Shown here: positions 1 to 64,000 of the stretch, one piece after another
Position numbering within the stretch: the first letter of the stretch is position 1
How the letters are laid out: each line of letters opens with the position of its first letter
From: Polyangium spumosum
Lineage (GTDB): Bacteria > Myxococcota_A > Polyangia > Polyangiales > Polyangiaceae
Direction of reading: 5' to 3'
Length of the DNA stretch: 64,000 nucleotides
Assembly (NCBI RefSeq): GCF_009649845.1
Contig: NZ_WJIE01000006.1
Span: forward strand, 1-64,000
The notes under the pieces: model-generated
Seen by the model: the letters and a program-made list of their open reading frames with translations, nothing else
Database searches by the model: none
What the model was told of the DNA's origin: nothing
Program-made: the position numbers and the translations under genes

Positions 1-204
1 CGCGCCGCCTGCGCCGCCCGCGCCGCCCGCGCCGCCCGCGCCGCCGCTGCCGCCCGCGCCGCCGCTGCCGGTGTTTTCGTTCGTCCCCCCGCATCCGACG
101 AGAGCCACGAGCGGCGCGGCGCACAGGGCCGAGCCAATGCCGCGCAGAACGGACCTCCGCGTCAAGGGTTCCCGGGAGCGGTCCTTCTTCGAGTGCTTGG
201 ACAT
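1..204 (-). CDS. Tat-exported lipoprotein, N-terminal part (truncated by window edge)
   Basis: Only the first 68 codons are present; the gene runs off the left edge. Read on the minus strand from ATG at 204, it has a basic N-terminus, twin arginines at residues 16-17 (TRRSVLRG), a hydrophobic segment and a lipobox ending at Cys38 (ALVGC). This looks like a Tat signal peptide with lipidation. From about residue 47 it becomes a Gly/Ala/Ser linker (repeats of GGAGG), which produces the GCC-rich sequence at the start of the window. Such linkers follow the lipid anchor in many myxobacterial surface enzymes, for example intradiol dioxygenase-like proteins. The functional domain lies outside the window, so no function is assigned. 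It is divergent from the response regulator gene at 297. Confidence 0.75.
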   Translation of the reverse strand, partial: MSKHSKKDRSREPLTRRSVLRGIGSALCAAPLVALVGCGGTNENTGSGGAGGSGGAGGAGGAGGAGGA

Positions 205-296
205 GGGTGTTCCTCCTGCCCTCGTTGGTAGATCCGAAATCTTACGAATTCCTTACGTCGCGGGACACGCCCTCCGTCCTCGGCTACGCTGAGAGG

Positions 297-968
297 ATGA
301 GCAAGAGGTTGCTCGTCATCGAGGATGATCAAGAGCTCGGCGCGCAGATCGTCAAGCGCCTCCGCGACGCCGGCTACGAGCCGACCTGGTGGAAGGAAGG
401 GCGGCGTTTGTCCCGAGAGACCTTGCCCGACGTCGACCTCGTCATCCTGGATTTGATGCTGCCCGGCACGTACGGAATGGATGTCCTCAAGGACCTGCGT
501 GGCCTCTCCGAGGTGCCGGTGCTCGTGCTCAGCGCGCGCAACGATACGGCGGACAAGGTCCGCGCGCTCCGGCTCGGCGCCGACGACTACATGACGAAAC
601 CCTTCTGGCCCGAGGAGCTCGTCGAGCGCGTGCGCGCGCGCCTCCGGAGGCCGACGCTCGGGCGCGAGGATGCGGTCGAGGTCGGGTCGCTGCGTATCGA
701 TCGCGTGCGGCGCGAGGTGCTCGTGCGCGGCGAGCGCGCCCCGCTCACGCGCCTCGAGTTCGAATTGCTCGCGGCGCTCGCCGAGCGGCCGGGCGAACCC
801 ATGACGCGGAGCGCGCTCGCCGAGCGCGTGCTCGACCCCGAGCGCGACGGGACCGAGCGGACGCTCGACGTGCACGTCTCCCGGTTACGCAAGAAGCTCG
901 GGCGCGGGGCGTTCGTCGAGACCGTCTGGGGGATCGGTTATCGGCTCGGCGACGGGCGCGAGCAATGA
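297..968 (+). CDS. OmpR/PhoB-family response regulator
   Basis: A 223-residue DNA-binding response regulator. The N-terminal receiver has the acidic pair D10/D11 (VIEDDQ), phospho-acceptor D52 (VILDLMLPG) and the conserved lysine K101 (YMTKPF). A winged-helix output domain of the OmpR type follows, about residues 125-220, ending in the typical GIGYRL motif. The ATG at 297 was chosen because it begins exactly at the receiver (MSKRLLVIEDD); upstream in-frame codons add nothing family-like. Its stop overlaps the start of the histidine kinase gene (ATGA, 965-968), so the two are almost certainly co-transcribed and form a cognate pair. The signal and target genes cannot be inferred. Confidence 0.93.
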   Translation: MSKRLLVIEDDQELGAQIVKRLRDAGYEPTWWKEGRRLSRETLPDVDLVILDLMLPGTYGMDVLKDLRGLSEVPVLVLSARNDTADKVRALRLGADDYMTKPFWPEELVERVRARLRRPTLGREDAVEVGSLRIDRVRREVLVRGERAPLTRLEFELLAALAERPGEPMTRSALAERVLDPERDGTERTLDVHVSRLRKKLGRGAFVETVWGIGYRLGDGREQ

Positions 969-2422
969 AGCTGCGCGCGCGACTCGCGGTCGCGACCATT
1001 GCAGCGACGTTGCCCCTGACGTTCGCGCTCTTCTGGTACGACGCGGCGGCGAGGCACCACGCCGCGGAGCAGAACCTCACGACGTTCGTCCTCGGACAGA
1101 TGCCCGCCGCGCGCGAGGCGTGCGAGGCGGCTCCCGCGTCGTTCGGGGGCGAGCTCCACCCAGTTCGGCCCCCGGGCCCGCCGCGCGGCCACGGCCCGCC
1201 GCCCGGAAAACCTCCACCTCCGCCAGGACGGCCGCCGCCTCGGCCGCGCGGCGCGAAGCCCGCGGTCGTCTTCGCGTACGATGAAAACCTCCAATCGGAG
1301 AACCCGGGCGCGCCCGCCGTCCCCGAATCCCTCGCGCGGGCCCTCCAGGGGCAAGACGTCGCCGTCGCTTCGTACGTGTTTCCGGGGCCGTCGGTCGAGA
1401 TCCTCGCGCGAATGCCCTGGAGCACGGGCCCGTGCGCGGTCGTGCTGGCGCGCGGGACGACCGATCCGAGCTGGGGCGCCGTCCTGCCCGAATCGAACCT
1501 GTGGCTCCTGCCCACGGCCGGCGTCTTCGCGGCGATGCTGCTCGCCATGGGCCCGGTGATCCGGCGTATTCGCAAGCTCACCGAGGCGGTGGAGCGCTCG
1601 GCCAAGGCGACGTACGCGGACGCCGTCGAGGTCGAGGGCGACGACGAGATCGGCGTGCTCGCGCGGGCCTTCAATGCCGCCGGCCGCGAGATCCGCGCGC
1701 AGCTCGAGGAGAAGGACCGGCGGGAGCAGGCGCTCCGCCATTTCCTGGCAAACACGACGCACGACGTGATGATCCCGCTCACCGTGCTGCAAGGCCACCT
1801 CGCGACATTACGCGAGGGCGCGTCCGAGGGAAAACCCGTCGACGTCGGCGCGCTCGTCTCGGCGATGGACGAGGCGCATTACATGGCCTCGCTCGTCCAC
1901 AACCTCGCGGTCACGGCCCGGCTCGAAGCGGCGGTCGTGCACCTGCAGCCCATCGAGGTGGAGCTCGACGCGCTCGTGAAGCGGGTCGCCCTCCGCCACA
2001 AGCCCATTGCGAGACAGCTCGGGGTGTCGATCGAGGCCGCCGTGCCCGCGGAGCCAGTCCATGTCTCGGCCGACGTGACGCTCCTCGAACAGGCGATCAG
2101 CAACGTCACCTACAATGCCGTTCGTTACAATCGCCCCGGCGGTCACGTCGCCGTCATTCTGGAGCGCGTCGCGAAGGCGGCTTTCCGTTTGCGGGTGATC
2201 GACGACGGCCCCGGCATCCCCGAGGCCGAGCTCGCGCGGCTCGCGGAGCGTGGCTTTCGGGGCAACGAGGCGCGCACGCGCGCGCCGGACGGGCAAGGGC
2301 TCGGCCTGCACATCACCCACCGCGCCGCGGAGCTCCACGGCTTCCGCCTGACGCTCCGTCCGTCCGAATACGGCGGCCTCGAGGTCGAGCTCGAAGGGAG
2401 CCTGGGCGCTCCGCACGGATAA
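965..2422 (+). CDS. Membrane sensor histidine kinase
   Basis: A 485-residue sensor kinase, partner of the preceding regulator by a 4-bp overlap. A first TM helix lies at residues 8-26. A short extracytoplasmic domain follows with a striking Pro/Gly/Arg-rich stretch at about residues 65-100 (PPGPPRG, PPPPPGRPP). A second TM helix (LLPTAGVFAAMLLAMG) leads into a HAMP linker, then the dimerisation/phospho-acceptor domain with H266 (ANTTHDVMIPLT). The ATPase domain has N box (NVTYNAVRYN), G1 (DDGPGIPE) and G2 (GQGLGLHI) motifs. The H-box has Val-Met-Ile where SHELRTPL is usual, so it is somewhat divergent but retains the His. The proline-rich sensor is unusual; its stimulus is unknown. Confidence 0.92.
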   Translation: MKLRARLAVATIAATLPLTFALFWYDAAARHHAAEQNLTTFVLGQMPAAREACEAAPASFGGELHPVRPPGPPRGHGPPPGKPPPPPGRPPPRPRGAKPAVVFAYDENLQSENPGAPAVPESLARALQGQDVAVASYVFPGPSVEILARMPWSTGPCAVVLARGTTDPSWGAVLPESNLWLLPTAGVFAAMLLAMGPVIRRIRKLTEAVERSAKATYADAVEVEGDDEIGVLARAFNAAGREIRAQLEEKDRREQALRHFLANTTHDVMIPLTVLQGHLATLREGASEGKPVDVGALVSAMDEAHYMASLVHNLAVTARLEAAVVHLQPIEVELDALVKRVALRHKPIARQLGVSIEAAVPAEPVHVSADVTLLEQAISNVTYNAVRYNRPGGHVAVILERVAKAAFRLRVIDDGPGIPEAELARLAERGFRGNEARTRAPDGQGLGLHITHRAAELHGFRLTLRPSEYGGLEVELEGSLGAPHG

Positions 2423-2583
2423 GATTTTATACAGCCGTCTACGGTTTGTTGGCGAGCTCCTCCGCTGCGCGGCCGGATCCCCGAACATGCGCGCGAAGGC
2501 TCGCGTTTTCTGGCCGCGCGAGGCGCTGGCACGCCCGCTGCAATGGCTCCTCCCCGAGCACCCCTCCTCGCGAGGGCGGCTCC

Positions 2584-2676
2584 CCCGAGCCCCGGGCAGT
2601 GAAGGCTGCGGTTTCTTCGATTCCAACGAAACCAACCCGCAGCCAGCGGTCCTCCCGGGCTCCTCGGGCGTTTTTT
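2584..2676 (+). ncRNA. Candidate small structured RNA upstream of the Ro60 gene (Y RNA-like?)
   Basis: In the 300-bp gap before the Ro60 homologue, the sequence can fold as one long interrupted hairpin. CCCGAG and CCCCGGG (2584-2597) face CCCGGG and CTCGGG (2654-2669), with an asymmetric internal loop. An inner stem pairs GGCTGCGG (2604-2611) with CCGCAGCC (2637-2644) and encloses GGTTTC/GAAACC. Its loop contains TTCGATTCC, which resembles a tRNA T-loop. Six T residues follow at 2671-2676. Bacterial Ro proteins bind Y RNAs usually encoded next to them, and many of these carry tRNA-like modules, so the position fits. The structure could also just be a compound terminator. I see nothing definite in 2423-2583. 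Confidence 0.3.
2654..2676 (+). terminator. Rho-independent terminator-like hairpin with T6
   Basis: A GC-rich stem of CCCG/CGGG around GGCTCCT is followed by CG and six consecutive T residues at 2671-2676, a rare run in DNA of this GC content. It ends 46 bp before the Ro60 start, so it would stop transcripts from the two-component genes or from the candidate small RNA before the next gene. Confidence 0.5.
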
Positions 2677-2722
2677 CGATCCGCGCGGCGCGCTCGCCTC
2701 GCGGGGAACCGGTAGGTTCGTC

Positions 2723-4354
2723 ATGGCGTTTTTCAGCTTCATCAAGAAGGAGAAGGCTCGCGCGAACACGGCGGCGCAGACGCCCCCGGCCTCGGGCCAC
2801 CTGAACTTCATGGGCGGCGTGTCGTACGACCCGTCGTCGCCGATCCTGCGCCTCCGCCTCGCGGCGTCGACGTGTTTCTTCGGCGAGCCCATGTATTACC
2901 ACCGTGACGAGAAGGACGCGCGTCCCGTCAAGGCCGCCGCGAATCCGTGCCGGCTCTCGAATGAGCAGGTCCATTACCTGCGCAAGACGCTCGACGCGGT
3001 CGATCCGCAGGCGTGGCGCAAGATGTCGCCCGCGGAGCTCATCGAGAGCGCGATCGACGAGGCGCTCGATCACGACGCCGAGGCGACGCTCGAGGAGGCG
3101 GCGCGGCTCCGGAACGAGGAGCACATCCGCACGACGCCGCAGGTCATCCTCGTGCGCGCGGCGAACCACCACGCCGTGAAGGGCACGGGCCTCGTGCGCA
3201 AGTACGCGCCGCGGATCATCAAGCGCGCGGACGAGCCGGCGGTGGGTTTGTCGTACCAGATGTTCCGTTATGGCAAGCCGATCCCGAACGCGCTGAAGAA
3301 GGCGTGGCGCGACGCGCTCGCGCGCTTCGACGCGTACGGGCTCGCGAAGTACCGGCTCGAGGGCCACGCGGCGAAGACCGTCGACGTCGTGAACCTCGTG
3401 CACCCGAAGAGTGAGGCGGTCCATTCGCTCGTGAAGGGCGAGGCGAAGAACACGGGCCGCACGTGGGAGGCGATCGTGAGCGCGCGCGGCTCGAACCGAA
3501 CGGCGTGGAAGAAGGCGATGGCGGTCATGGGCCACATGGCGATGCTGCGCAACCTTCGCAACATGCTGGCGGCGGGTATCAAGACCGACGAGATCATCCC
3601 GCGCCTCGTCGCGGGCGCGAAGGATGGCAAGCAATTGCCTTTCCGTTACTTCTCGGCCTACAAGGCCGTGGAGGACAAGGCGCCGGGGGCGCTGCTCGAC
3701 GCGATCGAGAAGTGCCTGGTCGGTTCGCTCGGTGAATTGCCGTATTTCCGCGGCCGCGTGATGGCGCTCGCGGACAACAGCGGCTCGGCGCAGGGGACGA
3801 CGACGAGCGCGATGGGCACGATGAAGGTCTCGACGATCGGCAACCTGACGGGCGTGCTCGCGGGTATGCGGGCGGACGAGGGCCACCTCGGCGTGTTCGG
3901 TGATTCGCTGGAGACGCTCGCGGTCCGCAAGGGCGCGTCGATCTTCGACCAGTTGAAGAAGGCCGAGGAGCTCGCGAAGCGCATCGGTACGTCGACGGAG
4001 AATGGTATCTGGATCTTCTTCGACCGGGCGATCCGGATGAAGGAGCACTGGGACACGATCTTCGTGATGAGCGACATGCAGGCGGGCCACGGCGGCCTGT
4101 ACGGGACGAACAAGACGCAGTACCGCGAATACGGCTGGGGCGCGGGTGGGCAATACATCGACGTGGCGAAGCTCGTGTCGACGTATCGCAAGCGCGTGAA
4201 CCCGGACGTGAAGGTGTTCCTGGTGCAGATCGCGGGCTACAAGGACACGCTCGTGCCGGAGTTCTACGACCGTACGTACATCCTCGGCGGCTGGGGCGAG
4301 GGCCTGCTCCGCTTCGCGGCCGAGATGGAGAAGGCCGCCGAGCAGGCGGCGTGA
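2723..4354 (+). CDS. rsr: TROVE-domain RNA-binding protein (Ro60/Rsr homologue)
   Basis: A 543-residue homologue of the 60-kDa SS-A/Ro autoantigen. Family members form a HEAT-repeat ring that binds misfolded RNA ends and Y RNAs, and in Deinococcus and Salmonella tether PNPase for RNA decay or rRNA maturation. Residues about 50-340 form the helical TROVE domain (LSNEQVHYLRKTL, AELIESAIDEALDHDAE). The C-terminal VWA-like domain has a MIDAS motif at D351 (DNSGS), and later MSDMQAGHGG. The start is the only ATG just before MAFFSFIKKE; TAGGTT at 2713-2718 suggests a very short leader. A strong terminator follows at 4359. The length matches the family. Confidence 0.9.
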   Translation: MAFFSFIKKEKARANTAAQTPPASGHLNFMGGVSYDPSSPILRLRLAASTCFFGEPMYYHRDEKDARPVKAAANPCRLSNEQVHYLRKTLDAVDPQAWRKMSPAELIESAIDEALDHDAEATLEEAARLRNEEHIRTTPQVILVRAANHHAVKGTGLVRKYAPRIIKRADEPAVGLSYQMFRYGKPIPNALKKAWRDALARFDAYGLAKYRLEGHAAKTVDVVNLVHPKSEAVHSLVKGEAKNTGRTWEAIVSARGSNRTAWKKAMAVMGHMAMLRNLRNMLAAGIKTDEIIPRLVAGAKDGKQLPFRYFSAYKAVEDKAPGALLDAIEKCLVGSLGELPYFRGRVMALADNSGSAQGTTTSAMGTMKVSTIGNLTGVLAGMRADEGHLGVFGDSLETLAVRKGASIFDQLKKAEELAKRIGTSTENGIWIFFDRAIRMKEHWDTIFVMSDMQAGHGGLYGTNKTQYREYGWGAGGQYIDVAKLVSTYRKRVNPDVKVFLVQIAGYKDTLVPEFYDRTYILGGWGEGLLRFAAEMEKAAEQAA

Positions 4355-4358
4355 TCGA

Positions 4359-4400
4359 GGGGGCGGGGCGCGCCGGATGCCCCGCCCCCCGATTGTTTTT
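4359..4400 (+). terminator. Terminator between convergent genes
   Basis: An 11-bp near-perfect stem pairs GGGGGCGGGGC (4359-4369) with GCCCCGCCCCC (4379-4389), followed by GATTG and T5 at 4396-4400. It lies 4 bp after the stop of the Ro60 gene and just before the stop of the convergent lipoprotein gene. The T-run suits termination of the plus-strand transcript. Confidence 0.75.
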
Positions 4401-4403
4401 GCG

Positions 4404-5708
4404 TCACTCCTCGCAGCGCGTCTCCTCCATGGAGGCGCATTTGCCGCCGGTGCAGACGAGCGAGGCGCAGGCGAGGGTCAATCCGTCGACGGGGCAAGGT
4501 TCGCCCGCGGCCGCGGGGAGCACGCAGGTATACCCGGCGAGGATGTCACAAAGGCCCTCGGCGCAGGCAAACGGGGTGACATTCGCGAGCATGAGCGCTT
4601 CGCAGCTCTCGCCGAGCCCGGGCGCCGGCAGGCAGCGTTTCTCCGTGCAATTCTCGTTATCGCAGGTGCAGGCCGTGCCAAGCGGGCAGGAGCCGCTCTC
4701 CACGCAGCTCTGTCCCTCTTCGAGGAGAGGGAGCTCCGCGGCGATCGGCTCCTCCCCCGCGCATGTCCCGTCGACACATTCGAGCGGGTGCTGGCAAGCG
4801 CCGAACGAACCGCCGCACGCCGCGCCGAGGCCCCCGCGCGCCGCGCAGCGCCCCTCGTCGTCGAAATTGCAGAAGAGGCCGTCCGCGCAATCGAAGGCCA
4901 TGTTGCAAGGCTCGCCCTCGGCGCGCGCGGGCCGGCAGGCGTAATCGGCTTCGCTCGCGCAGGAGGCCGGATCCTCGCAGAGGCACGCCGCGCCCTCGCC
5001 GCACGCGCGTGGGCTCTTGCCGGCGCACGAAGCGCCCGCGTCGAGGTCGGCCACGCAGACGAAATTGTCGCAATGAGCGCCCGCGACACAAGGCTCGTCG
5101 CCGAGGTTCGAGAAATCGAGCTGCGTCTCATCACAGGCCTCGCCGACCTGCGCGCGGGCCTCGCAGGTGCCGTTCGAGGCGCAAAATGCGTCGGGGCCGC
5201 AGGAGCCCTCGGTGCAACGCTCGGGCGCGCGCGTGCAGGTGCCCGGGCAGGTGTCGCCCTCGAACACGCAGGCGAGGCCCGCCTCGCAATCGGAGACGGC
5301 GCCGCCGCGGCAGCTCTCGCCCTCGCCCCGCGTGCCGACGAGGTAATGCTCGCAGGAGGGATCGATGGAGAGCCCCTGCGCGGCGAGCGCCCCGCAGCTC
5401 GCGGCCTCGATCGCCGCCTCGCAAGCCTCGACGGCGCCAGCGTCGACCACGACGTCGGGCGAGGCGAGCACATCGACGACCGATTCGCAGCGCTGCGCTT
5501 CGAGGCAAGCGTCGACGTCGCCCGGGGTGTTGTTGAGGATCGGATGGCCGCAGGCGACCTGCTTCTCGCAGGCCGCGCGCATGAGGCCGCAGACGAGCGC
5601 CACCGGTTCGTTAGGTTTGTCGGGGTCATTGCGCGGGTCCGTGGGCGCCGGATCGGAGCAAGCGGGCAGGAGCGACGCGACGAAAAGGAAAGCAAGAATG
5701 GATCGCAT
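4404..5708 (-). CDS. Cysteine-rich secreted lipoprotein
   Basis: A 434-residue protein with a lipoprotein signal peptide (MRSILAFLFVASLLPACSD; lipid Cys at residue 17). It then has dozens of cysteines in short repeats such as GESCRGGA, CEAGLACV, GEPCNMAFDCADGLFC and LGTACTCDNENC. This Dickkopf/EGF-like pattern recurs in many myxobacterial surface lipoproteins of unknown role. The N-terminal part (residues about 40-130) has four regularly spaced Cys pairs typical of these families. A GGAG ribosome-binding site lies upstream of the ATG. It is convergent with the Ro60 gene and divergent from the VWA gene; the 265-bp upstream gap contains no gene that I can support. Function unknown. Confidence 0.82.
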   Translation of the reverse strand: MRSILAFLFVASLLPACSDPAPTDPRNDPDKPNEPVALVCGLMRAACEKQVACGHPILNNTPGDVDACLEAQRCESVVDVLASPDVVVDAGAVEACEAAIEAASCGALAAQGLSIDPSCEHYLVGTRGEGESCRGGAVSDCEAGLACVFEGDTCPGTCTRAPERCTEGSCGPDAFCASNGTCEARAQVGEACDETQLDFSNLGDEPCVAGAHCDNFVCVADLDAGASCAGKSPRACGEGAACLCEDPASCASEADYACRPARAEGEPCNMAFDCADGLFCNFDDEGRCAARGGLGAACGGSFGACQHPLECVDGTCAGEEPIAAELPLLEEGQSCVESGSCPLGTACTCDNENCTEKRCLPAPGLGESCEALMLANVTPFACAEGLCDILAGYTCVLPAAAGEPCPVDGLTLACASLVCTGGKCASMEETRCEE

Positions 5709-5973
5709 GAGTTTTACTCCGCAAGCGGGTTCGTCGGCGCCTCTCGCAAGGGCAATGCCAGCGGTATTTGATGGTGCGGCTTCACAACGGGAGGCTCGGT
5801 TGCGCCAGGGCTGCTCGACTTGCGCAGGAGCGGCGCGCCGTCTCGTTCACAGTGCCCGGCCCCGGGCCCGCCGCCCCGGACGCCGTTCGCCGCGATCTGC
5901 ACGAGGGGCTGTAAGGTCGCCGCGAGGCGCGCCGTTTCCTCGGGCGAAACGCAAGCCCGGAGGAACTTCTGCC

Positions 5974-7725
5974 ATGTTGCGCTCCCGCCCCGTCGTCGCC
6001 CTCGTCGCGCTCGTCACCCTCGCCCAGACCCTCGCCGGCTGCAGCGCCGGCGCACCCTCCGCCGGAGGCGCGGCCGAGCCGAGGACCGCGGCGGCCGCGG
6101 AGGAGAGCTCCTACCCGCAGCAATACCCGGCGGCCGATACGGCCGCGGCGCCGGCCGAAGCCGAGGCCACGCCGATGGCGCAGCAGCCGTCGCGAGTGAC
6201 CGCGGCCCCGGGGGCCACCATGATGGCGCCGCCGCCGCCGCCGGTGATGCCCGTGCAATCGACGAAGAAGGCCGAGGCGAAGGTCGCCGTCGCCACGCAG
6301 AAGCCGGCGCCGCAGCCCGCGCCGATCGCGGTCGCGCCGCCCGAGCCGAAGGGCACCGAGGATTACAAGGATTACGGCGTGAACCCGGTCGTCGACCCGC
6401 AGAAGGACCGTCTCTCGACGTTCGCCATCGACGTGGATACGGCCTCGTATTCGATCGCGCGCCGCAAGATCATGGAGGGCACGCTCCCGCCGTTCGCCTC
6501 CGTCCGCGCCGAGGAGTTCCTGAACTACTTCGATTACGGCTACGAGGCGCCGAAGAGCGGCCCGTTCGCGGTCCACTTCGCCGCCGCGCCCTCGCCGTTC
6601 ACGAAGGGCCATCACCTCGTGCGGGTCGCCGTGCAGGGCAAACGCGTGCCGGAGAGCGCGCGCAAGCCCGTGCACCTCGTCTACCTCGTCGACACGAGCG
6701 GCTCGATGCATTCATCCGACAAGATCCCGCTCGCCAAGCAGAGCCTGAAGCTGCTCACGAGTTCGCTGAAGAAGGGCGATACGGTGGCGCTCTGCACGTA
6801 CGCCGGCAGCGTGCGCGAGGTGCTCGCGCCGACGGGCATCGAGGAGAAGGACAAGATCTTCCGGGCGATCGACGACCTCTCCGCGTCGGGATCGACGGCG
6901 ATGGCGAGCGGGATCGAGCTCGCGTACAAGCTCGCGGAGCGGACGCTCGTGAAGGGTCACGTCAATCGCGTCATCGTGCTCTCGGACGGCGACGCGAACG
7001 TGGGGCCGACCTCGCACGACCAGATCCTCGACATGATCGGCCGCTACAAGGACAAGGGCATCACGCTGAGCACGGTGGGCTTCGGCAGCGGCAATTACAA
7101 GGATACGATGATGGAGCGCCTCGCCGACAAGGGCGACGGAAACTACGCGTACATCGACAGCGAGGTGCAGGCGAAGCGCGTGTTCCAGGACCAGCTCTCG
7201 GGCATGCTGGAGGTGATCGCGCGGGACGTGAAGATCCAGGTGGAGTTCGATCCGAAGGTGGTGAAGGAGTACCGGCTCATCGGCTACGAGAACCGGGACA
7301 TCGCGGACAAGGATTTCCGCAATGACAAGGTCGACGCCGGCGAGATCGGCAACGGCCACGCGGTGACGGCGATCTACGACGTGGTCCTCAAGGACACGAA
7401 GGCCTCGCCGATCGTGCTTCGCCTCCGCCACAAGCAGCCGCTCTCGGGCGATACGGCGACGGAGAGCGCATTCAAGATGGATCCGTCCTCGATCGTGGCC
7501 TCGTTCGACGCGGCCGGCCGTGATTTCCGGTTCGCCGCGACGGTGGCGGCGTTCGCCGAGGTGCTGCGGCAGAGCCCGCACGCGCGGAATTGGTCGATGA
7601 AGGACATCGCGCGGCTCGCGGACCAGGCCGCGTCGACGCAATCGGATCAGCAGGAGTTCGTGAGCCTCGTGCACCGCGCCGAGCGGCTCGCGACGGGCAA
7701 TCGAGGGCCGTCCGTGGCGCGCTGA
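5974..7725 (+). CDS. VWA-domain lipoprotein, YfbK type
   Basis: A 583-residue exported protein. Residues 1-23 form a lipoprotein signal (MLRSRPVVALVALVTLAQ, then LAGC). A low-complexity Ala/Pro/Glu linker extends to about residue 125. A YfbK-type N-terminal region follows (STFAIDVDTASYSIARR, LNYFDYGYEAP), then a von Willebrand A domain with MIDAS motif from D240 (VDTSGSMHS) and a C-terminal DUF3520-like region (LRLRHKQPLSGD). Family members are anchored in the envelope; their ligand is unknown. The ATG at 5974 follows AGGAAC and begins the signal peptide. Upstream in-frame sequence lacks protein-like composition. Downstream lies a separate promoter for the phospholipase-like gene. Confidence 0.9.
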   Translation: MLRSRPVVALVALVTLAQTLAGCSAGAPSAGGAAEPRTAAAAEESSYPQQYPAADTAAAPAEAEATPMAQQPSRVTAAPGATMMAPPPPPVMPVQSTKKAEAKVAVATQKPAPQPAPIAVAPPEPKGTEDYKDYGVNPVVDPQKDRLSTFAIDVDTASYSIARRKIMEGTLPPFASVRAEEFLNYFDYGYEAPKSGPFAVHFAAAPSPFTKGHHLVRVAVQGKRVPESARKPVHLVYLVDTSGSMHSSDKIPLAKQSLKLLTSSLKKGDTVALCTYAGSVREVLAPTGIEEKDKIFRAIDDLSASGSTAMASGIELAYKLAERTLVKGHVNRVIVLSDGDANVGPTSHDQILDMIGRYKDKGITLSTVGFGSGNYKDTMMERLADKGDGNYAYIDSEVQAKRVFQDQLSGMLEVIARDVKIQVEFDPKVVKEYRLIGYENRDIADKDFRNDKVDAGEIGNGHAVTAIYDVVLKDTKASPIVLRLRHKQPLSGDTATESAFKMDPSSIVASFDAAGRDFRFAATVAAFAEVLRQSPHARNWSMKDIARLADQAASTQSDQQEFVSLVHRAERLATGNRGPSVAR

Positions 7726-7741
7726 AAAAGCACTCGGGCCC

Positions 7742-7770
7742 TCGACGAACGCCTCCGATTCTCCTACCCT
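7742..7770 (+). promoter_or_regulatory. Putative promoter for the phospholipase D-like gene
   Basis: TCGACG (7742-7747), 17-bp spacer, TACCCT (7765-7770); the start codon follows 12 nt later. The layout matches other promoters in this window. Confidence 0.4.
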
Positions 7771-7782
7771 GGCGCGGCCTCG

Positions 7783-9021
7783 ATGTCGCGCCTCGCCCTC
7801 CCCCTCGCCGCCTCGCTCCTCGCCCTCACGGGTTGTCCCCACGAACCGGCCCCGCAAACGCCCGCGCCCGCGCCGACGCAGCCGATCGCCGCGGCGCCGC
7901 CGATCGAGGTCGTCGAAACCCCGCCGGCAGAGACCACGCTCGACCACCCCGACGTTCCGAACGCCGCGGACGTGTGGCTCTCCATGATCCAGGGCGCGAA
8001 GCGCACCCTCGACATCGGCCACTTCTACGTCAGCAATGCGCCCGGGGGCAAACTCGAGCCGATCCTCGTGGCCATCGAACAGGCCGCGGCGCGCGGCGTG
8101 CGCGTGCGGCTCCTCGTCGACATGAAGTTTTACCTTCGATATCCCGAGTCCGTCGATCGGCTCGCCGCGCGCGGGGTCGCCGTCCGCAAGCTCGATTTGC
8201 GAGGGCGCGACGGCGTGCAACACGCGAAATACATGGTGGTCGACGGGTCGGACGCCTACGTCGGCAGCCAGAACATGGATTACCGCGCCCTCGAGCACAT
8301 CCAGGAGATCGGCGCGCGCGTGCGGGTCCCCGAGATCGCCGGGGCGCTGCTCCGGGTCTTCGAGCTCGATTGGCACGCGGCCGGCGGCGAGCCTTTTGGC
8401 GGCGCGACCAAACGATCCCTCGAGATCCCCGCGCGGGTCTCGCTCGGCGGCGAAGAGGTAAAGATCCTGCCTACGGCGAGCCCCAAGGATTTGCTGCCCG
8501 AAGGCGTGCCGTGGGAGCTGCCCGAGTTGCTTTCGCGGATCGACGGCGCCAAGCGCACGCTCGACGTCCAGGTCCTCACGTACCGCACGAAGACACGCGG
8601 CGGCGCGCCGTGGACCGAGCTCGACGACGCGCTCCGGCGGGCAGCCGAGCGGGGCGTGCGCGTGCGTTTGCTCGTCGCCGATTGGAGCAAACGCCCGGCC
8701 TCGCTCGAAGGGCTGCGGGAGCTCGCGCGCGTGGACGGTATTTCAATCCGGTTCATCGTGATCCCGCAGAGCTCGTCCGGCTTCATACCGTTCGCCCGCG
8801 TGGCCCACGCGAAATACATGGTCGTCGACGGCAAGAGCGCCTGGATCGGCACGAGCAACTGGGAGGGCGACTATTTCACGGTGAGCCGGAACGTCGGCCT
8901 CTTCATCGACGGCAAGGCGATCGCCGAGAAGCTCGCGCGGATCTTCGAGGACGGGTTCGGCGGCGCGTACACCGAGGTGCTCGATCCCGACCGCGCATAC
9001 GAGCCGCCGCGGCTCGAATGA
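7783..9021 (+). CDS. Phospholipase D-like lipoprotein
   Basis: A 412-residue protein with a lipoprotein signal (MSRLALPLAASLLALTGC) and two phospholipase D/nuclease HKD motifs: H147-A-K-Y-M-V-V-D (HAKYMVVDGSDAYVGS) and H342 (HAKYMVVDGKSAWIGTSN). In the family the two motifs join into one active site that cleaves phosphodiester bonds through a phospho-His intermediate. The layout, with two lobes of about 190 residues each, resembles PLD3/PLD4-like and bacterial PLD-like envelope proteins. The substrate, lipid or nucleic acid, cannot be told from sequence. The lipid anchor places it on the outer or inner membrane surface. The start is supported by the signal peptide and the nearby promoter. Confidence 0.9.
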   Translation: MSRLALPLAASLLALTGCPHEPAPQTPAPAPTQPIAAAPPIEVVETPPAETTLDHPDVPNAADVWLSMIQGAKRTLDIGHFYVSNAPGGKLEPILVAIEQAAARGVRVRLLVDMKFYLRYPESVDRLAARGVAVRKLDLRGRDGVQHAKYMVVDGSDAYVGSQNMDYRALEHIQEIGARVRVPEIAGALLRVFELDWHAAGGEPFGGATKRSLEIPARVSLGGEEVKILPTASPKDLLPEGVPWELPELLSRIDGAKRTLDVQVLTYRTKTRGGAPWTELDDALRRAAERGVRVRLLVADWSKRPASLEGLRELARVDGISIRFIVIPQSSSGFIPFARVAHAKYMVVDGKSAWIGTSNWEGDYFTVSRNVGLFIDGKAIAEKLARIFEDGFGGAYTEVLDPDRAYEPPRLE

Positions 9022-9058
9022 GATTGACTACCGGGGCGATCCTGTTTCTCATCTTCCC

Positions 9059-9357
9059 GTGCACGACCTCCGCCGCGTAGCCCCGCTCCTCGTCCTCGTC
9101 GCCGCGTGTGATCGCGGCGCGAGCGACATCAAACCCACCGCCCGAAGAAGCTCGTGGCGATCGACACGCACATGGGCGACGCGGGCCACGACCACGCCCA
9201 CGGGCACGACGACGAGGCGGACCACCACGACCACTCCGAGACCGACCCGAGCTTCGTGCGTGACACGCAAGGCCGGCGCTGGCTCGCGTTCATCGAGGGC
9301 CAGGGCGGCACCGAGCTCGTCTCCGAGGAGCTCACCTGCGATATCGTGAAGGAATGA
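9059..9357 (+). pseudogene. Small His/Asp-rich lipoprotein gene split by a frameshift
   Basis: From GTG at 9059 one frame encodes a clear lipoprotein signal (MHDLRRVAPLLVLVAAC, then DRGASDIKPT) but then turns into a Thr/Arg-rich shadow reading. A second frame, open from 9112 and ending at 9357, encodes KKLVAIDTHMGDAGHDHAHG followed by an acidic His-rich stretch and a normal C-terminus (ELVSEELTCDIVKE). Joining the two near 9141-9143 needs one extra base in the CCC run, giving PTAPKKLVAID. Either a real frameshift or a one-base sequencing error would explain this. The intact product would be a lipoprotein of about 99 residues with a possible metal-binding HDHAHGHDDE segment. Confidence 0.5.
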
Positions 9358-9364
9358 GCGGCGG

Positions 9365-11296
9365 CTAAGCGCCCGCCTGTTTCTGCTCCAGCTCTTCCCA
9401 CCGCGCGATCAAGGTCGCGGCCCGGGCCTTGGCCTCCTCGAGGCGCCGCCCGAGCGCCGCGACCTCCGTCCCGCGTGACGAATACAGCGCCGGATCCGCG
9501 AGTTCCTTTTCGAGCGCCGCGACCTCGCCCTCCGCCTCCTCGATCCGGCCCATGATCCCTTCGAGCTCGCGTTGCTCCGCCCAGGTGAGCCCCTTCGCCC
9601 TGGGCGCGGCCGCCTTCGCCGCGGCGGGTTTGTCCTTATTGACCACCTTCGCCGCGGCCGCCGCGGCCTTCGCCGCCTCGTCCTTCGCCGCCTCCGCGGC
9701 CGCCTTCTGCAGGAGGTAATCCTGGTGCCCGCCGGCGTAACGCACGACGCGGCCGTCGCCCTCGAACACGAGCAGCGACGTGGCCACCCGATCGAGGAAC
9801 CACCGGTCGTGCGTCACGACGAGCGCGCTGCCGCCGTATTCGGTGAGCATCTCCTCGAGCGCCGAGAGCGTGGGCAGGTCGAGGTCGTTCGTGGGCTCGT
9901 CCAGGATGAGCAGGCTATGGCTCTGCGAGAGCATCTTGGCCAGGACGACGCGGGCCCGCTCCCCGCCGGACAGGGATTTCACGGGCTGCCTCTGCGCGTG
10001 TCCGTCGAAGAGGAACCTCTCGAGGAACGAGCGGACCTCGATCGGCTGGCCGCCGAGCTCGATCTTGTTCCCCGCGGCCGCCACGTTGTCGTAAATGGAT
10101 TTCTCCTCGTCGAGCCCGCTCCGGTGCTGGTCGAAATACCCCACGCGGGTGTTTTTCCCGATCACCACCTCGCCGCGCGCCGGCGCGACGTCGCCCAGGA
10201 TCGCCCGCAAGAGCGTGGTTTTTCCGGTCCCGTTTCGCCCCACGACCCCCACGCGTTCGCCCGCGGCGAGCACGAAATCGAGGTCCTTCACCAGCGTGCG
10301 GCCCCCCATCTCCAGGGAGAGCTTTCGCAATTCGAGGACGGTTTTTCCAGTAAAACTCGACTCCGCCAGGAGCTTCGCCGTCTGCTCCGCGCGGGCAGGG
10401 GCGGCCGCCTTCGCCGCCTCGGCCCGCTGGATCCGGGCCTTCTGCTTGCCCGTGCGCGCCTTCGGCTGGCGCCTCAGCCATTCGAGCTCGGTCCGGAGCA
10501 GGTTCTGCCGGTTCTGCTCGGTTCGCGCCTCGATCGCGAGCCGCTCGGCCTTCGCCTCGAGGTAGTCCTCGTAGCCGCCCTCGTACGAATACACCTTGCC
10601 GCGGTGGAGCTCGATCGTCCGGTCGACCACGCGGTCGAGCAAATACCGATCGTGCGTCACGATGAGCAGCGCGCCCTTGAACTCCTCGACGAGCCAGCGC
10701 TCGAGCCAGTCGATCGTCTCGGTGTCGAGGTGGTTCGATGGCTCGTCGAGCACGAGCAGCGCGGGCGGCGCGATGAGCAGGCAAGCGAGCGCGACGCGCC
10801 GTTTGTCCCCGCCCGAGAGCTCGGCCGTGGGCGCGTCGGGGCGCGTGACGCCCACGTGATCGAGGATCTCGTCGACCTTGTGGAGCTGATCCCAGCCGCC
10901 GAGCCGCTCGATCTGCGCGCCGAGCTCGGCTTGCTCGGCGAGCAGGGCGTCTTGATCACCCTCGCCCTGGCCGAGCCGCGCCGAGATCGCCTCGTATCGC
11001 GCCTTCGCCGCGGCCCAGGGCCCGAGCCCGTCGACCACCAGCGCGCGGCCCGTTTTCGCCGGATCGAGCGCCGGCTCCTGCGAGAGATACGCGACGTCGG
11101 CGCCGCGCCGCTGCGCGACCGTGCCCGCGTCGGGCTTGTCGAGCCCCGCGAGGATACGGGCGAGCGTGCTCTTGCCGCTGCCATTGGCTCCGACGAGCCC
11201 CACGCGTTCTCCGCTGTGGATGGAAAGCGAGACCGCATCGAGGATGCGCCTCTCACCAAACGACTTCGTTAACTCCTGCGCGACGAGGACGGGCAC
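9365..11296 (-). CDS. ABC-F family ATPase
   Basis: A 643-residue cytoplasmic protein with two ABC ATPase domains on one chain and no TM segments. Walker A motifs are GANGSGKST and GRNGTGKTT; signature motifs are LSGGDKRR and LSGGERAR; Walker B regions end in LDEPSNHLD and LDEPTNDLD. The inter-domain linker is Arg/Lys-rich (RRQPKARTGKQKARIQR), and a charged, Ala-rich coiled-coil tail occupies about residues 530-640, as in Uup-type members. ABC-F proteins act on the ribosome E site or in antibiotic protection; Uup is the nearest type. GTG at 11296 starts at the first beta strand (VPVLVAQELTKSFG). The long reading frame continuing upstream is antisense to the divergent kinase gene and is not coding. 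Confidence 0.92.
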   Translation of the reverse strand: MPVLVAQELTKSFGERRILDAVSLSIHSGERVGLVGANGSGKSTLARILAGLDKPDAGTVAQRRGADVAYLSQEPALDPAKTGRALVVDGLGPWAAAKARYEAISARLGQGEGDQDALLAEQAELGAQIERLGGWDQLHKVDEILDHVGVTRPDAPTAELSGGDKRRVALACLLIAPPALLVLDEPSNHLDTETIDWLERWLVEEFKGALLIVTHDRYLLDRVVDRTIELHRGKVYSYEGGYEDYLEAKAERLAIEARTEQNRQNLLRTELEWLRRQPKARTGKQKARIQRAEAAKAAAPARAEQTAKLLAESSFTGKTVLELRKLSLEMGGRTLVKDLDFVLAAGERVGVVGRNGTGKTTLLRAILGDVAPARGEVVIGKNTRVGYFDQHRSGLDEEKSIYDNVAAAGNKIELGGQPIEVRSFLERFLFDGHAQRQPVKSLSGGERARVVLAKMLSQSHSLLILDEPTNDLDLPTLSALEEMLTEYGGSALVVTHDRWFLDRVATSLLVFEGDGRVVRYAGGHQDYLLQKAAAEAAKDEAAKAAAAAAKVVNKDKPAAAKAAAPRAKGLTWAEQRELEGIMGRIEEAEGEVAALEKELADPALYSSRGTEVAALGRRLEEAKARAATLIARWEELEQKQAGA

Positions 11297-11376
11297 GGCG
11301 GCGAGCGTAGCACCGCGGCGAACCTCGGGTACGACGGGAACGACCGAAGTTCCGTCACGCAGCCCCGAACGCCGCG

Positions 11377-11406
11377 TTGACGGCGCGCGGGACCATCGGC
11401 TAGAGT
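11377..11406 (+). promoter_or_regulatory. Putative sigma-70 promoter of the kinase-cyclase gene
   Basis: TTGACG (11377-11382), 18-bp spacer, TAGAGT (11401-11406), with the ATG 13 nt further on. One of the clearest examples of the promoter pattern in this window. Confidence 0.6.
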
Positions 11407-11419
11407 CGGGAAAATTCTC

Positions 11420-13420
11420 ATGTCCCAGCGCGTCATCGCCGGCAAATACGAGATCGTGCGGCAGATCGGACGTGGGGCCATGGGCTACATCTGGGAGGCG
11501 CTCGATCAACATCTGCGCAGGCGGGTGGCGCTCAAGCTCATGTCCCCCGACCACGTCGCCTCGGCCACGGCGCGCACCCGGTTCGACCGGGAGGCGAAGG
11601 CCATTGCGCAGCTCAAGAATCCGCACGTCGTGCAGATCTACGATTACGGCATTGACGAGGGTTCGCCGTACATCGTGATGGAGCTCCTGGAGGGCGAGGA
11701 CTTCGAGAGCCGGCTCGAGCGGATCGAGCGTATGCCGCTGCCCGCCCTCGTGCCGATCGTGATGCAGGCGGCGATGGGCCTCTCTTCCGCGCACGCGAAG
11801 GGCATCGTCCACCGCGATTTCAAGCCGGCGAACGTGTTCTTGGCCCGCGGCGAGGCCGACGAGTCCGTGAAGATCCTCGATTTCGGCGTCGTATCGATGC
11901 TGACGAGCGAGGAGGATCTGACCGAAGACGAGCTCCAGCTCACGTCCTCGGGCAGCATCGTGGGGACGCCGCTCTACATGAGCCCCGAGCAGATCCGCTG
12001 CGGCGTCGTCGATCTGCGCAGTGATCTGTGGTCGCTCGGGGTCCTCGCCTATCGGGCGCTCACGGGGCAGCATCCATTCCCCGGGCAATGGCTGGGGATG
12101 CTCATGGTGCGTATTTGCACCGACCCATTCCCGCCTCCGTCGAGCATTCTGAAGGATCTGTCCCCCGAGGTGGACCGCTTCTTCGAGCGCGCCCTGGCCA
12201 AGGACCCGGACAAACGTTTCCGCTCGGCGAGGGAATTCGCGGGCACATTCGCGGCGCTCGCCGAACGAAAAGAGGTGGGGCCCGCGAAGATCCTCGTCGT
12301 CGACGACGAGCCCGACGTCCCGCACCTCATCAAGCAACGCTTTCGCCAGCACATCAAAAAATCGGTCTACGATTTCGTCTTCGCGACGAACGGCGAGAGC
12401 GCGCTCGCGGAGCTGCGCAAGCACGAGGACATCGACGTCGTCCTCACCGACATCAACATGCCGGGCATGGACGGGCTCACGTTCCTCTCGCGCGTGGGCG
12501 ACGTGAACCCGCTCGTCCGGACGATCATCGTCTCGGCCTACGGCGACATGACCAACATCCGCACCGCGATGAACTGCGGCGCATTCGATTTCCTGGTCAA
12601 ACCGATCGATTTCAAGGACCTCGAGGTCACGATCGAAAAGACGCTCAAGCACGTGACGGAGCTCCGATCGAACGCCCGCTCGACCGAGGAGAACAGCGTG
12701 CTGCGCATGTTCGTGAGCCCGAGCCTCGTCGATCGGCTGCGCTCGTCGTCGCCGTTCGGCACGATCGACACCTGGCAAGGCACGGTCGTGTTCATCGACG
12801 TCGCGGGCTTCCACGCGCGCTCGAAGGCGCAACCGCCCACCGACCGCGTGCGCACGCTGAACGCGAATTTCGAGGTGATCGTGCCTGCCGTCACGAACCG
12901 CGGCGGCGTGGTCGACAAGTTCCTCGGCGACGCGGTGATGGCGACGTTCCGCGGCGACAACCACGTGACGCGCGCGCTCGAAGCGAGCCTCGACGCGCGC
13001 ATGCAGCTCCGCACGCTCGCCCTGCGCGCCGGGCAAGATTCACCGTTCGCCCTCGGCGTCTCGATCGGCGTGGCGACGGGGGAGATGCTCTCCGGCGAGA
13101 TCGGTTCGAAAGCGTTTGGCCGCCTCGATTACACGATCCTCGGCGAGGTCCCGCGCGCGGCGGCGATCCTCCAGGCCTCGGCCGCGAAGAACCAGATCCT
13201 GCTCAACCGCGGCGCATTCGACGTCGCCAGGGATTGGTTCGATTGCGTGCCCGTGCACGTGAATACGAGCTCGCCCATGGCAGCCTTCGAGCTCGTGCGT
13301 CGCGCCGACGGCGGGGGGAGAGCCGGCCCGAATTCGATGGCCGAGACGATCAACCTGACGGGCGGTCCGCTCGGCGGGAATGGGTCGACGGAGAGCGGAA
13401 ACGGGGGGCCGCTGCTCTGA
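11420..13420 (+). CDS. Ser/Thr kinase - receiver - class III cyclase-like fusion protein
   Basis: A 666-residue soluble signalling protein with three modules. Residues 10-275 are a Hanks-type kinase: glycine loop GRGAMG, K39 (VALKL), H131-R-D-F-K-P-A-N, DFG. Residues about 288-410 are a receiver (KILVVDDEPD, phospho-acceptor D344 in LTDINMPGMDG, VKPID). Residues about 425-640 resemble a nucleotide cyclase catalytic domain, with the two metal Asp at D460 (FIDVAGF) and D504 (KFLGDAVMATF). However, the segment that normally carries transition-state Asn and Arg (GDxVNxAARL) reads GEVPRAAAILQAS, so cyclase activity is doubtful. It is divergent from the ABC-F gene with its own promoter. Confidence 0.9.
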   Translation: MSQRVIAGKYEIVRQIGRGAMGYIWEALDQHLRRRVALKLMSPDHVASATARTRFDREAKAIAQLKNPHVVQIYDYGIDEGSPYIVMELLEGEDFESRLERIERMPLPALVPIVMQAAMGLSSAHAKGIVHRDFKPANVFLARGEADESVKILDFGVVSMLTSEEDLTEDELQLTSSGSIVGTPLYMSPEQIRCGVVDLRSDLWSLGVLAYRALTGQHPFPGQWLGMLMVRICTDPFPPPSSILKDLSPEVDRFFERALAKDPDKRFRSAREFAGTFAALAERKEVGPAKILVVDDEPDVPHLIKQRFRQHIKKSVYDFVFATNGESALAELRKHEDIDVVLTDINMPGMDGLTFLSRVGDVNPLVRTIIVSAYGDMTNIRTAMNCGAFDFLVKPIDFKDLEVTIEKTLKHVTELRSNARSTEENSVLRMFVSPSLVDRLRSSSPFGTIDTWQGTVVFIDVAGFHARSKAQPPTDRVRTLNANFEVIVPAVTNRGGVVDKFLGDAVMATFRGDNHVTRALEASLDARMQLRTLALRAGQDSPFALGVSIGVATGEMLSGEIGSKAFGRLDYTILGEVPRAAAILQASAAKNQILLNRGAFDVARDWFDCVPVHVNTSSPMAAFELVRRADGGGRAGPNSMAETINLTGGPLGGNGSTESGNGGPLL

Positions 13421-13425
13421 CCTCG

Positions 13426-13450
13426 CCCCTCTCCACGGCGTGGAGAGGGG
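13426..13450. terminator. Perfect 10-bp hairpin between convergent genes
   Basis: CCCCTCTCCA (13426-13435) pairs with TGGAGAGGGG (13441-13450) around CGGCG. It lies 5 bp after the kinase-cyclase stop and 15 bp before the convergent DUF362 stop. No T-run follows, so it may be a bidirectional barrier or a dispersed palindrome rather than a classic terminator. Confidence 0.45.
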
Positions 13451-13465
13451 AGAGGGTCGGCTGGT

Positions 13466-14767
13466 TCAGGGGTGCTCGCTGCGCGCCGCCTCGCGCTCCT
13501 GGCGCAGCTTGCGGCTCTTGAGCTCGGGCGACTCGGCGACGGCCATGCCGATGAGGCGGAACGCCTCGAGGAAGTGCTTGAGGCCGATCCGGATGAGCTC
13601 GGGGCTCACCTCGCCGACGTCGGGGTAGCCGCGGCCCTCGGCGTCGGGCTGCACCTTGCCCCAGTTCGCGAAGAGCCGACCCCACTCGCTCGCGAGCACG
13701 CGCTGCACGTTCTTCTGCGCGTACATCGGGTACCAGAACGCGTCGTGGTACGCGACCGAAGCGACGTAGGCCCACGGCGCGAGCCACGTCTTCAGCGACC
13801 ACTCGACCGGCTTCTTCAGCGGGCCCCAGTAGATCCGGTGCTGGTTGCGCGAGGCGAAGGTCATCTCCTTGAACGGACCCTGGAAGTCCCACTTGTCGTT
13901 CAAGGCATCGACGTCGCCGACGATCTCGATGTCGCGCACGTCGCCGCAGCCGAGGCCGAGGTCGTGCGCGAGGCGGACGAACTTCAGATCCTTCAGCGGG
14001 TCGAAGCCCATGAGCTTGCCCGCGACCGCGTCGATCGCGACCTGATCGGCCGACGCGAGGATCACGTTCTTCACGTGCGGGATCATGCAGCGCGGCCCAG
14101 GGCCGTCGCCGGCGAAGGTCCCGTCCATCACGGCGAAGACGCCGCGGTGGATCTTCTTCTGGATCATCAGGAGATCGACGAGCGTCTCGTGGATGACCGG
14201 GTGCGTCCAGTGGCGGTGCTCGTTCAAGAGGCCGCCGAACGCGTTCTTCATCGCGCCCGTCGTCGTCGTGAAGATGTGCGTCTTCACCGTGGGCAGGTGG
14301 ATGATGTTCTCCCCGATGAAGCGCTTCGGGATGCTGAAGCCCTTCGGGTAGACCTCGTTCAAGCAGAGGAATTTTTTGGCAAGGTCACCGACGGCGTCGC
14401 GCACGTCGATCCACTCCTCGCCCTCGTAGAGGTGGACGTTGCGCAGGCCGTGGGCCTCGACGACGTCGATCTGCTTGTTCTCGCGCTCGCCGAGGTGCGC
14501 GTCGATGACGACGGTGCGGTTGTGGCAGGCGTGGATGAGGTCCTTCGCGTAACCGTCGCGCTTCATCGCGCGGATGACGCCCTCGAGCTGCCAGGGCACC
14601 GTGGACGAGCCCGGAAAGAAGAAATGCCAGGAGATGTTGACCTTGAGGGCCGTGTCCGCGTCCTTGGCGACGACGTCCTGGTAGCCCGCCAGGTTCATCA
14701 AGCGGTGGTAGTCCTCGAGGACGGTCGCGGGGGACGTCCGGAGGATCGCGACTTTCGACTTGCTCAT
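13466..14767 (-). CDS. DUF362 domain-containing protein
   Basis: A 433-residue protein of the DUF362 family. Recognisable segments are an N-terminal VAILRTSP strand, NISWHFFFPGSSTVPWQLEG, HLPTVKTHIFTTTTGAMKN, MDGTFAGDGPGPRCM, and the later ILASADQVAIDAVAGKLMGF. In other bacteria DUF362 occurs alone or fused to ferredoxin domains; this copy has no ferredoxin Cys clusters and no signal peptide. The biochemical role of the family is not established. The start ATG begins MSKSKVAIL just upstream of the first strand. It is divergent from the tRNA-Leu promoter region and convergent with the kinase-cyclase gene. Confidence 0.85.
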   Translation of the reverse strand: MSKSKVAILRTSPATVLEDYHRLMNLAGYQDVVAKDADTALKVNISWHFFFPGSSTVPWQLEGVIRAMKRDGYAKDLIHACHNRTVVIDAHLGERENKQIDVVEAHGLRNVHLYEGEEWIDVRDAVGDLAKKFLCLNEVYPKGFSIPKRFIGENIIHLPTVKTHIFTTTTGAMKNAFGGLLNEHRHWTHPVIHETLVDLLMIQKKIHRGVFAVMDGTFAGDGPGPRCMIPHVKNVILASADQVAIDAVAGKLMGFDPLKDLKFVRLAHDLGLGCGDVRDIEIVGDVDALNDKWDFQGPFKEMTFASRNQHRIYWGPLKKPVEWSLKTWLAPWAYVASVAYHDAFWYPMYAQKNVQRVLASEWGRLFANWGKVQPDAEGRGYPDVGEVSPELIRIGLKHFLEAFRLIGMAVAESPELKSRKLRQEREAARSEHP

Positions 14768-14838
14768 CTAGACCTCGGCGCTTTCGGCCGTGCATATAGC
14801 ATGGGGGACCCTCCTGGCCGCCCACGCCGCCCAAGCTG

Positions 14839-14867
14839 TTGCAGATCTCCTCCTCTGTGGGTAGGAT
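14839..14867 (+). promoter_or_regulatory. Promoter of tRNA-Leu
   Basis: TTGCAG (14839-14844), 17-bp spacer, TAGGAT (14862-14867). The predicted start near 14874 lies about 9 nt before the mature tRNA 5' end. Confidence 0.6.
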
Positions 14868-14882
14868 CCGCCCGCAAGACAA

Positions 14883-14965
14883 GCCGAAGTGGCGGAATGG
14901 CAAACGCGGTGGATTCAAAATCCACTGTCCTCACGGGCTTGTGGGTTCGAGTCCCACCTTCGGTA
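14883..14965 (+). tRNA. tRNA-Leu (anticodon CAA)
   Basis: A complete 83-nt cloverleaf. The acceptor stem pairs GCCGAAG (14883-14889) with CTTCGGT (14958-14964), the first pair being G-U, with discriminator A at 14965. The anticodon stem GTGGA/TCCAC encloses TTCAAAA, giving anticodon CAA for UUG codons. A long variable arm (GTCCTCACGGGCTTG), as expected for tRNA-Leu, precedes the T arm with GGTTCGAGTCC. The 3' CCA is not encoded: ACC is followed by G. Confidence 0.97.
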
Positions 14966-15039
14966 CCGAGATCGTCGCTGCAGGGCCAACGCAGCGACAC
15001 GATGAGGCTGGTTTGAAGCGCGGAAGAGGGCGTTGGGGG

Positions 15040-15666
15040 ATGGAGCCGCTCGTCGCGGTGCTCGCCCGCGAGCGCGGGATCGCGCCGCCGTCGGACACGT
15101 CACGCTCACCCGTGAGCGCGCGCGACTGGGAGGCGGCCGTGGGCTCGCGGATCGCGGCCCGCGCGCGGCCGGTCAAGCTCGAGCGCGGCGTGCTCCACGT
15201 GCGCGCGGCGAGCTCGACGTGGGCGCAGGAGCTGTCGATGCTCTGCGAGCCGATCCTCGCGCAGCTCAAGGCGCGCGGCGTCGCGGTCGAGTCGCTTCGT
15301 TTCCGCGTGGGCCCCGTCGACCCACCCGAGCGCGCGAAGACACGGGGCGAGCTGCGCACGACGCCACCCGCGGTGAAGCTGCCGGAGGCGCTCGCGACGG
15401 AGATCGAGCACGTCGCCGACGAGGCGCTGCGCGAGGCGATCCGGCGGGCCGCGGCGAAGAACCTCGGCTGGCAACGCATGCGCACGAGCCGCAAGCGGAC
15501 GGAAGCGCCCGCGACGGAGGCACCAGCGACGCCAGCAAAGCCGGAGGCGCCTACGACGACGCGAGCCGCTCGAGGCCCTCGACCCGCTGCACCAGGAAGC
15601 GGTCCGCAGGACCGAGCTGCGGCGCCACCCGCTGCAGCTCCGCGACGTACGCGCGGATCAACTTGA
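15040..15666 (+). CDS. DUF721/DciA-like protein
   Basis: A 208-residue protein whose first 110 residues match the DUF721 family (WEAAVGSRIAARARPVKLER, LHVRAASSTWAQELSML, LRFRVGPV). DciA, the best-known member, helps load replicative helicase in bacteria lacking DnaC, so a replication role is plausible but not shown. The C-terminal 90 residues are low-complexity (Ala/Pro/Thr/Arg) and the last 116 bp overlap the 3' end of the convergent FHA gene. The tail therefore looks like a readthrough extension encoded by antisense sequence. ATG 15040 is chosen; TTG at 15013 would add a basic KRGRGRWG start, common in the family, and is a real alternative. Confidence 0.75.
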   Translation: MEPLVAVLARERGIAPPSDTSRSPVSARDWEAAVGSRIAARARPVKLERGVLHVRAASSTWAQELSMLCEPILAQLKARGVAVESLRFRVGPVDPPERAKTRGELRTTPPAVKLPEALATEIEHVADEALREAIRRAAAKNLGWQRMRTSRKRTEAPATEAPATPAKPEAPTTTRAARGPRPAAPGSGPQDRAAAPPAAAPRRTRGST

Positions 15667-16417
15667 TGTCGTACCCCTTCACCTTGCGCACGATCGTGTA
15701 GAGCTCGTCGATCACCGAGCCGGGCAAGGGCGCGCTGATCGTCGTGTACAGATCGAACACGTAGTCGATCCACGAGCCCTTCGTGGTCGCGGCGGCGAGG
15801 CGCGCGGCGTAGAGCGCGGCGTACTCGGCGACGCCGCCCTTCGGGCGCTGGCCCGACTTGGCGCGCTTCAAGATGCCCTGCAGCAGCGAGGCGAGGATCC
15901 GCTCGGCCTCGTCGGCGCGGCCCATCGCGAGGGCCTTGTCCGCGACGCCGCAGAGCAGGCGGACCGACTGGAAGCGACGCGACGTCTCCGATCGACCACT
16001 GAGCCGGATGTCGACCTCGCCCTTCGAGTCGATCGCCGCGGCCTCGATGGAGGCATGGATCTCGGCGACCTGCATGCCGCCGATCGTCTGCATCGCGCGG
16101 CGATGCTCCTCGTCCGCGTACGGGCTCGAGCGGGGCTCGTCGGTCTTGTAGATGATGATCTCCTGGTTGCCGATGCGGATCTTGTCGCCCGGCACGAGCT
16201 CGCGTGGGCCCTCGATCCGCACGCCGTTGACGAGGACGCCGTTGCGGCTGCCGAGGTCCTTGGCGACGACGCCGGTCGACCCGACGACGAGCGCGGCGTG
16301 CTTGCGTGACACGAGCGGATCATCGACCGCGAGCTGGCACTCGGGCCCGCGCCCGACGACGAACTCCCCGAACGGGAGCTCGAGGTCATGCGCGAGGTAG
16401 CGGATCCTGAACGGCAT
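15551..16417 (-). CDS. FHA-domain protein (second of a tandem paralogous pair)
   Basis: A 288-residue cytoplasmic protein. Residues about 5-95 form a phosphothreonine-binding FHA domain with the canonical signature GRGPECQLAVDDPLVSRKHA and DLGSRNGVLVNG. The C-terminal half is an all-helical region shared with its upstream neighbour (GVADKALAMGRADEAERIL, TTKGSWIDYVFDLYT, VIDELYTIVRKVKGYDI); I do not recognise it as a named domain. FHA proteins usually read out Ser/Thr kinase activity, and this region has kinases nearby. Its start lies 9 bp after the stop of the paralogue, so the two form an operon. The 3' end overlaps the DUF721 gene. Confidence 0.88.
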   Translation of the reverse strand: MPFRIRYLAHDLELPFGEFVVGRGPECQLAVDDPLVSRKHAALVVGSTGVVAKDLGSRNGVLVNGVRIEGPRELVPGDKIRIGNQEIIIYKTDEPRSSPYADEEHRRAMQTIGGMQVAEIHASIEAAAIDSKGEVDIRLSGRSETSRRFQSVRLLCGVADKALAMGRADEAERILASLLQGILKRAKSGQRPKGGVAEYAALYAARLAAATTKGSWIDYVFDLYTTISAPLPGSVIDELYTIVRKVKGYDIKLIRAYVAELQRVAPQLGPADRFLVQRVEGLERLASS

Positions 16418-16426
16418 GCCCGAACC

Positions 16427-17365
16427 TCACTTGAGCCCACCGAGGCGCTCGAGGCCCTCGATTCGTTGCTGCACGAACCGTTCGCTGGGGCCGAAGCTCG
16501 ACGAGCGGCTCCGGAGCGACTCGATGTACGCCCGCATCTTGCCCATGTCGAGCGTCTTGACCTTGCGCACCGCCGAGTAGAGCTCGTCGACGACCGTGCC
16601 CGGCAGGAGCTGAGCGATGCGCGTGTAGAGCTCGAAGATGTAGTCGATCCAGCTCCCTTTGCCCGTCGCCGAGGCGAGCTTCGCCGCGTAGGTGGCCGCC
16701 GTCGACGCGAGGTCGAGCGGAGGCTCCTTTCCCTCGCGCGCCTTCACGAGCACGTCGTTCAGCGAGCGCAGGAGGATGCGCTCGGCCTCCTCGGCGCGCC
16801 CCATCGCGAGCGCTTTGTCCGCGACGCTCCCGATCAGCGACAGCGCGTTGATGTGGCGATCGGGCTGCGCGGGCGCGGCGCCGGCCGCGAGGTTCGCGCT
16901 GTTCACGCTCGGCGTCGGCGAGGTGGCCTGCTGCGACGCGACGCCCGGCGTCGTGTAGTCACTCCAGAAATCCTCGCGCGTGTCGAAGCCCTCGTGGCCC
17001 GCCACGGTCGGCATGCGCGCCGAGCGCGCGGCGCTGCGCGGATGGCCGAACGCGATCGACTCGGGCACACTCACGAGGCCCTCCTCGGGGATGTTCTCGA
17101 GCGCCATCTCCTGGCCGCCGATGGTGATGTGATCACCGTGCGCGAGCTGGCGCGGACCGTCGATCTTCGCGCCGTTCACGCTCACGCCGTTGCGGCTGCC
17201 GAGGTCCTCGATCGTGACGCCGTCGCCGCGCACGGTGAGCAGCGCGTGCCTGCGTGATACGAGCGGATCGTCGAGCGCGAGTTGACAGTCGGCGCTGCGG
17301 CCGATCACGAACTGGCCCAGCGGCACTTCGAGCTCGTGCGACAGATACCGCAGTCGGACCGCCAT
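16427..17365 (-). CDS. FHA-domain protein (first of a tandem paralogous pair)
   Basis: A 312-residue paralogue of the gene downstream. The N-terminal FHA domain (residues about 5-95) has GRSADCQLALDDPLVSRRHA and DLGSRNGVSVNG. A low-complexity insert of about 60 residues (Pro/Ala/Ser-rich, around residues 110-170) separates it from the shared helical C-terminal domain (SVADKALAMGRAEEAERILL, GKGSWIDYIFELYT, VVDELYSAVRKVKTLDM). ATG at 17365 starts MAVRLRYLSHELE, aligning exactly with the paralogue start. A good promoter lies just upstream. The pair probably arose by tandem duplication. Confidence 0.88.
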   Translation of the reverse strand: MAVRLRYLSHELEVPLGQFVIGRSADCQLALDDPLVSRRHALLTVRGDGVTIEDLGSRNGVSVNGAKIDGPRQLAHGDHITIGGQEMALENIPEEGLVSVPESIAFGHPRSAARSARMPTVAGHEGFDTREDFWSDYTTPGVASQQATSPTPSVNSANLAAGAAPAQPDRHINALSLIGSVADKALAMGRAEEAERILLRSLNDVLVKAREGKEPPLDLASTAATYAAKLASATGKGSWIDYIFELYTRIAQLLPGTVVDELYSAVRKVKTLDMGKMRAYIESLRSRSSSFGPSERFVQQRIEGLERLGGLK

Positions 17366-17371
17366 GTTCGA

Positions 17372-17400
17372 GCCATACCAATGGCGCAGAACGCCGTCAA
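17372..17400 (-). promoter_or_regulatory. Promoter of the FHA operon
   Basis: On the minus strand: TTGACG (17400-17395), 17-bp spacer, TATGGC (17377-17372), with the ATG only 6 nt beyond. The -35 box overlaps the last codons of the upstream gene, so the FHA genes can be transcribed independently of it. Confidence 0.5.
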
Positions 17401-17906
17401 AGCGGCTCTTTTCGGTCCGGCTCCTCCGCGCCCCGGAAGAAGGGCCACCCCCGGCCCGCACCCTCCTCGGACAGAACCCGGAGCAGGAACAGGAGCAACC
17501 GCGGATGCGATAAAAGCCCGTAAACCGTCAACTTCTCGTCCGCCATCGCGCGCCCGACGTCCCACAGGGTCGTACCCCGCTCGGGCGTGCGCGAGAACAC
17601 CCTCGGGAGCCGCAACCAGCGGGACAAGCCGACGTTCACGAGGCGCCGGAGCACGGCTTCGTCGCCGCAGAGGGTCACCGACGGGATGCCCACGGTGCCG
17701 TCGTGGATCGTCAGCCGACCGTGATCGAAGCGCATCGTCAGCGTCTGCGTGGTGTCTTGCGCGACGACGAGCACGGAGCCACGGAGCGCGCGAAAGTCCT
17801 GCTTTTTCCGAGCAGAGCGGGAGACGTTCTGCCGGATCCGGTCCGCGAGCAGGAGGGCGAGGGTGTTTTCTTCCGTGCCTTCGGCGAGGTCGATGATCGG
17901 ATCCAC
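17397..17906 (-). CDS. Hypothetical protein (possible SCP2-like fold)
   Basis: A 169-residue protein with no signal peptide or TM helix. The central part (MRFDHGRLTIHDGTVGIPSV, TLCGDEAVLRRLVNVGLSRW) has the alternating strand/helix pattern of SCP2-like sterol/lipid-binding proteins, but the resemblance is weak and I would not assign a function. The N-terminal segment (ALLLADRIRQNVSRSARKK) is basic and helical. It sits between purD, 47 bp upstream, and the FHA pair, 31 bp downstream, all on the minus strand. Co-transcription with purD is possible. Confidence 0.65.
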   Translation of the reverse strand: MDPIIDLAEGTEENTLALLLADRIRQNVSRSARKKQDFRALRGSVLVVAQDTTQTLTMRFDHGRLTIHDGTVGIPSVTLCGDEAVLRRLVNVGLSRWLRLPRVFSRTPERGTTLWDVGRAMADEKLTVYGLLSHPRLLLFLLRVLSEEGAGRGWPFFRGAEEPDRKEPL

Positions 17907-17953
17907 GGCGGCGTGGAGAGGAGCATGACGGCCTCACGCCGCGCGGTCGAGCG

Positions 17954-19297
17954 CTACCGAGAGGCGACGCCGACCGAAGCGCCGATGTCCGTCCGGAAAT
18001 GCACGCCCGCGAAGGAGATGCGCCGCGCCGCCTCGTAGGCGCGCTCCCGCGCCTCCGCGATCGACGCGCCCACCGCCGTGACCGCGAGGACGCGCCCGCC
18101 GGCGGTGACGATCCCCTCGGCCGTCCTCTTCGTGCCCGCATGAAACACGGCCACGCCCGGCACCTCGGCCGCCGCGTCGAGCCCGCGGATCACGTCCCCC
18201 GCGCGGGGCGCGGCCGGATACCCCGCCGCCGCGAGCACCACGACGACCGCGCTCCGCGCAGGCGCGACCCGCACCGCCGTGGGATCGAGCTCGCCGCTCG
18301 CGACCGACGCGCACATCGCGGCGAGGTCTCCATCGAGGAGCGCGACGAGCGCCTCGCACTCGGGATCGCCGAAGCGGACGTTGTGCTCGAGCAGCATCGG
18401 CTCCCCCGCGGGCGTGATCATCAGCCCCGCGAAGAGCACGCCGCGCAGCGGTCGTCCGTCCGCGCGCATGCCGTCGATCGTCGGCCGCAAGATCTCTCGC
18501 TCGACCCGCGCGAGCAGCTCGGGGCCGACGTGCGGCGAGGGCGCGAACACGCCCATGCCGCCCGTGTTGGGGCCCTGGTCGCCGTCGAAGACGCGCTTGT
18601 GATCGCGGGCGACGGGCAGCACGAAGAGCGCGCTCCCATCGGTGACCGCGAGGACGCTCGCCTCCTCGCCGACGAGCGCCTCCTCGATCACGACCACGCT
18701 CCCTGCGTCGCCGAAGCGACGCTCGACGAGCATGGCGCGCGCCGCCTCGATCGCCTCGGCTTCCGTCTGCGCGACGACGACACCCTTGCCCGCGCAGAGG
18801 CCGTCGGCCTTCACGACCACGGGCGCGCCGCGCCGCCGGATCTCGGCCTCTGCGCCGGCCATGTCCGTCACGATGGCGAAGTCCGCCGTGGGGATCCGGT
18901 GCCGCGCGGCGAACTGCTTCATGAACGCCTTCGAGCCCTCGAGCCGCGCGGCCTCCGCGCTCGGCCCGAAGACCGCGATCCCCGCCGCTTCGAGCGCGTC
19001 GCTCACGCCCGCGCAGAGCGGCCCCTCCGGGCCCACGACCACGAGGTCCACGCTCTCCCGACGCGCGAGCTCGACGACCGGGGCGGCTTCCAGCCGCGCG
19101 ATCGAAGCGTTGTGGATCGGCGCCGTGCCCTCTCCGCCTTCGCTCACGGTCCCCGCGTTGCCCGGCGCCACGAGGACCTCCGCCGTCGTGCTCGACCGCG
19201 CGAGTGCCCTCGCCAGGGCGTGCTCTCGCGCGCCCGACCCGAGCACGAGCACCCGCCGCCCCGACGACCGCCCCGATCCGGAAGCCCGTTGATTCAC
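17954..19297 (-). CDS. purD: Phosphoribosylamine-glycine ligase
   Basis: A 447-residue GAR synthetase, the ATP-grasp enzyme that joins glycine to phosphoribosylamine in the second step of purine synthesis. The N-terminal strand-loop VLVLGSGAREHALARAL, VVVGPEGPLCAGVSDAL, the ATP-grasp core VVKADGLCAGKGVVVA, FDGDQGPNTGGMGVFAPSP and the metal-binding RFGDPECEAL are all conserved. Length is slightly above the usual 420-430 because of a 14-residue N-terminal leader from the GTG at 19297. An internal start nearer RRVLVLGS is possible. It is not beside other pur genes here. Confidence 0.96.
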   Translation of the reverse strand: MNQRASGSGRSSGRRVLVLGSGAREHALARALARSSTTAEVLVAPGNAGTVSEGGEGTAPIHNASIARLEAAPVVELARRESVDLVVVGPEGPLCAGVSDALEAAGIAVFGPSAEAARLEGSKAFMKQFAARHRIPTADFAIVTDMAGAEAEIRRRGAPVVVKADGLCAGKGVVVAQTEAEAIEAARAMLVERRFGDAGSVVVIEEALVGEEASVLAVTDGSALFVLPVARDHKRVFDGDQGPNTGGMGVFAPSPHVGPELLARVEREILRPTIDGMRADGRPLRGVLFAGLMITPAGEPMLLEHNVRFGDPECEALVALLDGDLAAMCASVASGELDPTAVRVAPARSAVVVVLAAAGYPAAPRAGDVIRGLDAAAEVPGVAVFHAGTKRTAEGIVTAGGRVLAVTAVGASIAEARERAYEAARRISFAGVHFRTDIGASVGVASR

Positions 19298-19460
19298 GGT
19301 GCGGCGGCTACCACGCGCCCCGAGCTCGCGCGAACGAAAAGTGGCCCCGCGCGCCGAGCAACCCCATGCGTACGGCCGCGCCCCGATCTTTTTTCGGGCG
19401 GGCGCTCGACAGGCGCGTCTCGATGCAGTACCACTGTGGCCGTTCGGGACCCGTCCCGTT

Positions 19461-19543
<83 letters not shown>

Positions 19544-19611
19544 TTGCTTTTGTCCCTGCTCGGCCCGCGGGGGGTTGCTCTCCTCAGGACTGGCCGTACG
19601 CTACGGTCGTC

Positions 19612-20397
19612 GTGGATTTTCTGTCCCCGGGCAACGACGAGCCACGCGAGGGTCGCGCCTTCCGGTGGGTCGCGTTCGTCGCGTCCGCCGCCCTCGTCGC
19701 CGCAGGCCTGCGGTTTGCCCTGCACGAACCGCTCGTCGCCGCCGTGGTGCTCGGCATCCTCGCCGTCGCCTGGATCGGCCGGTGGCTGTCGCGCAGGCGC
19801 CTGCGGCGCGTGCTTCGATCGGGAGACGTCATCGCGGTCTTGCGGAGCTGGGCGGGCTCGCTCGAGCGGGTCCCCTACCCGGCCACGATGGCGCCCCTCA
19901 TGGCGGCCACGGCGTTCGCCGCGTGTGGCTGGATCGACAAGGCGCGCGCCGCGCTCGCGACCGCCGAGCGAGGGCCCGTGTGGGAGGCGGCGATCGAGCA
20001 CCGCCTCTTCCTCGACACGCTCCTCCTCACGTTCGAGGGTGATCGCGACGCCGCGCTCGATCAAGCCCGCCGCCTCGTGCGTTTGCCCTTGCCGCGCTCC
20101 AGGGGCGTGCTCCGCGAGCGTGTCCTCGGCTTGCGCTCCGCGGCGTTCGCGCTCGCGCGCGCCTTCGCGCACCAGAGCGAGCCCGGCGACGACGAGCTGC
20201 TCGAGAGGGCGAGCGAGAACAGCCCGCTCGTCTTTTGGGCGATGCGGTACGCGGCCGCGATCGTGGCGATCGACCGCGGCGACAACGACAAGGCCACGCG
20301 CCTGCTCGCGGGCGCGCCGCCCTGGCCCGAGGAGTCGATCTTCCGCGCCTTCCACCTGGAGATCGAGGAGCGCGCGCGGCTCGCGCCTTCCGCTTGA
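19612..20397 (+). CDS. Hypothetical membrane protein with TPR-like helical domain
   Basis: A 261-residue protein. Two close hydrophobic helices near the N-terminus (WVAFVASAALVAAGLRFAL and AAVVLGILAVAWIGRWL) form a hairpin with a very short loop. A cytoplasmic all-alpha region of about 190 residues follows (AAFAACGWIDKARAALATAE, DNDKATRLLAGAPPWPEE) that reads like degenerate TPR-type helices. The GTG at 19612, 4 nt after a TACGGT box, is preferred. Upstream in-frame ATG codons lie inside the SRP RNA terminator region and encode no plausible protein. I do not recognise the family. Confidence 0.75.
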   Translation: MDFLSPGNDEPREGRAFRWVAFVASAALVAAGLRFALHEPLVAAVVLGILAVAWIGRWLSRRRLRRVLRSGDVIAVLRSWAGSLERVPYPATMAPLMAATAFAACGWIDKARAALATAERGPVWEAAIEHRLFLDTLLLTFEGDRDAALDQARRLVRLPLPRSRGVLRERVLGLRSAAFALARAFAHQSEPGDDELLERASENSPLVFWAMRYAAAIVAIDRGDNDKATRLLAGAPPWPEESIFRAFHLEIEERARLAPSA

Positions 20398-20471
20398 CGT
20401 GAACGCGTGATCCCGCCGCGGCACGAGGTCGCCCGGCAGCCGCTTGGCCGTCGTGCTAGAGCCAGCGCGCC

Positions 20472-21233
20472 ATGAGCGGCCTCGAAATCTTCAAGCAAGC
20501 CGATAGCTGGGCGAGCCTCGCGACGTTGACGGGTCTCGAGGTCGTGCTCGGGATCGACAACATCGTCTTCCTGACGCTCATGACGAACAAGCTGCCGCCG
20601 AAGCAGCAGCCCACGGCTCGCTCGCTCGGCCTCGCGCTCGCGCTCTTCATGCGCCTCGGCCTGCTCTTCGGGATCTCGTGGGTGATGGGCTTGAAGAGTG
20701 ATCTCTTCACCCTCCTCGGCCACGCGTTCTCCGCGCGCGACCTCATCCTGCTCGGCGGCGGCCTGTTCTTGATCGCGAAGAGCACGCACGAGATGTTCGA
20801 GCGCCTCGAGGTCGACACCCAGAAGGACGGCGCGCCCGTCAAGCACATCTCCTTCGCCTCGGCCGTCGCGCAGATCGTCCTGCTCGACATCGTCTTCTCG
20901 CTCGACTCGGTGATCACCGCGGTCGGCATGGCGAAGCACCTCAGCATCATGGCCACGGCCGTGGTGATCGCCGTCTTCGTGATGCTCCTCTTCGCCGGGG
21001 CGATCGGCCGCTTCGTCAACCGTCACCCGAGCATGCGGATCCTCGCGCTGAGCTTCCTCCTGCTCATCGGCGTGCTGCTCGTGGCCGAGGGCATGCGCCA
21101 GCACATCAACAAGGGCTACGTCTACTTCGCGATGGCGTTCTCGCTCGGCGTCGAGCTCATCAACATGAAGCTGCGCGTCCGCCAGCAGGCGCCCGTCGAG
21201 CTCCACAACCCCTACGAGGATCGCGCGCAGTGA
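20472..21233 (+). CDS. TerC-family integral membrane protein
   Basis: A 253-residue polytopic protein of the TerC/Alx/YgdQ superfamily, with about seven TM helices. The diagnostic acidic motifs are present: GIDNIVFLTLM in TM1 and DIVFSLDSVITAVGM in the middle of the protein. Family members act in manganese or calcium efflux and metal loading of exported proteins; some are tied to tellurite resistance. It has no CBS or CorC domain. The stop overlaps the start of the next lipoprotein gene (GTGA), so the two are translationally coupled. Confidence 0.93.
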   Translation: MSGLEIFKQADSWASLATLTGLEVVLGIDNIVFLTLMTNKLPPKQQPTARSLGLALALFMRLGLLFGISWVMGLKSDLFTLLGHAFSARDLILLGGGLFLIAKSTHEMFERLEVDTQKDGAPVKHISFASAVAQIVLLDIVFSLDSVITAVGMAKHLSIMATAVVIAVFVMLLFAGAIGRFVNRHPSMRILALSFLLLIGVLLVAEGMRQHINKGYVYFAMAFSLGVELINMKLRVRQQAPVELHNPYEDRAQ

Positions 21234-21775
21234 ACCGCTCTCTGCACCTCGCCACGCTCGCCGCTTCGATGTTCGCCCTCGCGGGTTGTCCCGAGGGCTC
21301 CGCCGTCGGCGCGCAGAACCCCGACGCGAGCGCGCCCGTCGACGCCGGCGTCACGGACGCACAGGGCACGGTACCTTGGCAGTCGTCGTCGTCCGCGCCC
21401 GCCGCTCCGCCCGCGACGCCGAGCGAGCGCCCCTCGCTCGAGCTCTTGCAGCTCACGCTCACGTCCGACGTGCAGAAGAAGGAGCCCGTCGACACGCTCG
21501 ACGTCGCGCCTCCCGGGACACGCGTCTACGCGCACCTCAAGCTGCGCAACCGATCGCAGGACCAGCGCAAGGTGCACATCGACTTCCTCGTGAACGGCAA
21601 GGTCCGCACGCCGCTCGACCTCACGGTCGAGCCTTCGTGGTCGTACCGCACGTGGGGCTACAACACGATGCAGGCGGGCGACACCGGCGAGCTCGAGGTG
21701 CGCGTCTTCGACGACGGCGGCGCGACGCTCGCCACGGCGCGGCTGCCCATCCAGGCCAGGTCGAAGGCCAAGTAG
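21230..21775 (+). CDS. Lipoprotein with DUF2914-like domain
   Basis: A 181-residue exported protein. The start is GTG at 21230, overlapping the TerC stop by 4 bp. The signal ends in a lipobox (SMFALAGC), followed by an Ala/Pro/Ser linker to about residue 65. The C-terminal 110 residues form a beta-rich domain (RVYAHLKLRNRSQDQRKV, SWSYRTWGYNTMQ, GELEVRVFDDGGATLA) resembling DUF2914, a domain often attached to envelope proteins. Coupling to TerC suggests a joint envelope role, which is inference. Confidence 0.78.
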   Translation: MNRSLHLATLAASMFALAGCPEGSAVGAQNPDASAPVDAGVTDAQGTVPWQSSSSAPAAPPATPSERPSLELLQLTLTSDVQKKEPVDTLDVAPPGTRVYAHLKLRNRSQDQRKVHIDFLVNGKVRTPLDLTVEPSWSYRTWGYNTMQAGDTGELEVRVFDDGGATLATARLPIQARSKAK

Positions 21776-21804
21776 GCGCCGCGCGCGTGGCGCGAGCCGC
21801 CGCG

Positions 21805-22425
21805 TTACGAGCAGCGCCTCCAGTGCAACTGCAGGTGCTGCGCGCCCCACATCGGCGTGAGCCGGACACGGCCCGAGGCCCCGGGGTTGCCGATGGTGCT
21901 CACGTTCAGCGCGGTGCGGATGTTGAGCGGCCGCGAGGCCCCGCACGGCGAGAACGGACCCACGGCCTCGGGCGGCTCGCGCACGTGGAAACGAGCCGCG
22001 AACGGTCCACGCAGCGTCGACTGCACCGGGTTCGTGCCGAGCTCACCCGTGAAGTACCGCTCCACGTCGAGCGTCGCGGTCACGCCGGCGTCGAGCTCCG
22101 CGTAGCCGCGGTATCCGTACGCGCTCGACACGGCGTACGAGTAGCCGGGCGTGTGATCGAGATCGATCATCACCTGGCAAAACACCCGTTGCTCCGAGGG
22201 CGACACGCCGGGCCCGGCTTCGACCGAGAGAGCACCGTTGACGAAGACGAGCATCCCCAGGTCCTGCGTGAGGATCGCGGTCACGGAACCCGACGGGCAC
22301 CCGGTGCCGAGCGCCGTGATCGAACGAATGGAGGCCCGGGGCGGCGCCTGCGCCTCCGCGGCCGAGGGCGCGACGAGCGCCGAGAGCCCGAGCCCGAACA
22401 ACACCCGAGCCAACGTCTTTTTCAT
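21805..22425 (-). CDS. DUF4360 family secreted protein
   Basis: A 206-residue secreted protein with a Sec signal peptide (MKKTLARVLFGLGLSALVAP, cleavage near AEA). The mature part has the DUF4360 hallmarks: an early GTGCPSGSV motif, QRVFCQVMIDLD, YSYAVSSAYGYRGYAELDAG, and a C-terminal pair of cysteines (SPCGAS and RRCS). A strong ribosome-binding site (GGGAGGG) precedes the ATG at 22425. The family is common in fungi and actinobacteria/myxobacteria and has no proven function. It is convergent with the TerC-linked lipoprotein and divergent from ppc. Confidence 0.87.
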   Translation of the reverse strand: MKKTLARVLFGLGLSALVAPSAAEAQAPPRASIRSITALGTGCPSGSVTAILTQDLGMLVFVNGALSVEAGPGVSPSEQRVFCQVMIDLDHTPGYSYAVSSAYGYRGYAELDAGVTATLDVERYFTGELGTNPVQSTLRGPFAARFHVREPPEAVGPFSPCGASRPLNIRTALNVSTIGNPGASGRVRLTPMWGAQHLQLHWRRCS

Positions 22426-22637
22426 GGTTTCCCTCCCCCTGGGGCCCGCGCCCCGGATGCGTGCGTCCGGCGCTGTCCCTGACGCGCCGGCCGTGAACAC
22501 GTCGGGCCGATCGAGCCCATCGGCAAGACGATCCGTGCACCACCAACGATTCGCCTCGTGGTCACGGATTCCCTGGGAAACACCGATTCGATGGTTGGTC
22601 GTCTTCTTCCGCCTCCCCTCGGCGTACACTCCAGGTC

Positions 22638-25370
22638 ATGAGCCGCGAAGTCGACGCTCCGCTCCGCTCCGACGTCCGTTTCCTCGGTCGCCTGCTCGGC
22701 GAGGTGCTGGTCGAACAGGAGGGCGAGGCGCTCTTCGCCGTGGAGGAGGTGATCCGCAAGCTCTCGATCCAGAGGCGTCGGGGCCCACGCGCGGAGAGAG
22801 AGGAGGCGCAGCAGGAGCTCGTGCGGCTGCTCGAGGCGCTGCCGATCGAGCAGGCCGAGCCCGTGCTCCGCGCCTTCGCGATGTACTTCCGCCTCGTCAA
22901 CATCGCCGAGCAACACCACCGCATCCGGCGCGCGCGCGCCCACGCGAGCAGCCCCGGCGAGCCGCCGCAACGCGGTTCGCTCGCGGCAGTCATGACCGCC
23001 GCGAAGGACGCGGGCGTCTCGGCCGAGGCCATGCGCGAGGCGCTCGCGCGTCTCGAGGTGACGCTCACGCTCACGGCGCACCCCACCGAGGCGGCGCGGC
23101 GCACGGTGCTCGAGAAGCTCTACCGCATCGCGCGTCGCCTCGAGGAGCGCGACCGATGCCACCTGCTCCCTCGCGAGGAGGAGGAAGCACGCGCCGCCAT
23201 CCGCGAGGAGATCACCTTGCTCTGGCAGACCGACGAGGTCCGTCGAGAAAAACCCACCGTCGGCGACGAGGTGAAGAACGTCCTCTGGTACGTCGAGGAG
23301 ATCCTCTGGGACCTCCTGCCCGAGCTCAGCGAGGAGCTCGGCCGCGCGTTCGAACGTGCGTACGGCGAGCCGCTCGCCGCGCGGACGTCGCCGCTCCGGA
23401 TCCACGCCTGGCCCGGCGGCGACATGGACGGCAACCCCAACGTGACGCCCGAGGTCGTCGAGGACGCGATCCGCGCGTATCGCGCCCGCGGCCTGCGGCG
23501 CTTGATCGGGGCCGTGCGCGAGCTCGGCGGCTCGCTCTCGCAGTCGTCGCGGCACGTGCGCGTGCCGGAGTCGCTCATCGTCTCGCTCGCGGACGACGCG
23601 GTCGTGATGCCCGGCGTGGCCGCGCAGGAGAGCGCGCAGACCGAGGGCGAGCCGTGGCGGCGCAAGCTGCGCTTCGTGGAGGCTCGGCTCGCGGCGACGC
23701 TCGAAGCCGTGGAGCAGGAGCGCCAGGTGGCCCGGCAACGCATGCCGCGGCTCGGCAGCGTGCCGCCGCCTTCACGAGGTCACGCGGGCGTGATCGGCAG
23801 CCACGCCGAGCTCGGCGTCGCGTACCGGACGAGCGAGGAGCTCCATCGCGACCTCTCGCTCGTCGCGGACACGCTGCGCGAGGCGAACGCCTCGAACGCC
23901 GGGGAGAAGCGGGCGCGCGCCCTCGCCGAGCGGGTGCGTGTCCTCGGCCTGTCGATCGCCGAGCTCGAGCTCCGCGCGCCCGCGGAGGACGCGATCGCCG
24001 CGGCGGCGTGGCTCGCGGGCGGCGGCGACGAGACGCCCGGCGCGGCGCGCCTGCTCGCCGCGCTGCGCAAGCTCGCCGAGGCGCAGCGCGAGTACGGCGA
24101 GCGCGCGGCGCGCACGTTGATCCTCTCCATGACCCAGCGCGCCGACGACATCCTCGCGGCGCTCACGCTGGCGCGGGCCGCGGGCCTGTACGACGTCGAC
24201 AAACATGCCGTCACGGTCGACATCGTCCCGCTCTTCGAGACACACGACGCGCTCGTCTCTGCGCCGAACATCCTGCGCGAGCTGCTCGCGCACCCCGCGT
24301 ATCGGCGCCACCTCTCGGCCCGCGGCGCGCAGGAGGTGATGGTCGGCTACAGCGACTCGGGCAAGGAAGTCGGGCTCCTCGCGGCGGCCTTCGCGCTCCG
24401 CAAGGCGCAGACCGAGCTCACGAAGGTCTCGCGCGAGGCGGGCATCGCGCTCCGGGTGTTTCATGGCCGCGGCGAGTCCGTGGCGCGGGGCGGAGGCCCG
24501 GCGCAGCAGGCGATCCTGGCGCTGCCGGCGGGCAGCGTGGCCGGGCGGTACAAGGCGACGGAGCAGGGCGAGGCGCTCGATCACAAGTATGCGCGCCCCG
24601 AGCTCGCCTTGCGTACGCTCGAGCTCGTGGTCGGCGGCGCCTTGCTGCACACCCTCGGCGCCGAGGAGCGCCCCTCGGACGAGGACGAGCGTCGTTATGC
24701 CGAGGCCTTCGAGGAGCTCGCGGAGGAGGGGCGGCGTGTTTATCGCGGGCTCGTCTGGGAGCACCCTCGTTTCGTCGATTTCTTCACCACCGCGACGCCG
24801 GTCGACGAGATCGCGCGTTTGCCGATCGGTTCGCGCCCGAGCAAGCGCAAGTCGGGCGGCCTCGAGGTGCTGCGGGCGATCCCGTGGGTCTTCGGCTGGA
24901 CGCAGACGCGGGCGATCTTGCCTGGCTGGTATGGCGTCGGCAGCGCGCTCGAGGCCTTCGCGCGACACGAAGGCGGCGAGGAGCTGCTCGTCGAAATGAC
25001 GAGGCGCTGGCCCTTCTTCCGGACCGTGCTCGACAACGTGCAAATGGTGCTCGCGAAGAGCGACATGGAGATCGCCGCTCGTTACGCGGCCCTCGCCGCG
25101 CCCGCCACCCGCAAGGCCATCTGGCCCCGCATCCAGGACGAGCACGCGCGCACCGTGCAATGGATTCGCCGTCTCTTCGGGGTGAAACGATTGCTGGATG
25201 GGAACCCCACGTTGCAGAGGTCGATCGACCTCCGCAACCCCTACGTGGACCCGATGTCGTTCTTGCAGGTGGCGCTGCTCCGGCGGAAGCGCGCGGGGGA
25301 CGGGCATTGCGACCGGGCGATCCTGCTGTCGATCAACGGGATCGCCGCGGGGATGCGCAATACGGGTTAG
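22638..25370 (+). CDS. ppc: Phosphoenolpyruvate carboxylase
   Basis: A 910-residue anaplerotic enzyme that makes oxaloacetate from PEP and bicarbonate. Family marks are catalytic His148 in LTAHPTEAARRTVLEKL, the substrate loop WPGGDMDGNPNVT, EVMVGYSDSGKEVG, the mobile loop FHGRGESVARGGGP (Glu replaces the more usual Gly/Thr), GSRPSKRK, and the invariant C-terminal end GMRNTG, showing the gene is complete. Length fits bacterial PEPCs. A TACACT box lies 8 nt before the ATG. The stop is only 1 bp from the stop of the convergent downstream gene, with no visible terminator between. Confidence 0.97.
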   Translation: MSREVDAPLRSDVRFLGRLLGEVLVEQEGEALFAVEEVIRKLSIQRRRGPRAEREEAQQELVRLLEALPIEQAEPVLRAFAMYFRLVNIAEQHHRIRRARAHASSPGEPPQRGSLAAVMTAAKDAGVSAEAMREALARLEVTLTLTAHPTEAARRTVLEKLYRIARRLEERDRCHLLPREEEEARAAIREEITLLWQTDEVRREKPTVGDEVKNVLWYVEEILWDLLPELSEELGRAFERAYGEPLAARTSPLRIHAWPGGDMDGNPNVTPEVVEDAIRAYRARGLRRLIGAVRELGGSLSQSSRHVRVPESLIVSLADDAVVMPGVAAQESAQTEGEPWRRKLRFVEARLAATLEAVEQERQVARQRMPRLGSVPPPSRGHAGVIGSHAELGVAYRTSEELHRDLSLVADTLREANASNAGEKRARALAERVRVLGLSIAELELRAPAEDAIAAAAWLAGGGDETPGAARLLAALRKLAEAQREYGERAARTLILSMTQRADDILAALTLARAAGLYDVDKHAVTVDIVPLFETHDALVSAPNILRELLAHPAYRRHLSARGAQEVMVGYSDSGKEVGLLAAAFALRKAQTELTKVSREAGIALRVFHGRGESVARGGGPAQQAILALPAGSVAGRYKATEQGEALDHKYARPELALRTLELVVGGALLHTLGAEERPSDEDERRYAEAFEELAEEGRRVYRGLVWEHPRFVDFFTTATPVDEIARLPIGSRPSKRKSGGLEVLRAIPWVFGWTQTRAILPGWYGVGSALEAFARHEGGEELLVEMTRRWPFFRTVLDNVQMVLAKSDMEIAARYAALAAPATRKAIWPRIQDEHARTVQWIRRLFGVKRLLDGNPTLQRSIDLRNPYVDPMSFLQVALLRRKRAGDGHCDRAILLSINGIAAGMRNTG

Positions 25371-25371
25371 G

Positions 25372-26133
25372 CTAGAAGAGACGCGTGCCGTCGATGCCGC
25401 AGCCCGGATCGCCGGGCTCGCACTTGCCGCCGCCCGTCTTGGGGCCCTCGTTCGGCTTCGGCCCGGTGCCCGGACGGCCGGGGCGCGTGGGGGGGGCCTC
25501 GTTCGCCGCGTTTTTTTTCTCCTCGAGCTCGCGCGCCTTTTGTTTCTCCTCCTCCAATCGCCGCGCGACCTCGTCCATTCGCTTGGCGTCCGCGTCGAGC
25601 TTCGCCCGGAGCTTCGCCGCCTCCTCGCGTGTCGCCGCCGCGTCGGCCGCCTGGCTCGCGAGCAGCGCGTCCTGGTCCGGCTTGATCTTGCCGAAATACA
25701 GGCCCATTCCGCCGCCGATCAGCGCCGCGGCGCCGAGCACGCACGAGACGAGGGCGCGCTTCAGCTTCTTTTTTTTCTCGTCCTCGCGCAGCGCCGCGAG
25801 CGCGCGCTCGTGCTCGTCGGCCTTGCGCATCATCTCGAGGCGCGCTTGCGTCTCGACCTCGGCGCGCGCGCGCTCCACCTCGGCGAGCCGGAGCGCCTCG
25901 AGCCTGGCCGCCTCCGCGCGCCGCGCCGCCTCTTCACGCGCGATTCGCTCGGCCTCTTCGCGCGCCTTTTGCATCAAAGCTTCCGCCTCGCGCCGCGCCG
26001 CGTCTTCACGCGCGGTTCGCTCGGCCTCGACGCGCGCCCGCGCGGCCTCTTCCTCCGCGCGCACGGCCTCCTCGTGCAGGGAAAGGAGCTGATTCAGCGA
26101 AAAAAGGACGGAGTTGTCTCGCGTGGCGGACAT
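25372..26133 (-). CDS. Coiled-coil protein with single TM helix
   Basis: A 253-residue protein of unknown function. Residues about 15-125 form a long, highly charged coiled coil dominated by Ala, Arg and Glu (EEEAARARVEAERTAREDAA). One TM helix follows (ALVSCVLGAAALIGGGMGLY), then a second coiled coil (AAKLRAKLDADAKRMDEVAR) and a Pro/Gly-rich tail ending CEPGDPGCGIDGTRLF. The two cysteines in that tail would lie in the periplasm if the N-terminus is cytoplasmic. Similar plectin-like proteins often accompany myxobacterial kinases. ATG at 26133 gives a compact start; codons further upstream have no protein-like pattern. Confidence 0.75.
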   Translation of the reverse strand: MSATRDNSVLFSLNQLLSLHEEAVRAEEEAARARVEAERTAREDAARREAEALMQKAREEAERIAREEAARRAEAARLEALRLAEVERARAEVETQARLEMMRKADEHERALAALREDEKKKKLKRALVSCVLGAAALIGGGMGLYFGKIKPDQDALLASQAADAAATREEAAKLRAKLDADAKRMDEVARRLEEEKQKARELEEKKNAANEAPPTRPGRPGTGPKPNEGPKTGGGKCEPGDPGCGIDGTRLF

Positions 26134-26319
26134 GGGGGCATGCCTCCCGATAGGGCAAAGGATCACGACATCGACGAGGCGCGCCGGAAGGGCGCCATCA
26201 CGTCGAGCGCAGGGATTGGACGCCGCTCCCTCATGGAACTTTGAACCCTCCCGGTAAATTTTTCGCCAGCGCGACCCGGACGTCTTGAATGTGCGCCGCC
26301 TTGCCGCTACGGATGGAAC

Positions 26320-27105
26320 ATGCCCGACATCCTTGCAGAGGCCTCCTTGCCCGAGCTGGCCTTGCTGATGCTCGCCTTTTTCGGGGGATTGACGCTCTTC
26401 AACGTCCCGATCGGATTCGCGCTCGAGCGCCTGCTCCCGCACCGCCGCGTCTTCGCCGTCCCCCTCGCCGAGGGTCAGTACCGCTTCGAGCTCGTGGGGA
26501 ACCTCGTCTTCCTCGTGGTCGCCGTGACGACCTTCACGGCCGTCCTCTCCTCGGGCCTCGTGCGTTTCGGCGAGACCTCGCTCCTGCGGGACGGCCTCAC
26601 GTTCTTCGCGGTGAGCGCGAGCTTTCAGGTTTATTATTACGGCCTGCATCGGGCCATGCACCACCGGGCGCTCGTGCGGTTTCACCGGTGGCATCATCGC
26701 TCCCAGGTGACCACGCCGCTCACGGGCCAATCGATGCACTTCGTCGAGGCCTGCGCCTGGATGATCGGATATGCCGGGATCCCGCTCGCCATGTCGTACG
26801 TGGCGCCGATCGGCTTCTGGGGCTGGACCGCCTATCTGATGGTCAACATCGGCGGCAACATCGTCGGTCACTCGAACGTGGAGCTCACGCGCTCCGTCGC
26901 GGGCATCCGGTGGAAATCGATCAACGCGAACCCCTTCGTCTATCACGCGCTCCACCACGCCCGCTGGACAGGCCATTACAGCTTCCAGGCCGCCACGATG
27001 GATCGGCTCTTCGGCACCGAATGGAAGGACTGGCCCGCGCTCCTCCAGCGCGTCATGGACGGTAAGCCGCTCCGGAGCCTCAAGGAGCGCGCCGAGCCCT
27101 CTTGA
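26320..27105 (+). CDS. Sterol desaturase / fatty acid hydroxylase family protein
   Basis: A 261-residue membrane di-iron enzyme. Four or so TM segments surround the histidine clusters of the family: HRAMHH (H110, H114), HRWHH (H122, H125, H126), then NIVGHSN and HALHH (H209, H212, H213). Family members insert oxygen into sterols, fatty acids or carotenoids in the membrane. The substrate cannot be told from sequence, although myxobacteria make unusual lipids and sterols. Its 3' end is followed by two hairpins. It stands alone, divergent from the coiled-coil protein. Confidence 0.92.
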   Translation: MPDILAEASLPELALLMLAFFGGLTLFNVPIGFALERLLPHRRVFAVPLAEGQYRFELVGNLVFLVVAVTTFTAVLSSGLVRFGETSLLRDGLTFFAVSASFQVYYYGLHRAMHHRALVRFHRWHHRSQVTTPLTGQSMHFVEACAWMIGYAGIPLAMSYVAPIGFWGWTAYLMVNIGGNIVGHSNVELTRSVAGIRWKSINANPFVYHALHHARWTGHYSFQAATMDRLFGTEWKDWPALLQRVMDGKPLRSLKERAEPS

Positions 27106-27141
27106 CCGGGACGTCCCGGGGAGGCTCCGCTCCGCCGGAGC
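27106..27141. terminator. Two adjacent hairpins after the hydroxylase gene
   Basis: A 14-bp palindrome CCGGGACGTCCCGG (27106-27119) begins right after the stop. It is followed by GCTCCG (27124-27129) pairing with CGGAGC (27136-27141). No T-run is present, so intrinsic termination is uncertain. Confidence 0.35.
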
Positions 27142-27200
27142 ACGACCACGCCGCGACGCTCCCCCGTGCCGGCCAAACGTAAATCGGATAGGCTCCTCCC

Positions 27201-30200
27201 GTGCCCGAGAGCCCTCCCAAAGACAGGATGTCGATCGACGAGCTCGAGATCTCGGACGCGGAGATCGCATCCTTCCGCGACGCGCCACCTCCGCCGCCAC
27301 CTCCGGCGCGCCCCGCGCTCACCCCCGCCTCGCTCCCCGTCGTCCCGCGCACGGCGTACGCGGTGAGCGGCGTCTTCGCCGAGGGCGGGATCGGCCGCAT
27401 CCTGAAAGCTCAGGACACCCGGCTCAAGCGTACCGTGGCCATCAAGGAGCTGCTCTCCACGAACGAGGGCGAGGCCGAGCGGTTCGTGCGCGAGGCGATC
27501 ATCACGGCGCGCCTCCAGCACCCCTCGATCGTCCCCGTGCACGAGGCTGGGCGCTGGCCGACGGGCGAGCCCTTCTTCGCGATGAAGCTCATCTCGGGCA
27601 AGCCGCTCGGCGAGGTGATGGACGAGGCCCGCACGCTCGAAGAGCGCCTCGCCCTGCTCCCGCACCTGCTCGCCGTCGCCGACGCGATGGCCTATGCCCA
27701 CAGCCAGAGGATCGTCCATCGCGACCTCAAGCCCGCCAATGTCCTCGTGGGTCGGTTCGGCGAGACCGTCGTCATCGATTGGGGCCTCGCCAAGGACCTG
27801 AACGACGACCTCTCCGAGCCCCTCTCGGGCAAACCCCGGCCCGCCGTCTCGGGCGAAAAATCGGTCAGCGCCCATTTGACCTCGGTCGGCGCCATCATGG
27901 GCACGCCCGCGTACATGCCCCCCGAGCAGGCCTCGGCGAAGCCCGTGGACGAGCGCGCCGACGTGTATGCGATCGGCGCGCTGCTCTACCGCGCGCTCTC
28001 CGGCGTGGCCCCGTACGACGTCCCGGGCGGCGACGTGATCGACGTCGCCATCAAGGTCCTCGAAGCGCCGCCCGTGCCGCTCGCCGAGCGGCAAAAGGGG
28101 CTCCCCGAGGATCTCCTGGCCATCGTGGAGAAAGCCATGGCCCGCGAGGCGGCCCAACGGTATCCGACGGCCAAGGAGCTCGCGGACGACCTGCGCCGCT
28201 TTCAGATGGGCCAGTTCGTCGCGGCACACACGTATTCGAAGGGCGAGATCGTCCGACGCTTCATTCAGCGCCGCCGGACGCCGCTGCTCGTGGGCCTCGC
28301 CGGCGTCGTGGCCCTCACGGTCGTCGGCGTGCTCAGCCTGCATCGAATCATCCAGGAGCGGAACCGGGCGCTGGCGAACGAAATCGAGGCGCAGCGGCAG
28401 GAGGCCGAGGCCCAGGCGCAACGCCTCGAAGCCCAGCAGAAGCAGGCCGAGGCCACGAAGCGCGCCGACGAGCTCACGATCTCGCAGGCCCGCGGCCTCA
28501 TGGACCGGGACCCGAGCCAGGCCATCGCGTGGCTGAAGACGCTCTCGCCGAAGAGCCCGCGTTTCTCGGCGGCGCGCACGCTCGCGGCCGACGCGCTCTC
28601 GCGGGGCATCGGCCGGGTCTTTCGGGGGCACGCCGGCGGCATCAACGCCGTCGCATTCGCGCCCGACGGTCGCACCCTCGCCACGGGGAGCGACGACCGC
28701 ACCGTGCGCATCTGGGACGTCGAAGCGGGCACACACGAGGCCCTCTCGGGGCACGGCGACGAGGTCTGGGCCGTGGCGCATTCGCCCGACGGAAAGCTCC
28801 TCGCCACGGGCGGCAAGGACAAATCCGTGCGGCTCTGGGACCTCGCCGCGGGCACCTCGCGCGTGCTCTCGGGCCACGAGCAATGGGTGACCAGCATCCG
28901 GTTCTCGCCGGACGGGCAATGGATCACCTCGCAGGGCTTCGACGACGGCGTCTTTCTCTGGAACGTCGCCTCCGGGACGGGCAAACGCGTCGCGGTGAAC
29001 AACGGCGTCGAGATGAGCCGCGGCGCGGTCTTCTCCGGCGACAGCCGCGTGCTCGTCCTCGTCGAGAAGGGCAAGCTCGTCGTCTGGGACCTCGCGACCG
29101 ACACGAGCCGCAGCTTTTCGGGACAAACCTCGGTCTGCACGAGCATCGCCGTCTCGAGCGACGGGGCGTCCGTGATCACGGGCGGCGCCGACGGCTCGGT
29201 GCGGCTCTGGAGCACCTCGAAAGGCGCGCTGCGCACGTTCCCCGGGCACACGAAGGAGGTCACGGCCCTCGCCTTCTTGCCGAACGGCGCGGCGTTCGTC
29301 TCCGGCTCGAAGGACCGCGCGGTGCGCCACGCCGACCTCTCGAATGGCGCGACCCGGCTGCTCGGTCAATATGGCGGCGAGATCAAGACGCTCGCCGTCT
29401 CCCCCGACGGCAGCCGCGTCGCCGCGGTGGGGCAGGACAAGAACGTGGTCTTGTGGGACATCGCCAATGGGCAACGCCGGACGCTCGGCGGGTTCCAGGA
29501 TTGGCTCGGGCTCCACGGCGTCGCCTTCTCGCCGGACGGCAAGCGCCTCGCCGCGGCGGGGTTCGACCAGACGATGCGGGTCTGGGAGCTCGGCGCGCAG
29601 GTCGATCGCGTGGCCGGCGAGCACGACGGCGCAGCGACGAGCGCGAGCTTCTTGCCCGACGGCAAGCGCGTCGTCTCGGCGGGCAACGACGGCACGATCC
29701 GCCTCTTCGACCTCACCTCCGGCGCGCCCCGCGTCGTCGATCGACATGGCGGCAAGGTGAGCGATCTGCGCGTCTTTCCGGACGGCAATGCCGTCGCCTC
29801 GGCGGGCGAGGACGGCGCCGTGCGTATCACCTCCCTCGCGGGCTCGGGCGAGGCGCCGCGGGTTTGGCGGGGCCACGCGGGGCGCGTCGCGCGGATCGCC
29901 ATTTCACCGGACGGAAAGCGCCTCGCCTCGGGCGGCGCCGACAGGAAGGTCCGGCTCTGGGACGTCGCGACCGGCGAGGCCGAGGTCCTCTACGAGCACG
30001 ACAAACCCGTCGAGGCGCTCGCCTTTTCGCCGGACGGCGCGGCGCTCGCGACGGGCGGCGCGGACAGGAGCGTGCGCATCTATCGGTTCGCGACGAAAGA
30101 AGCGAAGACGCTCGGCACCTACGAGCGCCCCGTCCGCGCCGTCGCGTTTTCGCCCGACGGAAAGACCCTCGCCTCGGGCAGCGCCGACCATACCATCGGC

Positions 30201-30689
30201 CTCTGGGACCTCGCGACCGAGAAGGGGCGGGTGATCGACGCGAGCGGCAATGGCGTCACGCAGATCGTGTTTTTCCCGGACGGCGCCACGTTCGCCTCGC
30301 TCGGCTCCGAGCCCTCCGTGCGGCTCTGGGAGACGGCGACCGGAAAGGGCCGGGACATCCTGCGCGGGCACGGGAAAACCGTGGAGAGCGTCTCGATCTC
30401 CCCCGACGGCAAGCGGATCGCCTCGGCGAGCCTCGACGGCACCGTCCGCATCTGGGACCTCCAGAGCCACGAGGATCGGCCGCTCGTGGGGCACGCGGGT
30501 GGCGTCTCCTCGGTCACCTTCGCGCCGGACGGCCGGACGCTCGTCACGACGGGCCAGGACGGGACGGTGCGGCTCTGGGGCGACGACCTGCCCGCGGACG
30601 AGGCCGGCCTGCGGGCCTGGCTCGACGCGGCGACGAAGGACGTCGTGCACCTCGACGAGCGCCCGGCGTCGGCCGAGCCTGCGCGCTGA
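27201..30689 (+). CDS. Membrane Ser/Thr protein kinase with C-terminal WD40 propellers
   Basis: A 1162-residue Hanks-type kinase. The kinase domain (residues about 50-340) has a FAEGGIGRIL glycine loop, VAIKEL lysine, H173-R-D-L-K-P-A-N and DWG in place of DFG (VIDWGLAK), a common variant in such proteins. One TM helix (LLVGLAGVVALTVVGVLSL) at about residue 360 is followed by a short coiled coil (EIEAQRQEAEAQAQRLEAQQ). About 15-16 WD40 repeats follow (FRGHAGGINAVAFAPDGR and similar), probably two seven- or eight-bladed propellers, which by topology would face the periplasm. The start is GTG at 27201, 6 nt after TAGGCT. Confidence 0.93.
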   Translation: MPESPPKDRMSIDELEISDAEIASFRDAPPPPPPPARPALTPASLPVVPRTAYAVSGVFAEGGIGRILKAQDTRLKRTVAIKELLSTNEGEAERFVREAIITARLQHPSIVPVHEAGRWPTGEPFFAMKLISGKPLGEVMDEARTLEERLALLPHLLAVADAMAYAHSQRIVHRDLKPANVLVGRFGETVVIDWGLAKDLNDDLSEPLSGKPRPAVSGEKSVSAHLTSVGAIMGTPAYMPPEQASAKPVDERADVYAIGALLYRALSGVAPYDVPGGDVIDVAIKVLEAPPVPLAERQKGLPEDLLAIVEKAMAREAAQRYPTAKELADDLRRFQMGQFVAAHTYSKGEIVRRFIQRRRTPLLVGLAGVVALTVVGVLSLHRIIQERNRALANEIEAQRQEAEAQAQRLEAQQKQAEATKRADELTISQARGLMDRDPSQAIAWLKTLSPKSPRFSAARTLAADALSRGIGRVFRGHAGGINAVAFAPDGRTLATGSDDRTVRIWDVEAGTHEALSGHGDEVWAVAHSPDGKLLATGGKDKSVRLWDLAAGTSRVLSGHEQWVTSIRFSPDGQWITSQGFDDGVFLWNVASGTGKRVAVNNGVEMSRGAVFSGDSRVLVLVEKGKLVVWDLATDTSRSFSGQTSVCTSIAVSSDGASVITGGADGSVRLWSTSKGALRTFPGHTKEVTALAFLPNGAAFVSGSKDRAVRHADLSNGATRLLGQYGGEIKTLAVSPDGSRVAAVGQDKNVVLWDIANGQRRTLGGFQDWLGLHGVAFSPDGKRLAAAGFDQTMRVWELGAQVDRVAGEHDGAATSASFLPDGKRVVSAGNDGTIRLFDLTSGAPRVVDRHGGKVSDLRVFPDGNAVASAGEDGAVRITSLAGSGEAPRVWRGHAGRVARIAISPDGKRLASGGADRKVRLWDVATGEAEVLYEHDKPVEALAFSPDGAALATGGADRSVRIYRFATKEAKTLGTYERPVRAVAFSPDGKTLASGSADHTIGLWDLATEKGRVIDASGNGVTQIVFFPDGATFASLGSEPSVRLWETATGKGRDILRGHGKTVESVSISPDGKRIASASLDGTVRIWDLQSHEDRPLVGHAGGVSSVTFAPDGRTLVTTGQDGTVRLWGDDLPADEAGLRAWLDAATKDVVHLDERPASAEPAR

Positions 30690-30758
30690 CGCCCTCTCCT
30701 CGCCCGAATCCCCCTACCGCCGCGCCCCGGGAGCCCTAGCCTCACAGCGGGGGTTTCC

Positions 30759-32138
30759 GTGGTGAATGGCGGCTCGTGGTCTCGACGTCGCGCCTGGGTC
30801 TTCGTGCTCGCTTGCTGGGCGCTCCTGTTCGGCGCGTCCGCGCGTGGGCAGGCGGAGAGGCCCATCGTGTACGTCGCGCCCATTCGTGGCGAGATCGACA
30901 ATGGCCTCGCGCCCTACGTGCAGCGCGCCGTGCGTGAAGCCGAGCAGGCCGGCGCCGCCGCGCTCGTCTTGCCGATCGACACCTTCGGCGGGCGCGTGGA
31001 CGCGGCCGTCGTCATTCGAGACGCCCTGCTCGGCGCGAAGGTCCCGACCGTCGCCTTCATCTCGCCGCGGGCGATCTCTGCGGGCGCGCTCATCGCGCTC
31101 GCGGCCGAGGACATCGCCATGACCACGGGCGCGACGATCGGGGCCGCGGCGCCCGTGCTCGCCGGTCCCCAGGGGCAAGCCGCGCCCGCCGGCGAGAAGG
31201 CGACCTCGTACGTACGCAAAGAGTTCCGCGCGACCGCGGAGGCGCGCGGCCGGGAGCCATTGCTCTTCGAGGCCATGGTCGACGAGGACGTCGAGGTCCC
31301 GGACGTCGTCGCGAAAGGCAAGCTGCTCACCCTGACGACCGACGAGGCGCTCGCGCTCGGCGCCGCCAGTTATCGCGCCGAGACCCTCGACGAGGTCCTG
31401 GCCGAACGAGGTTTGTCCGACGCGGAGATTCGTTCGCTCACCCCGAACTGGGCGGAGAAGCTCGTCCGGTTCTCGACCTCGGCCGCCGTCAGCTCGCTCC
31501 TGCTCGGGCTCGGCATGCTGGGGCTCTTCGTGGAGATCCGCACCCCGGGGTTTGGCGCGCCAGGCATCGTCGGGCTCGTTTGCCTCGCCCTGTTTTTCTG
31601 GTCGCACGCGATCATCGCGCTCGTGGGCTGGGAGGAGCTCGCGCTCGTGGGCGGCGGGATCGCGCTCCTCTTGCTGGAGATCTTCGTGATCCCCGGGTTT
31701 GGCCTGGCAGGCGTCCTCGGCGTGGCGGCCTTGCTCGCGGGGCTCGGGATGAGCTTCGTCGGCGCGGGCGTGACCACGGCGGGTATCGTCTCGGCCGCCG
31801 CGCAGGTCGCCGTCGCGCTCGCCGTCACGCTCGTCGGGGCCGCGCTCCTCTTGCGGTTCCTCCCGCGATTGCCGTTCGGTCGGCGGCTCGTCCTCGAGAC
31901 GGGGCACCCGGATCACGCGCTCCCCTTCGAGCCCTCGCCCCTCGACGCGATCCTGCCCGGCGACCTCGGCAAGGCGGCCTCGCCGCTGCGCCCCTCGGGC
32001 GTCGCGGAGATCACGGGCGCGCGGGTCGATGCGATCTCCGAGGGTGAATTCATTCCGGCCGGCACGGCGCTCGAAGTCCTCCGCGTGGAGCGGAGCCACG
32101 TCGTCGTCCGCCGCGCTTTCGAGAAAGAAAAGGGGTGA
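30759..32138 (+). CDS. NfeD-family protein with ClpP-class serine protease domain
   Basis: A 459-residue membrane protein of the long NfeD (NfeD1b) type. A signal peptide or first TM lies at residues 10-28. The ClpP/SppA-like protease domain has [10 protein letters not shown], and the candidate nucleophile S107 in [18 protein letters not shown], with the usual catalytic lysine probably in [11 protein letters not shown]. Four to five TM helices follow ([32 protein letters not shown]), then a C-terminal beta-barrel NfeD domain ([16 protein letters not shown]). NfeD proteins act with SPFH/flotillin proteins in membrane microdomains. The floA gene starts 4 bp after the stop, confirming the operon. 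Confidence 0.92.
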
Positions 32139-32142
32139 TCAC

Positions 32143-33126
32143 ATGTTCGGCGTGGAGCTCGGGATCATCGGGATCGTCGCCCTCGTGCTCGTGGGCCTGT
32201 TCGTCGTCCTCTATCTGGTCCCCGTGCCGCTCTGGATCGCGGCGTGGGCCTCGGGGGCGTACGTGGGTTTGTCGTCGCTCGTCGGCATGCGGTTCCGAAG
32301 GGTGCCGCCGGGCACCGTCGTCAATGCGCGGATCAGCGCGGTGAAGGCCGGGCTCGACGTGTCCACGAACGACCTCGAGGCGCATTACCTCGCGGGTGGC
32401 CATGTCGAGCGCGTGGTCAATGCCCTCATTTCGGCGGACAAGGCGAACATCCAGCTCCCGCTCAAGCGCGCCGCCGCGATCGACCTCGCCGGCCGGGACG
32501 TGCTCGAGGCCGTGAAGATGTCCGTATTGCCGAAGGTGATCGAGACGCCGCGGGTCGCCGCGGTCGCGAAGGACGGCATCCAGCTCATCGCGATCGCCCG
32601 CGTCACGGTGCGCGCGAACCTCGACCGGCTCGTCGGCGGCGCCGGGGAGGAGACGATCATCGCGCGTGTCGGCGAGGGAATGGTGAGCACCATCGGCTCG
32701 GCCGGCAGCCACAAGGAGGTGCTGGAGAACCCCGATCACATCTCGAAGAACATCCTCGCGCGCGGGCTCGACGCGGGCACGGCGTTCGAGATCCTCTCGA
32801 TCGACATCGCGGACGTGGACGTGGGCGCGAACATCGGCGCGAAATTGCAGATCGACCAGGCGAACGCGGACAAACAGATCGCGCAGGCCAAGGCGGAGGA
32901 GCGCCGGGCGATGGCCGTGGCCCAGGAGCAGGAGATGCGGGCGCTGGTCGTGGAGGCCGAGGCGGACGTGCCGCGCGCCATGGCCGAGGCGTTCCGCTCG
33001 GGGAACCTCGGCATCTTCGATTATCACCGGATGCGGAACCTCGAGGCGGACACGTCCATGCGGCATTCGGTCGCGAACGACGTGTCGAGCGACGTCAGGC
33101 CCGCCATCGGGCAGACGCGCAGGTGA
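32143..33126 (+). CDS. floA: Flotillin-like protein FloA
   Basis: A 327-residue SPFH-family scaffold protein. Its N-terminal membrane segment ([20 protein letters not shown]) is followed by the conserved FloA core: [60 protein letters not shown], and the C-terminal coiled-coil region [20 protein letters not shown]. FloA proteins assemble functional membrane microdomains and interact with NfeD. A good ribosome-binding site (AAAAGGGG) overlaps the nfeD stop. ATG at 32143 starts directly at the membrane segment. Confidence 0.95.
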
Positions 33127-33129
33127 GCC

Positions 33130-33585
33130 GTGGACGCGCTCGTCTCGCTGCTCATCCTGATGTTTTTTTTGCTGGTGCCGCTCCTGCCCGCGCTGTTCGC
33201 GCGGGCCGCCCAGAAGGCTCAAAAGCGCGCCGAGCAGGCGTTCGTGGAGCACAGGCGCGCCGTGGCGGAGGCCTCGCGGCAGAGGTTGCCATCCCCGTCG
33301 CGCCCCCTGCCCGCGCGGGCCCACCCCGAATATCGATCGCTGGAGGAGATCCCCGCGCGCCCAGTCTCGCTGGAAAAACTCCCGCCGCGGGCGTCCGCGC
33401 TCGAAGAGATGCTGCCCGAGGTCCCGAGCACGCTCGAAGGGACCCCCGAGCCGCCCTCGCCCGTCGCCCCCGAGCCGCGCCGGCTCGCCCGACGCGCGCC
33501 GCTGGTTCGTTTGGAAAAACCTTCCGACGTGCGCCGCGCGATCCTGCTCGCGACCCTGCTCGGCCGGCCGCGCGGCGCCGATTGA
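33130..33585 (+). CDS. Small membrane-anchored protein in the nfeD-floA operon
   Basis: A 151-residue protein starting at GTG 33130, 3 bp after the floA stop. A single N-terminal TM helix (LVSLLILMFFLLVPLLPALF) is followed by a basic, Gln/Arg-rich helix (ARAAQKAQKRAEQAF) and a Pro/Glu/Arg-rich disordered cytoplasmic tail. No known domain is visible. Its position suggests a partner of FloA/NfeD in membrane organisation; this is inferred from gene order only. The 3' end is 2 bp from the stop of the convergent SIMPL gene. Confidence 0.72.
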   Translation: MDALVSLLILMFFLLVPLLPALFARAAQKAQKRAEQAFVEHRRAVAEASRQRLPSPSRPLPARAHPEYRSLEEIPARPVSLEKLPPRASALEEMLPEVPSTLEGTPEPPSPVAPEPRRLARRAPLVRLEKPSDVRRAILLATLLGRPRGAD

Positions 33586-33587
33586 GA

Positions 33588-34397
33588 TCAGTCGTCCTTC
33601 GCCTCGGCAGGCGCGGGCGCCTTCTTGATGCCGAAGACGACCTCGATCGAGGTCGAATACGTCACCTCGCCCGGCGCGAGGGGCGGGCCGCCGCCGCCCC
33701 ATTTCGCCTCGGCCGACGCGAACATCGGCATGGGGCCGATCGGGCCGCGGCCGATCACCTCGCTCACGCTGATCACCGGCCCGAGCTCGAGCCCCGCGAG
33801 CTTCGCCAGCGCCTCGGCGCGCGCCTTCGCGTCCGCGACCGCCTTCTCCCGCGCCGCGGCCTCGAGCGGCTTCGTCTCGTCGATGCCGAAGCTCACGCTC
33901 CACACGTTGTTCGCCCCCGCGTCGACGGCCGCCTGCAGCACCTGGCTCGCCTTCGACACGTCGCGGATCGTCACCTCCACCGTGTTGCTGACGCGGTATT
34001 TCACGGCCGGCGCGGGCGGCGCGGCGGGCGAAGGCGCGGCCGCGGGCATGGGCATCGGCGGCTCGACGTAGGGTCGCTCGACCTGAATCGAGAAATTCGC
34101 CGTTTGCAGGTCCTTGTCCTCGATCCCGAGCTTCTTCAGCGCGCCCATGATCGCCTTCATCCGCGCGCTCGTCTGGTTCATCGCCTCCTCGACCGTCGCG
34201 GCCGAGGCCTCGACGCCGAGGCTCGTGCGCGCGATGTCGGGGCTGCCCTTGGCCTCGCCCTGGCCGACGACGGTGATGTGGCGGATCGCCTGGTGCGGCG
34301 CGCCGCGAGAGCCGTGATGAGGCCCGGCGCCGCAGCCGAGCAGCCCGAATGACGCGGGGACGAGCAGGACGAACGCGAGCACGGAACCGAAGCGCAT
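33588..34397 (-). CDS. SIMPL-domain (DUF541) lipoprotein
   Basis: A 269-residue envelope lipoprotein: signal [20 protein letters not shown] ending in GC, then a short His/Gly linker. The SIMPL fold covers about residues 40-255 ([79 protein letters not shown]). Family members are periplasmic or outer-membrane proteins linked to oxidative stress or membrane integrity, with no settled biochemistry. A Met/Pro/Ala-rich insert lies in the middle. The start at 34397 begins the signal peptide and is preceded by AGGAGG. It is divergent from the hybrid kinase. Confidence 0.9.
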
Positions 34398-34631
34398 ACG
34401 AAAGATCCTCCTGACGGAAATCACGCCGAGCGACCACACACGTCGAGGGCGGCCGCCCGGACTCTGGCAGATGGTCACGCCGGTGTCGAGTTCTCCCGAT
34501 TGTTCCGGGGCCGGGTTGGAAGGGATCGTGCAAGAGCGTCGAATCGTCCACGCCGTGCGCAATGTTCGTACCCGACGCGCACGGAGGCGCGGCCGAGCGA
34601 CAGCGCACGAGCGGCGCATCAGGACGACGAT

Positions 34632-37600
34632 ATGCCTGGGCGAGCCACATTCTCCTCCGCGCGACGGCAACGTCCGAGGATCGGCCCCGACGAGCGCGAT
34701 TCGCGCGACCGACGCGGGCGCTCCTCGGCGCGCCTGCCCGACTTTCGCGCGCTCTTCGAGTCCGCGCCGGAGAGTTATTTCGTCGTCGACGCGAGCCTCA
34801 CCCTCGTGGCCGCGAGCAACGCCTTTTTGCGCACGAGGCTGGTCACGCGCGAGGCGATCCTCGGCCGCCACCTGTTCGACGTCTTTCCGGATAACCCCGA
34901 CGATCCGAACGCCACGGGCATGCGCAACCTGCGGGCCTCGCTCGAGCGCGTCTTCGCGACCGGGGTCGCCGACACGATGGCCGTGCAGAAGTACGACATT
35001 CGCGTGCCCGAATCGGAGGGCGGGGGCTTCACCGAGCGGTATTACAGCCCGACGAATACGCCGGTCCTCGACGAGAACGGGCGGGTCACGCACGTCCTCC
35101 ACCGCGGCGAGGACGTGACCGAGTTCGTCCACCTGAGGCAACTCGGCGGCGAACAGCGCCGGATCGTCGAGGCGGAGCGGTCGCGCGCGCACCGGATGGA
35201 GGAGGAGCTCTACCACCGCGCCCAGGAGATCCAGCGGGCCAATGAGGAGCTCCGTATCGCGAACGAGAAGCTCAGCCGGTTGGACGAGCTCAAGACCCGC
35301 TTCTTCTCCAACGTGAGCCACGAGTTCCGCACGCCGCTCACGCTCATGCTGGGACCGGTCGAGGAGCTGCTGCACGGCGCGCATGGCCCGCTCTCGGCCG
35401 AGCAGCGCCACGAAATCGAGGTCGTGCGGCGCAACGCGCGCCGGCTGCTCAGGCTCGTCAATGCCCTGCTCGATTTCTCGCGGATCGAGGCCGCGGCCGT
35501 GCAGGTGGCTCACGAGCCGACCGACCTCGCCGCCTTCACGGCGGAGCTCGCGAATACCTTCCGCTCGGTCGTCGAGCGGGCCGGGCTCCATTTCGTCGTC
35601 GATTGCCCGCCGCTCCCGGAGCCGGTCCACGTCGACCGCGACATGTGGGAGAAGATCGTCTCGAACCTCGTCTCGAACGCCTTCAAATTCACGTTCGAGG
35701 GGACGATCGAGGTCTCGCTCCGCTGGAAGGGCGAGCAGGTGGAGCTCGTGGTGCGCGACTCCGGCACGGGGATCCCCGCAGACGAGCTGCCGCGGCTCTT
35801 CGAGCGTTTTCATCGCGTGCCGCGCGCGCGCGGGCGCACGTTCGAGGGCTCGGGCATCGGGCTCGCGCTCGTCCGCGAGCTCGTCGGCTTCCACGAAGGC
35901 AAGGTCTCCGTCACGAGCACCCTCGGCAAAGGCAGCACGTTCACGGTCTCCATTCCCACGGGCAAAGCGCACCTGCCCGCCGAGCGCCTCGGCGCCGAAC
36001 GCGAGCACGGCCTCTCGGCCACGACCGCCGCGGCCTTCGCGGAGGAGGCGTCACACTGGATCGACGCGCCCGCGCGGCTCCTCGACCAGGCCCCCCCGTC
36101 CTCGAGCCTCGCGCCCGCGATCACCCGCGCCCGCGTCCTGCTCGCCGAGGACAACGCCGACATGCAGCGTTACGTCCGCCGCCTGCTCGAGCCGCTCTAC
36201 GACGTCGAGGTCGCCTCGAACGGGATCGAGGCGCTCGAGCGGGCCCGCGAGCACGTCCCCGATCTGATCCTCACGGACGTGATGATGCCGGGCCTCGACG
36301 GCAGCGCGCTCCTCCGCGCGTTGCGGACCGATCCGCGGACGCAGACCGTGCCCGTGGTGATGCTCTCGGCCCGCGCCAGCGAATCGGCGCGGGTGGAGGG
36401 CGCCCTGCTCGGCGCCGACGATTACCTGGTCAAACCTTTCTCGCCGCGGGAGCTGCTCGCGCGGGTCGGCTCGCGGCTCGAGCTCGCGCGGCTGCGCCGG
36501 CAGGTGGCGCACGAGACAGAGCGCCTGCGCGAGAGCGAAAGACGCTTCCGCACGATGGCCGACAACGCGCCGGTCGTCATCTGGGTGACCGACGCGTCCG
36601 GGTCGTGCGAATACATCAACGACACCTGGCAGCGGCTCACGGGTCAATCGCCGGAGCAGTCCCAGGGCTTCGGCTGGCTCGACATGGTGCACCCCGAGGA
36701 TCGGCCACGCGCCGAGGAGATCTTCAGCGCCACTGTGCGCCGTCAGGAGCCGGTCACGCTCGAGTATCGCTTGCGATTGACGGACGGCTCGTACCGGTGG
36801 TTCCTCGATCACGGCGTCCCGCGGCGCGGCGAGGACGGCGGCGTCCTCGGCTTCATCGGCTCGTGCACCGACATCACGGAGCGCAAGCAGGCCGAGCAGA
36901 TGCAGGCGGAGGCGGACCGCCGCAAAGACGAGTTCCTCGCGATGCTCGCGCACGAGCTCAGGAACCCGCTCGCGCCCATGCGGATGGCGCTGCACATCAT
37001 CCGGGCGCGGCAGGCGTGCCCCGGCACCGAGCGGCACCTCCAGATCCTGGAGCGACAAACCGACAACCTCGCCCGCCTCGTCGACGACCTGCTCGACGTC
37101 TCCCGGCTGACCCGGGGCAAGATCGAGCTCCGCAAGGAGCGGATCGACGTCGCGTCCGTGGTCTCACGCGCCCTCGACGCGACACGCGGGCTCATCGAGG
37201 CGCGACGGCACGTGATCACCGTCGAATTGCCGGACGAACCCGTGGCCATCTTCGCGGACGCGGTTCGTATGGAGCAGGTCCTCGTCAATCTGCTCACGAA
37301 CGCGGCGAAATACACCGATCCGGGCGGTCACATCGTCGTCCACGTCGAGCGGATCGACGGTCGGGTCGAGCTCTCCGTCGCCGACGACGGTGTCGGAATC
37401 GCGCCGCAGATGCTCGATCGGGTCTTCCACATCTTCGAGCAGGCCGAGCGCACCCTCGACCGGGCCCAGGGCGGGCTCGGGATCGGGCTCTCCATCGTCC
37501 GGCGGTTGGTCGAGATGCACGGCGGGACGGTCGAGGCGCGGAGCCGCGGCCTCGGGCACGGCAGCACGTTCCTCGTGTGGTTGCCGGTCGCGCCCGACGC

Positions 37601-38033
37601 GCCGGCCGAGGCCTCGAACGACCGGGAGAACGCAGAGCACAACGCGACGACGCTGCCACACCCGGGCCGGCGGTTACGTGTCCTCGTGGTGGACGACAAC
37701 GTCGACGCCGCGGCCATGATCGGGGAGCTCGCGCGGCATGCGGGCCACGAGGTCCGGATCGTGCACGACGGGCTCTCCGCGCTCGCGGCGGCGGGCGAGC
37801 AGCGCCCCGAGATCGTTTTTCTCGATATTGGTTTGCCCGGGATGGATGGCTACGAGGTCGCCCGCCGGCTGCGCGCCTCCGCGGAGCGCCCGGAGAAGCT
37901 CATCGCGCTGACCGGTTATGGCCAGGAGTCGGACCGCCGCCTCGCCCTGGCGGCCGGCTTCACGCAGCACCTCGTGAAGCCGGCCCAGCCCGACGTGGTC
38001 CTCGGCCTGCTCCAGGCCGCGGCCGCGGCGTAG
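34632..38033 (+). CDS. Double-module hybrid histidine kinase (PAS-HK-REC-PAS-HK-REC)
   Basis: A 1133-residue soluble signalling protein. In order: N-terminal PAS ([16 protein letters not shown]), a short coiled coil, a first HisKA with H230 ([11 protein letters not shown]) and ATPase ([29 protein letters not shown]). Then a receiver with D549 ([13 protein letters not shown]) and KPFSP, a second PAS with PAC ([13 protein letters not shown]), a second HisKA with H774 ([13 protein letters not shown]) and ATPase ([28 protein letters not shown]), and a terminal receiver with D1065 ([13 protein letters not shown]). No TM segments, so the signals are cytoplasmic. ATG 34632 follows AGGACGA; further upstream reading is basic and not PAS-like. 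Confidence 0.93.
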
Positions 38034-38036
38034 GCC

Positions 38037-40439
38037 TCATTTCGGCGAATTGCAGGCGCCGCTCGCAGAGGCCGACACGTTGTTGTCCGTCCGGCACTCG
38101 GTCCACGTCGGGTGCGGCGGCGCGCCCACGTCGTCGACGACGGCGTAGATCGGGGTTTGTCCGTTCGTGACATCACCCGGCGCCGCGGCGAGCGGGAGCA
38201 CGACCGACTCGGACTCCGCCGGATACAGCACCTTCGAGGTCGTCGCCTGCCCGAGGAGCTCGCCGTTCGGGTGGTTTCCCTTGTAAAACCCGACGACCAC
38301 GCCCGCGGGCAGCGAGGCCTCGCCCACGTTGCGCACGACCGCCACGAGCGCGTACGGCCCGCCGCAGAATGGGCCCACCGACACGATCGCGTCCGGCGCG
38401 GCGAACTCGCTTCCCGGCTGCTTGTTCTGGCGGAAATTGTTGAGGCCCGGCTGGAGGTAGTTCGGCGGCTCCTTCGTCGGGATCGTCCCGTCCTCCTCGA
38501 CGTTCGTGATATGGTAGGCGTGCTCGTTCCACACCCGCCGCGTGCGCACCCACTTGCCCGCGGTGTCGCCGAAGATCCGCACGCCCGACTGCGCGTTCGC
38601 CGCGCCGTCGTTGCATTGCAGCGAGGCGCTCGCCTGCCCGTACGCGTTCGACACGGCCACGATGTCGGCGTGCCCGTCGTTGTCCACGTCCGCCACGACC
38701 GGGTTCTCGATCAAGGTCGCCGTCGTGTTGCACCGCTCCCAGAGCACCTCCCCCGTCGGGCCCTCGTAGACCCGCAGGCGCTGCTGGTCCGAATACACGA
38801 CCTCGGCCTTGCCGTCGCCGTCGAAATCGAAGACCGTGCTGCCCGTCGACGCGCTCGAGCAATCACTCGTCTGCTTGATCCACAAAAACGTATCGACCCC
38901 CTGCACGGCCGGGTCGACGAGCTTCTTGCCGTCGAGCACCGCATACCCCACGCCGCCGGCCATCGCCACGTCCGGCGTCCCATCCCCATTGAAATCGGCG
39001 ATCGTGGGCGGGCCCCCGCCGTGCGTGTTGCCCCAGCTCCCCGCAGGGCAAAGCGAGGGCGAGAGCGGGCCATTGATGTCGAGCGCGGGGCGCACGATCG
39101 TGAAGCCCCCCGGCGCCGCCGCGTCGTACCGCCACACGACGAGCGCGTGGTTCAGGTTGTCCACGACGACCACCTCGGGCTTGCCGTCGGCGTCGAAATC
39201 GGCGACCGCCGGCCAGGGGCTCTTCCAGTCCTGCGTCGCGTAGAAGTTGCTCCCGTTCGCCGTCTGCGTGTCGACGAGCAGCACGCCCTTCGCGTCGAAG
39301 GCCTGGCTGCCCGTCACGATGTCGAGCGCGCCGTCGCCGGTCACGTCGCTCACGACGAACGAGCTCGCGAGCGGCGCCGAGAACGGCGCTTCCATCACGC
39401 CCGTCGCGCCGTCGAGGATGCCGTCCTCGACGACGACCTCCACCGTCCCGTCGCCGTCGACGTCCGCGATCGTGGGCATGAAGCAGCGCATCGGCGGCGT
39501 CGCCCAGAGCTCGGTGCCGTCGCCGCGCAGCGCGCGCACGCCGCCGTCGACGCCCTCGGCGCAGCCCACGACCTCGTTGCCCGGCGCGCCGTCGATGTTC
39601 CCGCCCGCGAGCTGCTTCGTCGGGTGAATGCCGGCTGCGGACCATTTCTCCACGACCTGCCCGCCCACGACGCTGATCGCGTGCAGCACGCCCGCGCCCT
39701 GGTAGTTGCCGTTCGTGAACGTCGCGAACACGATCTCCGGGATGTCCTTCGCCGTGACCTTCCCGTCGCAGTCGTCGTCGTCGAGCTCGATCACGATCGG
39801 CGACATCATCACGTCCGTCGAGTAGGGCGGCGCGAGCAGCCCACCCCAGGCGAACTTCAGCTCCGGCGCGAAGGTCGAGGGCGCGGGTTTGTACTGACAA
39901 CTCTCGAGGCACGTGAGCGGCGCCCCGGGCTCGGGCGGGGGCATGCCGGGCGCGCACGTCGGCGGCTTCGGCAGGCATTTGCCCGAGGGCAGAGCCGCCC
40001 CGCCCATGCACCCCGCGTCCATGCCGGCGTCCCCGCCCTGCGGGTCGCCGAGCGAGAGCTCGCAATATTCCCCCGCCGCGCAGTCGCCCGACTCGGCGCA
40101 GCTCGCCCCCGGCGCCACGCACTTCTGGAACGAGCAGACCTGACCGCCGCCGCAACACGCGTCGCCACACGCGAGCTCCACCACGCAGCACACGCCGCCC
40201 GCGCATACGCCGCCGTCACACGCCTCGCCGGGCGGGCAGCTCCCTGCGTCGAAGAGCGTGTCGTCGCCGCCCGTGCCCGACGACGAGCTCGCGCCTCCCA
40301 TGCCCCCCGTCCCGGTCGCGCTGCCCGAGGCCCCCGCGCCGCCCGTCGACGAGCCGCCGTCGCCACACCCTTGACCCAGCGCCGCCACCAAGACCGCGGC
40401 GGATGAAGAAAGAACCAGGATGCCAAACCTTCGTCGCAT
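38037..40439 (-). CDS. FG-GAP/VCBS-repeat surface lipoprotein
   Basis: An 800-residue exported protein. The basic start MRRRFGILVLSSS leads to a signal ending around ALGQGC, a weak lipobox, then a Gly/Ser/Thr linker. A Cys-rich segment follows (residues about 60-165: CDGGVCAGGVCCVVELACG). At least five integrin-like FG-GAP repeats come next (IADVDGDGTVEVVVEDG, VADFDADGKPEVVVVDN, FDFDGDGKAEVVYSDQ, VADVDNDGHADIVAVSN) whose DxDxDG loops bind calcium. The C-terminus (VAVVRNVGEASLPAGVVVG) is a CARDB-like beta-sandwich. Such proteins are typical myxobacterial surface components, probably adhesive. It is convergent with the hybrid kinase, 3 bp apart. Confidence 0.9.
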   Translation of the reverse strand: MRRRFGILVLSSSAAVLVAALGQGCGDGGSSTGGAGASGSATGTGGMGGASSSSGTGGDDTLFDAGSCPPGEACDGGVCAGGVCCVVELACGDACCGGGQVCSFQKCVAPGASCAESGDCAAGEYCELSLGDPQGGDAGMDAGCMGGAALPSGKCLPKPPTCAPGMPPPEPGAPLTCLESCQYKPAPSTFAPELKFAWGGLLAPPYSTDVMMSPIVIELDDDDCDGKVTAKDIPEIVFATFTNGNYQGAGVLHAISVVGGQVVEKWSAAGIHPTKQLAGGNIDGAPGNEVVGCAEGVDGGVRALRGDGTELWATPPMRCFMPTIADVDGDGTVEVVVEDGILDGATGVMEAPFSAPLASSFVVSDVTGDGALDIVTGSQAFDAKGVLLVDTQTANGSNFYATQDWKSPWPAVADFDADGKPEVVVVDNLNHALVVWRYDAAAPGGFTIVRPALDINGPLSPSLCPAGSWGNTHGGGPPTIADFNGDGTPDVAMAGGVGYAVLDGKKLVDPAVQGVDTFLWIKQTSDCSSASTGSTVFDFDGDGKAEVVYSDQQRLRVYEGPTGEVLWERCNTTATLIENPVVADVDNDGHADIVAVSNAYGQASASLQCNDGAANAQSGVRIFGDTAGKWVRTRRVWNEHAYHITNVEEDGTIPTKEPPNYLQPGLNNFRQNKQPGSEFAAPDAIVSVGPFCGGPYALVAVVRNVGEASLPAGVVVGFYKGNHPNGELLGQATTSKVLYPAESESVVLPLAAAPGDVTNGQTPIYAVVDDVGAPPHPTWTECRTDNNVSASASGACNSPK

Positions 40440-40540
40440 CCCAGGAGGAATGGCACTGCGACGTACAGGCGTGAAGGACAAATCTCCTCGGTCCCCCCTT
40501 CCAGTCTCCGGTGACGCCCGAGATCCGCGTCGGGGTTCGC

Positions 40541-40570
40541 TTGACGCACCTCGCCGCCCCAGCCTAGGCT
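40541..40570 (+). promoter_or_regulatory. Putative sigma-70 promoter of the NYN-LOTUS gene
   Basis: TTGACG (40541-40546), 18-bp spacer, TAGGCT (40565-40570). The start codon is 30 nt further on, leaving room for the GGGGGGA Shine-Dalgarno seen before ATG 40601. Confidence 0.6.
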
Positions 40571-40600
40571 CCGCGCTCCCGGATCGTCGGGGGGACTTCC

Positions 40601-42418
40601 ATGCCTCAAGTCGAGCGGATCAGAACCGCGCTTTTCGTCGATTTCGACAACATCTACCTCGGGCTCCATCGGGTCGATCCGGAGGCCGCCGAGGTCTTCG
40701 CCACCGAGCCCACGCGCTGGCTCGCGTGGATGGAGCGGGGCCTCATCGGCAAGTCGCAGAGCAGCGAGCCGGGCAGGACGCCGCTCTCGGTCCTCGTCCG
40801 CAAGTGCTACCTGAACCCGAAGACGTTCCACAAGTACCGGCCCTACTTCACGCGCGCCGCGTTCGAGGTCGTCGATTGCCCGCCCCTCACCTCGCTGGGC
40901 AAGACGAGCTCCGACATCCGCATGGTCATGGACATCCTCGACACGCTCGGCCACCCGACGCGCTTCGACGAGTTCGTGATCATGTCGGGCGACGCCGACT
41001 TCACGCCCGTATTGTTGCGCCTCCGCGCCCACGACCGGCGCACCGTGGTCGTGGCCGTCGGTTATGCGGCCTCGGCCTACATCGCCGCGTGCGACAGGCT
41101 CATCACCGAGGACCGGTTCATCGAGGATACGCTGCGCGTCGCGACCGAGAGCGGCGAGGGGTTCGAGACGACCGCGCTCTCCCTGCGCGAGCGCTCGTTT
41201 TCGATGTTCCCCTCGGCCTCCATCGCGCCTCCGCCGGCCTCGTTGCCCGCCGGCGACGCGGGCGCGGAGCTGCTCTCACAGATGGCCGCGGCCGTCGTGG
41301 GCGCCGCGCGCGCGGCCGGGAGCCTGCCCGCCGCGAGCCTGCCGCGCGTCTACCGCCGCTTCCAGGAGTTCTCCGCCGCGAGCGACTGGCTCGGCTTCAA
41401 GAGCCTGCGCGCCCTCACCGAGGAGCTCTGCCGCCGCGACGGCCGCCTGCGGATCATCGAGGACGAGGCCGAGAGCTGGCGCGTCACGGCCGACCCGGCC
41501 GGGCCCGTGCCGTCGTCGCTCACCTCGCCCGCGTCCCCTCCGCAGATCGTCCCGCCGCCGCCGCCGATGCCCGCCCCGATGTCGAGCTCGATGTCGAGCC
41601 CGATGTCGAGCCCGGCGCCGAGCGTGCCGGTTCCTTCGAGCCCGAACGTTCAGCTCTCGGCGACGATCGAGTCCTCGCCCGACACCTTGGCGCGCCCCTC
41701 CGATTTGCGGGCCGAGATCGTCCGCGTCCTGCGGGATTTCGTGTCGAGCTCGCCTCGCCCCGTGACGATGGCCTCGGCCTCGCAGGAGGTCATCCGGCGG
41801 CTCGGCAACGTGGTCGTCGACAGCCGCTGGGCCGGCACCGGCAGCTTCAAGGATCTGCTGCTGCACGCGAGTGATCCCGGCTTCGTCGTGCACACGGCGA
41901 GCCCGGGTCACCTCTTCGATCCCACGCGGCACGAGGCGCCGCCCGCCGAGAGCGAGGACTGGCCTCCGCCCTCGCGCGACGAGTTCTGGGGCGTGCTCCG
42001 GCGCGTGCACGAGATCACGGGCGTGCCCGTCCTCCGGCCGCCCGAGTTTGGCCTGCTCTTCCGGACGATCGCCGACATCCTCGGCAAGAGCGCGTTCCAG
42101 GTCACGGCGACCTCGAAATCGGTGCGGGACGCGCTGCTCGCAGAGGGCCACTCGGTGTCGCGCTCGGCCGTGACCTTCGTCCTGCGTGGCATCATGTACG
42201 GCGGTCTGCCGCTGCACGAGGCGCCGAAGCCCTGGGGCGCGCGCCTGCTCGCCGAGGCCTTCCAGCGCAACGTGCTCGCGATGTGCGAGGACGCCGAGCT
42301 CAACCTCTCGGCGGCCGAACGCGCGGCGATCGAGCGCTGGCTGATCGGCGGGATCGAAGAGGCGCCGCCCGCGGACGAGACCATCGTGAGCGGAACGACG
42401 CAAGAACTGAAAGTCTGA
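40601..42418 (+). CDS. NYN (PIN-like) domain protein with OST-HTH/LOTUS domains
   Basis: A 605-residue predicted RNA-binding ribonuclease. The N-terminal NYN domain (residues 8-190) has the acidic cluster of PIN-like nucleases: FVDFDNIYLG, SSDIRMVMDI and IMSGDADFTPVLLRLR. Two LOTUS/OST-HTH-like domains follow: one at about 225-300 (VYRRFQEFSAASDWLGFKSL), one at about 365-445 (VIRRLGNVVVDSRW, then GTGSFKDLL), separated by a Pro/Met/Ser linker. A third helical segment (about 460-590) may be another LOTUS-like unit. The LabA/LOTUS combination is linked to RNA metabolism and, in eukaryotes, to piRNA biology. The carotenoid oxygenase gene follows after 21 bp, probably in the same transcript. Confidence 0.88.
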   Translation: MPQVERIRTALFVDFDNIYLGLHRVDPEAAEVFATEPTRWLAWMERGLIGKSQSSEPGRTPLSVLVRKCYLNPKTFHKYRPYFTRAAFEVVDCPPLTSLGKTSSDIRMVMDILDTLGHPTRFDEFVIMSGDADFTPVLLRLRAHDRRTVVVAVGYAASAYIAACDRLITEDRFIEDTLRVATESGEGFETTALSLRERSFSMFPSASIAPPPASLPAGDAGAELLSQMAAAVVGAARAAGSLPAASLPRVYRRFQEFSAASDWLGFKSLRALTEELCRRDGRLRIIEDEAESWRVTADPAGPVPSSLTSPASPPQIVPPPPPMPAPMSSSMSSPMSSPAPSVPVPSSPNVQLSATIESSPDTLARPSDLRAEIVRVLRDFVSSSPRPVTMASASQEVIRRLGNVVVDSRWAGTGSFKDLLLHASDPGFVVHTASPGHLFDPTRHEAPPAESEDWPPPSRDEFWGVLRRVHEITGVPVLRPPEFGLLFRTIADILGKSAFQVTATSKSVRDALLAEGHSVSRSAVTFVLRGIMYGGLPLHEAPKPWGARLLAEAFQRNVLAMCEDAELNLSAAERAAIERWLIGGIEEAPPADETIVSGTTQELKV

Positions 42419-42439
42419 GCCTCGAAAGGACCGATCACC

Positions 42440-44002
42440 ATGGGCCTCGTCGAAGACCTCCTCCTCACGCTCGACAAGAAGAGGCCGAGGCCGCGTTCGG
42501 TCCGGCCAAACCCCTACCTCGAAGGTAATTTCGCGCCCGTGGGCCGGGAGGGTGATTTCCCGTCGCTCTCGGTCCTCTCGGGCGAGGTCCCGCGCGAGCT
42601 TCGCGGCACGCTCTACCGGATGAGCCCCGGCCCCCGCTTCGAGCCGCCGAACCCGGATTTGTATCATTGGTTCGACGGCGACGGGATGATCGACGCGTTC
42701 GTGATCGAGGACGGGCGCGTCTCCCAGAAGAACCGCTGGGTCCGCACCGAGAAATGGCGCCTCGAGGACCGCGCCGGCCGCGCGCTTTACGGCGGCCTCC
42801 GCGACCTCGCCCGCTCCACGACGATCGAGGGCTGGCTCGCGCTTGGTTTTTCCGGACAAGAGCTCGTCGGTCTGCAGGCCCAGGCCATGCTCGGCAAGGG
42901 GCCGAGCCCGGAGCAGCTCGAGCGCATCCTGCGCGCCGTCGACCGCAGCAACACGAGCATCCAGCGGATGGCGGGGCGGCTGCTCACGCTCGTCGAGGGC
43001 TCGGCCGCGCACGAGATCGACCCGGTCACGCTGGAGACGAGGGGCTCCTTCGATTTCGGCGGCGCCATCCAGGCCGGCAAGGGCGGAATGGTCGCGCACC
43101 CCAAGATCGAGCCCGGCACGGAGACGGTCTACACGTTCGGCTACTGGGGCGGCCGCGGCGGGCTCTCGTATCACGTCCTCGGCAAGGACGGCGCCCTGCG
43201 TTTGTCGCGGGACATCGAGGCCCCGTTCCCCGCGATGATGCACGATTTCAGCGTGACCGAGACGCGCGCTGTGTTTTACCACCTCCCGGCCGTGCTCCGC
43301 ATGGACGACCTCGAGAGCCCGAACACGGTCCGGTGGCAGCCCTCGCGGGGCGCGCGGATCGGCGTGGTTTTACGGGACGACCCCCACGCGCCCGTGCGCT
43401 GGTACGAGATCCCGCCCTGCTTCGTCTTCCACCCGATGAACGCGTACGACGACGGCCATGCGGTCGTGCTCGACATCGTGCGGTATCCGCGCCTGCCGCT
43501 CTTCGATCCGGGCGGGGAGACGATGAACCCGGGTATCGAAGAGTACCCGCCCGGCCTGCTCGTGCGGCTCCGGCTCGACCTCGACACCGGCGCGATCACC
43601 GAGACGGTCCTCGACGACGCGCCCTGCGAGTTCCCCGTCGTCGACGGGCGCTTCGCCATGCGCCGCCACCGCTACGGCTGGGTCGCGGCGAGGCTCTGGC
43701 CCAACTGCGGCCGCGGCATCATGAATGCGATCGGCCGCGTCGATTTCCAGACCGGCGAGGTCCGTTATCGAAACCTCGGCCGATCGACCTACACCAACGA
43801 GCCGCTCTTCCTCCCACGCGCAAAGGACGCGCCCGAGGGGGACGGATACCTGATCACCACGGTTTACCACGCCGACGAGGGCGAGAGCGACCTCTTGATC
43901 CTCGACGCCATGGACCTCGACGCCGAGCCCGTCGCCGTCGTCCGCGCGCGCCAGCGGGTCCCCTACGGCTTTCACGGCACGTGGATCCCCGGAGCGGGCT
44001 GA
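42440..44002 (+). CDS. Carotenoid cleavage oxygenase family protein
   Basis: A 520-residue member of the carotenoid oxygenase/RPE65 family, non-haem iron enzymes that split polyene or stilbene double bonds. The seven-bladed propeller is evident from LRGTLYRMSPGPRFEPPN and FDGDGMIDAF at the N-terminus, and the four iron-binding histidines lie in MVAHPKIEP, MMHDFSVTET, FVFHPMNAYDDG and YGFHGTWIPG. Two insertions (residues about 95-190) are helical and unusual. The ribosome-binding site AAAGGA precedes ATG. It follows the NYN-LOTUS gene by 21 bp; a functional link is not obvious. The substrate is unknown. Confidence 0.93.
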   Translation: MGLVEDLLLTLDKKRPRPRSVRPNPYLEGNFAPVGREGDFPSLSVLSGEVPRELRGTLYRMSPGPRFEPPNPDLYHWFDGDGMIDAFVIEDGRVSQKNRWVRTEKWRLEDRAGRALYGGLRDLARSTTIEGWLALGFSGQELVGLQAQAMLGKGPSPEQLERILRAVDRSNTSIQRMAGRLLTLVEGSAAHEIDPVTLETRGSFDFGGAIQAGKGGMVAHPKIEPGTETVYTFGYWGGRGGLSYHVLGKDGALRLSRDIEAPFPAMMHDFSVTETRAVFYHLPAVLRMDDLESPNTVRWQPSRGARIGVVLRDDPHAPVRWYEIPPCFVFHPMNAYDDGHAVVLDIVRYPRLPLFDPGGETMNPGIEEYPPGLLVRLRLDLDTGAITETVLDDAPCEFPVVDGRFAMRRHRYGWVAARLWPNCGRGIMNAIGRVDFQTGEVRYRNLGRSTYTNEPLFLPRAKDAPEGDGYLITTVYHADEGESDLLILDAMDLDAEPVAVVRARQRVPYGFHGTWIPGAG

Positions 44003-44007
44003 CCATT

Positions 44008-44847
44008 TTACGAGAGCGCTCCCCAGAGCGCGCAGAGCTCCTCCGTCGAGAGGTCCCGGCGATACTCGTCCGGGTTTTTCCCCTTCCCCGCCTCGAACGC
44101 GCGCACGTACCGCTCGACCAGGGCCGCGCCGCTCCCGGTGATCCGGCGGATCTCCTCGTTCGTCCGCCCTTTCTGGTGCAGCCCCACGACGAGGTGCGGC
44201 CGGCCCTTCTTCGTCCGGGCCGGCTCGATCGTGAATCGATAGGGCCGCCCGAGGAAGGCGCGCCGCTCCGGGGTCGCGCCCTTCTTCAAGGTCAAACCCA
44301 CCCGCGGCGAATCGAAGACCTCCGCCGCGCCGCCGCGGGGTTTGTCGTGGGTGAGGTAAAGCGGCGAGCCCTCCCTCGGATCGATCGACCCATCGAACGA
44401 GCCCACGAGCGCCGCGACGCTCTCCATTCCCGTCCTCGCGAGCACGTGATCGACACACGTGCAGGATCCCTCGATGATCGCGCCGCTCGCCGCCTCCACG
44501 ATCGTGCGAATCAAGATGCCGACGTACGTATCGGGCCTCCGCCCCATGGCGATGTCGACGCCCTTGTAAGTGCCGCCCTTGTAGGTGCCGCCCTGCCGGT
44601 GGAAATACCAGATCCCCGACTCGACCTGGATCGGGTCCCGGTGCGCGAACGGGTCCTCGTGCCCGGGTCCGTACCAGTAAAACTCGACCTCGGCGAGGCG
44701 ATGAGCAGCTCCGGCGATGTGGAGCGTCGCGTGATTGAGAAGGACGTGCGCCGCGCGGCGGAAGGCCTCTCCGTGCGCCTCGTCGGCCGCGCCCTTCGCC
44801 GGCAGCGCGGCCGCGAGGACGGGGGTCAGCGGGCTCGGGCGGGGCAT
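44008..44847 (-). CDS. Divergent alkyladenine DNA glycosylase (AAG/MPG)-like protein
   Basis: A 279-residue protein without signal or TM segment. It shows the ordered landmarks of the AAG family: AEVEFYWYGPGHEDPFAH (E53, E55, Y57, D65, H69), matching the family's ETEAYLGPED...H with its catalytic Glu; GGTYKGGTYKGVDIAMG in the place of the YVYxxYGMxxCxN strand; YVGILIRTIVE like VLLRALEP; and SPRVGLTLKKG then LGRPYRF, like the RIGI...PLRFY end. Proteins of this look are otherwise known to me as uncharacterised. Base-excision activity is inference. The C-terminal 50 residues (GLHQKGRTNEEIRRIT) add a small helical extension. It begins 1 nt after the stop of the PAS-STAS gene, implying co-transcription. 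Confidence 0.7.
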   Translation of the reverse strand: MPRPSPLTPVLAAALPAKGAADEAHGEAFRRAAHVLLNHATLHIAGAAHRLAEVEFYWYGPGHEDPFAHRDPIQVESGIWYFHRQGGTYKGGTYKGVDIAMGRRPDTYVGILIRTIVEAASGAIIEGSCTCVDHVLARTGMESVAALVGSFDGSIDPREGSPLYLTHDKPRGGAAEVFDSPRVGLTLKKGATPERRAFLGRPYRFTIEPARTKKGRPHLVVGLHQKGRTNEEIRRITGSGAALVERYVRAFEAGKGKNPDEYRRDLSTEELCALWGALS

Positions 44848-44848
44848 T

Positions 44849-46465
44849 TCACGTCCGCGGGCTCGGGCGCCCATTTCCCTGGGGTGGCTTCGCGACGAGC
44901 CTTCGCCGCCTCGCCTCCTCGGCCGCCCGCATGCCCGCCCTCAGGTCCGCGTACGTCACGAGGCTCCCGAAATCGACCCCGAGGTCCACGATCGTGCGCG
45001 CCACGTCCGGAGAGACCCCGACGAGCGCCGTCTCCGTGCCGAGCAGGCCCGCCGCGCGCGTGGCCCGGAGGAGCTGCTCGGCCACGGACGCGTCGATCGA
45101 GGGCACGCCCGTGATGTCGATGAGCACCGTCTCCGCCTGGTGATCCTGGATCCCCGCGAGCAGCGCCTCCATGAAATGCTGGCCTCGCGCCTCGTCCATC
45201 TGCCCCACGAGCGGCGCCACGAGCACGCCCTTCGCGAGCGGCAGGAGCGGCGTCGAGAGCTGCCGGACGAGCTCCATCAGCTTCGTCTGCGTCTCCAGGA
45301 GCACGAGCTCGCGCCGCTTGGCGTCCTCGGCCGATCTCCGATCCGTGATGTCCTCGCTCATTCCAATCAGGAAGAGCGGCTGCCCCGCCTCGTCATAAAG
45401 CGGGATCTTGCGGGTATGGCAGATCCGCACGCCCAGGCCTCCGATCGGCACAACCTCTTCGGGGATGTCGACGATCACCCGACCCGCCAGGATCTCCCGG
45501 TCCTGCTGGATGAACACGTCGGCCTGCTCCTTCGGGAAGATTTCGTGATCGTTCTTGCCGACCCACGAAAAGTTGAAGGCTTGCTCCATGTAGCGATTCG
45601 TGTGGATGTAGCGCAGGTCCCGAGCGTCCTTGATGAAGATGAACATCGGGAGGTTGTCGAGGATCGTATCCAGGAACTGTGACGTGCTCCGCAGCGATTG
45701 CTCGGTCTCCCTTTGCTTCGTGACGTCCTCGAAGATCGAGCCCACGCATTGCCCCGAGAGCGGGAAGGCCTTGATCGCCCAGGCGATGTCCGTGCCGGTC
45801 TTCGCGTCCTTCGTCGTGTAATCGATGTCCACCGTCTTGCCCTGGTGGACCACCTCGACGTACCGATCGATGAGCCCTCTCTGCCGCGGAACGCTCGAGA
45901 CCTCGTCGAGCAGCTTTCCGACGAACTTCGCCGTGGGCCGCTGCGTGAGCTCTTCGGCGGCGGGGTTGCCGTACACGCAGCGCAGCGCGGCCTCGTCGCC
46001 CTGCGAATCCTCGAGCCGATAGACGTAGAGCCCGAGCTGCATCGCCTCGACCACCTCGGCGCAGCGCGCCCGGTGCTCCTCCTCGGCCGTCCGCAAGCGC
46101 ACCCGCACGAGCGCGCCCCGGCCGCCGTCGACGGCGCACGCAATCGCCAGGATCGAGCTGCCCGGGGCCCCGAGGTCGAGCTCGAGCCGCTCGCGCGCGC
46201 CCGCCAGCACGTCCTCGATCCCCCGCGCCGCCGCGAGCGCCGCCCCTTCGAGCACGCTCGTCGGCAGGAGCCGGAAGGCGCCCTGACGCTCGAAGAACGG
46301 GAGGAAACGCGCGCCCTCCTCCGAGGCGAAGAGGCGGTCCATGCGCGGGTTGGTGAGCCGAACGCGGCCACGAGCGTCGACGAGCGCGGTCGCGTCATCG
46401 AGGACCGAGAGCAGGAGGTCCGGGTGGATGGAGAACGAGGCCGGCGCGCCGTCGAGGGTTGCCAT
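44849..46465 (-). CDS. PAS-domain sensor with C-terminal STAS domain
   Basis: A 538-residue cytoplasmic regulator. Three PAS-like segments are seen: residues about 10-130, about 140-255 (VGSIFEDVTKQRETEQSL) and a clear one at about 260-375 (FLDTILDNLPMFIFIKDARD, IFPKEQADVFIQQDREIL, FLIGMSEDITDRR). A coiled coil (RELVLLETQTKLMELVRQL) joins the STAS domain, about residues 400-520 (TPLLPLAKGVLVAPLVGQMD, VLIDITGVPSIDASVAEQLL). The STAS region resembles the RsbR/RsbS type of stressosome proteins; the usual phosphorylatable Thr/Ser positions are present as Ser in PSIDASVA. ATG 46465 is preferred over an upstream start giving a 21-residue unstructured leader. Confidence 0.88.
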   Translation of the reverse strand: MATLDGAPASFSIHPDLLLSVLDDATALVDARGRVRLTNPRMDRLFASEEGARFLPFFERQGAFRLLPTSVLEGAALAAARGIEDVLAGARERLELDLGAPGSSILAIACAVDGGRGALVRVRLRTAEEEHRARCAEVVEAMQLGLYVYRLEDSQGDEAALRCVYGNPAAEELTQRPTAKFVGKLLDEVSSVPRQRGLIDRYVEVVHQGKTVDIDYTTKDAKTGTDIAWAIKAFPLSGQCVGSIFEDVTKQRETEQSLRSTSQFLDTILDNLPMFIFIKDARDLRYIHTNRYMEQAFNFSWVGKNDHEIFPKEQADVFIQQDREILAGRVIVDIPEEVVPIGGLGVRICHTRKIPLYDEAGQPLFLIGMSEDITDRRSAEDAKRRELVLLETQTKLMELVRQLSTPLLPLAKGVLVAPLVGQMDEARGQHFMEALLAGIQDHQAETVLIDITGVPSIDASVAEQLLRATRAAGLLGTETALVGVSPDVARTIVDLGVDFGSLVTYADLRAGMRAAEEARRRRLVAKPPQGNGRPSPRT

Positions 46466-46569
46466 GATTTTGCCGGCCACGATAACACGAGCCGGCAGGT
46501 TGGGCGACGCCGCGCGGGCGGCGGGCACGGCTCGGACGAGCGCGCCCGCTCCTCGACGTCATCGTGCTG

Positions 46570-47877
46570 TCACGGAACGACGAACACCGCGCCGTTCATG
46601 CCGCCGAGCGCGTGGGGCACGCAGTAGTAGGGATAGGTCCCCGCCGTCGACATGGTGAAATCCGCCGACGCACCCGAGTTGGTGACCGTGGCAAACGGGC
46701 CCGTCGCCGCGGGCGTGGCCATGCCGTTCGCGACCACGCCGCCCTGCAGCGGATGGCTGGAGAACGAGCCCGAGAACGTCACGACCGTCCCCGCCTTCAC
46801 CTTGATGCACTTCGGGGTGTAGGCGAAGCTCGAGAACGTCACCGTCGTCGCCGACATGGCGGTGAGGTCCGTCGCCATCGACGGCGTGCAGCCATTGATG
46901 TTCGCCACGCACTGGCCGCCGTCGCAGATCCCGCTCTGGCATTCGGCATCGCCGCCGCAAGCGTCGCCATTGCATTTCGTGCACGTCGCGCCGCCGCAAT
47001 CGATGCCGGTCTCGTCGCCGTTCATGATGCCGTCCATGCAGGTCGCGGGGGCCACGCATGCGTTGTTCATGCAGACGTCGCCGTTCATGCAATCGGCGTC
47101 GACGTTGCAGGCGACGCAGGTGCCATTGTCGTCGCAAACCGCGCCGCCGCCGTCCGTGCACATGGTCCCGACCGCGACGGGCGTGTGCGTGGGCGCGCCC
47201 GCGAGGCACGCGTCCATCGTGCAGGAGTTGTTGTCGTCCATCACGTCCATCGCGTCGTCCTCGACGATCGCCATGCCCATGCCGTCGCAGACGTGACGCT
47301 TGCAGTCGCCGGCCATTTCGCCCGAGGTCGGCGTGCCGTTGGCCTTGGCCTCGGTGCCGCAGGTGCCGGCCATACAGGTCGCCTGCTCGCACTCGTTCGC
47401 AGGCGTCGGGCAATCGTTCGGCGTGAGGCACACGCCCATGCCGCCGCCCGCGCCGCCCATGCCGCCGCCCGCGCCGCCCATACCGCCGGCGCCGCCCATA
47501 CCACCGGCGCCGCCCATACCACCGGCGCCGCCCATGCCGCCGGTTCCGCCCATACCACCAGCGCCGCCCATGCCGCCGGTTCCGCCCATGCCGCCGGTTC
47601 CGCCCATGCCGCCGGTCCCGCCCATGCCGCCGGCTCCGCCCATGCCGCCGGCTCCGCCCATGCCGCCGGTCCCGCCCATGCCGCCGGTCCCGCCCATGCC
47701 GCCGGTCCCGCCCATGCCGCCGGTCCCGCCCATGCCGCCCGTGCTGGCCCCCGTGCCCGTCATGTCGATCTGACCACGATCGACGGTCGCGATGAGCTCG
47801 CAGCCCGAAGCGAAAGAGACGAGCCCCGCGGCAGCGAGCACGGCGCCGGTCAGGATCTTTGCGTTCTGCATCTTCAT
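46570..47877 (-). CDS. Cupredoxin-domain lipoprotein with GGMGGT repeat array
   Basis: A 435-residue lipoprotein. Signal MKMQNAKILTGAVLAAAGLV ends in a GC lipobox (SFASGC). After about residue 45 comes an unusually long linker of hexapeptides (GGMGGT/GGMGGA), then a Cys-rich stretch with DUF4215/EGF-like repeats (residues about 145-330). The C-terminal cupredoxin-like domain has type-1 copper ligands: His in SSHPLQGG, Cys and His in YYCVPHALGGMNGAVF, with Met nearby. It would bind copper on the cell surface as an electron carrier or copper store. ATG 47877 starts the signal; upstream residues do not fit. Confidence 0.88.
   Translation of the reverse strand: MKMQNAKILTGAVLAAAGLVSFASGCELIATVDRGQIDMTGTGASTGGMGGTGGMGGTGGMGGTGGMGGTGGMGGAGGMGGAGGMGGTGGMGGTGGMGGTGGMGGAGGMGGTGGMGGAGGMGGAGGMGGAGGMGGAGGGMGGAGGGMGVCLTPNDCPTPANECEQATCMAGTCGTEAKANGTPTSGEMAGDCKRHVCDGMGMAIVEDDAMDVMDDNNSCTMDACLAGAPTHTPVAVGTMCTDGGGAVCDDNGTCVACNVDADCMNGDVCMNNACVAPATCMDGIMNGDETGIDCGGATCTKCNGDACGGDAECQSGICDGGQCVANINGCTPSMATDLTAMSATTVTFSSFAYTPKCIKVKAGTVVTFSGSFSSHPLQGGVVANGMATPAATGPFATVTNSGASADFTMSTAGTYPYYCVPHALGGMNGAVFVVP
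47435..47745 (-). repeat. 18-bp tandem repeat coding for (GGMGGT/A)n
   Basis: An in-frame array of about 17 units of 18 bp, unit CCCATGCCGCCGGTTCCG on the plus strand, inside the cupredoxin lipoprotein gene. Unit variants differ mainly at the Thr/Ala codon. Such arrays are prone to copy-number change and make a flexible surface stalk. Confidence 0.9.
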
Positions 47878-48026
47878 GAGGTGCCTCGAAGGGTAAGGGT
47901 CATCCGAACGGCCATGGTACGGCCGGGACGGGAACCGCAATTGACAAATTTTCCCGCGCCTGTCAAGGATCTCGTGCAGCTCGAAACTTGCAGCTCCCAC
48001 GGTTCACGCGACGAACCGATTGCCGT

Positions 48027-49136
48027 TCAATTGGTGGATCTGCAATCCGCCGCGCACCCGTCGAAGCTCACGACATTCCCGTCGTCGCACACCTCGCCCG
48101 CGTCGAGAATTCCGTCGCCGCACCGCGGAATCGTGCAATCGAGCCGACAAACCGAGGGCGCGCCCAGCGCGACGATCCGGGCCGTCGTGGTGCGATCGAG
48201 CACGTTCTTCTCGCCGCTCCCGTCCACCCATTCCCAGCGCTCGATCCCCTGGAGAAAGCCGGGCACCACGTCGACCACCCACGCGCCCGGCGAGGGAAGG
48301 CCGGAGAGCGCGGCGCCGTCGGTGTTGTTGTCGAACGTCCAGTCTCCCTGCGCCGTCGCGGGATCGAGCAGCGAGAATTCGCCCTTCCCGTCGTCCACGA
48401 CCGCGACGAACGTGCCCTCCGGCAAGCCCAAAAACCCCATCTGCACGCGCGCGGGAGGCTGTTCCTGCCCGCTCGTATTCTTGTCCACGCCGTGGACCGT
48501 GACGAGCCCGAGCAGGCCCCCGGGCGCGAGGTCGCGATACAAAAACAGCTTGCTCGCCCCGAGCTCCTCGAACCCCGTGTGCGCGCTGGCCGAGCCGTAG
48601 TCGTAGAACGAGACGAGCGGCATGGGCCGCGTGATCGGCAGGACGGGCCGCGCGAGCGCGCCCTGCAGGAGCAAAAAGGCCGGGCTGTCGGCGTTCGCCG
48701 CGCCCCCGTCGCACGCCTCCAGGCCCGCGTGCACGAAGCCGTCGCCGCAGATCGCCGGCAAGCAGCGCGAGGGGCAATCGTCCGTGTCGACGCCATTGCC
48801 GTCGTCGCAGACCTCGCCCGGCTCGACGATGCCATTGCCGCAGCTCAGCAGGGCGCAGCTCGCCGTGCAGCCGTCGCCCGAGACGAGGTTGCCGTCGTCG
48901 CAGGCCTCGACGAAGGCCCGGACGATGCCGTCGCCGCAACGCGCGAAGAGGCAGCCGGGGACGCAGGCGTCGGTGGCGACGTCGTTGTGGTCGTCGCACG
49001 CCTCGCCCGGGTCGACGAGGCCGTCGCCGCAAAAAGGATCCCCCCGCTCGGCCTCGGGCGCAAAAAGGGCGCTGCGCGCGCCACACGCGGCGGCGAGGCC
49101 GAGCAGCGCGAGAGCGGCGAGAGCACGTGCGTGCAT
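48027..49136 (-). CDS. DUF4215-repeat Cys-rich lipoprotein
   Basis: A 369-residue lipoprotein: [18 protein letters not shown] signal with lipobox. The N-terminal third contains four to five DUF4215-type units ([51 protein letters not shown]) typical of myxobacterial surface proteins. The middle (residues about 165-320) is a DUF4397-like beta domain ([40 protein letters not shown]). A last DUF4215 unit closes the protein ([16 protein letters not shown]). No enzymatic motif is seen; a surface or adhesive role is inference. The 5' end overlaps nothing credible on the other strand. Confidence 0.88.
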
Positions 49137-49167
49137 GCGAGCGAACCTACCACGAGCGCGCCGCCTC

Positions 49168-49196
49168 TTGCCGCGCGCGCGGCGCTCCGATAGAGC
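49168..49196 (+). promoter_or_regulatory. Putative promoter of the cytochrome-propeller operon
   Basis: TTGCCG (49168-49173), 17-bp spacer, TAGAGC (49191-49196), 8 nt before GTG 49205. This supports GTG 49205 as the true start. Confidence 0.5.
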
Positions 49197-49204
49197 TTTT
49201 CTTC

Positions 49205-51313
49205 GTGGGTGGACCAGACCCTCGCGTTTCCTTCTCCCTCGCGATCGCGATCACGCTCGCCTCGCCCGTCGCTTGCTCGTCGTCGAAGGACACACCCGAC
49301 GCGTCGGCGCCCGCGCCCTCGGCCTCACAAGCCGCCCTGCCGCAGACGAGCGCCGCGCCCGCGCAGCCATCGCCGCTCTCGCCGGCCGAACGCAAGGGCG
49401 GGGCGATCACGCGGAGCCGGCAGGGGGATGTGCTCTTCGTGGCCGACGAGGATCACAAGGTCCTGCGGAAAATCCCGCTCCCGCTCGCGCCCGGGGCGGC
49501 CGTCGCCGAGGTGCCGCTGCCCGGCGCGCCGGCCGAGGTCCTCTCGATCGACGGCGCCGTGCTCGTGACGATCCGCGATCCCGGCCTGCTCCTCGTGCTC
49601 CGGCCCGACGCATCGGGCTCGTTCGTCGAGACGAACCGTGTCGCCTTGCCCGCCGACGCTTGGGGCCTCGCGGCGACGGCGGACGCACGTCACGCCTTCG
49701 TGACGAGCGCCTGGACGCACCGGGTCTCGAAGGTCGATCTCGCGGCGGGCAAGGTCGTGTGGTCGGCGGACGTCGCGCGCGAGCCGCGGGGCGTCGTGGC
49801 GCTCGGAAACGGCGAGGTTTTCGTCAGCCACCTCGTGGGCGCGGACGTGACGCACGTGCGCGAGGAGGCGGGCGCGCCGGTCGTCTCGACGATCAGCGTG
49901 ATGCCTTCCCCCGCGCGCGCGCCCTCGGGGAAAAAGGTCCACGCGTCGCTCGGGTATTCGCTCGTGACCTCGCCCGACGAGGGGCGGCTCTTCGTGGCGC
50001 GGCACGCGGTGGGCGCGCTCGCGCGGCGCTCGTGGTACGGGCAGCCGACGGTGGACGTCGTGCTCCTGCCCGGGAAAAACGGCCACGCGGCGCCGACGCA
50101 GCTCGCGGCGATCCACGTGGGCGGGCTGCCTGCGCAGAAGAGCCGGGTCGCGGATCTGACGATGACCGCGGACACGCCCGTGTCGATCCCGGGCCGCGAC
50201 CGAGGGCCGTTCACGCAGCCCCGCGCGATGGTCTACCGCGCGAAATCCGACACGCTGCTCGTCGCCGGCGAAGGGGACGACGTCGTCGCCGAGCTCGACG
50301 CGGTGGCGCTCGATCCGACGCTCGCGATCGTGCGGATCTTCCAGGTCGGCCAGAAATACGATCCGGGCTACGGCGCGGCCGGCGAATGCGGCGCGCCTTC
50401 GGGGATCACGCTCTCGCCGGACGAGGACACGGCGTACGTGTTTTGCCGCTCGACCTACGACGTGGTCGCGCTCGACCTCGCGCCGAAGGCGCCAATCGAC
50501 CCCGTGGTGCGCGAAAGAAAAACCCGGGTCCATCTCGCCGACGACAAACTCTCGGGGGACGCGCAGAAGGGGCGGAGGCTCTTCTACAACGCGACGGATC
50601 CCATTCTCAGCGGCGGCCTCGGCTGCGCGGGTTGTCACCCCGACGGGCGCGACGACGGTCACGTCTGGCGCGAGGCGACGTTCGACACCGTCGACGGGCT
50701 CGGCACGAACTTCGTGGGCGCCCACGAGAACATCCCCGATCTCGCAAAATCAAAAGGTTTTCCCCGACGAACGCCGATGCTCGCGGGCCTCGTGAACGCG
50801 GCCGGGCCTTATGGCTGGCACGGCGAGAGCCCGGACCTCGGCGCGCGCGTGACGGCGGGCATGAGCCTGCATCGCTGGGGTCGCATGCCGCAGAACATCG
50901 GCGGCGCCGCGGTGGGCCGCGCCGCGCTCGTCGCCGCGTTCGTGCGGGAAGGTTTGGTCCCGCCGCCGCGGGAGAATCGCGAGCTCACCGAGAAGGAAAA
51001 ACGCGGGCGCGAGCTCTTCAATAGCGACGCCACGAAATGCGCCCGCTGCCACGTGCCCGAGACGAGCTACACGGATCGCACGCCCTATCCGCTGAAGCGC
51101 CTGCCGCCCGTGAGCGGCTTCGACGACGAGACGAAGCAGGAGTTCAAGACGCCCTCGCTCCGGTTCGTCGCCGGCAGGCCGCCCTATTTCCACGACGGCC
51201 GCGTCTCGACCCTGGAAAAACTCATCGAGATGAACGGCGATCGCATGGGGAACACGAGCCAGCTCTCCGCCGAGGACCGCGAGGCCCTCGTCGCCTTTTT
51301 GAAGACGTTATGA
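49205..51313 (+). CDS. Beta-propeller lipoprotein with C-terminal dihaem cytochrome c domain
   Basis: A 702-residue exported redox protein. The signal from GTG 49205 ([14 protein letters not shown]) gives lipidated Cys near residue 25, then a Ser/Ala/Pro linker. Residues about 70-450 read as a YVTN-like seven-bladed propeller ([60 protein letters not shown]). The C-terminal part carries two c-type haem sites, C474-A-G-C-H and C612-A-R-C-H, in a MauG/cytochrome c peroxidase-like arrangement ([17 protein letters not shown]). It may be a peroxidase or electron-transfer lipoprotein. The next gene overlaps its stop by 4 bp (ATGA). Confidence 0.9.
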
Positions 51314-51813
51314 GCCGCGCCCGGATCCTCAAAGCCCTGGTCTTCCTCCTGCTCCTGCCGGCCGCCAAGGCCGAGCAGCCGCCGAGCGAGGAGGAGAAGC
51401 CGATCGATTTCGAGCCGATCCCGGTCGAGGAGGGGACGCCGAAGCCACCCACGCCGGCCGAATGGCAAAACGCGGCGCGGGTGAAGATCCACCGCAAGGG
51501 CCCGCGCGCCGAGCATTGCCGGGCGTGGCGGGCGCGGGGCTGGCTCAAGGTGCATTGCGACGTGCAGACGACGGCCGCCTCGCTCGTCGGCGGCGCGAGC
51601 CGGGGCGTCTCGCTCTGGATGTCCGAGCCCAAGGAGGGCGTGCCCGCGCCGCCGTCGGGCCAGGTCATGTTCCCGATCCGGCCGGGGGACCGGCGGATCT
51701 TCGAGCTGTTCTCCTTCGGCGAGACCTATGGCGGCTCCATGGTCTCGCCGGGGCTCGTATTGCAAGAATACTGGATCGAGGGGGACCCGGCGCCGGTCCT
51801 CGTTCTACGCTGA
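51310..51813 (+). CDS. Small secreted protein coupled to the cytochrome gene
   Basis: A 167-residue protein with a Sec signal peptide ([20 protein letters not shown], cleavage near AKA). The mature protein begins with an acidic Pro/Glu segment and continues as a compact beta-rich domain (RGWLKVHCDVQTTAASLVGG, GQVMFPIRPGDRRIFELFSF) with two cysteines (EHC, VHC) that could form a disulphide. I do not recognise the family. The ATGA overlap with the upstream gene implies translational coupling and perhaps a shared periplasmic function. Confidence 0.75.
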   Translation: MSRARILKALVFLLLLPAAKAEQPPSEEEKPIDFEPIPVEEGTPKPPTPAEWQNAARVKIHRKGPRAEHCRAWRARGWLKVHCDVQTTAASLVGGASRGVSLWMSEPKEGVPAPPSGQVMFPIRPGDRRIFELFSFGETYGGSMVSPGLVLQEYWIEGDPAPVLVLR

Positions 51814-51845
51814 CAAACGGTTTTTCGGGTGTGGGAGGATTGCAG

Positions 51846-52724
51846 ATGAAGGCTCTTCGTTGGCTCGCTTTTGGCACGGCGCTTTCTGGCTTCGGCTGCG
51901 GCGGCGGCGCGCAGGAGGGCGCTGCCGTCGTGAAGGAGCCGGCGCCGGCCGAGGACAAGCCGCAAGCGACGAAGAGCGACCCCGAGCCCGCGACGACGGC
52001 CGCCGCGCCGACCGCCGCGCCCGAAGCGACCGCCGCGCCCGCGCCCGAACCCCCGAAGGCGCCCCCGAGCCCTTGCCCCGAGGGAATGGCGTTCATCCAG
52101 GGCGGGGCGTACAAGATGGGCTTCTTGAAGAACGAGGCGAAGGTCGCCGATTTTTGCCTCGACAAGACGGAGGCCACGGCGAAGGACTACGAGGCGTGCG
52201 TCGAATCGAAGAAATGCAACGAGGCGTTCGTCACCTGCGCGCCCGAGGCGACGTACAAGAAGGCCGGCAAGGAGGACCATCCGATGGTCTGCGTCGATTT
52301 CCAGCAGGCGATCGATTACTGCGGCTCGCAAGGAAAACGCCTGCCCTCGGACGAGGAGTGGGAGTGGGCCGCGCGCGGCGGCGAGGAGGGGCGCGTCTAT
52401 CCGTGGGGCAACGAGGCTCCGAAGGATCAGCTCTGCTGGTCGGGCGGAAAAGAGGGCCTCTTGAAGGGCACGTGTCCGGTCGCGGCGCACCCCGCCGGCG
52501 CGAGCAAGGACGGGCTGCTCGGGCTCGCGGGCAACGTCTTCGAATGGACGACGAGCGTGCAGGATTCGAGGACGAAGGACCGCGTGGGCCGCGGCGCGAG
52601 CTGGCGGGACGGCATCCCGAACATGTTCCGCAACGAGCGGCCGGGGCGTTTCCAGGTGACCTACCGCTGCGGATTTCTCGGGATTCGTTGCGCGATGCCT
52701 CCGAGAGCGGCGGCAGGTCAATGA
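51846..52724 (+). CDS. Lipoprotein with FGE-sulfatase (SUMF1) domain
   Basis: A 292-residue lipoprotein (signal MKALRWLAFGTALSGFGC) with an Ala/Pro linker to about residue 75. The FGE-sulfatase domain follows: MAFIQGGAYKMGFLKNEAKV, DKTEATAKDYEACV, HPMVCVDFQQAIDYCGSQGK, RLPSDEEWEWAARGGEEGRV, LLGLAGNVFEWTTS, GRGASWRDG and a final GIRCAMP. True formylglycine-generating enzymes carry two catalytic cysteines near the C-terminus; here YRCGFLGIRC does offer two Cys, but the spacing differs from sulfatase activators, so binding or another modification is equally possible. It follows the small secreted gene by 32 bp. Confidence 0.88.
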   Translation: MKALRWLAFGTALSGFGCGGGAQEGAAVVKEPAPAEDKPQATKSDPEPATTAAAPTAAPEATAAPAPEPPKAPPSPCPEGMAFIQGGAYKMGFLKNEAKVADFCLDKTEATAKDYEACVESKKCNEAFVTCAPEATYKKAGKEDHPMVCVDFQQAIDYCGSQGKRLPSDEEWEWAARGGEEGRVYPWGNEAPKDQLCWSGGKEGLLKGTCPVAAHPAGASKDGLLGLAGNVFEWTTSVQDSRTKDRVGRGASWRDGIPNMFRNERPGRFQVTYRCGFLGIRCAMPPRAAAGQ

Positions 52725-52746
52725 GGCAGGTCGCGCCGCTCCGCGA

Positions 52747-53775
52747 TCACCAGCGGCCCTGCTGCACGCGGCCGATCATCTCGTAGGGATACCCCGGCTC
52801 GAACGCGCTCGCCTCGTCGAGCCGCTTCATCTCCTCGGCCGAGAGCGAGAGGTCGGCGCCGACGAGGCAAGCGTCGAGCTGCTCGAGGCTACGCGCGCCG
52901 AAGATCGCGCTCGTCACCGCGGGCTTGTGGAGCAGCCAGGCCAGCGAGACGGCGGCCTTCGTCGAATTGCGCTCCCTGGCGACGGCGGTGACGGCGTCGA
53001 GGATCCGCCAGTTGCGCGGGCTGTCGAAGCCGGCGAGCTGGTTTTTCCACTTGTCGAGCCGCGCGCCCTCGGGCGGGGGCTGGTTCTTCTGGTACTTGCC
53101 CGTGAGAAAGCCGCCCGCGAGCGGCGACCAGGGCAAGAGCCCGAGGCCGAACCTCTTGCAGAGCGGCACGTGCTCGCGCTCGAGCTCGCGCGAGACCAGG
53201 CTGTATTGCATCTGCAGCGAGACGAACGGGGAGAGGTGCGAGGTGCGGCTCGTCCAGAGGCTATCGGTGAGCCGGTACGCCGCGTAATTGCTGGCGCCGA
53301 TGTAGAGGACCTTTCCCTGGCGCACGAGGTCGTCGAGCGCGCGCAAGGTCTCCTCCTCGGGCGTGTCGTTGTCCTGCATGTGGATCTGGTAGAGGTCGAT
53401 TCGATCGGTGCGCAGGCGGCGCAGGCTGTCCTCCACGCAGCGCATGATGCGATATCGCGAGGCGCCCGTGCCGTTCGGGCCGTCGCCCATGCGGAAGCGG
53501 AATTTCGTGGCGAGGACCGTGCGCTCGCGGTGCTTGCCCTGCACGAGCCAGTTGCCGACGACGCGCTCGGAGAGGCCGTCCTGCCCGTAGACGTCGGCCG
53601 TATCGATGAAGTTCAAGCCGCGGTCGAGGGCGCGGTTCATGATGGCGTGGGCCGTGGGCTCGTCGCAGCCCACCTTGTGCATGAACGATTTCTCGTCGGC
53701 CTCGCCGAACGTCATGGCGCCGAGGCAGAGGGTGGAGACCTTGACGCCGCTGCTTCCGAGGGTGCGGTATTCCAT
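52747..53775 (-). CDS. Aldo/keto reductase
   Basis: A 342-residue NADPH-dependent oxidoreductase of the AKR superfamily with the full catalytic set: Asp and Tyr in NFIDTADVYGQDGLSER, Lys in VLATKFRFRMG, His in DLYQIHMQDNDTPEEETL. The TIM barrel continues with SPLAGGFLTGKYQKNQPPP and cofactor-binding AIFGARSLEQLDACLVGAD near the C-terminus. It is closest in appearance to YajO/Tas-like or K+-channel beta-subunit-like AKRs. It is the last gene of the minus-strand run that starts with the reverse transcriptase, 48 bp after the amine-oxidoreductase start. The substrate is unknown. Confidence 0.94.
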   Translation of the reverse strand: MEYRTLGSSGVKVSTLCLGAMTFGEADEKSFMHKVGCDEPTAHAIMNRALDRGLNFIDTADVYGQDGLSERVVGNWLVQGKHRERTVLATKFRFRMGDGPNGTGASRYRIMRCVEDSLRRLRTDRIDLYQIHMQDNDTPEEETLRALDDLVRQGKVLYIGASNYAAYRLTDSLWTSRTSHLSPFVSLQMQYSLVSRELEREHVPLCKRFGLGLLPWSPLAGGFLTGKYQKNQPPPEGARLDKWKNQLAGFDSPRNWRILDAVTAVARERNSTKAAVSLAWLLHKPAVTSAIFGARSLEQLDACLVGADLSLSAEEMKRLDEASAFEPGYPYEMIGRVQQGRW

Positions 53776-53823
53776 GGGGTCGTCATAGCGCGCGGACCGC
53801 GGCTGTCGACCCCGCGCGTGCGC

Positions 53824-55500
53824 TCAGGGCATGACGCCCAGGTGGGCCGCCACCTCGACGACGGCGAGATACGCGGCCCCGACGGCATTCTCGAACGCGG
53901 GCACGCCGTCGGTGTCGTGGCAGGCGAAGCTGATCTTGCCGAGCGGCTGCCTCGACGAGAGGCGCGCCGCGCCAAAGACAAACCCTTTGTCAGCGGCGAT
54001 CATGGCGTGGCCCCAGCGGTAGAGGTCGACGCCCGTGACGGTGTCGCGCACGCCGGGGATGACCTTCTCGAGGTCCGAGAGGATACGCTCCTCGTACTCC
54101 TCGAAGGGCTTCGTTTGCAGGTCGACGCGGGCCGTGGGCCCGAGCAGGGGGCAATAGCAGGAGAGCACGTTCGGCCGATCGAGCGGGGCATTGACCGGGT
54201 CGGCGTGGCTCGTCCAGTCGGCGACGATGAAGTCGGCGAAGAGGGTATCGGCGCCGTGGACCCAGTTGTCGAAGCCGAGGTTCGCCGGCGTCTTGTTCAC
54301 GTAGACGGCGGCGACGAGGTAGGGCGTGTAATGAAAATCCTTCGCCTCGTCGCGGCCGGCGGCGCCGAGGTCGGGCAGGACGTGCTTGGCGATGTACCGG
54401 TTCGCCGCATAAATCGCGGTCTTGGCGCGGATCGTGGTGACGACGCCGTCGATCATGTAGGAGACGTGGACCTCGTCGCCCTCGTTCTTCGCGCGGAGCA
54501 CGAAGGCGCCGGTCTTGATCTTGTCGACGCCGATCTTCTCGGCGAGCATGAGCGCGAGGTAGGCATTGCCGCCGGGCTGGGAGAGGACGGGGCCGAATTC
54601 GGCGCAGAGGAAGCTGATCGCGGCCCAGGCCGAGACCTTGTCGTAGGTCGTGCCGAGCGAGGAGCGGCAGTACGGGTCGAAATACTGGCCCACCTCGGGC
54701 GCCCAGCCCTTCCCTGCGATGTATTCGGCGAGCGTGATGTTGTCGAGGCCGCGGACGTCGGGATCCGTCGTGGAGTTGTCGGTCGGCGTGTCGAAGCCGA
54801 ACTTCATGTCCTGGCCCTCGTAGTCGTACCAGGCGATCATGTCCTCGCGGAAGGCCTTGAGGTCGGCGATGACGTTCGGCGGATACGGCAGGGCGTCCAT
54901 GCCCGCCTCCCAGCCGTCTTCGTAGAATTTGCCGGCGATCCAGTCGCCGTTCGCCGGGCCCGGGATGATGTACTTCTCGTCGACGATGGGGGTGCCCTCC
55001 ATGTCGTAACCCGTGATGATGCCGAGGTCCTCGTAGGTCTCGTTGAGGTTGTCGTTGTACGGAAAGACCGTGTACGCGGCGGCCTGGCCGTGGGTGCGGT
55101 CGGGATCACCGCCCTTCTTGGAGACGCCGCCGACGGGATCCTCTTTTTCGAGCAGCAGGATGTTCGTGACCCCGCTCCGCTGCAATTTGCGCGCGGCGAC
55201 GAGGCCGCTGATGCCGCCCCCGATGATCACGCAGTCGAGGAGCTCCCCCGACGCCGCCGGCAATTCGAAGGCCTTTCCGTCGCGGATCTCGTGGCAGATC
55301 GTGAAGACGTCGCCCTTGTACTGCGGCCCCGCGGGGGGCGGCGTGCCCGTGCCGGGATCGTCGCTGCAGCCCGCGCCGAGGCCGCCGAGGAAGACCCCGG
55401 AGGCGCCCACGAGCAGGCCATTCAGAAAATCGCGGCGCCGAAGCCCAGGGGCCAGCGTCTTGAGGGGCTTCCGGTTCGGGGGGTCACTCTTGAATTTCAT
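53824..55500 (-). CDS. Tat-exported FAD-dependent amine oxidoreductase (spermidine dehydrogenase-like)
   Basis: A 558-residue flavoenzyme. The N-terminus carries a twin-arginine signal (LRRRDFLNGLLVGASGVFLG) ending in a lipobox-like GAGC. The Rossmann FAD-binding motif follows at about residue 90 (DCVIIGGGISGLVAARKL) with the second half EKEDPVGGVSKKGG. Mid-protein segments (LDNITLAEYIAGKGWAPEVG) and the C-terminal DLYRWGHAMIAADKGFVFG match spermidine dehydrogenase-type enzymes that oxidise polyamines to aldehydes. Next to it lie a class V aminotransferase and an aldo-keto reductase, which could process the products. The exact substrate is inference. Confidence 0.85.
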   Translation of the reverse strand: MKFKSDPPNRKPLKTLAPGLRRRDFLNGLLVGASGVFLGGLGAGCSDDPGTGTPPPAGPQYKGDVFTICHEIRDGKAFELPAASGELLDCVIIGGGISGLVAARKLQRSGVTNILLLEKEDPVGGVSKKGGDPDRTHGQAAAYTVFPYNDNLNETYEDLGIITGYDMEGTPIVDEKYIIPGPANGDWIAGKFYEDGWEAGMDALPYPPNVIADLKAFREDMIAWYDYEGQDMKFGFDTPTDNSTTDPDVRGLDNITLAEYIAGKGWAPEVGQYFDPYCRSSLGTTYDKVSAWAAISFLCAEFGPVLSQPGGNAYLALMLAEKIGVDKIKTGAFVLRAKNEGDEVHVSYMIDGVVTTIRAKTAIYAANRYIAKHVLPDLGAAGRDEAKDFHYTPYLVAAVYVNKTPANLGFDNWVHGADTLFADFIVADWTSHADPVNAPLDRPNVLSCYCPLLGPTARVDLQTKPFEEYEERILSDLEKVIPGVRDTVTGVDLYRWGHAMIAADKGFVFGAARLSSRQPLGKISFACHDTDGVPAFENAVGAAYLAVVEVAAHLGVMP

Positions 55501-55528
55501 GGTCTACCTCCAAGGATCCGTGAGGCCG

Positions 55529-56743
55529 TCAAGATACCCCTTCGGCACGGAGCGCGTCTACGAGGCGCGCGTATTCTTCGGCGTCGTTGTAGATTTGCGC
55601 CGAGATGCGGAGCAGCCGCCCGCGCGGGGGCGGAAACGGGGTGACGGGGACCTCGATGCTGTGACGCGTAAAAAGCGCCTCCTGCAGAGGATCGAAGGAA
55701 AAAGGCGGCGGCGGCGGCTCCCCCGTGCCGTCCGGCAAGGGGACGCTGGCGAGGGAGCCGATCATGGCGTCGGGCGTTGGCGGCGGCACGTCGAGGGCCT
55801 CACACAACCGCTCACGCGCGGCGAGGACCGTGCCTCGGTTGTGCGCGGCGAGGGCCGCGATGCCCCCCGGCAGCAGCGACGAGAGGAAGCGGATCGCCTC
55901 GGGGAGGACGAGGTACGGGGTGGGATCGTGGGTGCCGGTCCAGTCGAATTCGAGGCGGAAGCGGGAGACGTCCGTGCGCGTGCTGTTCGCGCCGTGGCTG
56001 ATCGAGAGCGGGCGGACGTCGAGCTGTTTGTCGGGGCGCACGTGGAGGAAGGCCGCGCCTTTGGGGGCGCACATCCATTTGTGGCAATTGCCGGTGTAGT
56101 AGGCGGCGCCGAGCGCGCGGAGGTCGAGCGGGACCATGCCGGGGGCGTGGGCGCCGTCGACGAGGGTATCGACGCCGCGGCGGGCGAGCTCGGGGACGAG
56201 GCGCTCGACGGGCAACACGAGGCCGGTCTGGCTCGTGACGTGATCGACGAGGACGAGGCGGGTCCTCGGGCCGACACAATCGAGGACGGCCGTCACGACG
56301 TGGTCGGGGGAATCGATGGGGAAAGGGACGCGGGCGACGACGACGCGGGCCCCGGCGCGCGCGGCCGCGGCGTCGAGGGCATTCTTGCAAGCGTTGTATT
56401 CGTGGTCCGTCGTGACGAGCTCGTCCCCGGGGCGGAGGTCGAGCGAGCGGAGCACCGTATTGACGCCGGCCGTGGCGTTGGGGACGAACGCGATATCGTC
56501 GGGGCCCGCGCCGACGAACGCCCCGAGGGCCTCCCGGGCCGCGGCGGCGAGCGGCTCGAGCTCGCGGAGGAAAAACCGGACGGCCTCGCGCTCCATCTGC
56601 GCCCGCAGCCGATCCTGCGCCTCACGAATCGGCAAGGGGCAGGCGCCGAAGGAGCCGTGGTTGAGGTAGACGATCGTGGGGTCGAGGTCCCAGAGCGGCC
56701 GGACGCGGGCGGCGTGGGAGGGAGGGAACTCGTGAATGGGCAT
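55529..56743 (-). CDS. Class V aminotransferase (isopenicillin N epimerase-like)
   Basis: A 404-residue PLP enzyme. Landmarks are LNHGSFGACPLPIREAQ at the N-terminus, FVPNATAGVNTVLRSLDL, VDHVTSQTGLVLPV, VDGAHAPGMVPLDL and the PLP-lysine motif YYTGNCHKWMCAPKGAAF, with a C-terminal domain ending RISAQIYNDAEEYARL. The pattern is that of the isopenicillin N epimerase/cysteine desulfurase-like group, which includes epimerases and lyases. No beta-lactam genes are nearby, so the name only indicates fold. The stop is 28 bp from the flavoenzyme start and its start 9 bp from the stop of the three-TM protein. Confidence 0.92.
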   Translation of the reverse strand: MPIHEFPPSHAARVRPLWDLDPTIVYLNHGSFGACPLPIREAQDRLRAQMEREAVRFFLRELEPLAAAAREALGAFVGAGPDDIAFVPNATAGVNTVLRSLDLRPGDELVTTDHEYNACKNALDAAAARAGARVVVARVPFPIDSPDHVVTAVLDCVGPRTRLVLVDHVTSQTGLVLPVERLVPELARRGVDTLVDGAHAPGMVPLDLRALGAAYYTGNCHKWMCAPKGAAFLHVRPDKQLDVRPLSISHGANSTRTDVSRFRLEFDWTGTHDPTPYLVLPEAIRFLSSLLPGGIAALAAHNRGTVLAARERLCEALDVPPPTPDAMIGSLASVPLPDGTGEPPPPPFSFDPLQEALFTRHSIEVPVTPFPPPRGRLLRISAQIYNDAEEYARLVDALRAEGVS

Positions 56744-56752
56744 CGGGGTGGA

Positions 56753-57265
56753 TTATCGGCCGATGAGGGGGAAGAAGAGGAGCGCGCCGAGGATCGTGAG
56801 CAGATACAGGCCGAGGAGCACGACCGTCATGACCCCGACGAGCGCCCAGAACTCGCGTTGCCGCTCGATCGCGGTCGCGACGAACTCGAGGCGGCCTTCG
56901 CTGGCGAGGACCTGATTGATGCTGTCACGATACCGGAAGAGGCGCGTGCCGATCACGCCGTAGAGGATCGCGATGAGGAGGTAAAGGACGAAGGTGACGG
57001 CCCCGATCTCGCCAAGCACGCGCGACGACGAGGTGGCGCTCATGGAGTAGAGGCCGAAGCCCACGAGCACGACGGCGAAGATGTAGCTCAGGGTGCCGAA
57101 CAGGGTGATCCAGGGCCGCGTCTTCCGCAGGGAGAAGACGATCGCGTCGATCGCCGCGCTCTGCTCGTGATCGTCCTCGGCGAGCTCCTTCTTCTTCCTG
57201 GTCCTCTTCGTGCCCTTCGTCTCCTTGGGCGCCTCGTACGGATTCAGCTCGGTTTCGTTCGACAC
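56753..57265 (-). CDS. Three-TM membrane protein next to the retron RT
   Basis: A 170-residue protein starting at GTG 57265, preceded by GAGGGGG. A charged cytoplasmic N-terminus (TKGTKRTRKKKELAEDD) is followed by three TM helices: ITLFGTLSYIFAVVLVGFGL, AVTFVLYLLIAILYGVIGTR and LVGVMTVVLLGLYLLTILGA. Between helices 2 and 3 lies an amphipathic segment (FRYRDSINQVLASEGRLEFV) similar to DUF5362-type membrane proteins, a family of unknown role. It starts 17 bp after the RT stop, so the two are probably co-expressed. Small TM proteins serve as effectors in some retron and abortive-infection systems; whether this one does is unproven. Confidence 0.8.
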   Translation of the reverse strand: MSNETELNPYEAPKETKGTKRTRKKKELAEDDHEQSAAIDAIVFSLRKTRPWITLFGTLSYIFAVVLVGFGLYSMSATSSSRVLGEIGAVTFVLYLLIAILYGVIGTRLFRYRDSINQVLASEGRLEFVATAIERQREFWALVGVMTVVLLGLYLLTILGALLFFPLIGR

Positions 57266-57282
57266 GATTTTTCCCCCTCTTT

Positions 57283-58725
57283 TCACTTCTTCAACAGGAT
57301 CTCCTCGACCTCGCGCTGCCATTTTGCGCCGAGCTCGGGGTGGACCATCCGCACGTAGGCCGCATATCCGCGCAGCCACGCCGGGAAGTCGGGTTTGCCG
57401 CGGGCCTGCGACTCCACGCCGTGGCGGCGGCAATTGGCCAGGATGGCCTTGAAGCGGCGGCGATCCTCGCGCGGGATGGCGGGCTTCTCGGCGACGACGA
57501 GGCCCGTCACGCGCTGGCGACCGCCCTTGCGCATGATGCGGCGCTTCTTGACGTTCTCCGCAAAACCCTCCTGCTGGAGGATTCCGTTGACCCACCAGAG
57601 GAACCGGCCGAGCCGCGCAGGCGGGTCGCGGAAGGAGAAGGTGAGGTCGTCGGCATACCGGGTATACGTGGCGCCGCTCTTCCTGGCGAGGGCGTCGAGG
57701 CGCGCGTCGAGGCGGCGGCAGACGAGGTTCGCGAGGGCGGGCGAGGTGGGCGCGCCCTGAGGCAATGCGCCAGGCCAGACCACGGTGCCGTCCGGGAGCT
57801 TGCTCCGGTGCGTCGTGAGGCCCGCGAGGGCGGCGGCGACCTTCTCGTCGTAATACCGCATGAAGAACCCGAGGACGCGCCGATAATGGACGGTGGGGAA
57901 GAAGTCCTCGATGTCGACACGCACGACGACGGAGGCGCCGACGTGGGGGGTCGCATTGGTGACGGTGGAGCGCTCCTCGACGAAGCCGTGGGCCGCGGGG
58001 TGGGTGGGGAGCTTTTCGAGGACCTCGCGCAAGATGGCGCGCTGGACGTTCTTCAAGCGGACGCGGGGCGCGGAGATCTTGCGCAGGCCGCCGGTGCGCT
58101 TGGGGATCTCGAATTCGACGTAGCCGCTGCCCTTGCCGGTGCCGGGGCGCATGAGGGAGGGGAGCGCAGAGGCTTTGACGCCGACGAGCTTGGCCACGTC
58201 GTTTCGACTCTTCAGCTCGGGGACGTCGGCCTTGGGGGGAGCCGTGAGGGGGGCGTTGGTGGTGGCGGCGGCGCCGCGGCGGAAGACGTAATGGTTGCGG
58301 AAGAGGCCGAAGGTCCAGCCCGTGGGATTCCAGCCCCCGCGCGCGGTGGGGCTCGGGAACCGCGGGGCCGGGGCGCGCCGATCGGGCGGCGAGACATCGG
58401 CGAGGCCGAGGGTCCTGACGGCCGCACGCGCCGCATGCGCGACGGCGTTGTCGGCGTCCTTGACCATGCGGCGGAGGTGCTGCGCGGCGTTCGCCCGCGC
58501 GAAGAGGAGCGGGACGAGCCGAACGCCGCGGAGCCGCTCGCGCGGGTCCTCGCTGCCGAGCAGCCTGCCGACGGGGCCGACGAAGGCGCGGCCGGCGTAG
58601 AAGCGCGCGACCTCGTACTCGGCGAGGCCCTGGTGGCGCTCGAGGAGCTCGGAGACGCGATCGAAGTTCGCGTCGGGGTCGGCGAGCAGGGGCCGAAGCT
58701 CGAGGAGGAGGCCGACGAGGCTCAT
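57283..58725 (-). CDS. Retron-type reverse transcriptase with N-terminal helical extension
   Basis: A 480-residue RT of the retron family. The core (residues about 190-470) has IPKRTGGLRKISAPRVRLKN, VRVDIEDFFPTVHYRRVLGF, LPQGAPTSPALANLVCRRLD, the catalytic YTRYADDLTFSF (Y357-A-D-D) and the retron-typical RQRVTGLVVAEKPAIPRE. The first 170 residues are all-helical, HEAT-like (FDRVSELLERHQGLAEYEVA), and known myxobacterial Mx162-type retron RTs have a similar length and N-terminal extension. The ATG at 58725 gives MSLVGLLLELRPLL. Unlike known retrons, only 76 bp separate it from the upstream gene, too little for msr-msd. The three-TM gene follows at 17 bp. Confidence 0.92.
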   Translation of the reverse strand: MSLVGLLLELRPLLADPDANFDRVSELLERHQGLAEYEVARFYAGRAFVGPVGRLLGSEDPRERLRGVRLVPLLFARANAAQHLRRMVKDADNAVAHAARAAVRTLGLADVSPPDRRAPAPRFPSPTARGGWNPTGWTFGLFRNHYVFRRGAAATTNAPLTAPPKADVPELKSRNDVAKLVGVKASALPSLMRPGTGKGSGYVEFEIPKRTGGLRKISAPRVRLKNVQRAILREVLEKLPTHPAAHGFVEERSTVTNATPHVGASVVVRVDIEDFFPTVHYRRVLGFFMRYYDEKVAAALAGLTTHRSKLPDGTVVWPGALPQGAPTSPALANLVCRRLDARLDALARKSGATYTRYADDLTFSFRDPPARLGRFLWWVNGILQQEGFAENVKKRRIMRKGGRQRVTGLVVAEKPAIPREDRRRFKAILANCRRHGVESQARGKPDFPAWLRGYAAYVRMVHPELGAKWQREVEEILLKK

Positions 58726-58733
58726 GGCGGCGC

Positions 58734-58763
58734 ATCCTACCAGGGATGGGGGGAGGTTTTTAA
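58734..58763 (-). promoter_or_regulatory. Possible promoter directly before the reverse transcriptase
   Basis: Minus strand: TTAAAA (58763-58758), 18-bp spacer, TAGGAT (58739-58734), start codon 8 nt later. The -35 is poor; transcription from the upstream Rpn gene is an alternative. Confidence 0.3.
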
Positions 58764-58801
58764 GGGGGAAGGGAGGCGCCGCGGGGCGAGGGGCCGCGCG
58801 C

Positions 58802-59902
58802 TCAGCGGCTCCGGGTGCGGCGCTGGGGAGGCTTGCGGGTGGGGCTCTTGCCGGCGGGCTTCTGCTTGGTGGGCGCGGCCTGGCCGAGGACGTCGGCGAG
58901 CGTGGGGGCGGTGAGGACAAGCGCTGTCATGCGGTCGAGCTGCTCCATCGTGGCCGCGTCGAGGATCTCCTCGGCGGAGGCGGGCAGCTCGCCGAAGCGG
59001 AGCTTCATCTGCAGCACGAGCGCGTGGCGAAGGCCCTCGCGTTTGCCGCGCTCGATGCCGCGCTCGATGCCGCGCTCGATGCCGCGCTCGATGCCGCGCT
59101 CGATCCCCTGTTCGAACCCCTGCTGTCGGAGCCGATCGCCTGCGTAGAAGATCTCGTCGAACACGCTGTCGCCCACGGCTTTCCGCACGGCCATGACCAC
59201 CTCGTCCTCGTCTCGTTTGCCGACTTTCCGAAGATACACCATCACCGCCGCCATCGCATCTGCCCCGTCCGCCGCCTGCAGCACCTGCCGGAGCGCCTCC
59301 GCCCACCGGCCGAGCCCCGCGAAGAGCTCCTCCGGGCTGCGCGAGCGGCGGAGGAGGTACAGGACCAACCGACCAAGCGTCGTCATCGCCCGCTCGGCCA
59401 GCTCCGCGTCGTCCACGCGGCTGATGTCGTCCAGCACGATGCCGAACCGAGGGACGTGATCGAGCACGTCCGAGGCCACACCGTCGACGTCCACGAGCTC
59501 CTCGAACCGCCGCGCCGCCCGCCATCCGGTCTTGCTGTGGTGCAGGACGACCGGGACGATCACCGGCAACCTCTTCGCGCGCGGGTGCTCGTCGCGATAC
59601 GACCGCCAGATGCGCACCATGTACTCGAGCAGCCGCAAGAGCAGCCACCTGTCGACGTAACTCTGGTGCTCCCAGAGCACGTAGATGAACGCATCGCGGT
59701 TCGCGATCCTGGCGGAGAACAGGAGATCGCTGCGGTGACCGTCGAGCTCCGGGTCCACGAAATGGCCGGGCGCAAGGGCGAGGGTCGAGAAGTCGACCTT
59801 CTCGACGAGCGCCGCCGGCAGCATCACGCGGAGCGCGGCGGCCGCGTGCTCCGGCTTGGAGAAGACGTACTGAAAGAGCGCGTCGTGCGGGTTGTCGGTC
59901 AT
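58802..59902 (-). CDS. Rpn-family PD-(D/E)XK nuclease/putative transposase-like protein
   Basis: A 366-residue protein of the Rpn/PDDEXK transposase-like family. The N-terminal nuclease domain has DNPHDALFQYVFSKPEHAAA, HFVDPELDGHRSDLLFSARI, and the catalytic-type FIYVLWEHQSYVDRWLLLRL (Asp, then Glu-His-Gln). The C-terminal part contains five tandem IERG units (GIERGIERGIERG), then a DUF4351-like tail (LRHALVLQMKLRFGELP). Rpn proteins are DNA endonucleases that promote RecA-independent recombination, and some act in phage defence. It lies upstream of the RT by 76 bp, same strand. No terminal inverted repeats or target duplications are visible. Confidence 0.88.
   Translation of the reverse strand: MTDNPHDALFQYVFSKPEHAAAALRVMLPAALVEKVDFSTLALAPGHFVDPELDGHRSDLLFSARIANRDAFIYVLWEHQSYVDRWLLLRLLEYMVRIWRSYRDEHPRAKRLPVIVPVVLHHSKTGWRAARRFEELVDVDGVASDVLDHVPRFGIVLDDISRVDDAELAERAMTTLGRLVLYLLRRSRSPEELFAGLGRWAEALRQVLQAADGADAMAAVMVYLRKVGKRDEDEVVMAVRKAVGDSVFDEIFYAGDRLRQQGFEQGIERGIERGIERGIERGIERGKREGLRHALVLQMKLRFGELPASAEEILDAATMEQLDRMTALVLTAPTLADVLGQAAPTKQKPAGKSPTRKPPQRRTRSR
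59047..59106 (-). repeat. 12-bp tandem repeat coding for (GIER)n
   Basis: Five near-identical in-frame copies of the 12-bp unit CGCTCGATGCCG (plus strand) inside the Rpn gene. Copy number can change by slippage without frameshift. Confidence 0.85.
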
Positions 59903-59915
59903 GCGGCGACAAACG

Positions 59916-59944
59916 ACCGTACCAGGAAAAACCCGCGCGTCCAG
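59916..59944 (-). promoter_or_regulatory. Putative promoter of the Rpn gene
   Basis: Minus strand: CTGGAC (59944-59939), 17-bp spacer, TACGGT (59921-59916), 13 nt before ATG 59902. It would drive Rpn and possibly the RT operon. Confidence 0.4.
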
Positions 59945-60001
59945 CCCGTGGAGGTGACCGGTTTTTCCGGGACACTTCTGACCGGAACCTCAAAACAAAA
60001 A

Positions 60002-60173
60002 GGCCCCCAGCGACCGCGCCACTTGCGCTGCAGAGGCGTGCACAAGACCTACGGCTGCAAGCCGTATCGCCCCGCGGGGCGGTCTCGTGACGCTTCGTTC
60101 TTCATGGGGAACAGGTCGCAGCCGCGACGTGACATCGCGGGGTGATGGCTGGCTGCTCGTGTCCCTGGGAGCC
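60002..60173. repeat. Structured element, copy 1 (possible non-coding RNA)
   Basis: A 172-nt non-coding element closed by a 13-position helix with two mismatches: GGCCCCCAGCGAC (60002-60014) against GTCCCTGGGAGCC (60161-60173). Inside, in order, are a small hairpin (TTGC/GCAG), a long helix (GCGT, CAC, AGACC against GGTCT, GTG, ACGC) enclosing TACGGCT/AGCCGTA and a GCCCCGCGGGGC palindrome, a GTTC/GAAC hairpin, and a conserved GCAGCCGCGACGTGACATCG core hairpin. A second copy follows at 60228. The helices differ in sequence between copies but keep pairing. Strand is uncertain. Confidence 0.7.
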
Positions 60174-60227
60174 GTCCCCAGGGGAACACGTTTTCCTCGC
60201 GCGGGGAAGGCCCTCCACGCAAAGGAG

Positions 60228-60388
60228 GGGCTCACGGGAGGCGTCGCCACCTGCTCGGCAGAGGCGTACGGGGACGAAAAGCCCTGCGGGGCGGTCCCCG
60301 TGACGCTTCATTCTCCATGGGGAGTCGTTCGCAGCCGCGACGTGACATCGCGGGGTGATAGCTGGCTGCTCGCGCCTCCCGTGAGCCC
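60228..60388. repeat. Structured element, copy 2 (possible non-coding RNA)
   Basis: A 161-nt copy closed by a perfect 16-bp inverted repeat, GGGCTCACGGGAGGCG (60228-60243) against CGCCTCCCGTGAGCCC (60373-60388). Internal helices match copy 1: CTGC/GCAG hairpin, ACGGGGAC against GTCCCCGT with an inner GCCC/GGGC, CTCC/GGAG hairpin, and the nearly invariant core hairpin. Between the copies (60174-60227) are small hairpins, including CCCTCC/GGAGGG. The remaining gap between the Rpn and HEAT genes (59945-60001 and 60389-60399) shows nothing definite. Confidence 0.7.
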
Positions 60389-60399
60389 GAACGATCCAA

Positions 60400-63306
60400 T
60401 CACATCTTCGGCTCCGGCGGAAGAGCGTCGTCAGGGCGCGAGCCGTCTTCTTCGAGCAGCGCCCGGAGCCGGTCGCGCGGGCCACCCGGCGCGCGGCGGA
60501 CGAGGGCGTCGAAGCGCCGCGTCTCGGCCCGGACACGCTCGCCGTGGGCGCGCAGCCCAGGGAGGGCGTCCTCGGGCAGGGTCGGGCGAGAGAGGACCGA
60601 GAGGTTCTCGAGCAGCTCGCGGTGGCTACGCGGCGCCGTGAGGCAAGCGCTCACGCCAGGCTGGGTGAGGGAGTAGCGGTAACAATCGGGGGCGCTCGGG
60701 GGTTTGGTTTCGTCGGGAGGCGCGGGGCGGAGCAGGCGGCCATAAGCGGTGGCCGTGAAGGTGAGCACGCCCGTGCCGCGGGCGCGGGCCTCGGGCAGCA
60801 ACGTGGCCTCGGCGCCGGGGTGGGCGGCGCTGTGGCGGGTCATGACCACGGGCCAGGGGCGGCGCTGGAGGGCCTCGACGGCGATCGCGCGGTCGTGGGT
60901 GGAGAAGCCAAATGCGCGGAGCTTGCCTTCGTCGCGCAGGCGCGCGAGGGCGTCGTGGTCGGCGTCCGAGAGGCGCTCGGGGGAGCGGACCCAGAAGAGC
61001 AGGAAGACGTCGATCCAGTCGACCCGCAGGCGCGAGAGCGCGCGCTCGACGTCGGCGCGCAGGGCCTCGGGGCCGGAATGGTAGGTGCCCGCGACGAGGA
61101 CGAGGCCCTCGCGGGCCGCGCGGCGCGAGCGCAAGAAGCGGGTGAGCTCGTGGTAACGAGGCTCCCAGAAGAAGGCGTTGACGCCGGCGTCGCGGGCATC
61201 GGCGAAGCTCGAAGCGACGAGGCCGTGCGCGCCGGAGACGACGAGGGGCGAGACGAGCAGGCCCGTGGTCCCGAGGGGGCGCAGGAGCACACCTTCGGGC
61301 CGCGGGGGGACGGCGCGGCGGCGCGGCGGCTCGGTCGGCGGGGGCGACGCGGGGCGGTGGGCGAGCAGGGAGGGCTGCTTCGTGAAGGCTTCGTCCGGCA
61401 GGACGAGCGTCAGGGCCTCGAGGTGCGCCTTGACGAGGGCCGCCTCGGCGCCGGGCGCGAGGGCCGCGGCGAGGCGGGCGAGGGCGCGGTCGTCGCCGTC
61501 GCGGAGCAACCAGGTGTAGGCCGAGGTGCGGACGGCCTCGTCGGGCTCGGGGGTTTGGGGGTCGAGCAGGGCGAGGAGGTGGTCTTCGAGGCCGGGGGTG
61601 GCTTCGAGGGCGCTCGCGGCGGCGGCGCGGACCATGGGGGCGCGGTCCTGGGAGAGGCGGAGCAGGGCGCGGAGGGATTCCCGCGGCAGCTCGTCCGAGG
61701 GCGCGAGCAGGTCCGCCGCGCGGGCGCGGAGGAAGGGATCGGGCGCGAGGGCGCAGGCGAGGGCCGCTGCGTGCACGTCCTCGGGCGGCAGGGCGTCGTG
61801 ATGGCGGAAGACGAGGGTCACGGCCTGGCGGCGGACCCAGGGGTCGGGGTCGCTGACGGCGGCGGCGAGCGACGCGACCGGGTCGAGGACGGCGGCGCGG
61901 ATCCAGGGGTCGTCGTCGGCGAGGGCGGCGGCGCGGGCGTCGGGCGGGAGGTCACCCGAGGAAACACGGGCGGCGAGGGCGACGGCGCGGATCGAGGGGT
62001 CGGGGTCGCGCTCGGCGCGGGCGAGGACGCGGTCGTCGCCGAGCAGGGCGGCGGCCTCGGCGACGGCGCGGCGCTCGCGCGGGGAGGAGGTGGCGCGGGG
62101 GGCGGCGAGCAGGGCCTCGGCCCAGGCGGCGAGGACACGCGGAGATCCGGGGCGCCTCTCCCAGCCGGCGAGGGCCGCGGCGCGGACGTCCTCGTCCGGA
62201 TCGTCGAGCGCGGCGAGCACGACGGGCAGCGAGCGCGGGTCCCGGAGCAAACCGGCGAGGGCGGCGGCGCGCTGTGCCGGCGGGCCGGCCTTCGCCAGGC
62301 CGCGCACCCGCTCGAGGTCGTCGTCGGTTCCCCGCACGGCGACGACCTCCGCGGCCCAGGCGAGCGCGCCGGGGGGAGGCGTGTCGTCGGCGAGGACGCG
62401 GCGGGCGAGCGGGAGGTCTTCGCCGTTGGCCAGGCGATCGAGCACGGCGCGGACCTCGGCGGCGGCGTGGGGGACGCGGGGCTCGTCGAGCCAGCGCAGG
62501 GCGAGCCGCAACGCGTCGGGGTCGCGGAGCTCGCGCAGGCGGCGGCGGGCGAGGGCGCGCAGGGGCGCGTGGGGATCGCCGAGCCAGGCGACGAGGGCGG
62601 CGGCGGGGACGAGCGAGGGGTCGGCGCTCTCGAGGCGCGTGGTGACGACGGCGGGGTCCTCGTCGGCGAGGCCTTCGGCGAGGGAGAGGGGCGGCGAAGC
62701 GGGGGCCGCGGGCGCGGGCGCGGCGGAGCCGGCCCACGCGGCGGCGAGGTAGGTGGCGGCGGAGGTGACGGTGCCCGTGGGATCGTCGGCGGCGGCGCGG
62801 GAGACGGCCTCGCGCACCTCGGGGTCGTCCTCGCCGAGGACGACGAGGGCCTGCACGGCGGCGTGTCGGACGCGCCAGAACGGGTCGGCGAGGGAGGCGA
62901 CGAGCAGCGGGAGCGCGTCCTTGCCTCCGGCGGCGGCTGCGGCGCGGACGGCGGAGCGGCGGACCCACCAGACGGGCTCGTGGCGGAGGGCGCGGGCGGC
63001 GTGGGGCAAGAGCTCGCGGGCTTCCATGCGGCAGAGGCCGCGATACGCGCGGTCGCGCACGGAGGGCATGGGGTCTTGGAGGGCACAGGCGAGGGCGGGG
63101 GCGAAGCGGCGGCTGCGGAGCTCGCCGAGCTTCTGGGCGGCGGCGGCGCGGGCCTCGGCGTCCTCGTCGCCGAGCAGGATCTGGCGCAGGGCGAAGCGGG
63201 CGGGCAGCGGGCGGGGGTCGAGGGTATCGAGGGCGTCGCGCCGGGCGTCGGGGTCCTCGTCGAGGAGGCGGACGAGCGCGGGGAGGGCTTGCGGGGGGCG
63301 GTCCAC
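60400..63306 (-). CDS. HEAT-repeat protein with C-terminal aldo/keto-reductase-like domain
   Basis: About 968 residues. The first 650 residues are about a dozen HEAT repeats (DEDAEARAAAAQKLGELRSR, DPFWRVRHAAVQALVVLGED, DPDPWVRRQAVTLVFRHHDA). After a Pro-rich linker (PASPPPTEPPRRRAVPPR) comes an AKR-like barrel from GVLLRPLGTTGLLVSPLVVS to the end. Of the catalytic tetrad only a possible Tyr (EPRYHEL) remains: the Asp/Tyr segment reads NAFFWEPRYHEL, the Lys position is in LVLVAGTYHSG, and the His position is FLLFWVR. It is therefore probably not an active reductase. GTG 63306 is preferred; TTG 63348 would overlap a TTGACA box. Confidence 0.83.
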   Translation of the reverse strand: MDRPPQALPALVRLLDEDPDARRDALDTLDPRPLPARFALRQILLGDEDAEARAAAAQKLGELRSRRFAPALACALQDPMPSVRDRAYRGLCRMEARELLPHAARALRHEPVWWVRRSAVRAAAAAGGKDALPLLVASLADPFWRVRHAAVQALVVLGEDDPEVREAVSRAAADDPTGTVTSAATYLAAAWAGSAAPAPAAPASPPLSLAEGLADEDPAVVTTRLESADPSLVPAAALVAWLGDPHAPLRALARRRLRELRDPDALRLALRWLDEPRVPHAAAEVRAVLDRLANGEDLPLARRVLADDTPPPGALAWAAEVVAVRGTDDDLERVRGLAKAGPPAQRAAALAGLLRDPRSLPVVLAALDDPDEDVRAAALAGWERRPGSPRVLAAWAEALLAAPRATSSPRERRAVAEAAALLGDDRVLARAERDPDPSIRAVALAARVSSGDLPPDARAAALADDDPWIRAAVLDPVASLAAAVSDPDPWVRRQAVTLVFRHHDALPPEDVHAAALACALAPDPFLRARAADLLAPSDELPRESLRALLRLSQDRAPMVRAAAASALEATPGLEDHLLALLDPQTPEPDEAVRTSAYTWLLRDGDDRALARLAAALAPGAEAALVKAHLEALTLVLPDEAFTKQPSLLAHRPASPPPTEPPRRRAVPPRPEGVLLRPLGTTGLLVSPLVVSGAHGLVASSFADARDAGVNAFFWEPRYHELTRFLRSRRAAREGLVLVAGTYHSGPEALRADVERALSRLRVDWIDVFLLFWVRSPERLSDADHDALARLRDEGKLRAFGFSTHDRAIAVEALQRRPWPVVMTRHSAAHPGAEATLLPEARARGTGVLTFTATAYGRLLRPAPPDETKPPSAPDCYRYSLTQPGVSACLTAPRSHRELLENLSVLSRPTLPEDALPGLRAHGERVRAETRRFDALVRRAPGGPRDRLRALLEEDGSRPDDALPPEPKM

Positions 63307-63367
63307 GGGGTCTGGACGAGCGGGACGGCAAAGTGGGGCGGATGTCAAGGGGCGGGGCGGTTGCGGC

Positions 63368-63397
63368 TTGCCGAGCTCGTCTGCTTCCGCGTACCGT
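63368..63397 (+). promoter_or_regulatory. Putative promoter of the right-edge gene
   Basis: TTGCCG (63368-63373), 18-bp spacer, TACCGT (63392-63397); a GGAGG ribosome-binding site and ATG 63419 follow. Confidence 0.5.
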
Positions 63398-63418
63398 GCG
63401 CCGCAGGAGGGAATACAA

Positions 63419-64000
63419 ATGACGAAACTCGGTGAACAGGTCCAGAATCAGCTCCGCGTGAGCGACAAGGTCGTCGCCTCCGCGCGCACGCACGCCGAAC
63501 CCGTCTCCACGATCCTCGCCGAGCAGGCGCAGAAGGTCCAAGGGCCCCTGACGAAGGCCACGAAATCGGCGTACCTTGCGGTCTTCAGCGCGATGGGCGA
63601 CGGCCTCGCGCGGGCGGCCACGGAGCTCGGCAAGGCCGAGGAGGACCTCGCGGCGGAGCGGGCCGACGACGGCCCCGTGCGCACCTCGCGCGACGGCGCG
63701 GCGACGGCGCTCGCGGCGCTGCTCGGGCTCTTGCGCCGGACGATCGAGGACCACATGGGTGAGAAGGCGGTCACGACGTACGGGCTCTCGACCGAATCGC
63801 CGCGCGTGCCGGCGAAGCTCTTGCAATACGCGAAGACGGTGGCGCGGCTGCTCGGCGAGCACCCGGCCGTCGTGACCTCGCCGCTCGGCTCGACGTTCGA
63901 CACGAGCGCGGCGCTGCAATCGGTCGTGAACCAATGCAATCAGCTCGAGGCGGCCGTGGGGGACGACGACCGCGAGGCGCGGGAGCTCGAGACGGCGTTC
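63419..64000 (+). CDS. Hypothetical helical protein (truncated by window edge)
   Basis: The first 194 codons of a gene that runs off the right edge, starting MTKLGEQVQNQLRVSDKVVA after a strong GGAGGG ribosome-binding site. The visible part is helical and rich in Ala, Glu, Thr and Leu (LAEQAQKVQGPLTKATKSAY, GDGLARAATELGKAEEDLAA, LLGLLRRTIEDHMGEKAVTT). There is no signal peptide, TM helix or recognisable domain. It is divergent from the HEAT/AKR gene and has its own promoter. I do not recognise the family. Confidence 0.75.
   Translation, partial: MTKLGEQVQNQLRVSDKVVASARTHAEPVSTILAEQAQKVQGPLTKATKSAYLAVFSAMGDGLARAATELGKAEEDLAAERADDGPVRTSRDGAATALAALLGLLRRTIEDHMGEKAVTTYGLSTESPRVPAKLLQYAKTVARLLGEHPAVVTSPLGSTFDTSAALQSVVNQCNQLEAAVGDDDREARELETAF

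What the first reader, a model, noticed from the sequence alone, without database searches (positions are those of the whole stretch)
60002..60388. Two copies of a multi-helix element with compensatory changes
The copies at 60002-60173 and 60228-60388 share a nearly invariant core (GCAGCCGCGACGTGACATCG and flanks), while their closing and internal helices differ in sequence but still pair. Closing helix: GGCCCCCAGCGAC/GTCCCTGGGAGCC versus a perfect GGGCTCACGGGAGGCG/CGCCTCCCGTGAGCCC. Long inner helix: CAC-AGACC/GGTCT-GTG versus ACGGGGAC/GTCCCCGT. Hairpin: GTTC/GAAC versus CTCC/GGAG. Paired covariation in three helices is strong evidence for selection on RNA or cruciform structure. I recognise no known RNA class. 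Wobble pairs do not settle the strand: some helices favour plus, others minus.
Basis: seen in the sequence. Interest (0 to 1): 0.8.

Follow-up and report, generated by a model that had tools for sequence, protein, structure and literature searches.

The report
Tandem retron msr-msd RNA pair
The two look-alike folded elements are very probably template RNAs for a nearby bacterial reverse transcriptase (a retron), and relatives show that one such enzyme can coexist with up to eight differing template RNAs scattered over a genome, a layout that has rarely been described.

Summary
The two copies (60002-60173, 60228-60388) are structured RNAs on the MINUS strand. They are very probably the msr-msd template RNAs of a retron. 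Its reverse transcriptase (57283-58725, best PADLOC match RT_XIII, E 8e-111) lies 1.3 kb downstream, behind an inserted Rpn/YhgA nuclease gene. A HEAT-repeat/aldo-keto-reductase-like fusion gene lies directly upstream.

Evidence: a1/a2 closing stems; a G in the published CAGC/UAGC priming motif at the end of that stem; a conserved msr hairpin; a variable msd hairpin; strong covariation. In 317 genomes of the class the orthologous RT occurs in 27, the RNA in 28 (those 27 plus one genome 73% complete), and the fusion gene in 25 of the 27.

What is unusual is RNA number and place: one RT per genome but 1-8 RNA copies, in tandem (all six genomes held of the window's genus) or dispersed, with diversified msd hairpins. 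A review records one precedent, Retron-Nex1 (Ne160).

The small hairpin is not conserved. The strand can be settled. The RNA is of a known kind, though Rfam does not detect it.

Transcription and msDNA were not tested.

The parts
60228..60388 (-). msr-msd copy 2 (upstream copy, 161 nt, a1 to a2)
   Evidence: CM R1 score 168.9 bits (this copy is in the model)
60002..60173 (-). msr-msd copy 1 (downstream copy, 172 nt; carries an extra hairpin of about 16 nt in the msd loop)
   Evidence: not used to build model R1, which finds it at 110.2 bits
60373..60388 (-). a1 arm of copy 2
   Evidence: 16/16 complementary to 60228-60243
60228..60243 (-). a2 arm of copy 2
60362..60362 (-). predicted priming (branching) guanosine of copy 2, in CCAGC, directly 3' of the GCCA/UGGC extension of the a1/a2 stem
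   Evidence: motif as published in PMC6868368
60335..60353 (-). msr hairpin of copy 2 (CCGCGAUG UCA CGUCGCGG), most conserved part
60264..60306 (-). msd hairpin of copy 2 (GCGUCACGGGGAC ... GUCCCCGUACGC)
60161..60173 (-). a1 arm of copy 1
60002..60014 (-). a2 arm of copy 1
60149..60149 (-). predicted priming guanosine of copy 1 (CCAGC)
60122..60140 (-). msr hairpin of copy 1
57283..58725 (-). retron reverse transcriptase, 480 aa; NATPH (region X), YADD and VTG (region Y); alpha-helical N-terminal extension of about 110 aa
60400..63348 (-). HEAT-repeat / aldo-keto-reductase-like fusion protein, candidate third component (start codon uncertain)
58802..59902 (-). Rpn/YhgA-family (PF04754) nuclease gene inserted between the RNAs and the RT in some genomes of the genus; probably cargo, not a core part
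   Evidence: absent between them in P. fumosum L003

Best explanation
The two elements are two complete msr-msd genes of one retron in a Polyangium-type myxobacterium. Each is transcribed from the minus strand. The a1/a2 arms close the RNA and end in a short GCCA/UGGC helix that presents a G in CAGC. The orthologous RT (57283-58725) recognises the conserved msr hairpin, primes on the 2'-OH of that G and copies the msd hairpin into a short msDNA of roughly 60-75 nt (size inferred from the stem position). The HEAT-AKR-like protein encoded upstream is the most likely third component, an effector or sensor controlled by the RT-msDNA complex. Shown by sequence: structure, covariation, priming motif, strand, conserved gene order, and co-occurrence with RT and HEAT-AKR. 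Inferred: transcription, reverse transcription, msDNA length, anti-phage role, and that both copies use the same RT.
For: RT: PADLOC RT_XIII E 8e-111, best of 57 families; N257-A258-H261, Y357ADD and V406TG invariant in the 12 sequences of A9. RNA anatomy matches published features: the G before the msr hairpin stands in CAGC in 19, UAGC in 13 and GAGC in 2 of 34 copies (counted, three copies re-read as). Single-copy homologues lie directly 5' of the RT in 5 of 5 named Myxococcus-group loci with upstream sequence (two Myxococcus, Hyalangium, Pyxidicoccus, Citreicoccus). HEAT-AKR precedes the RNA in those loci and in four Polyangium loci. Covariation: 54 double-changed cells against 19.1 shuffled in an alignment made without structure; 256 against 68.4 and 199 against 58.8 in CM alignments; slid controls far lower. 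Tests without aligned pair columns: own a1/a2 partner best in 18 of 21 and in 16 of 19 (one of the 16 a tie), 0 of 20000 permutations as good in each. Co-occurrence in 317 genomes of the class: RT 27, RNA 28, both 27, Fisher p 3e-38, not corrected for phylogeny; HEAT-AKR in 25 of the 27. Window against four Polyangium loci: both copies 90.1-97.5% identical, spacer between them 63-76%.
Against: No Rfam family matches, and PADLOC's msr-msd models (they exist) were not available here. In the window the RT is not immediately adjacent (1277 nt). No sigma-70-like promoter or simple terminator was found. Nothing shows transcription or msDNA. The Fisher p ignores shared descent. One covariation measure, further pair types, is not exceptional (41 of 500 shuffles reach it), and own msd arms are the best partner only in 7 of 21 and 11 of 19. 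Among the 9 strongest RT genomes of the phylum search, G180 and G289 have no RNA match and G166 only a doubtful one (E 0.012).
Confidence: 0.95

Rival explanations
1. Only the upstream copy (60228-60388) is a working msr-msd; copy 1 and the dispersed copies are decaying duplicates.
For: In the window strain copy 1 is the more diverged copy (90.1-91.9% against 95.0-97.5% to the other Polyangium loci) and has one G-G mismatch in its closing stem (unpaired in the fold).
Against: Among the four other Polyangium loci copy 1 is as conserved as copy 2 (96.5-98.8% against 93.8-98.8%). Dispersed copies keep self-complementary a1/a2 and msd arms although their sequences differ, which decay would destroy.
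Confidence: 0.2
2. Cis-regulatory RNA or attenuator of a flanking gene (HEAT-AKR, Rpn nuclease or RT).
For: The copies lie between genes on the same strand.
Against: Rpn is absent from P. fumosum L003 and the five Myxococcus-group loci while the RNA is kept. 23 of 60 copies in the class search lie next to neither RT nor HEAT-AKR, yet presence tracks the RT. The priming motif has no role in this reading.
Confidence: 0.03
3. Mobile-element ends, cruciform or palindromic repeat (REP/MITE-like) spread by a transposase or by the Rpn protein.
For: Several genomes carry many dispersed copies; an Rpn/'putative transposase' gene is adjacent in the window.
Against: Copies within a genome differ strongly in a1/a2 and msd sequence while pairing is kept. 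G-U cells outnumber A-C cells 79 to 18, pointing to RNA from one strand. No Rpn match lies in the nine loci (ten copies) without RT or HEAT-AKR that were examined.
Confidence: 0.02

Closest known systems
Retrons in general (RT + msr-msd, anti-phage tripartite systems)
   Same: RT with NAxxH/YADD/VTG, a1/a2 stem, G in (C/U)AGC, msr hairpin, msd hairpin, linked extra protein gene
   Different: Two msr-msd per RT in the window's genus and up to eight, mostly dispersed, in relatives; partner is a HEAT-AKR-like fusion
Retron type XIII (PADLOC RT_XIII)
   Same: RT_XIII is the best PADLOC model (E 8e-111); HEAT-ARM_XIII hits the partner weakly (E 2.6e-10)
   Different: The HEAT-ARM_XIII hit covers only about 150 of 1972 model positions; an AKR-like domain is fused to it; the Mestre 2020 paper was not held, so the type's RNA could not be compared
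Retron-Mxa1 (Mx162) / Retron-Sau1 (Sa163)
   Same: Myxobacterial RT with an N-terminal extension; priming motif CAGC
   Different: Mx162 precursor is 241 nt with a 162-nt msd; the window copies are 161 and 172 nt, those of the Myxococcus group 155-156 nt
Retron-Nex1 (Ne160), Nannocystis exedens
   Same: Reported to have several duplicated msr/msd repeats without an RT within 1 kb (review section read)
   Different: Could not be compared by sequence: the 1997 paper is not held

Membership tests
Retron | Retron-type RT with region X NAxxH, catalytic YxDD and region Y VTG | tested here: met
   N257 A258 H261, Y357 A358 D359 D360, V406 T407 G408 invariant in A9 (12 sequences; V406 only nearly invariant in the 15-row A7). 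VTG as the region Y motif is recalled; NAxxH is
Retron | 5' end of msr and 3' end of msd complementary over about 8-30 nt (a1/a2) | tested here: met
   16/16 bp in copy 2; own a1/a2 best partner in 18 of 21 and 16 of 19
Retron | Priming G within an AGC motif at the inner end of the a1 stem | tested here: met
   AGC found before the msr hairpin in 34 of 34 copies, three of them re-read to the upstream AGC; use as primer not tested
Retron | msr with 1-3 hairpins of about 7-10 bp and 3-10 nt loops, 5' of a longer msd hairpin | tested here: met
   8-bp hairpin with 3-nt loop, then a 12-bp msd stem
Retron | RT copies the msd into msDNA joined 2'-5' to the RNA | not testable with these tools
   needs msDNA isolation or in vitro reverse transcription
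Retron | Accessory (effector) gene linked to RT and RNA | tested here: met
   HEAT-AKR in 25 of 27 RT genomes; within 1 kb upstream of an RNA copy in 22 of 27 (my count); effector function not tested
Retron type XIII | RT of the XIII clade | tested here: met
   best of 57 PADLOC families; no tree with reference RTs was made
Retron type XIII | HEAT/ARM partner of the type (a WH/SWIM partner is recalled, from no call) | tested here: inconclusive
   HEAT-ARM_XIII E 2.6e-10 over a short part only; a WH/SWIM partner was not searched for
Retron-Mxa1 (Mx162) | 241-nt precursor, 162-nt msd | tested here: not met
   copies here are 161 and 172 nt, 155-156 nt in the Myxococcus group; reference lengths
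Retron-Mxa2 (Mx65) | Priming GAGC and a substituted N in NAxxH | tested here: not met
   CAGC and NATPH here; reference features

The most novel reading that the evidence does not exclude
A retron with a repertoire: one RT and one HEAT-AKR-like partner are served in trans by several to eight dispersed msr-msd genes. These keep the RT-binding msr but carry different msd hairpins, so the cell makes a set of different msDNAs. Each may be a separate bait or sensor for phage functions feeding one effector, an innate array rather than a single trigger.
Probability: 0.4. Interest if true: 0.85.

Novelty: new variant of a known kind. Interest (0 to 1): 0.62.

Why it matters
Retrons are usually described as an RT, a template ncRNA and an effector (abstract listing of PMC12548924). 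Here one RT lineage coexists with 1-8 covarying ncRNA genes per genome, in tandem or scattered. If all are used, one defence system makes a diversified set of msDNAs: the conserved msr would mark what the RT needs, and the msd diversity what the trigger reads. It also adds a candidate partner type (HEAT plus a degenerate aldo-keto reductase fold), and it means that searching only next to the RT misses ncRNAs.

Tried and rejected
Rfam at gathering and permissive thresholds: nothing convincing on the elements (the two permissive hits were frameshift elements at E 0.53 and 4, taken as chance). Mx162 and Mx65 identity considered and rejected on precursor length and on NAxxH/priming motif. The other RT of the Myxococcus group (L073-L078) was checked for a repeat pair of 11 or more bp 120-300 nt apart upstream of its match: none in five of six loci, one in L074 not followed, so its RNA was not identified. 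A first extraction script failed to place the priming site in most copies and was replaced; the priming AGC of three copies was re-read to the upstream AGC, and 21 representatives of 34 copies were used (near-identical ones dropped). Alignment A3 aligned a1 worse than A2 and was not used. RNAalifold on the MAFFT alignment misplaced the msd stem.

One search (R1 on 60 loci, E up to 0.5) gave 32 matches. Besides the 21 copies of this family, four weaker ones lie upstream of other retron-type RTs: L056 (E 5e-8), L036 (7e-6, opposite strand to its RT), L082 (4e-5), L079 (8e-4). They may be msr-msd of other retrons; I left them out of alignment A5 and of all counts. The last seven (E 0.0096-0.48) I take as chance or as the antisense of the palindromic core.

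The RT structure model was poor (mean pLDDT 63, 12 sequences): only the helical N-terminus is quoted. No fold search was run on either model. The small second hairpin was rejected. Papers: Rice and Lampson 1995, Lampson and Rice 1997 and Mestre 2020 are not held. Searches aimed at tandem, trans or dispersed msr-msd and at AKR/HEAT retron partners listed nothing matching, beyond the Ne160 passage in PMC6868368; most subscription papers are outside that library.

Full report
1. Observation. They share a 74-nt block (91%), a 23-nt (87%) and a 16-nt (94%) block, and the arms 60228-60243 and 60373-60388 are perfectly complementary over 16 nt. On the minus strand the copies fold at z -5.7 and -4.3, on the plus strand at -5.9 and -1.6, against dinucleotide shuffles. 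Folding energy alone therefore does not settle the strand.

2. Surroundings. On the minus strand the order is: HEAT-repeat/aldo-keto-reductase-like gene (63348-60400), copy 2 (60388-60228), copy 1 (60173-60002), Rpn/YhgA PF04754 gene (59902-58802), reverse transcriptase (58725-57283). The RT matches PADLOC RT_XIII at E 8e-111 and has NATPH, YADD and VTG. Rfam has no match on the elements at its own thresholds. The window's own genome holds these two copies and no others at E 0.05, and one further RT of another lineage, 47% identical.

3. Homologues. A DNA search found the RNA in six of 59 genomes: the own genome and the five others of its genus, each with both copies. RT relatives were fetched from named genomes (13 loci): four Polyangium, two Myxococcus, Hyalangium, two Pyxidicoccus, Citreicoccus and three MAGs. 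In P. fumosum both copies lie directly before the RT. In the five Myxococcus-group loci with upstream sequence a single 155-156-nt copy lies directly before the RT. The HEAT-AKR gene precedes the RNA in these loci. The Rpn gene is an insertion: it is present in the window and in three Polyangium loci, absent from the P. fumosum locus and from the five Myxococcus-group loci; the sixth genome (G004) was not tested for it.

4. RNA anatomy. Aligned copies show, 5' to 3': a1; a 4-bp helix GCCA/UGGC, which becomes GUUA/UAGC or GCUA/UAGU elsewhere; a G in CAGC or UAGC; an 8-bp hairpin CCGCGAUG-NNN-CGUCGCGG; a variable region; a long hairpin; and a2. The motif before the hairpin is CAGC in 19, UAGC in 13 and GAGC in 2 of 34 copies. 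The review of validated retrons describes the same order, the a1/a2 stem containing or ending just before the priming G, TAGC as the commonest motif and CAGC for Mx162 and Sa163 (PMC6868368, sections 6 and 9 and found passages read).

5. Covariation. In alignment A2 (12 sequences, aligned without structure) 91.8% of 428 cells pair; 19 of 37 pairs have a double change; double-changed cells number 54 against 19.1 in shuffles (0 of 500) and at most 13 when the partner is slid; the number of further pair types is not exceptional (38 against 34.1, 41 of 500). The structure was drawn from copy 2, which favours it. In CM-fitted alignments double-changed cells are 256 against 68.4 (34 copies, 32 distinct) and 199 against 58.8 (19 copies used in no model, but found by R2). 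Without aligned pair columns, each a1 was paired with every a2: the own partner is best in 18 of 21 representatives and in 16 of 19 further copies (one a tie), and no permutation of 20000 reaches the sum; msd arms also give 0 of 20000, though the own msd partner is best only in 7 of 21 and 11 of 19. On the minus-strand reading G-U cells outnumber A-C cells 79 to 18, or 50 to 17 without the conserved hairpin; 57 cells are other mismatches.

6. Co-occurrence. Model R1 finds the RNA in 6 of 282 genomes of the phylum, all 6 among the 9 genomes with the strongest RT matches; four of the six supplied sequences to R1, G202 and G274 did not. A looser search of 23 chosen genomes: 20 match, the weakest (G166, E 0.012) doubtful; G180, G289 and G325 (Pyxidicoccus fallax, whose RT contig is cut) have none. 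The class search covered 317 genomes, with strict filters that lose weak matches. The RT (E at most 1e-80) is in 27, once each. The RNA (R2, E at most 0.001) is in 28, namely those 27 plus G488 (73% complete, E 1.8e-4). HEAT-AKR (E at most 1e-45) is in 26, 25 of them with the RT; G368 and G369 lack it and G008 has it alone. The Fisher p of 3e-38 ignores phylogeny. Some of the 27 genomes supplied sequences to R2.

7. Copy number and place. The 28 genomes hold 60 RNA copies: 16 lie within 400 nt before the RT, 33 within 1 kb after the HEAT-AKR match, and 23 near neither. Copies per RT genome: one in 12, two in 10, and three, four, five, seven and eight in one genome each. G274 has seven; one follows its HEAT-AKR gene, and its RT lies 636 kb away on the same contig. 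Nine loci with ten dispersed copies (G274, and the genomes of L012 and L013) hold no match to RT, HEAT-AKR or Rpn; their neighbouring ORFs look unrelated by eye (no family search was made). Several of these contigs are short, so 'near neither' can partly reflect breaks. G503 has a tandem triple next to HEAT-AKR and a fourth copy next to the RT.

8. Conservation in Polyangium. Window against four loci: copy 2 95.0-97.5%, copy 1 90.1-91.9%, RT gene 86.7-87.6%, end of the HEAT-AKR gene 84.6-85.6%, spacer between the copies 63-76%. Among the other four, copy 1 is 96.5-98.8% and copy 2 93.8-98.8% identical. Both copies look constrained.

9. Partner. The C-terminal domain matches Pfam Aldo_ket_red (E 1.8e-9) and solved aldo-keto reductases (E 3e-7). 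Where 4pmj has LLHW, the partner has LLFW or LLYW in all nine orthologues aligned; the His is the catalytic one by recall. An invariant FWEP stretch stands where I recall the catalytic Asp region, so it is probably not an active reductase. The model shows many helices followed by alternating strands and helices (mean pLDDT 74.9, pTM 0.42).

10. Mechanism and limits. By analogy with characterised retrons the RT primes at the CAGC guanosine and copies the msd hairpin; the HEAT-AKR protein would be held or triggered through the RT-msDNA complex. None of this was tested. Two template RNAs for one RT are explained by duplication; conservation of both suggests that both are used. The repertoire reading (different msd hairpins as different sensors) is the boldest that the data allow.

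11. Known or new. The kind (retron msr-msd) is known. Multiple msr/msd repeats away from an RT were reported for Retron-Nex1 (Ne160), per the review (section 9 read; original not held). Literature searches listed nothing that I recognise as tandem or dispersed ncRNAs in this RT clade or as a HEAT-AKR retron partner; of the listed papers I looked into PMC6868368 (sections and passages), PMC9252829 and PMC12548924 (passages). The library lacks most subscription papers, and Mestre 2020 was not held.

Noticed in passing
G274 (L118-L123), G450, G451, G368, G352: Two to eight msr-msd copies per genome, most of them away from the single RT; msd hairpins differ between the copies read (G274, genome of L012).
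   Followed up: partly
L056 2742-2890, L082 964-1106, L079 2777-2916, L036 863-1016: Weak matches of model R1 upstream of other retron-type RTs; possibly msr-msd of other retrons, one on the opposite strand.
   Followed up: no
window 58802-59902; L004 1779-5935; L005 2563-5934: The stretch between the RNA pair and the RT varies among Polyangium: no large gene in P. fumosum, an Rpn gene in the window, further ORFs in L004 and L005, one in L004 ATPase-like by eye. It looks like an insertion hotspot.
   Followed up: partly
G000:C12:65459-66463 (L030): A second retron-like RT in the window's own genome (47% identity), a different lineage without a match of R1 within the fetched locus.
   Followed up: no
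G503 (L132 421-1024): Tandem triple in which the middle copy's a1 pairs better with the a2 of another copy, suggesting recombination between copies.
   Followed up: no
G450:C197:32456-33583 and G451:C22:106048-106905: RT match in G450 (residues 1-378 only) and HEAT-AKR match in G451 each carry one in-frame stop although RNA copies are numerous; a sequencing error or decay.
   Followed up: no
window about 56753-57230; L005 7481-7978: A small membrane-like protein with NPYEAP near its start lies just downstream of the RT in the window and in L005 (by eye); relation to the retron unknown.
   Followed up: no
G008:C13:58709-59488: A HEAT-AKR relative in a genome in which neither the RT nor the RNA passed the thresholds.
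   Followed up: no
L125 6405-9734 and L124 3049-6372: In G202 and G274 a long ORF (1109 and 1107 aa, similar starts) lies on the opposite strand just upstream of the RT.
   Followed up: no
window 19460-19547 and 14883-14965: Bacterial small SRP RNA and a tRNA (Rfam).
   Followed up: no
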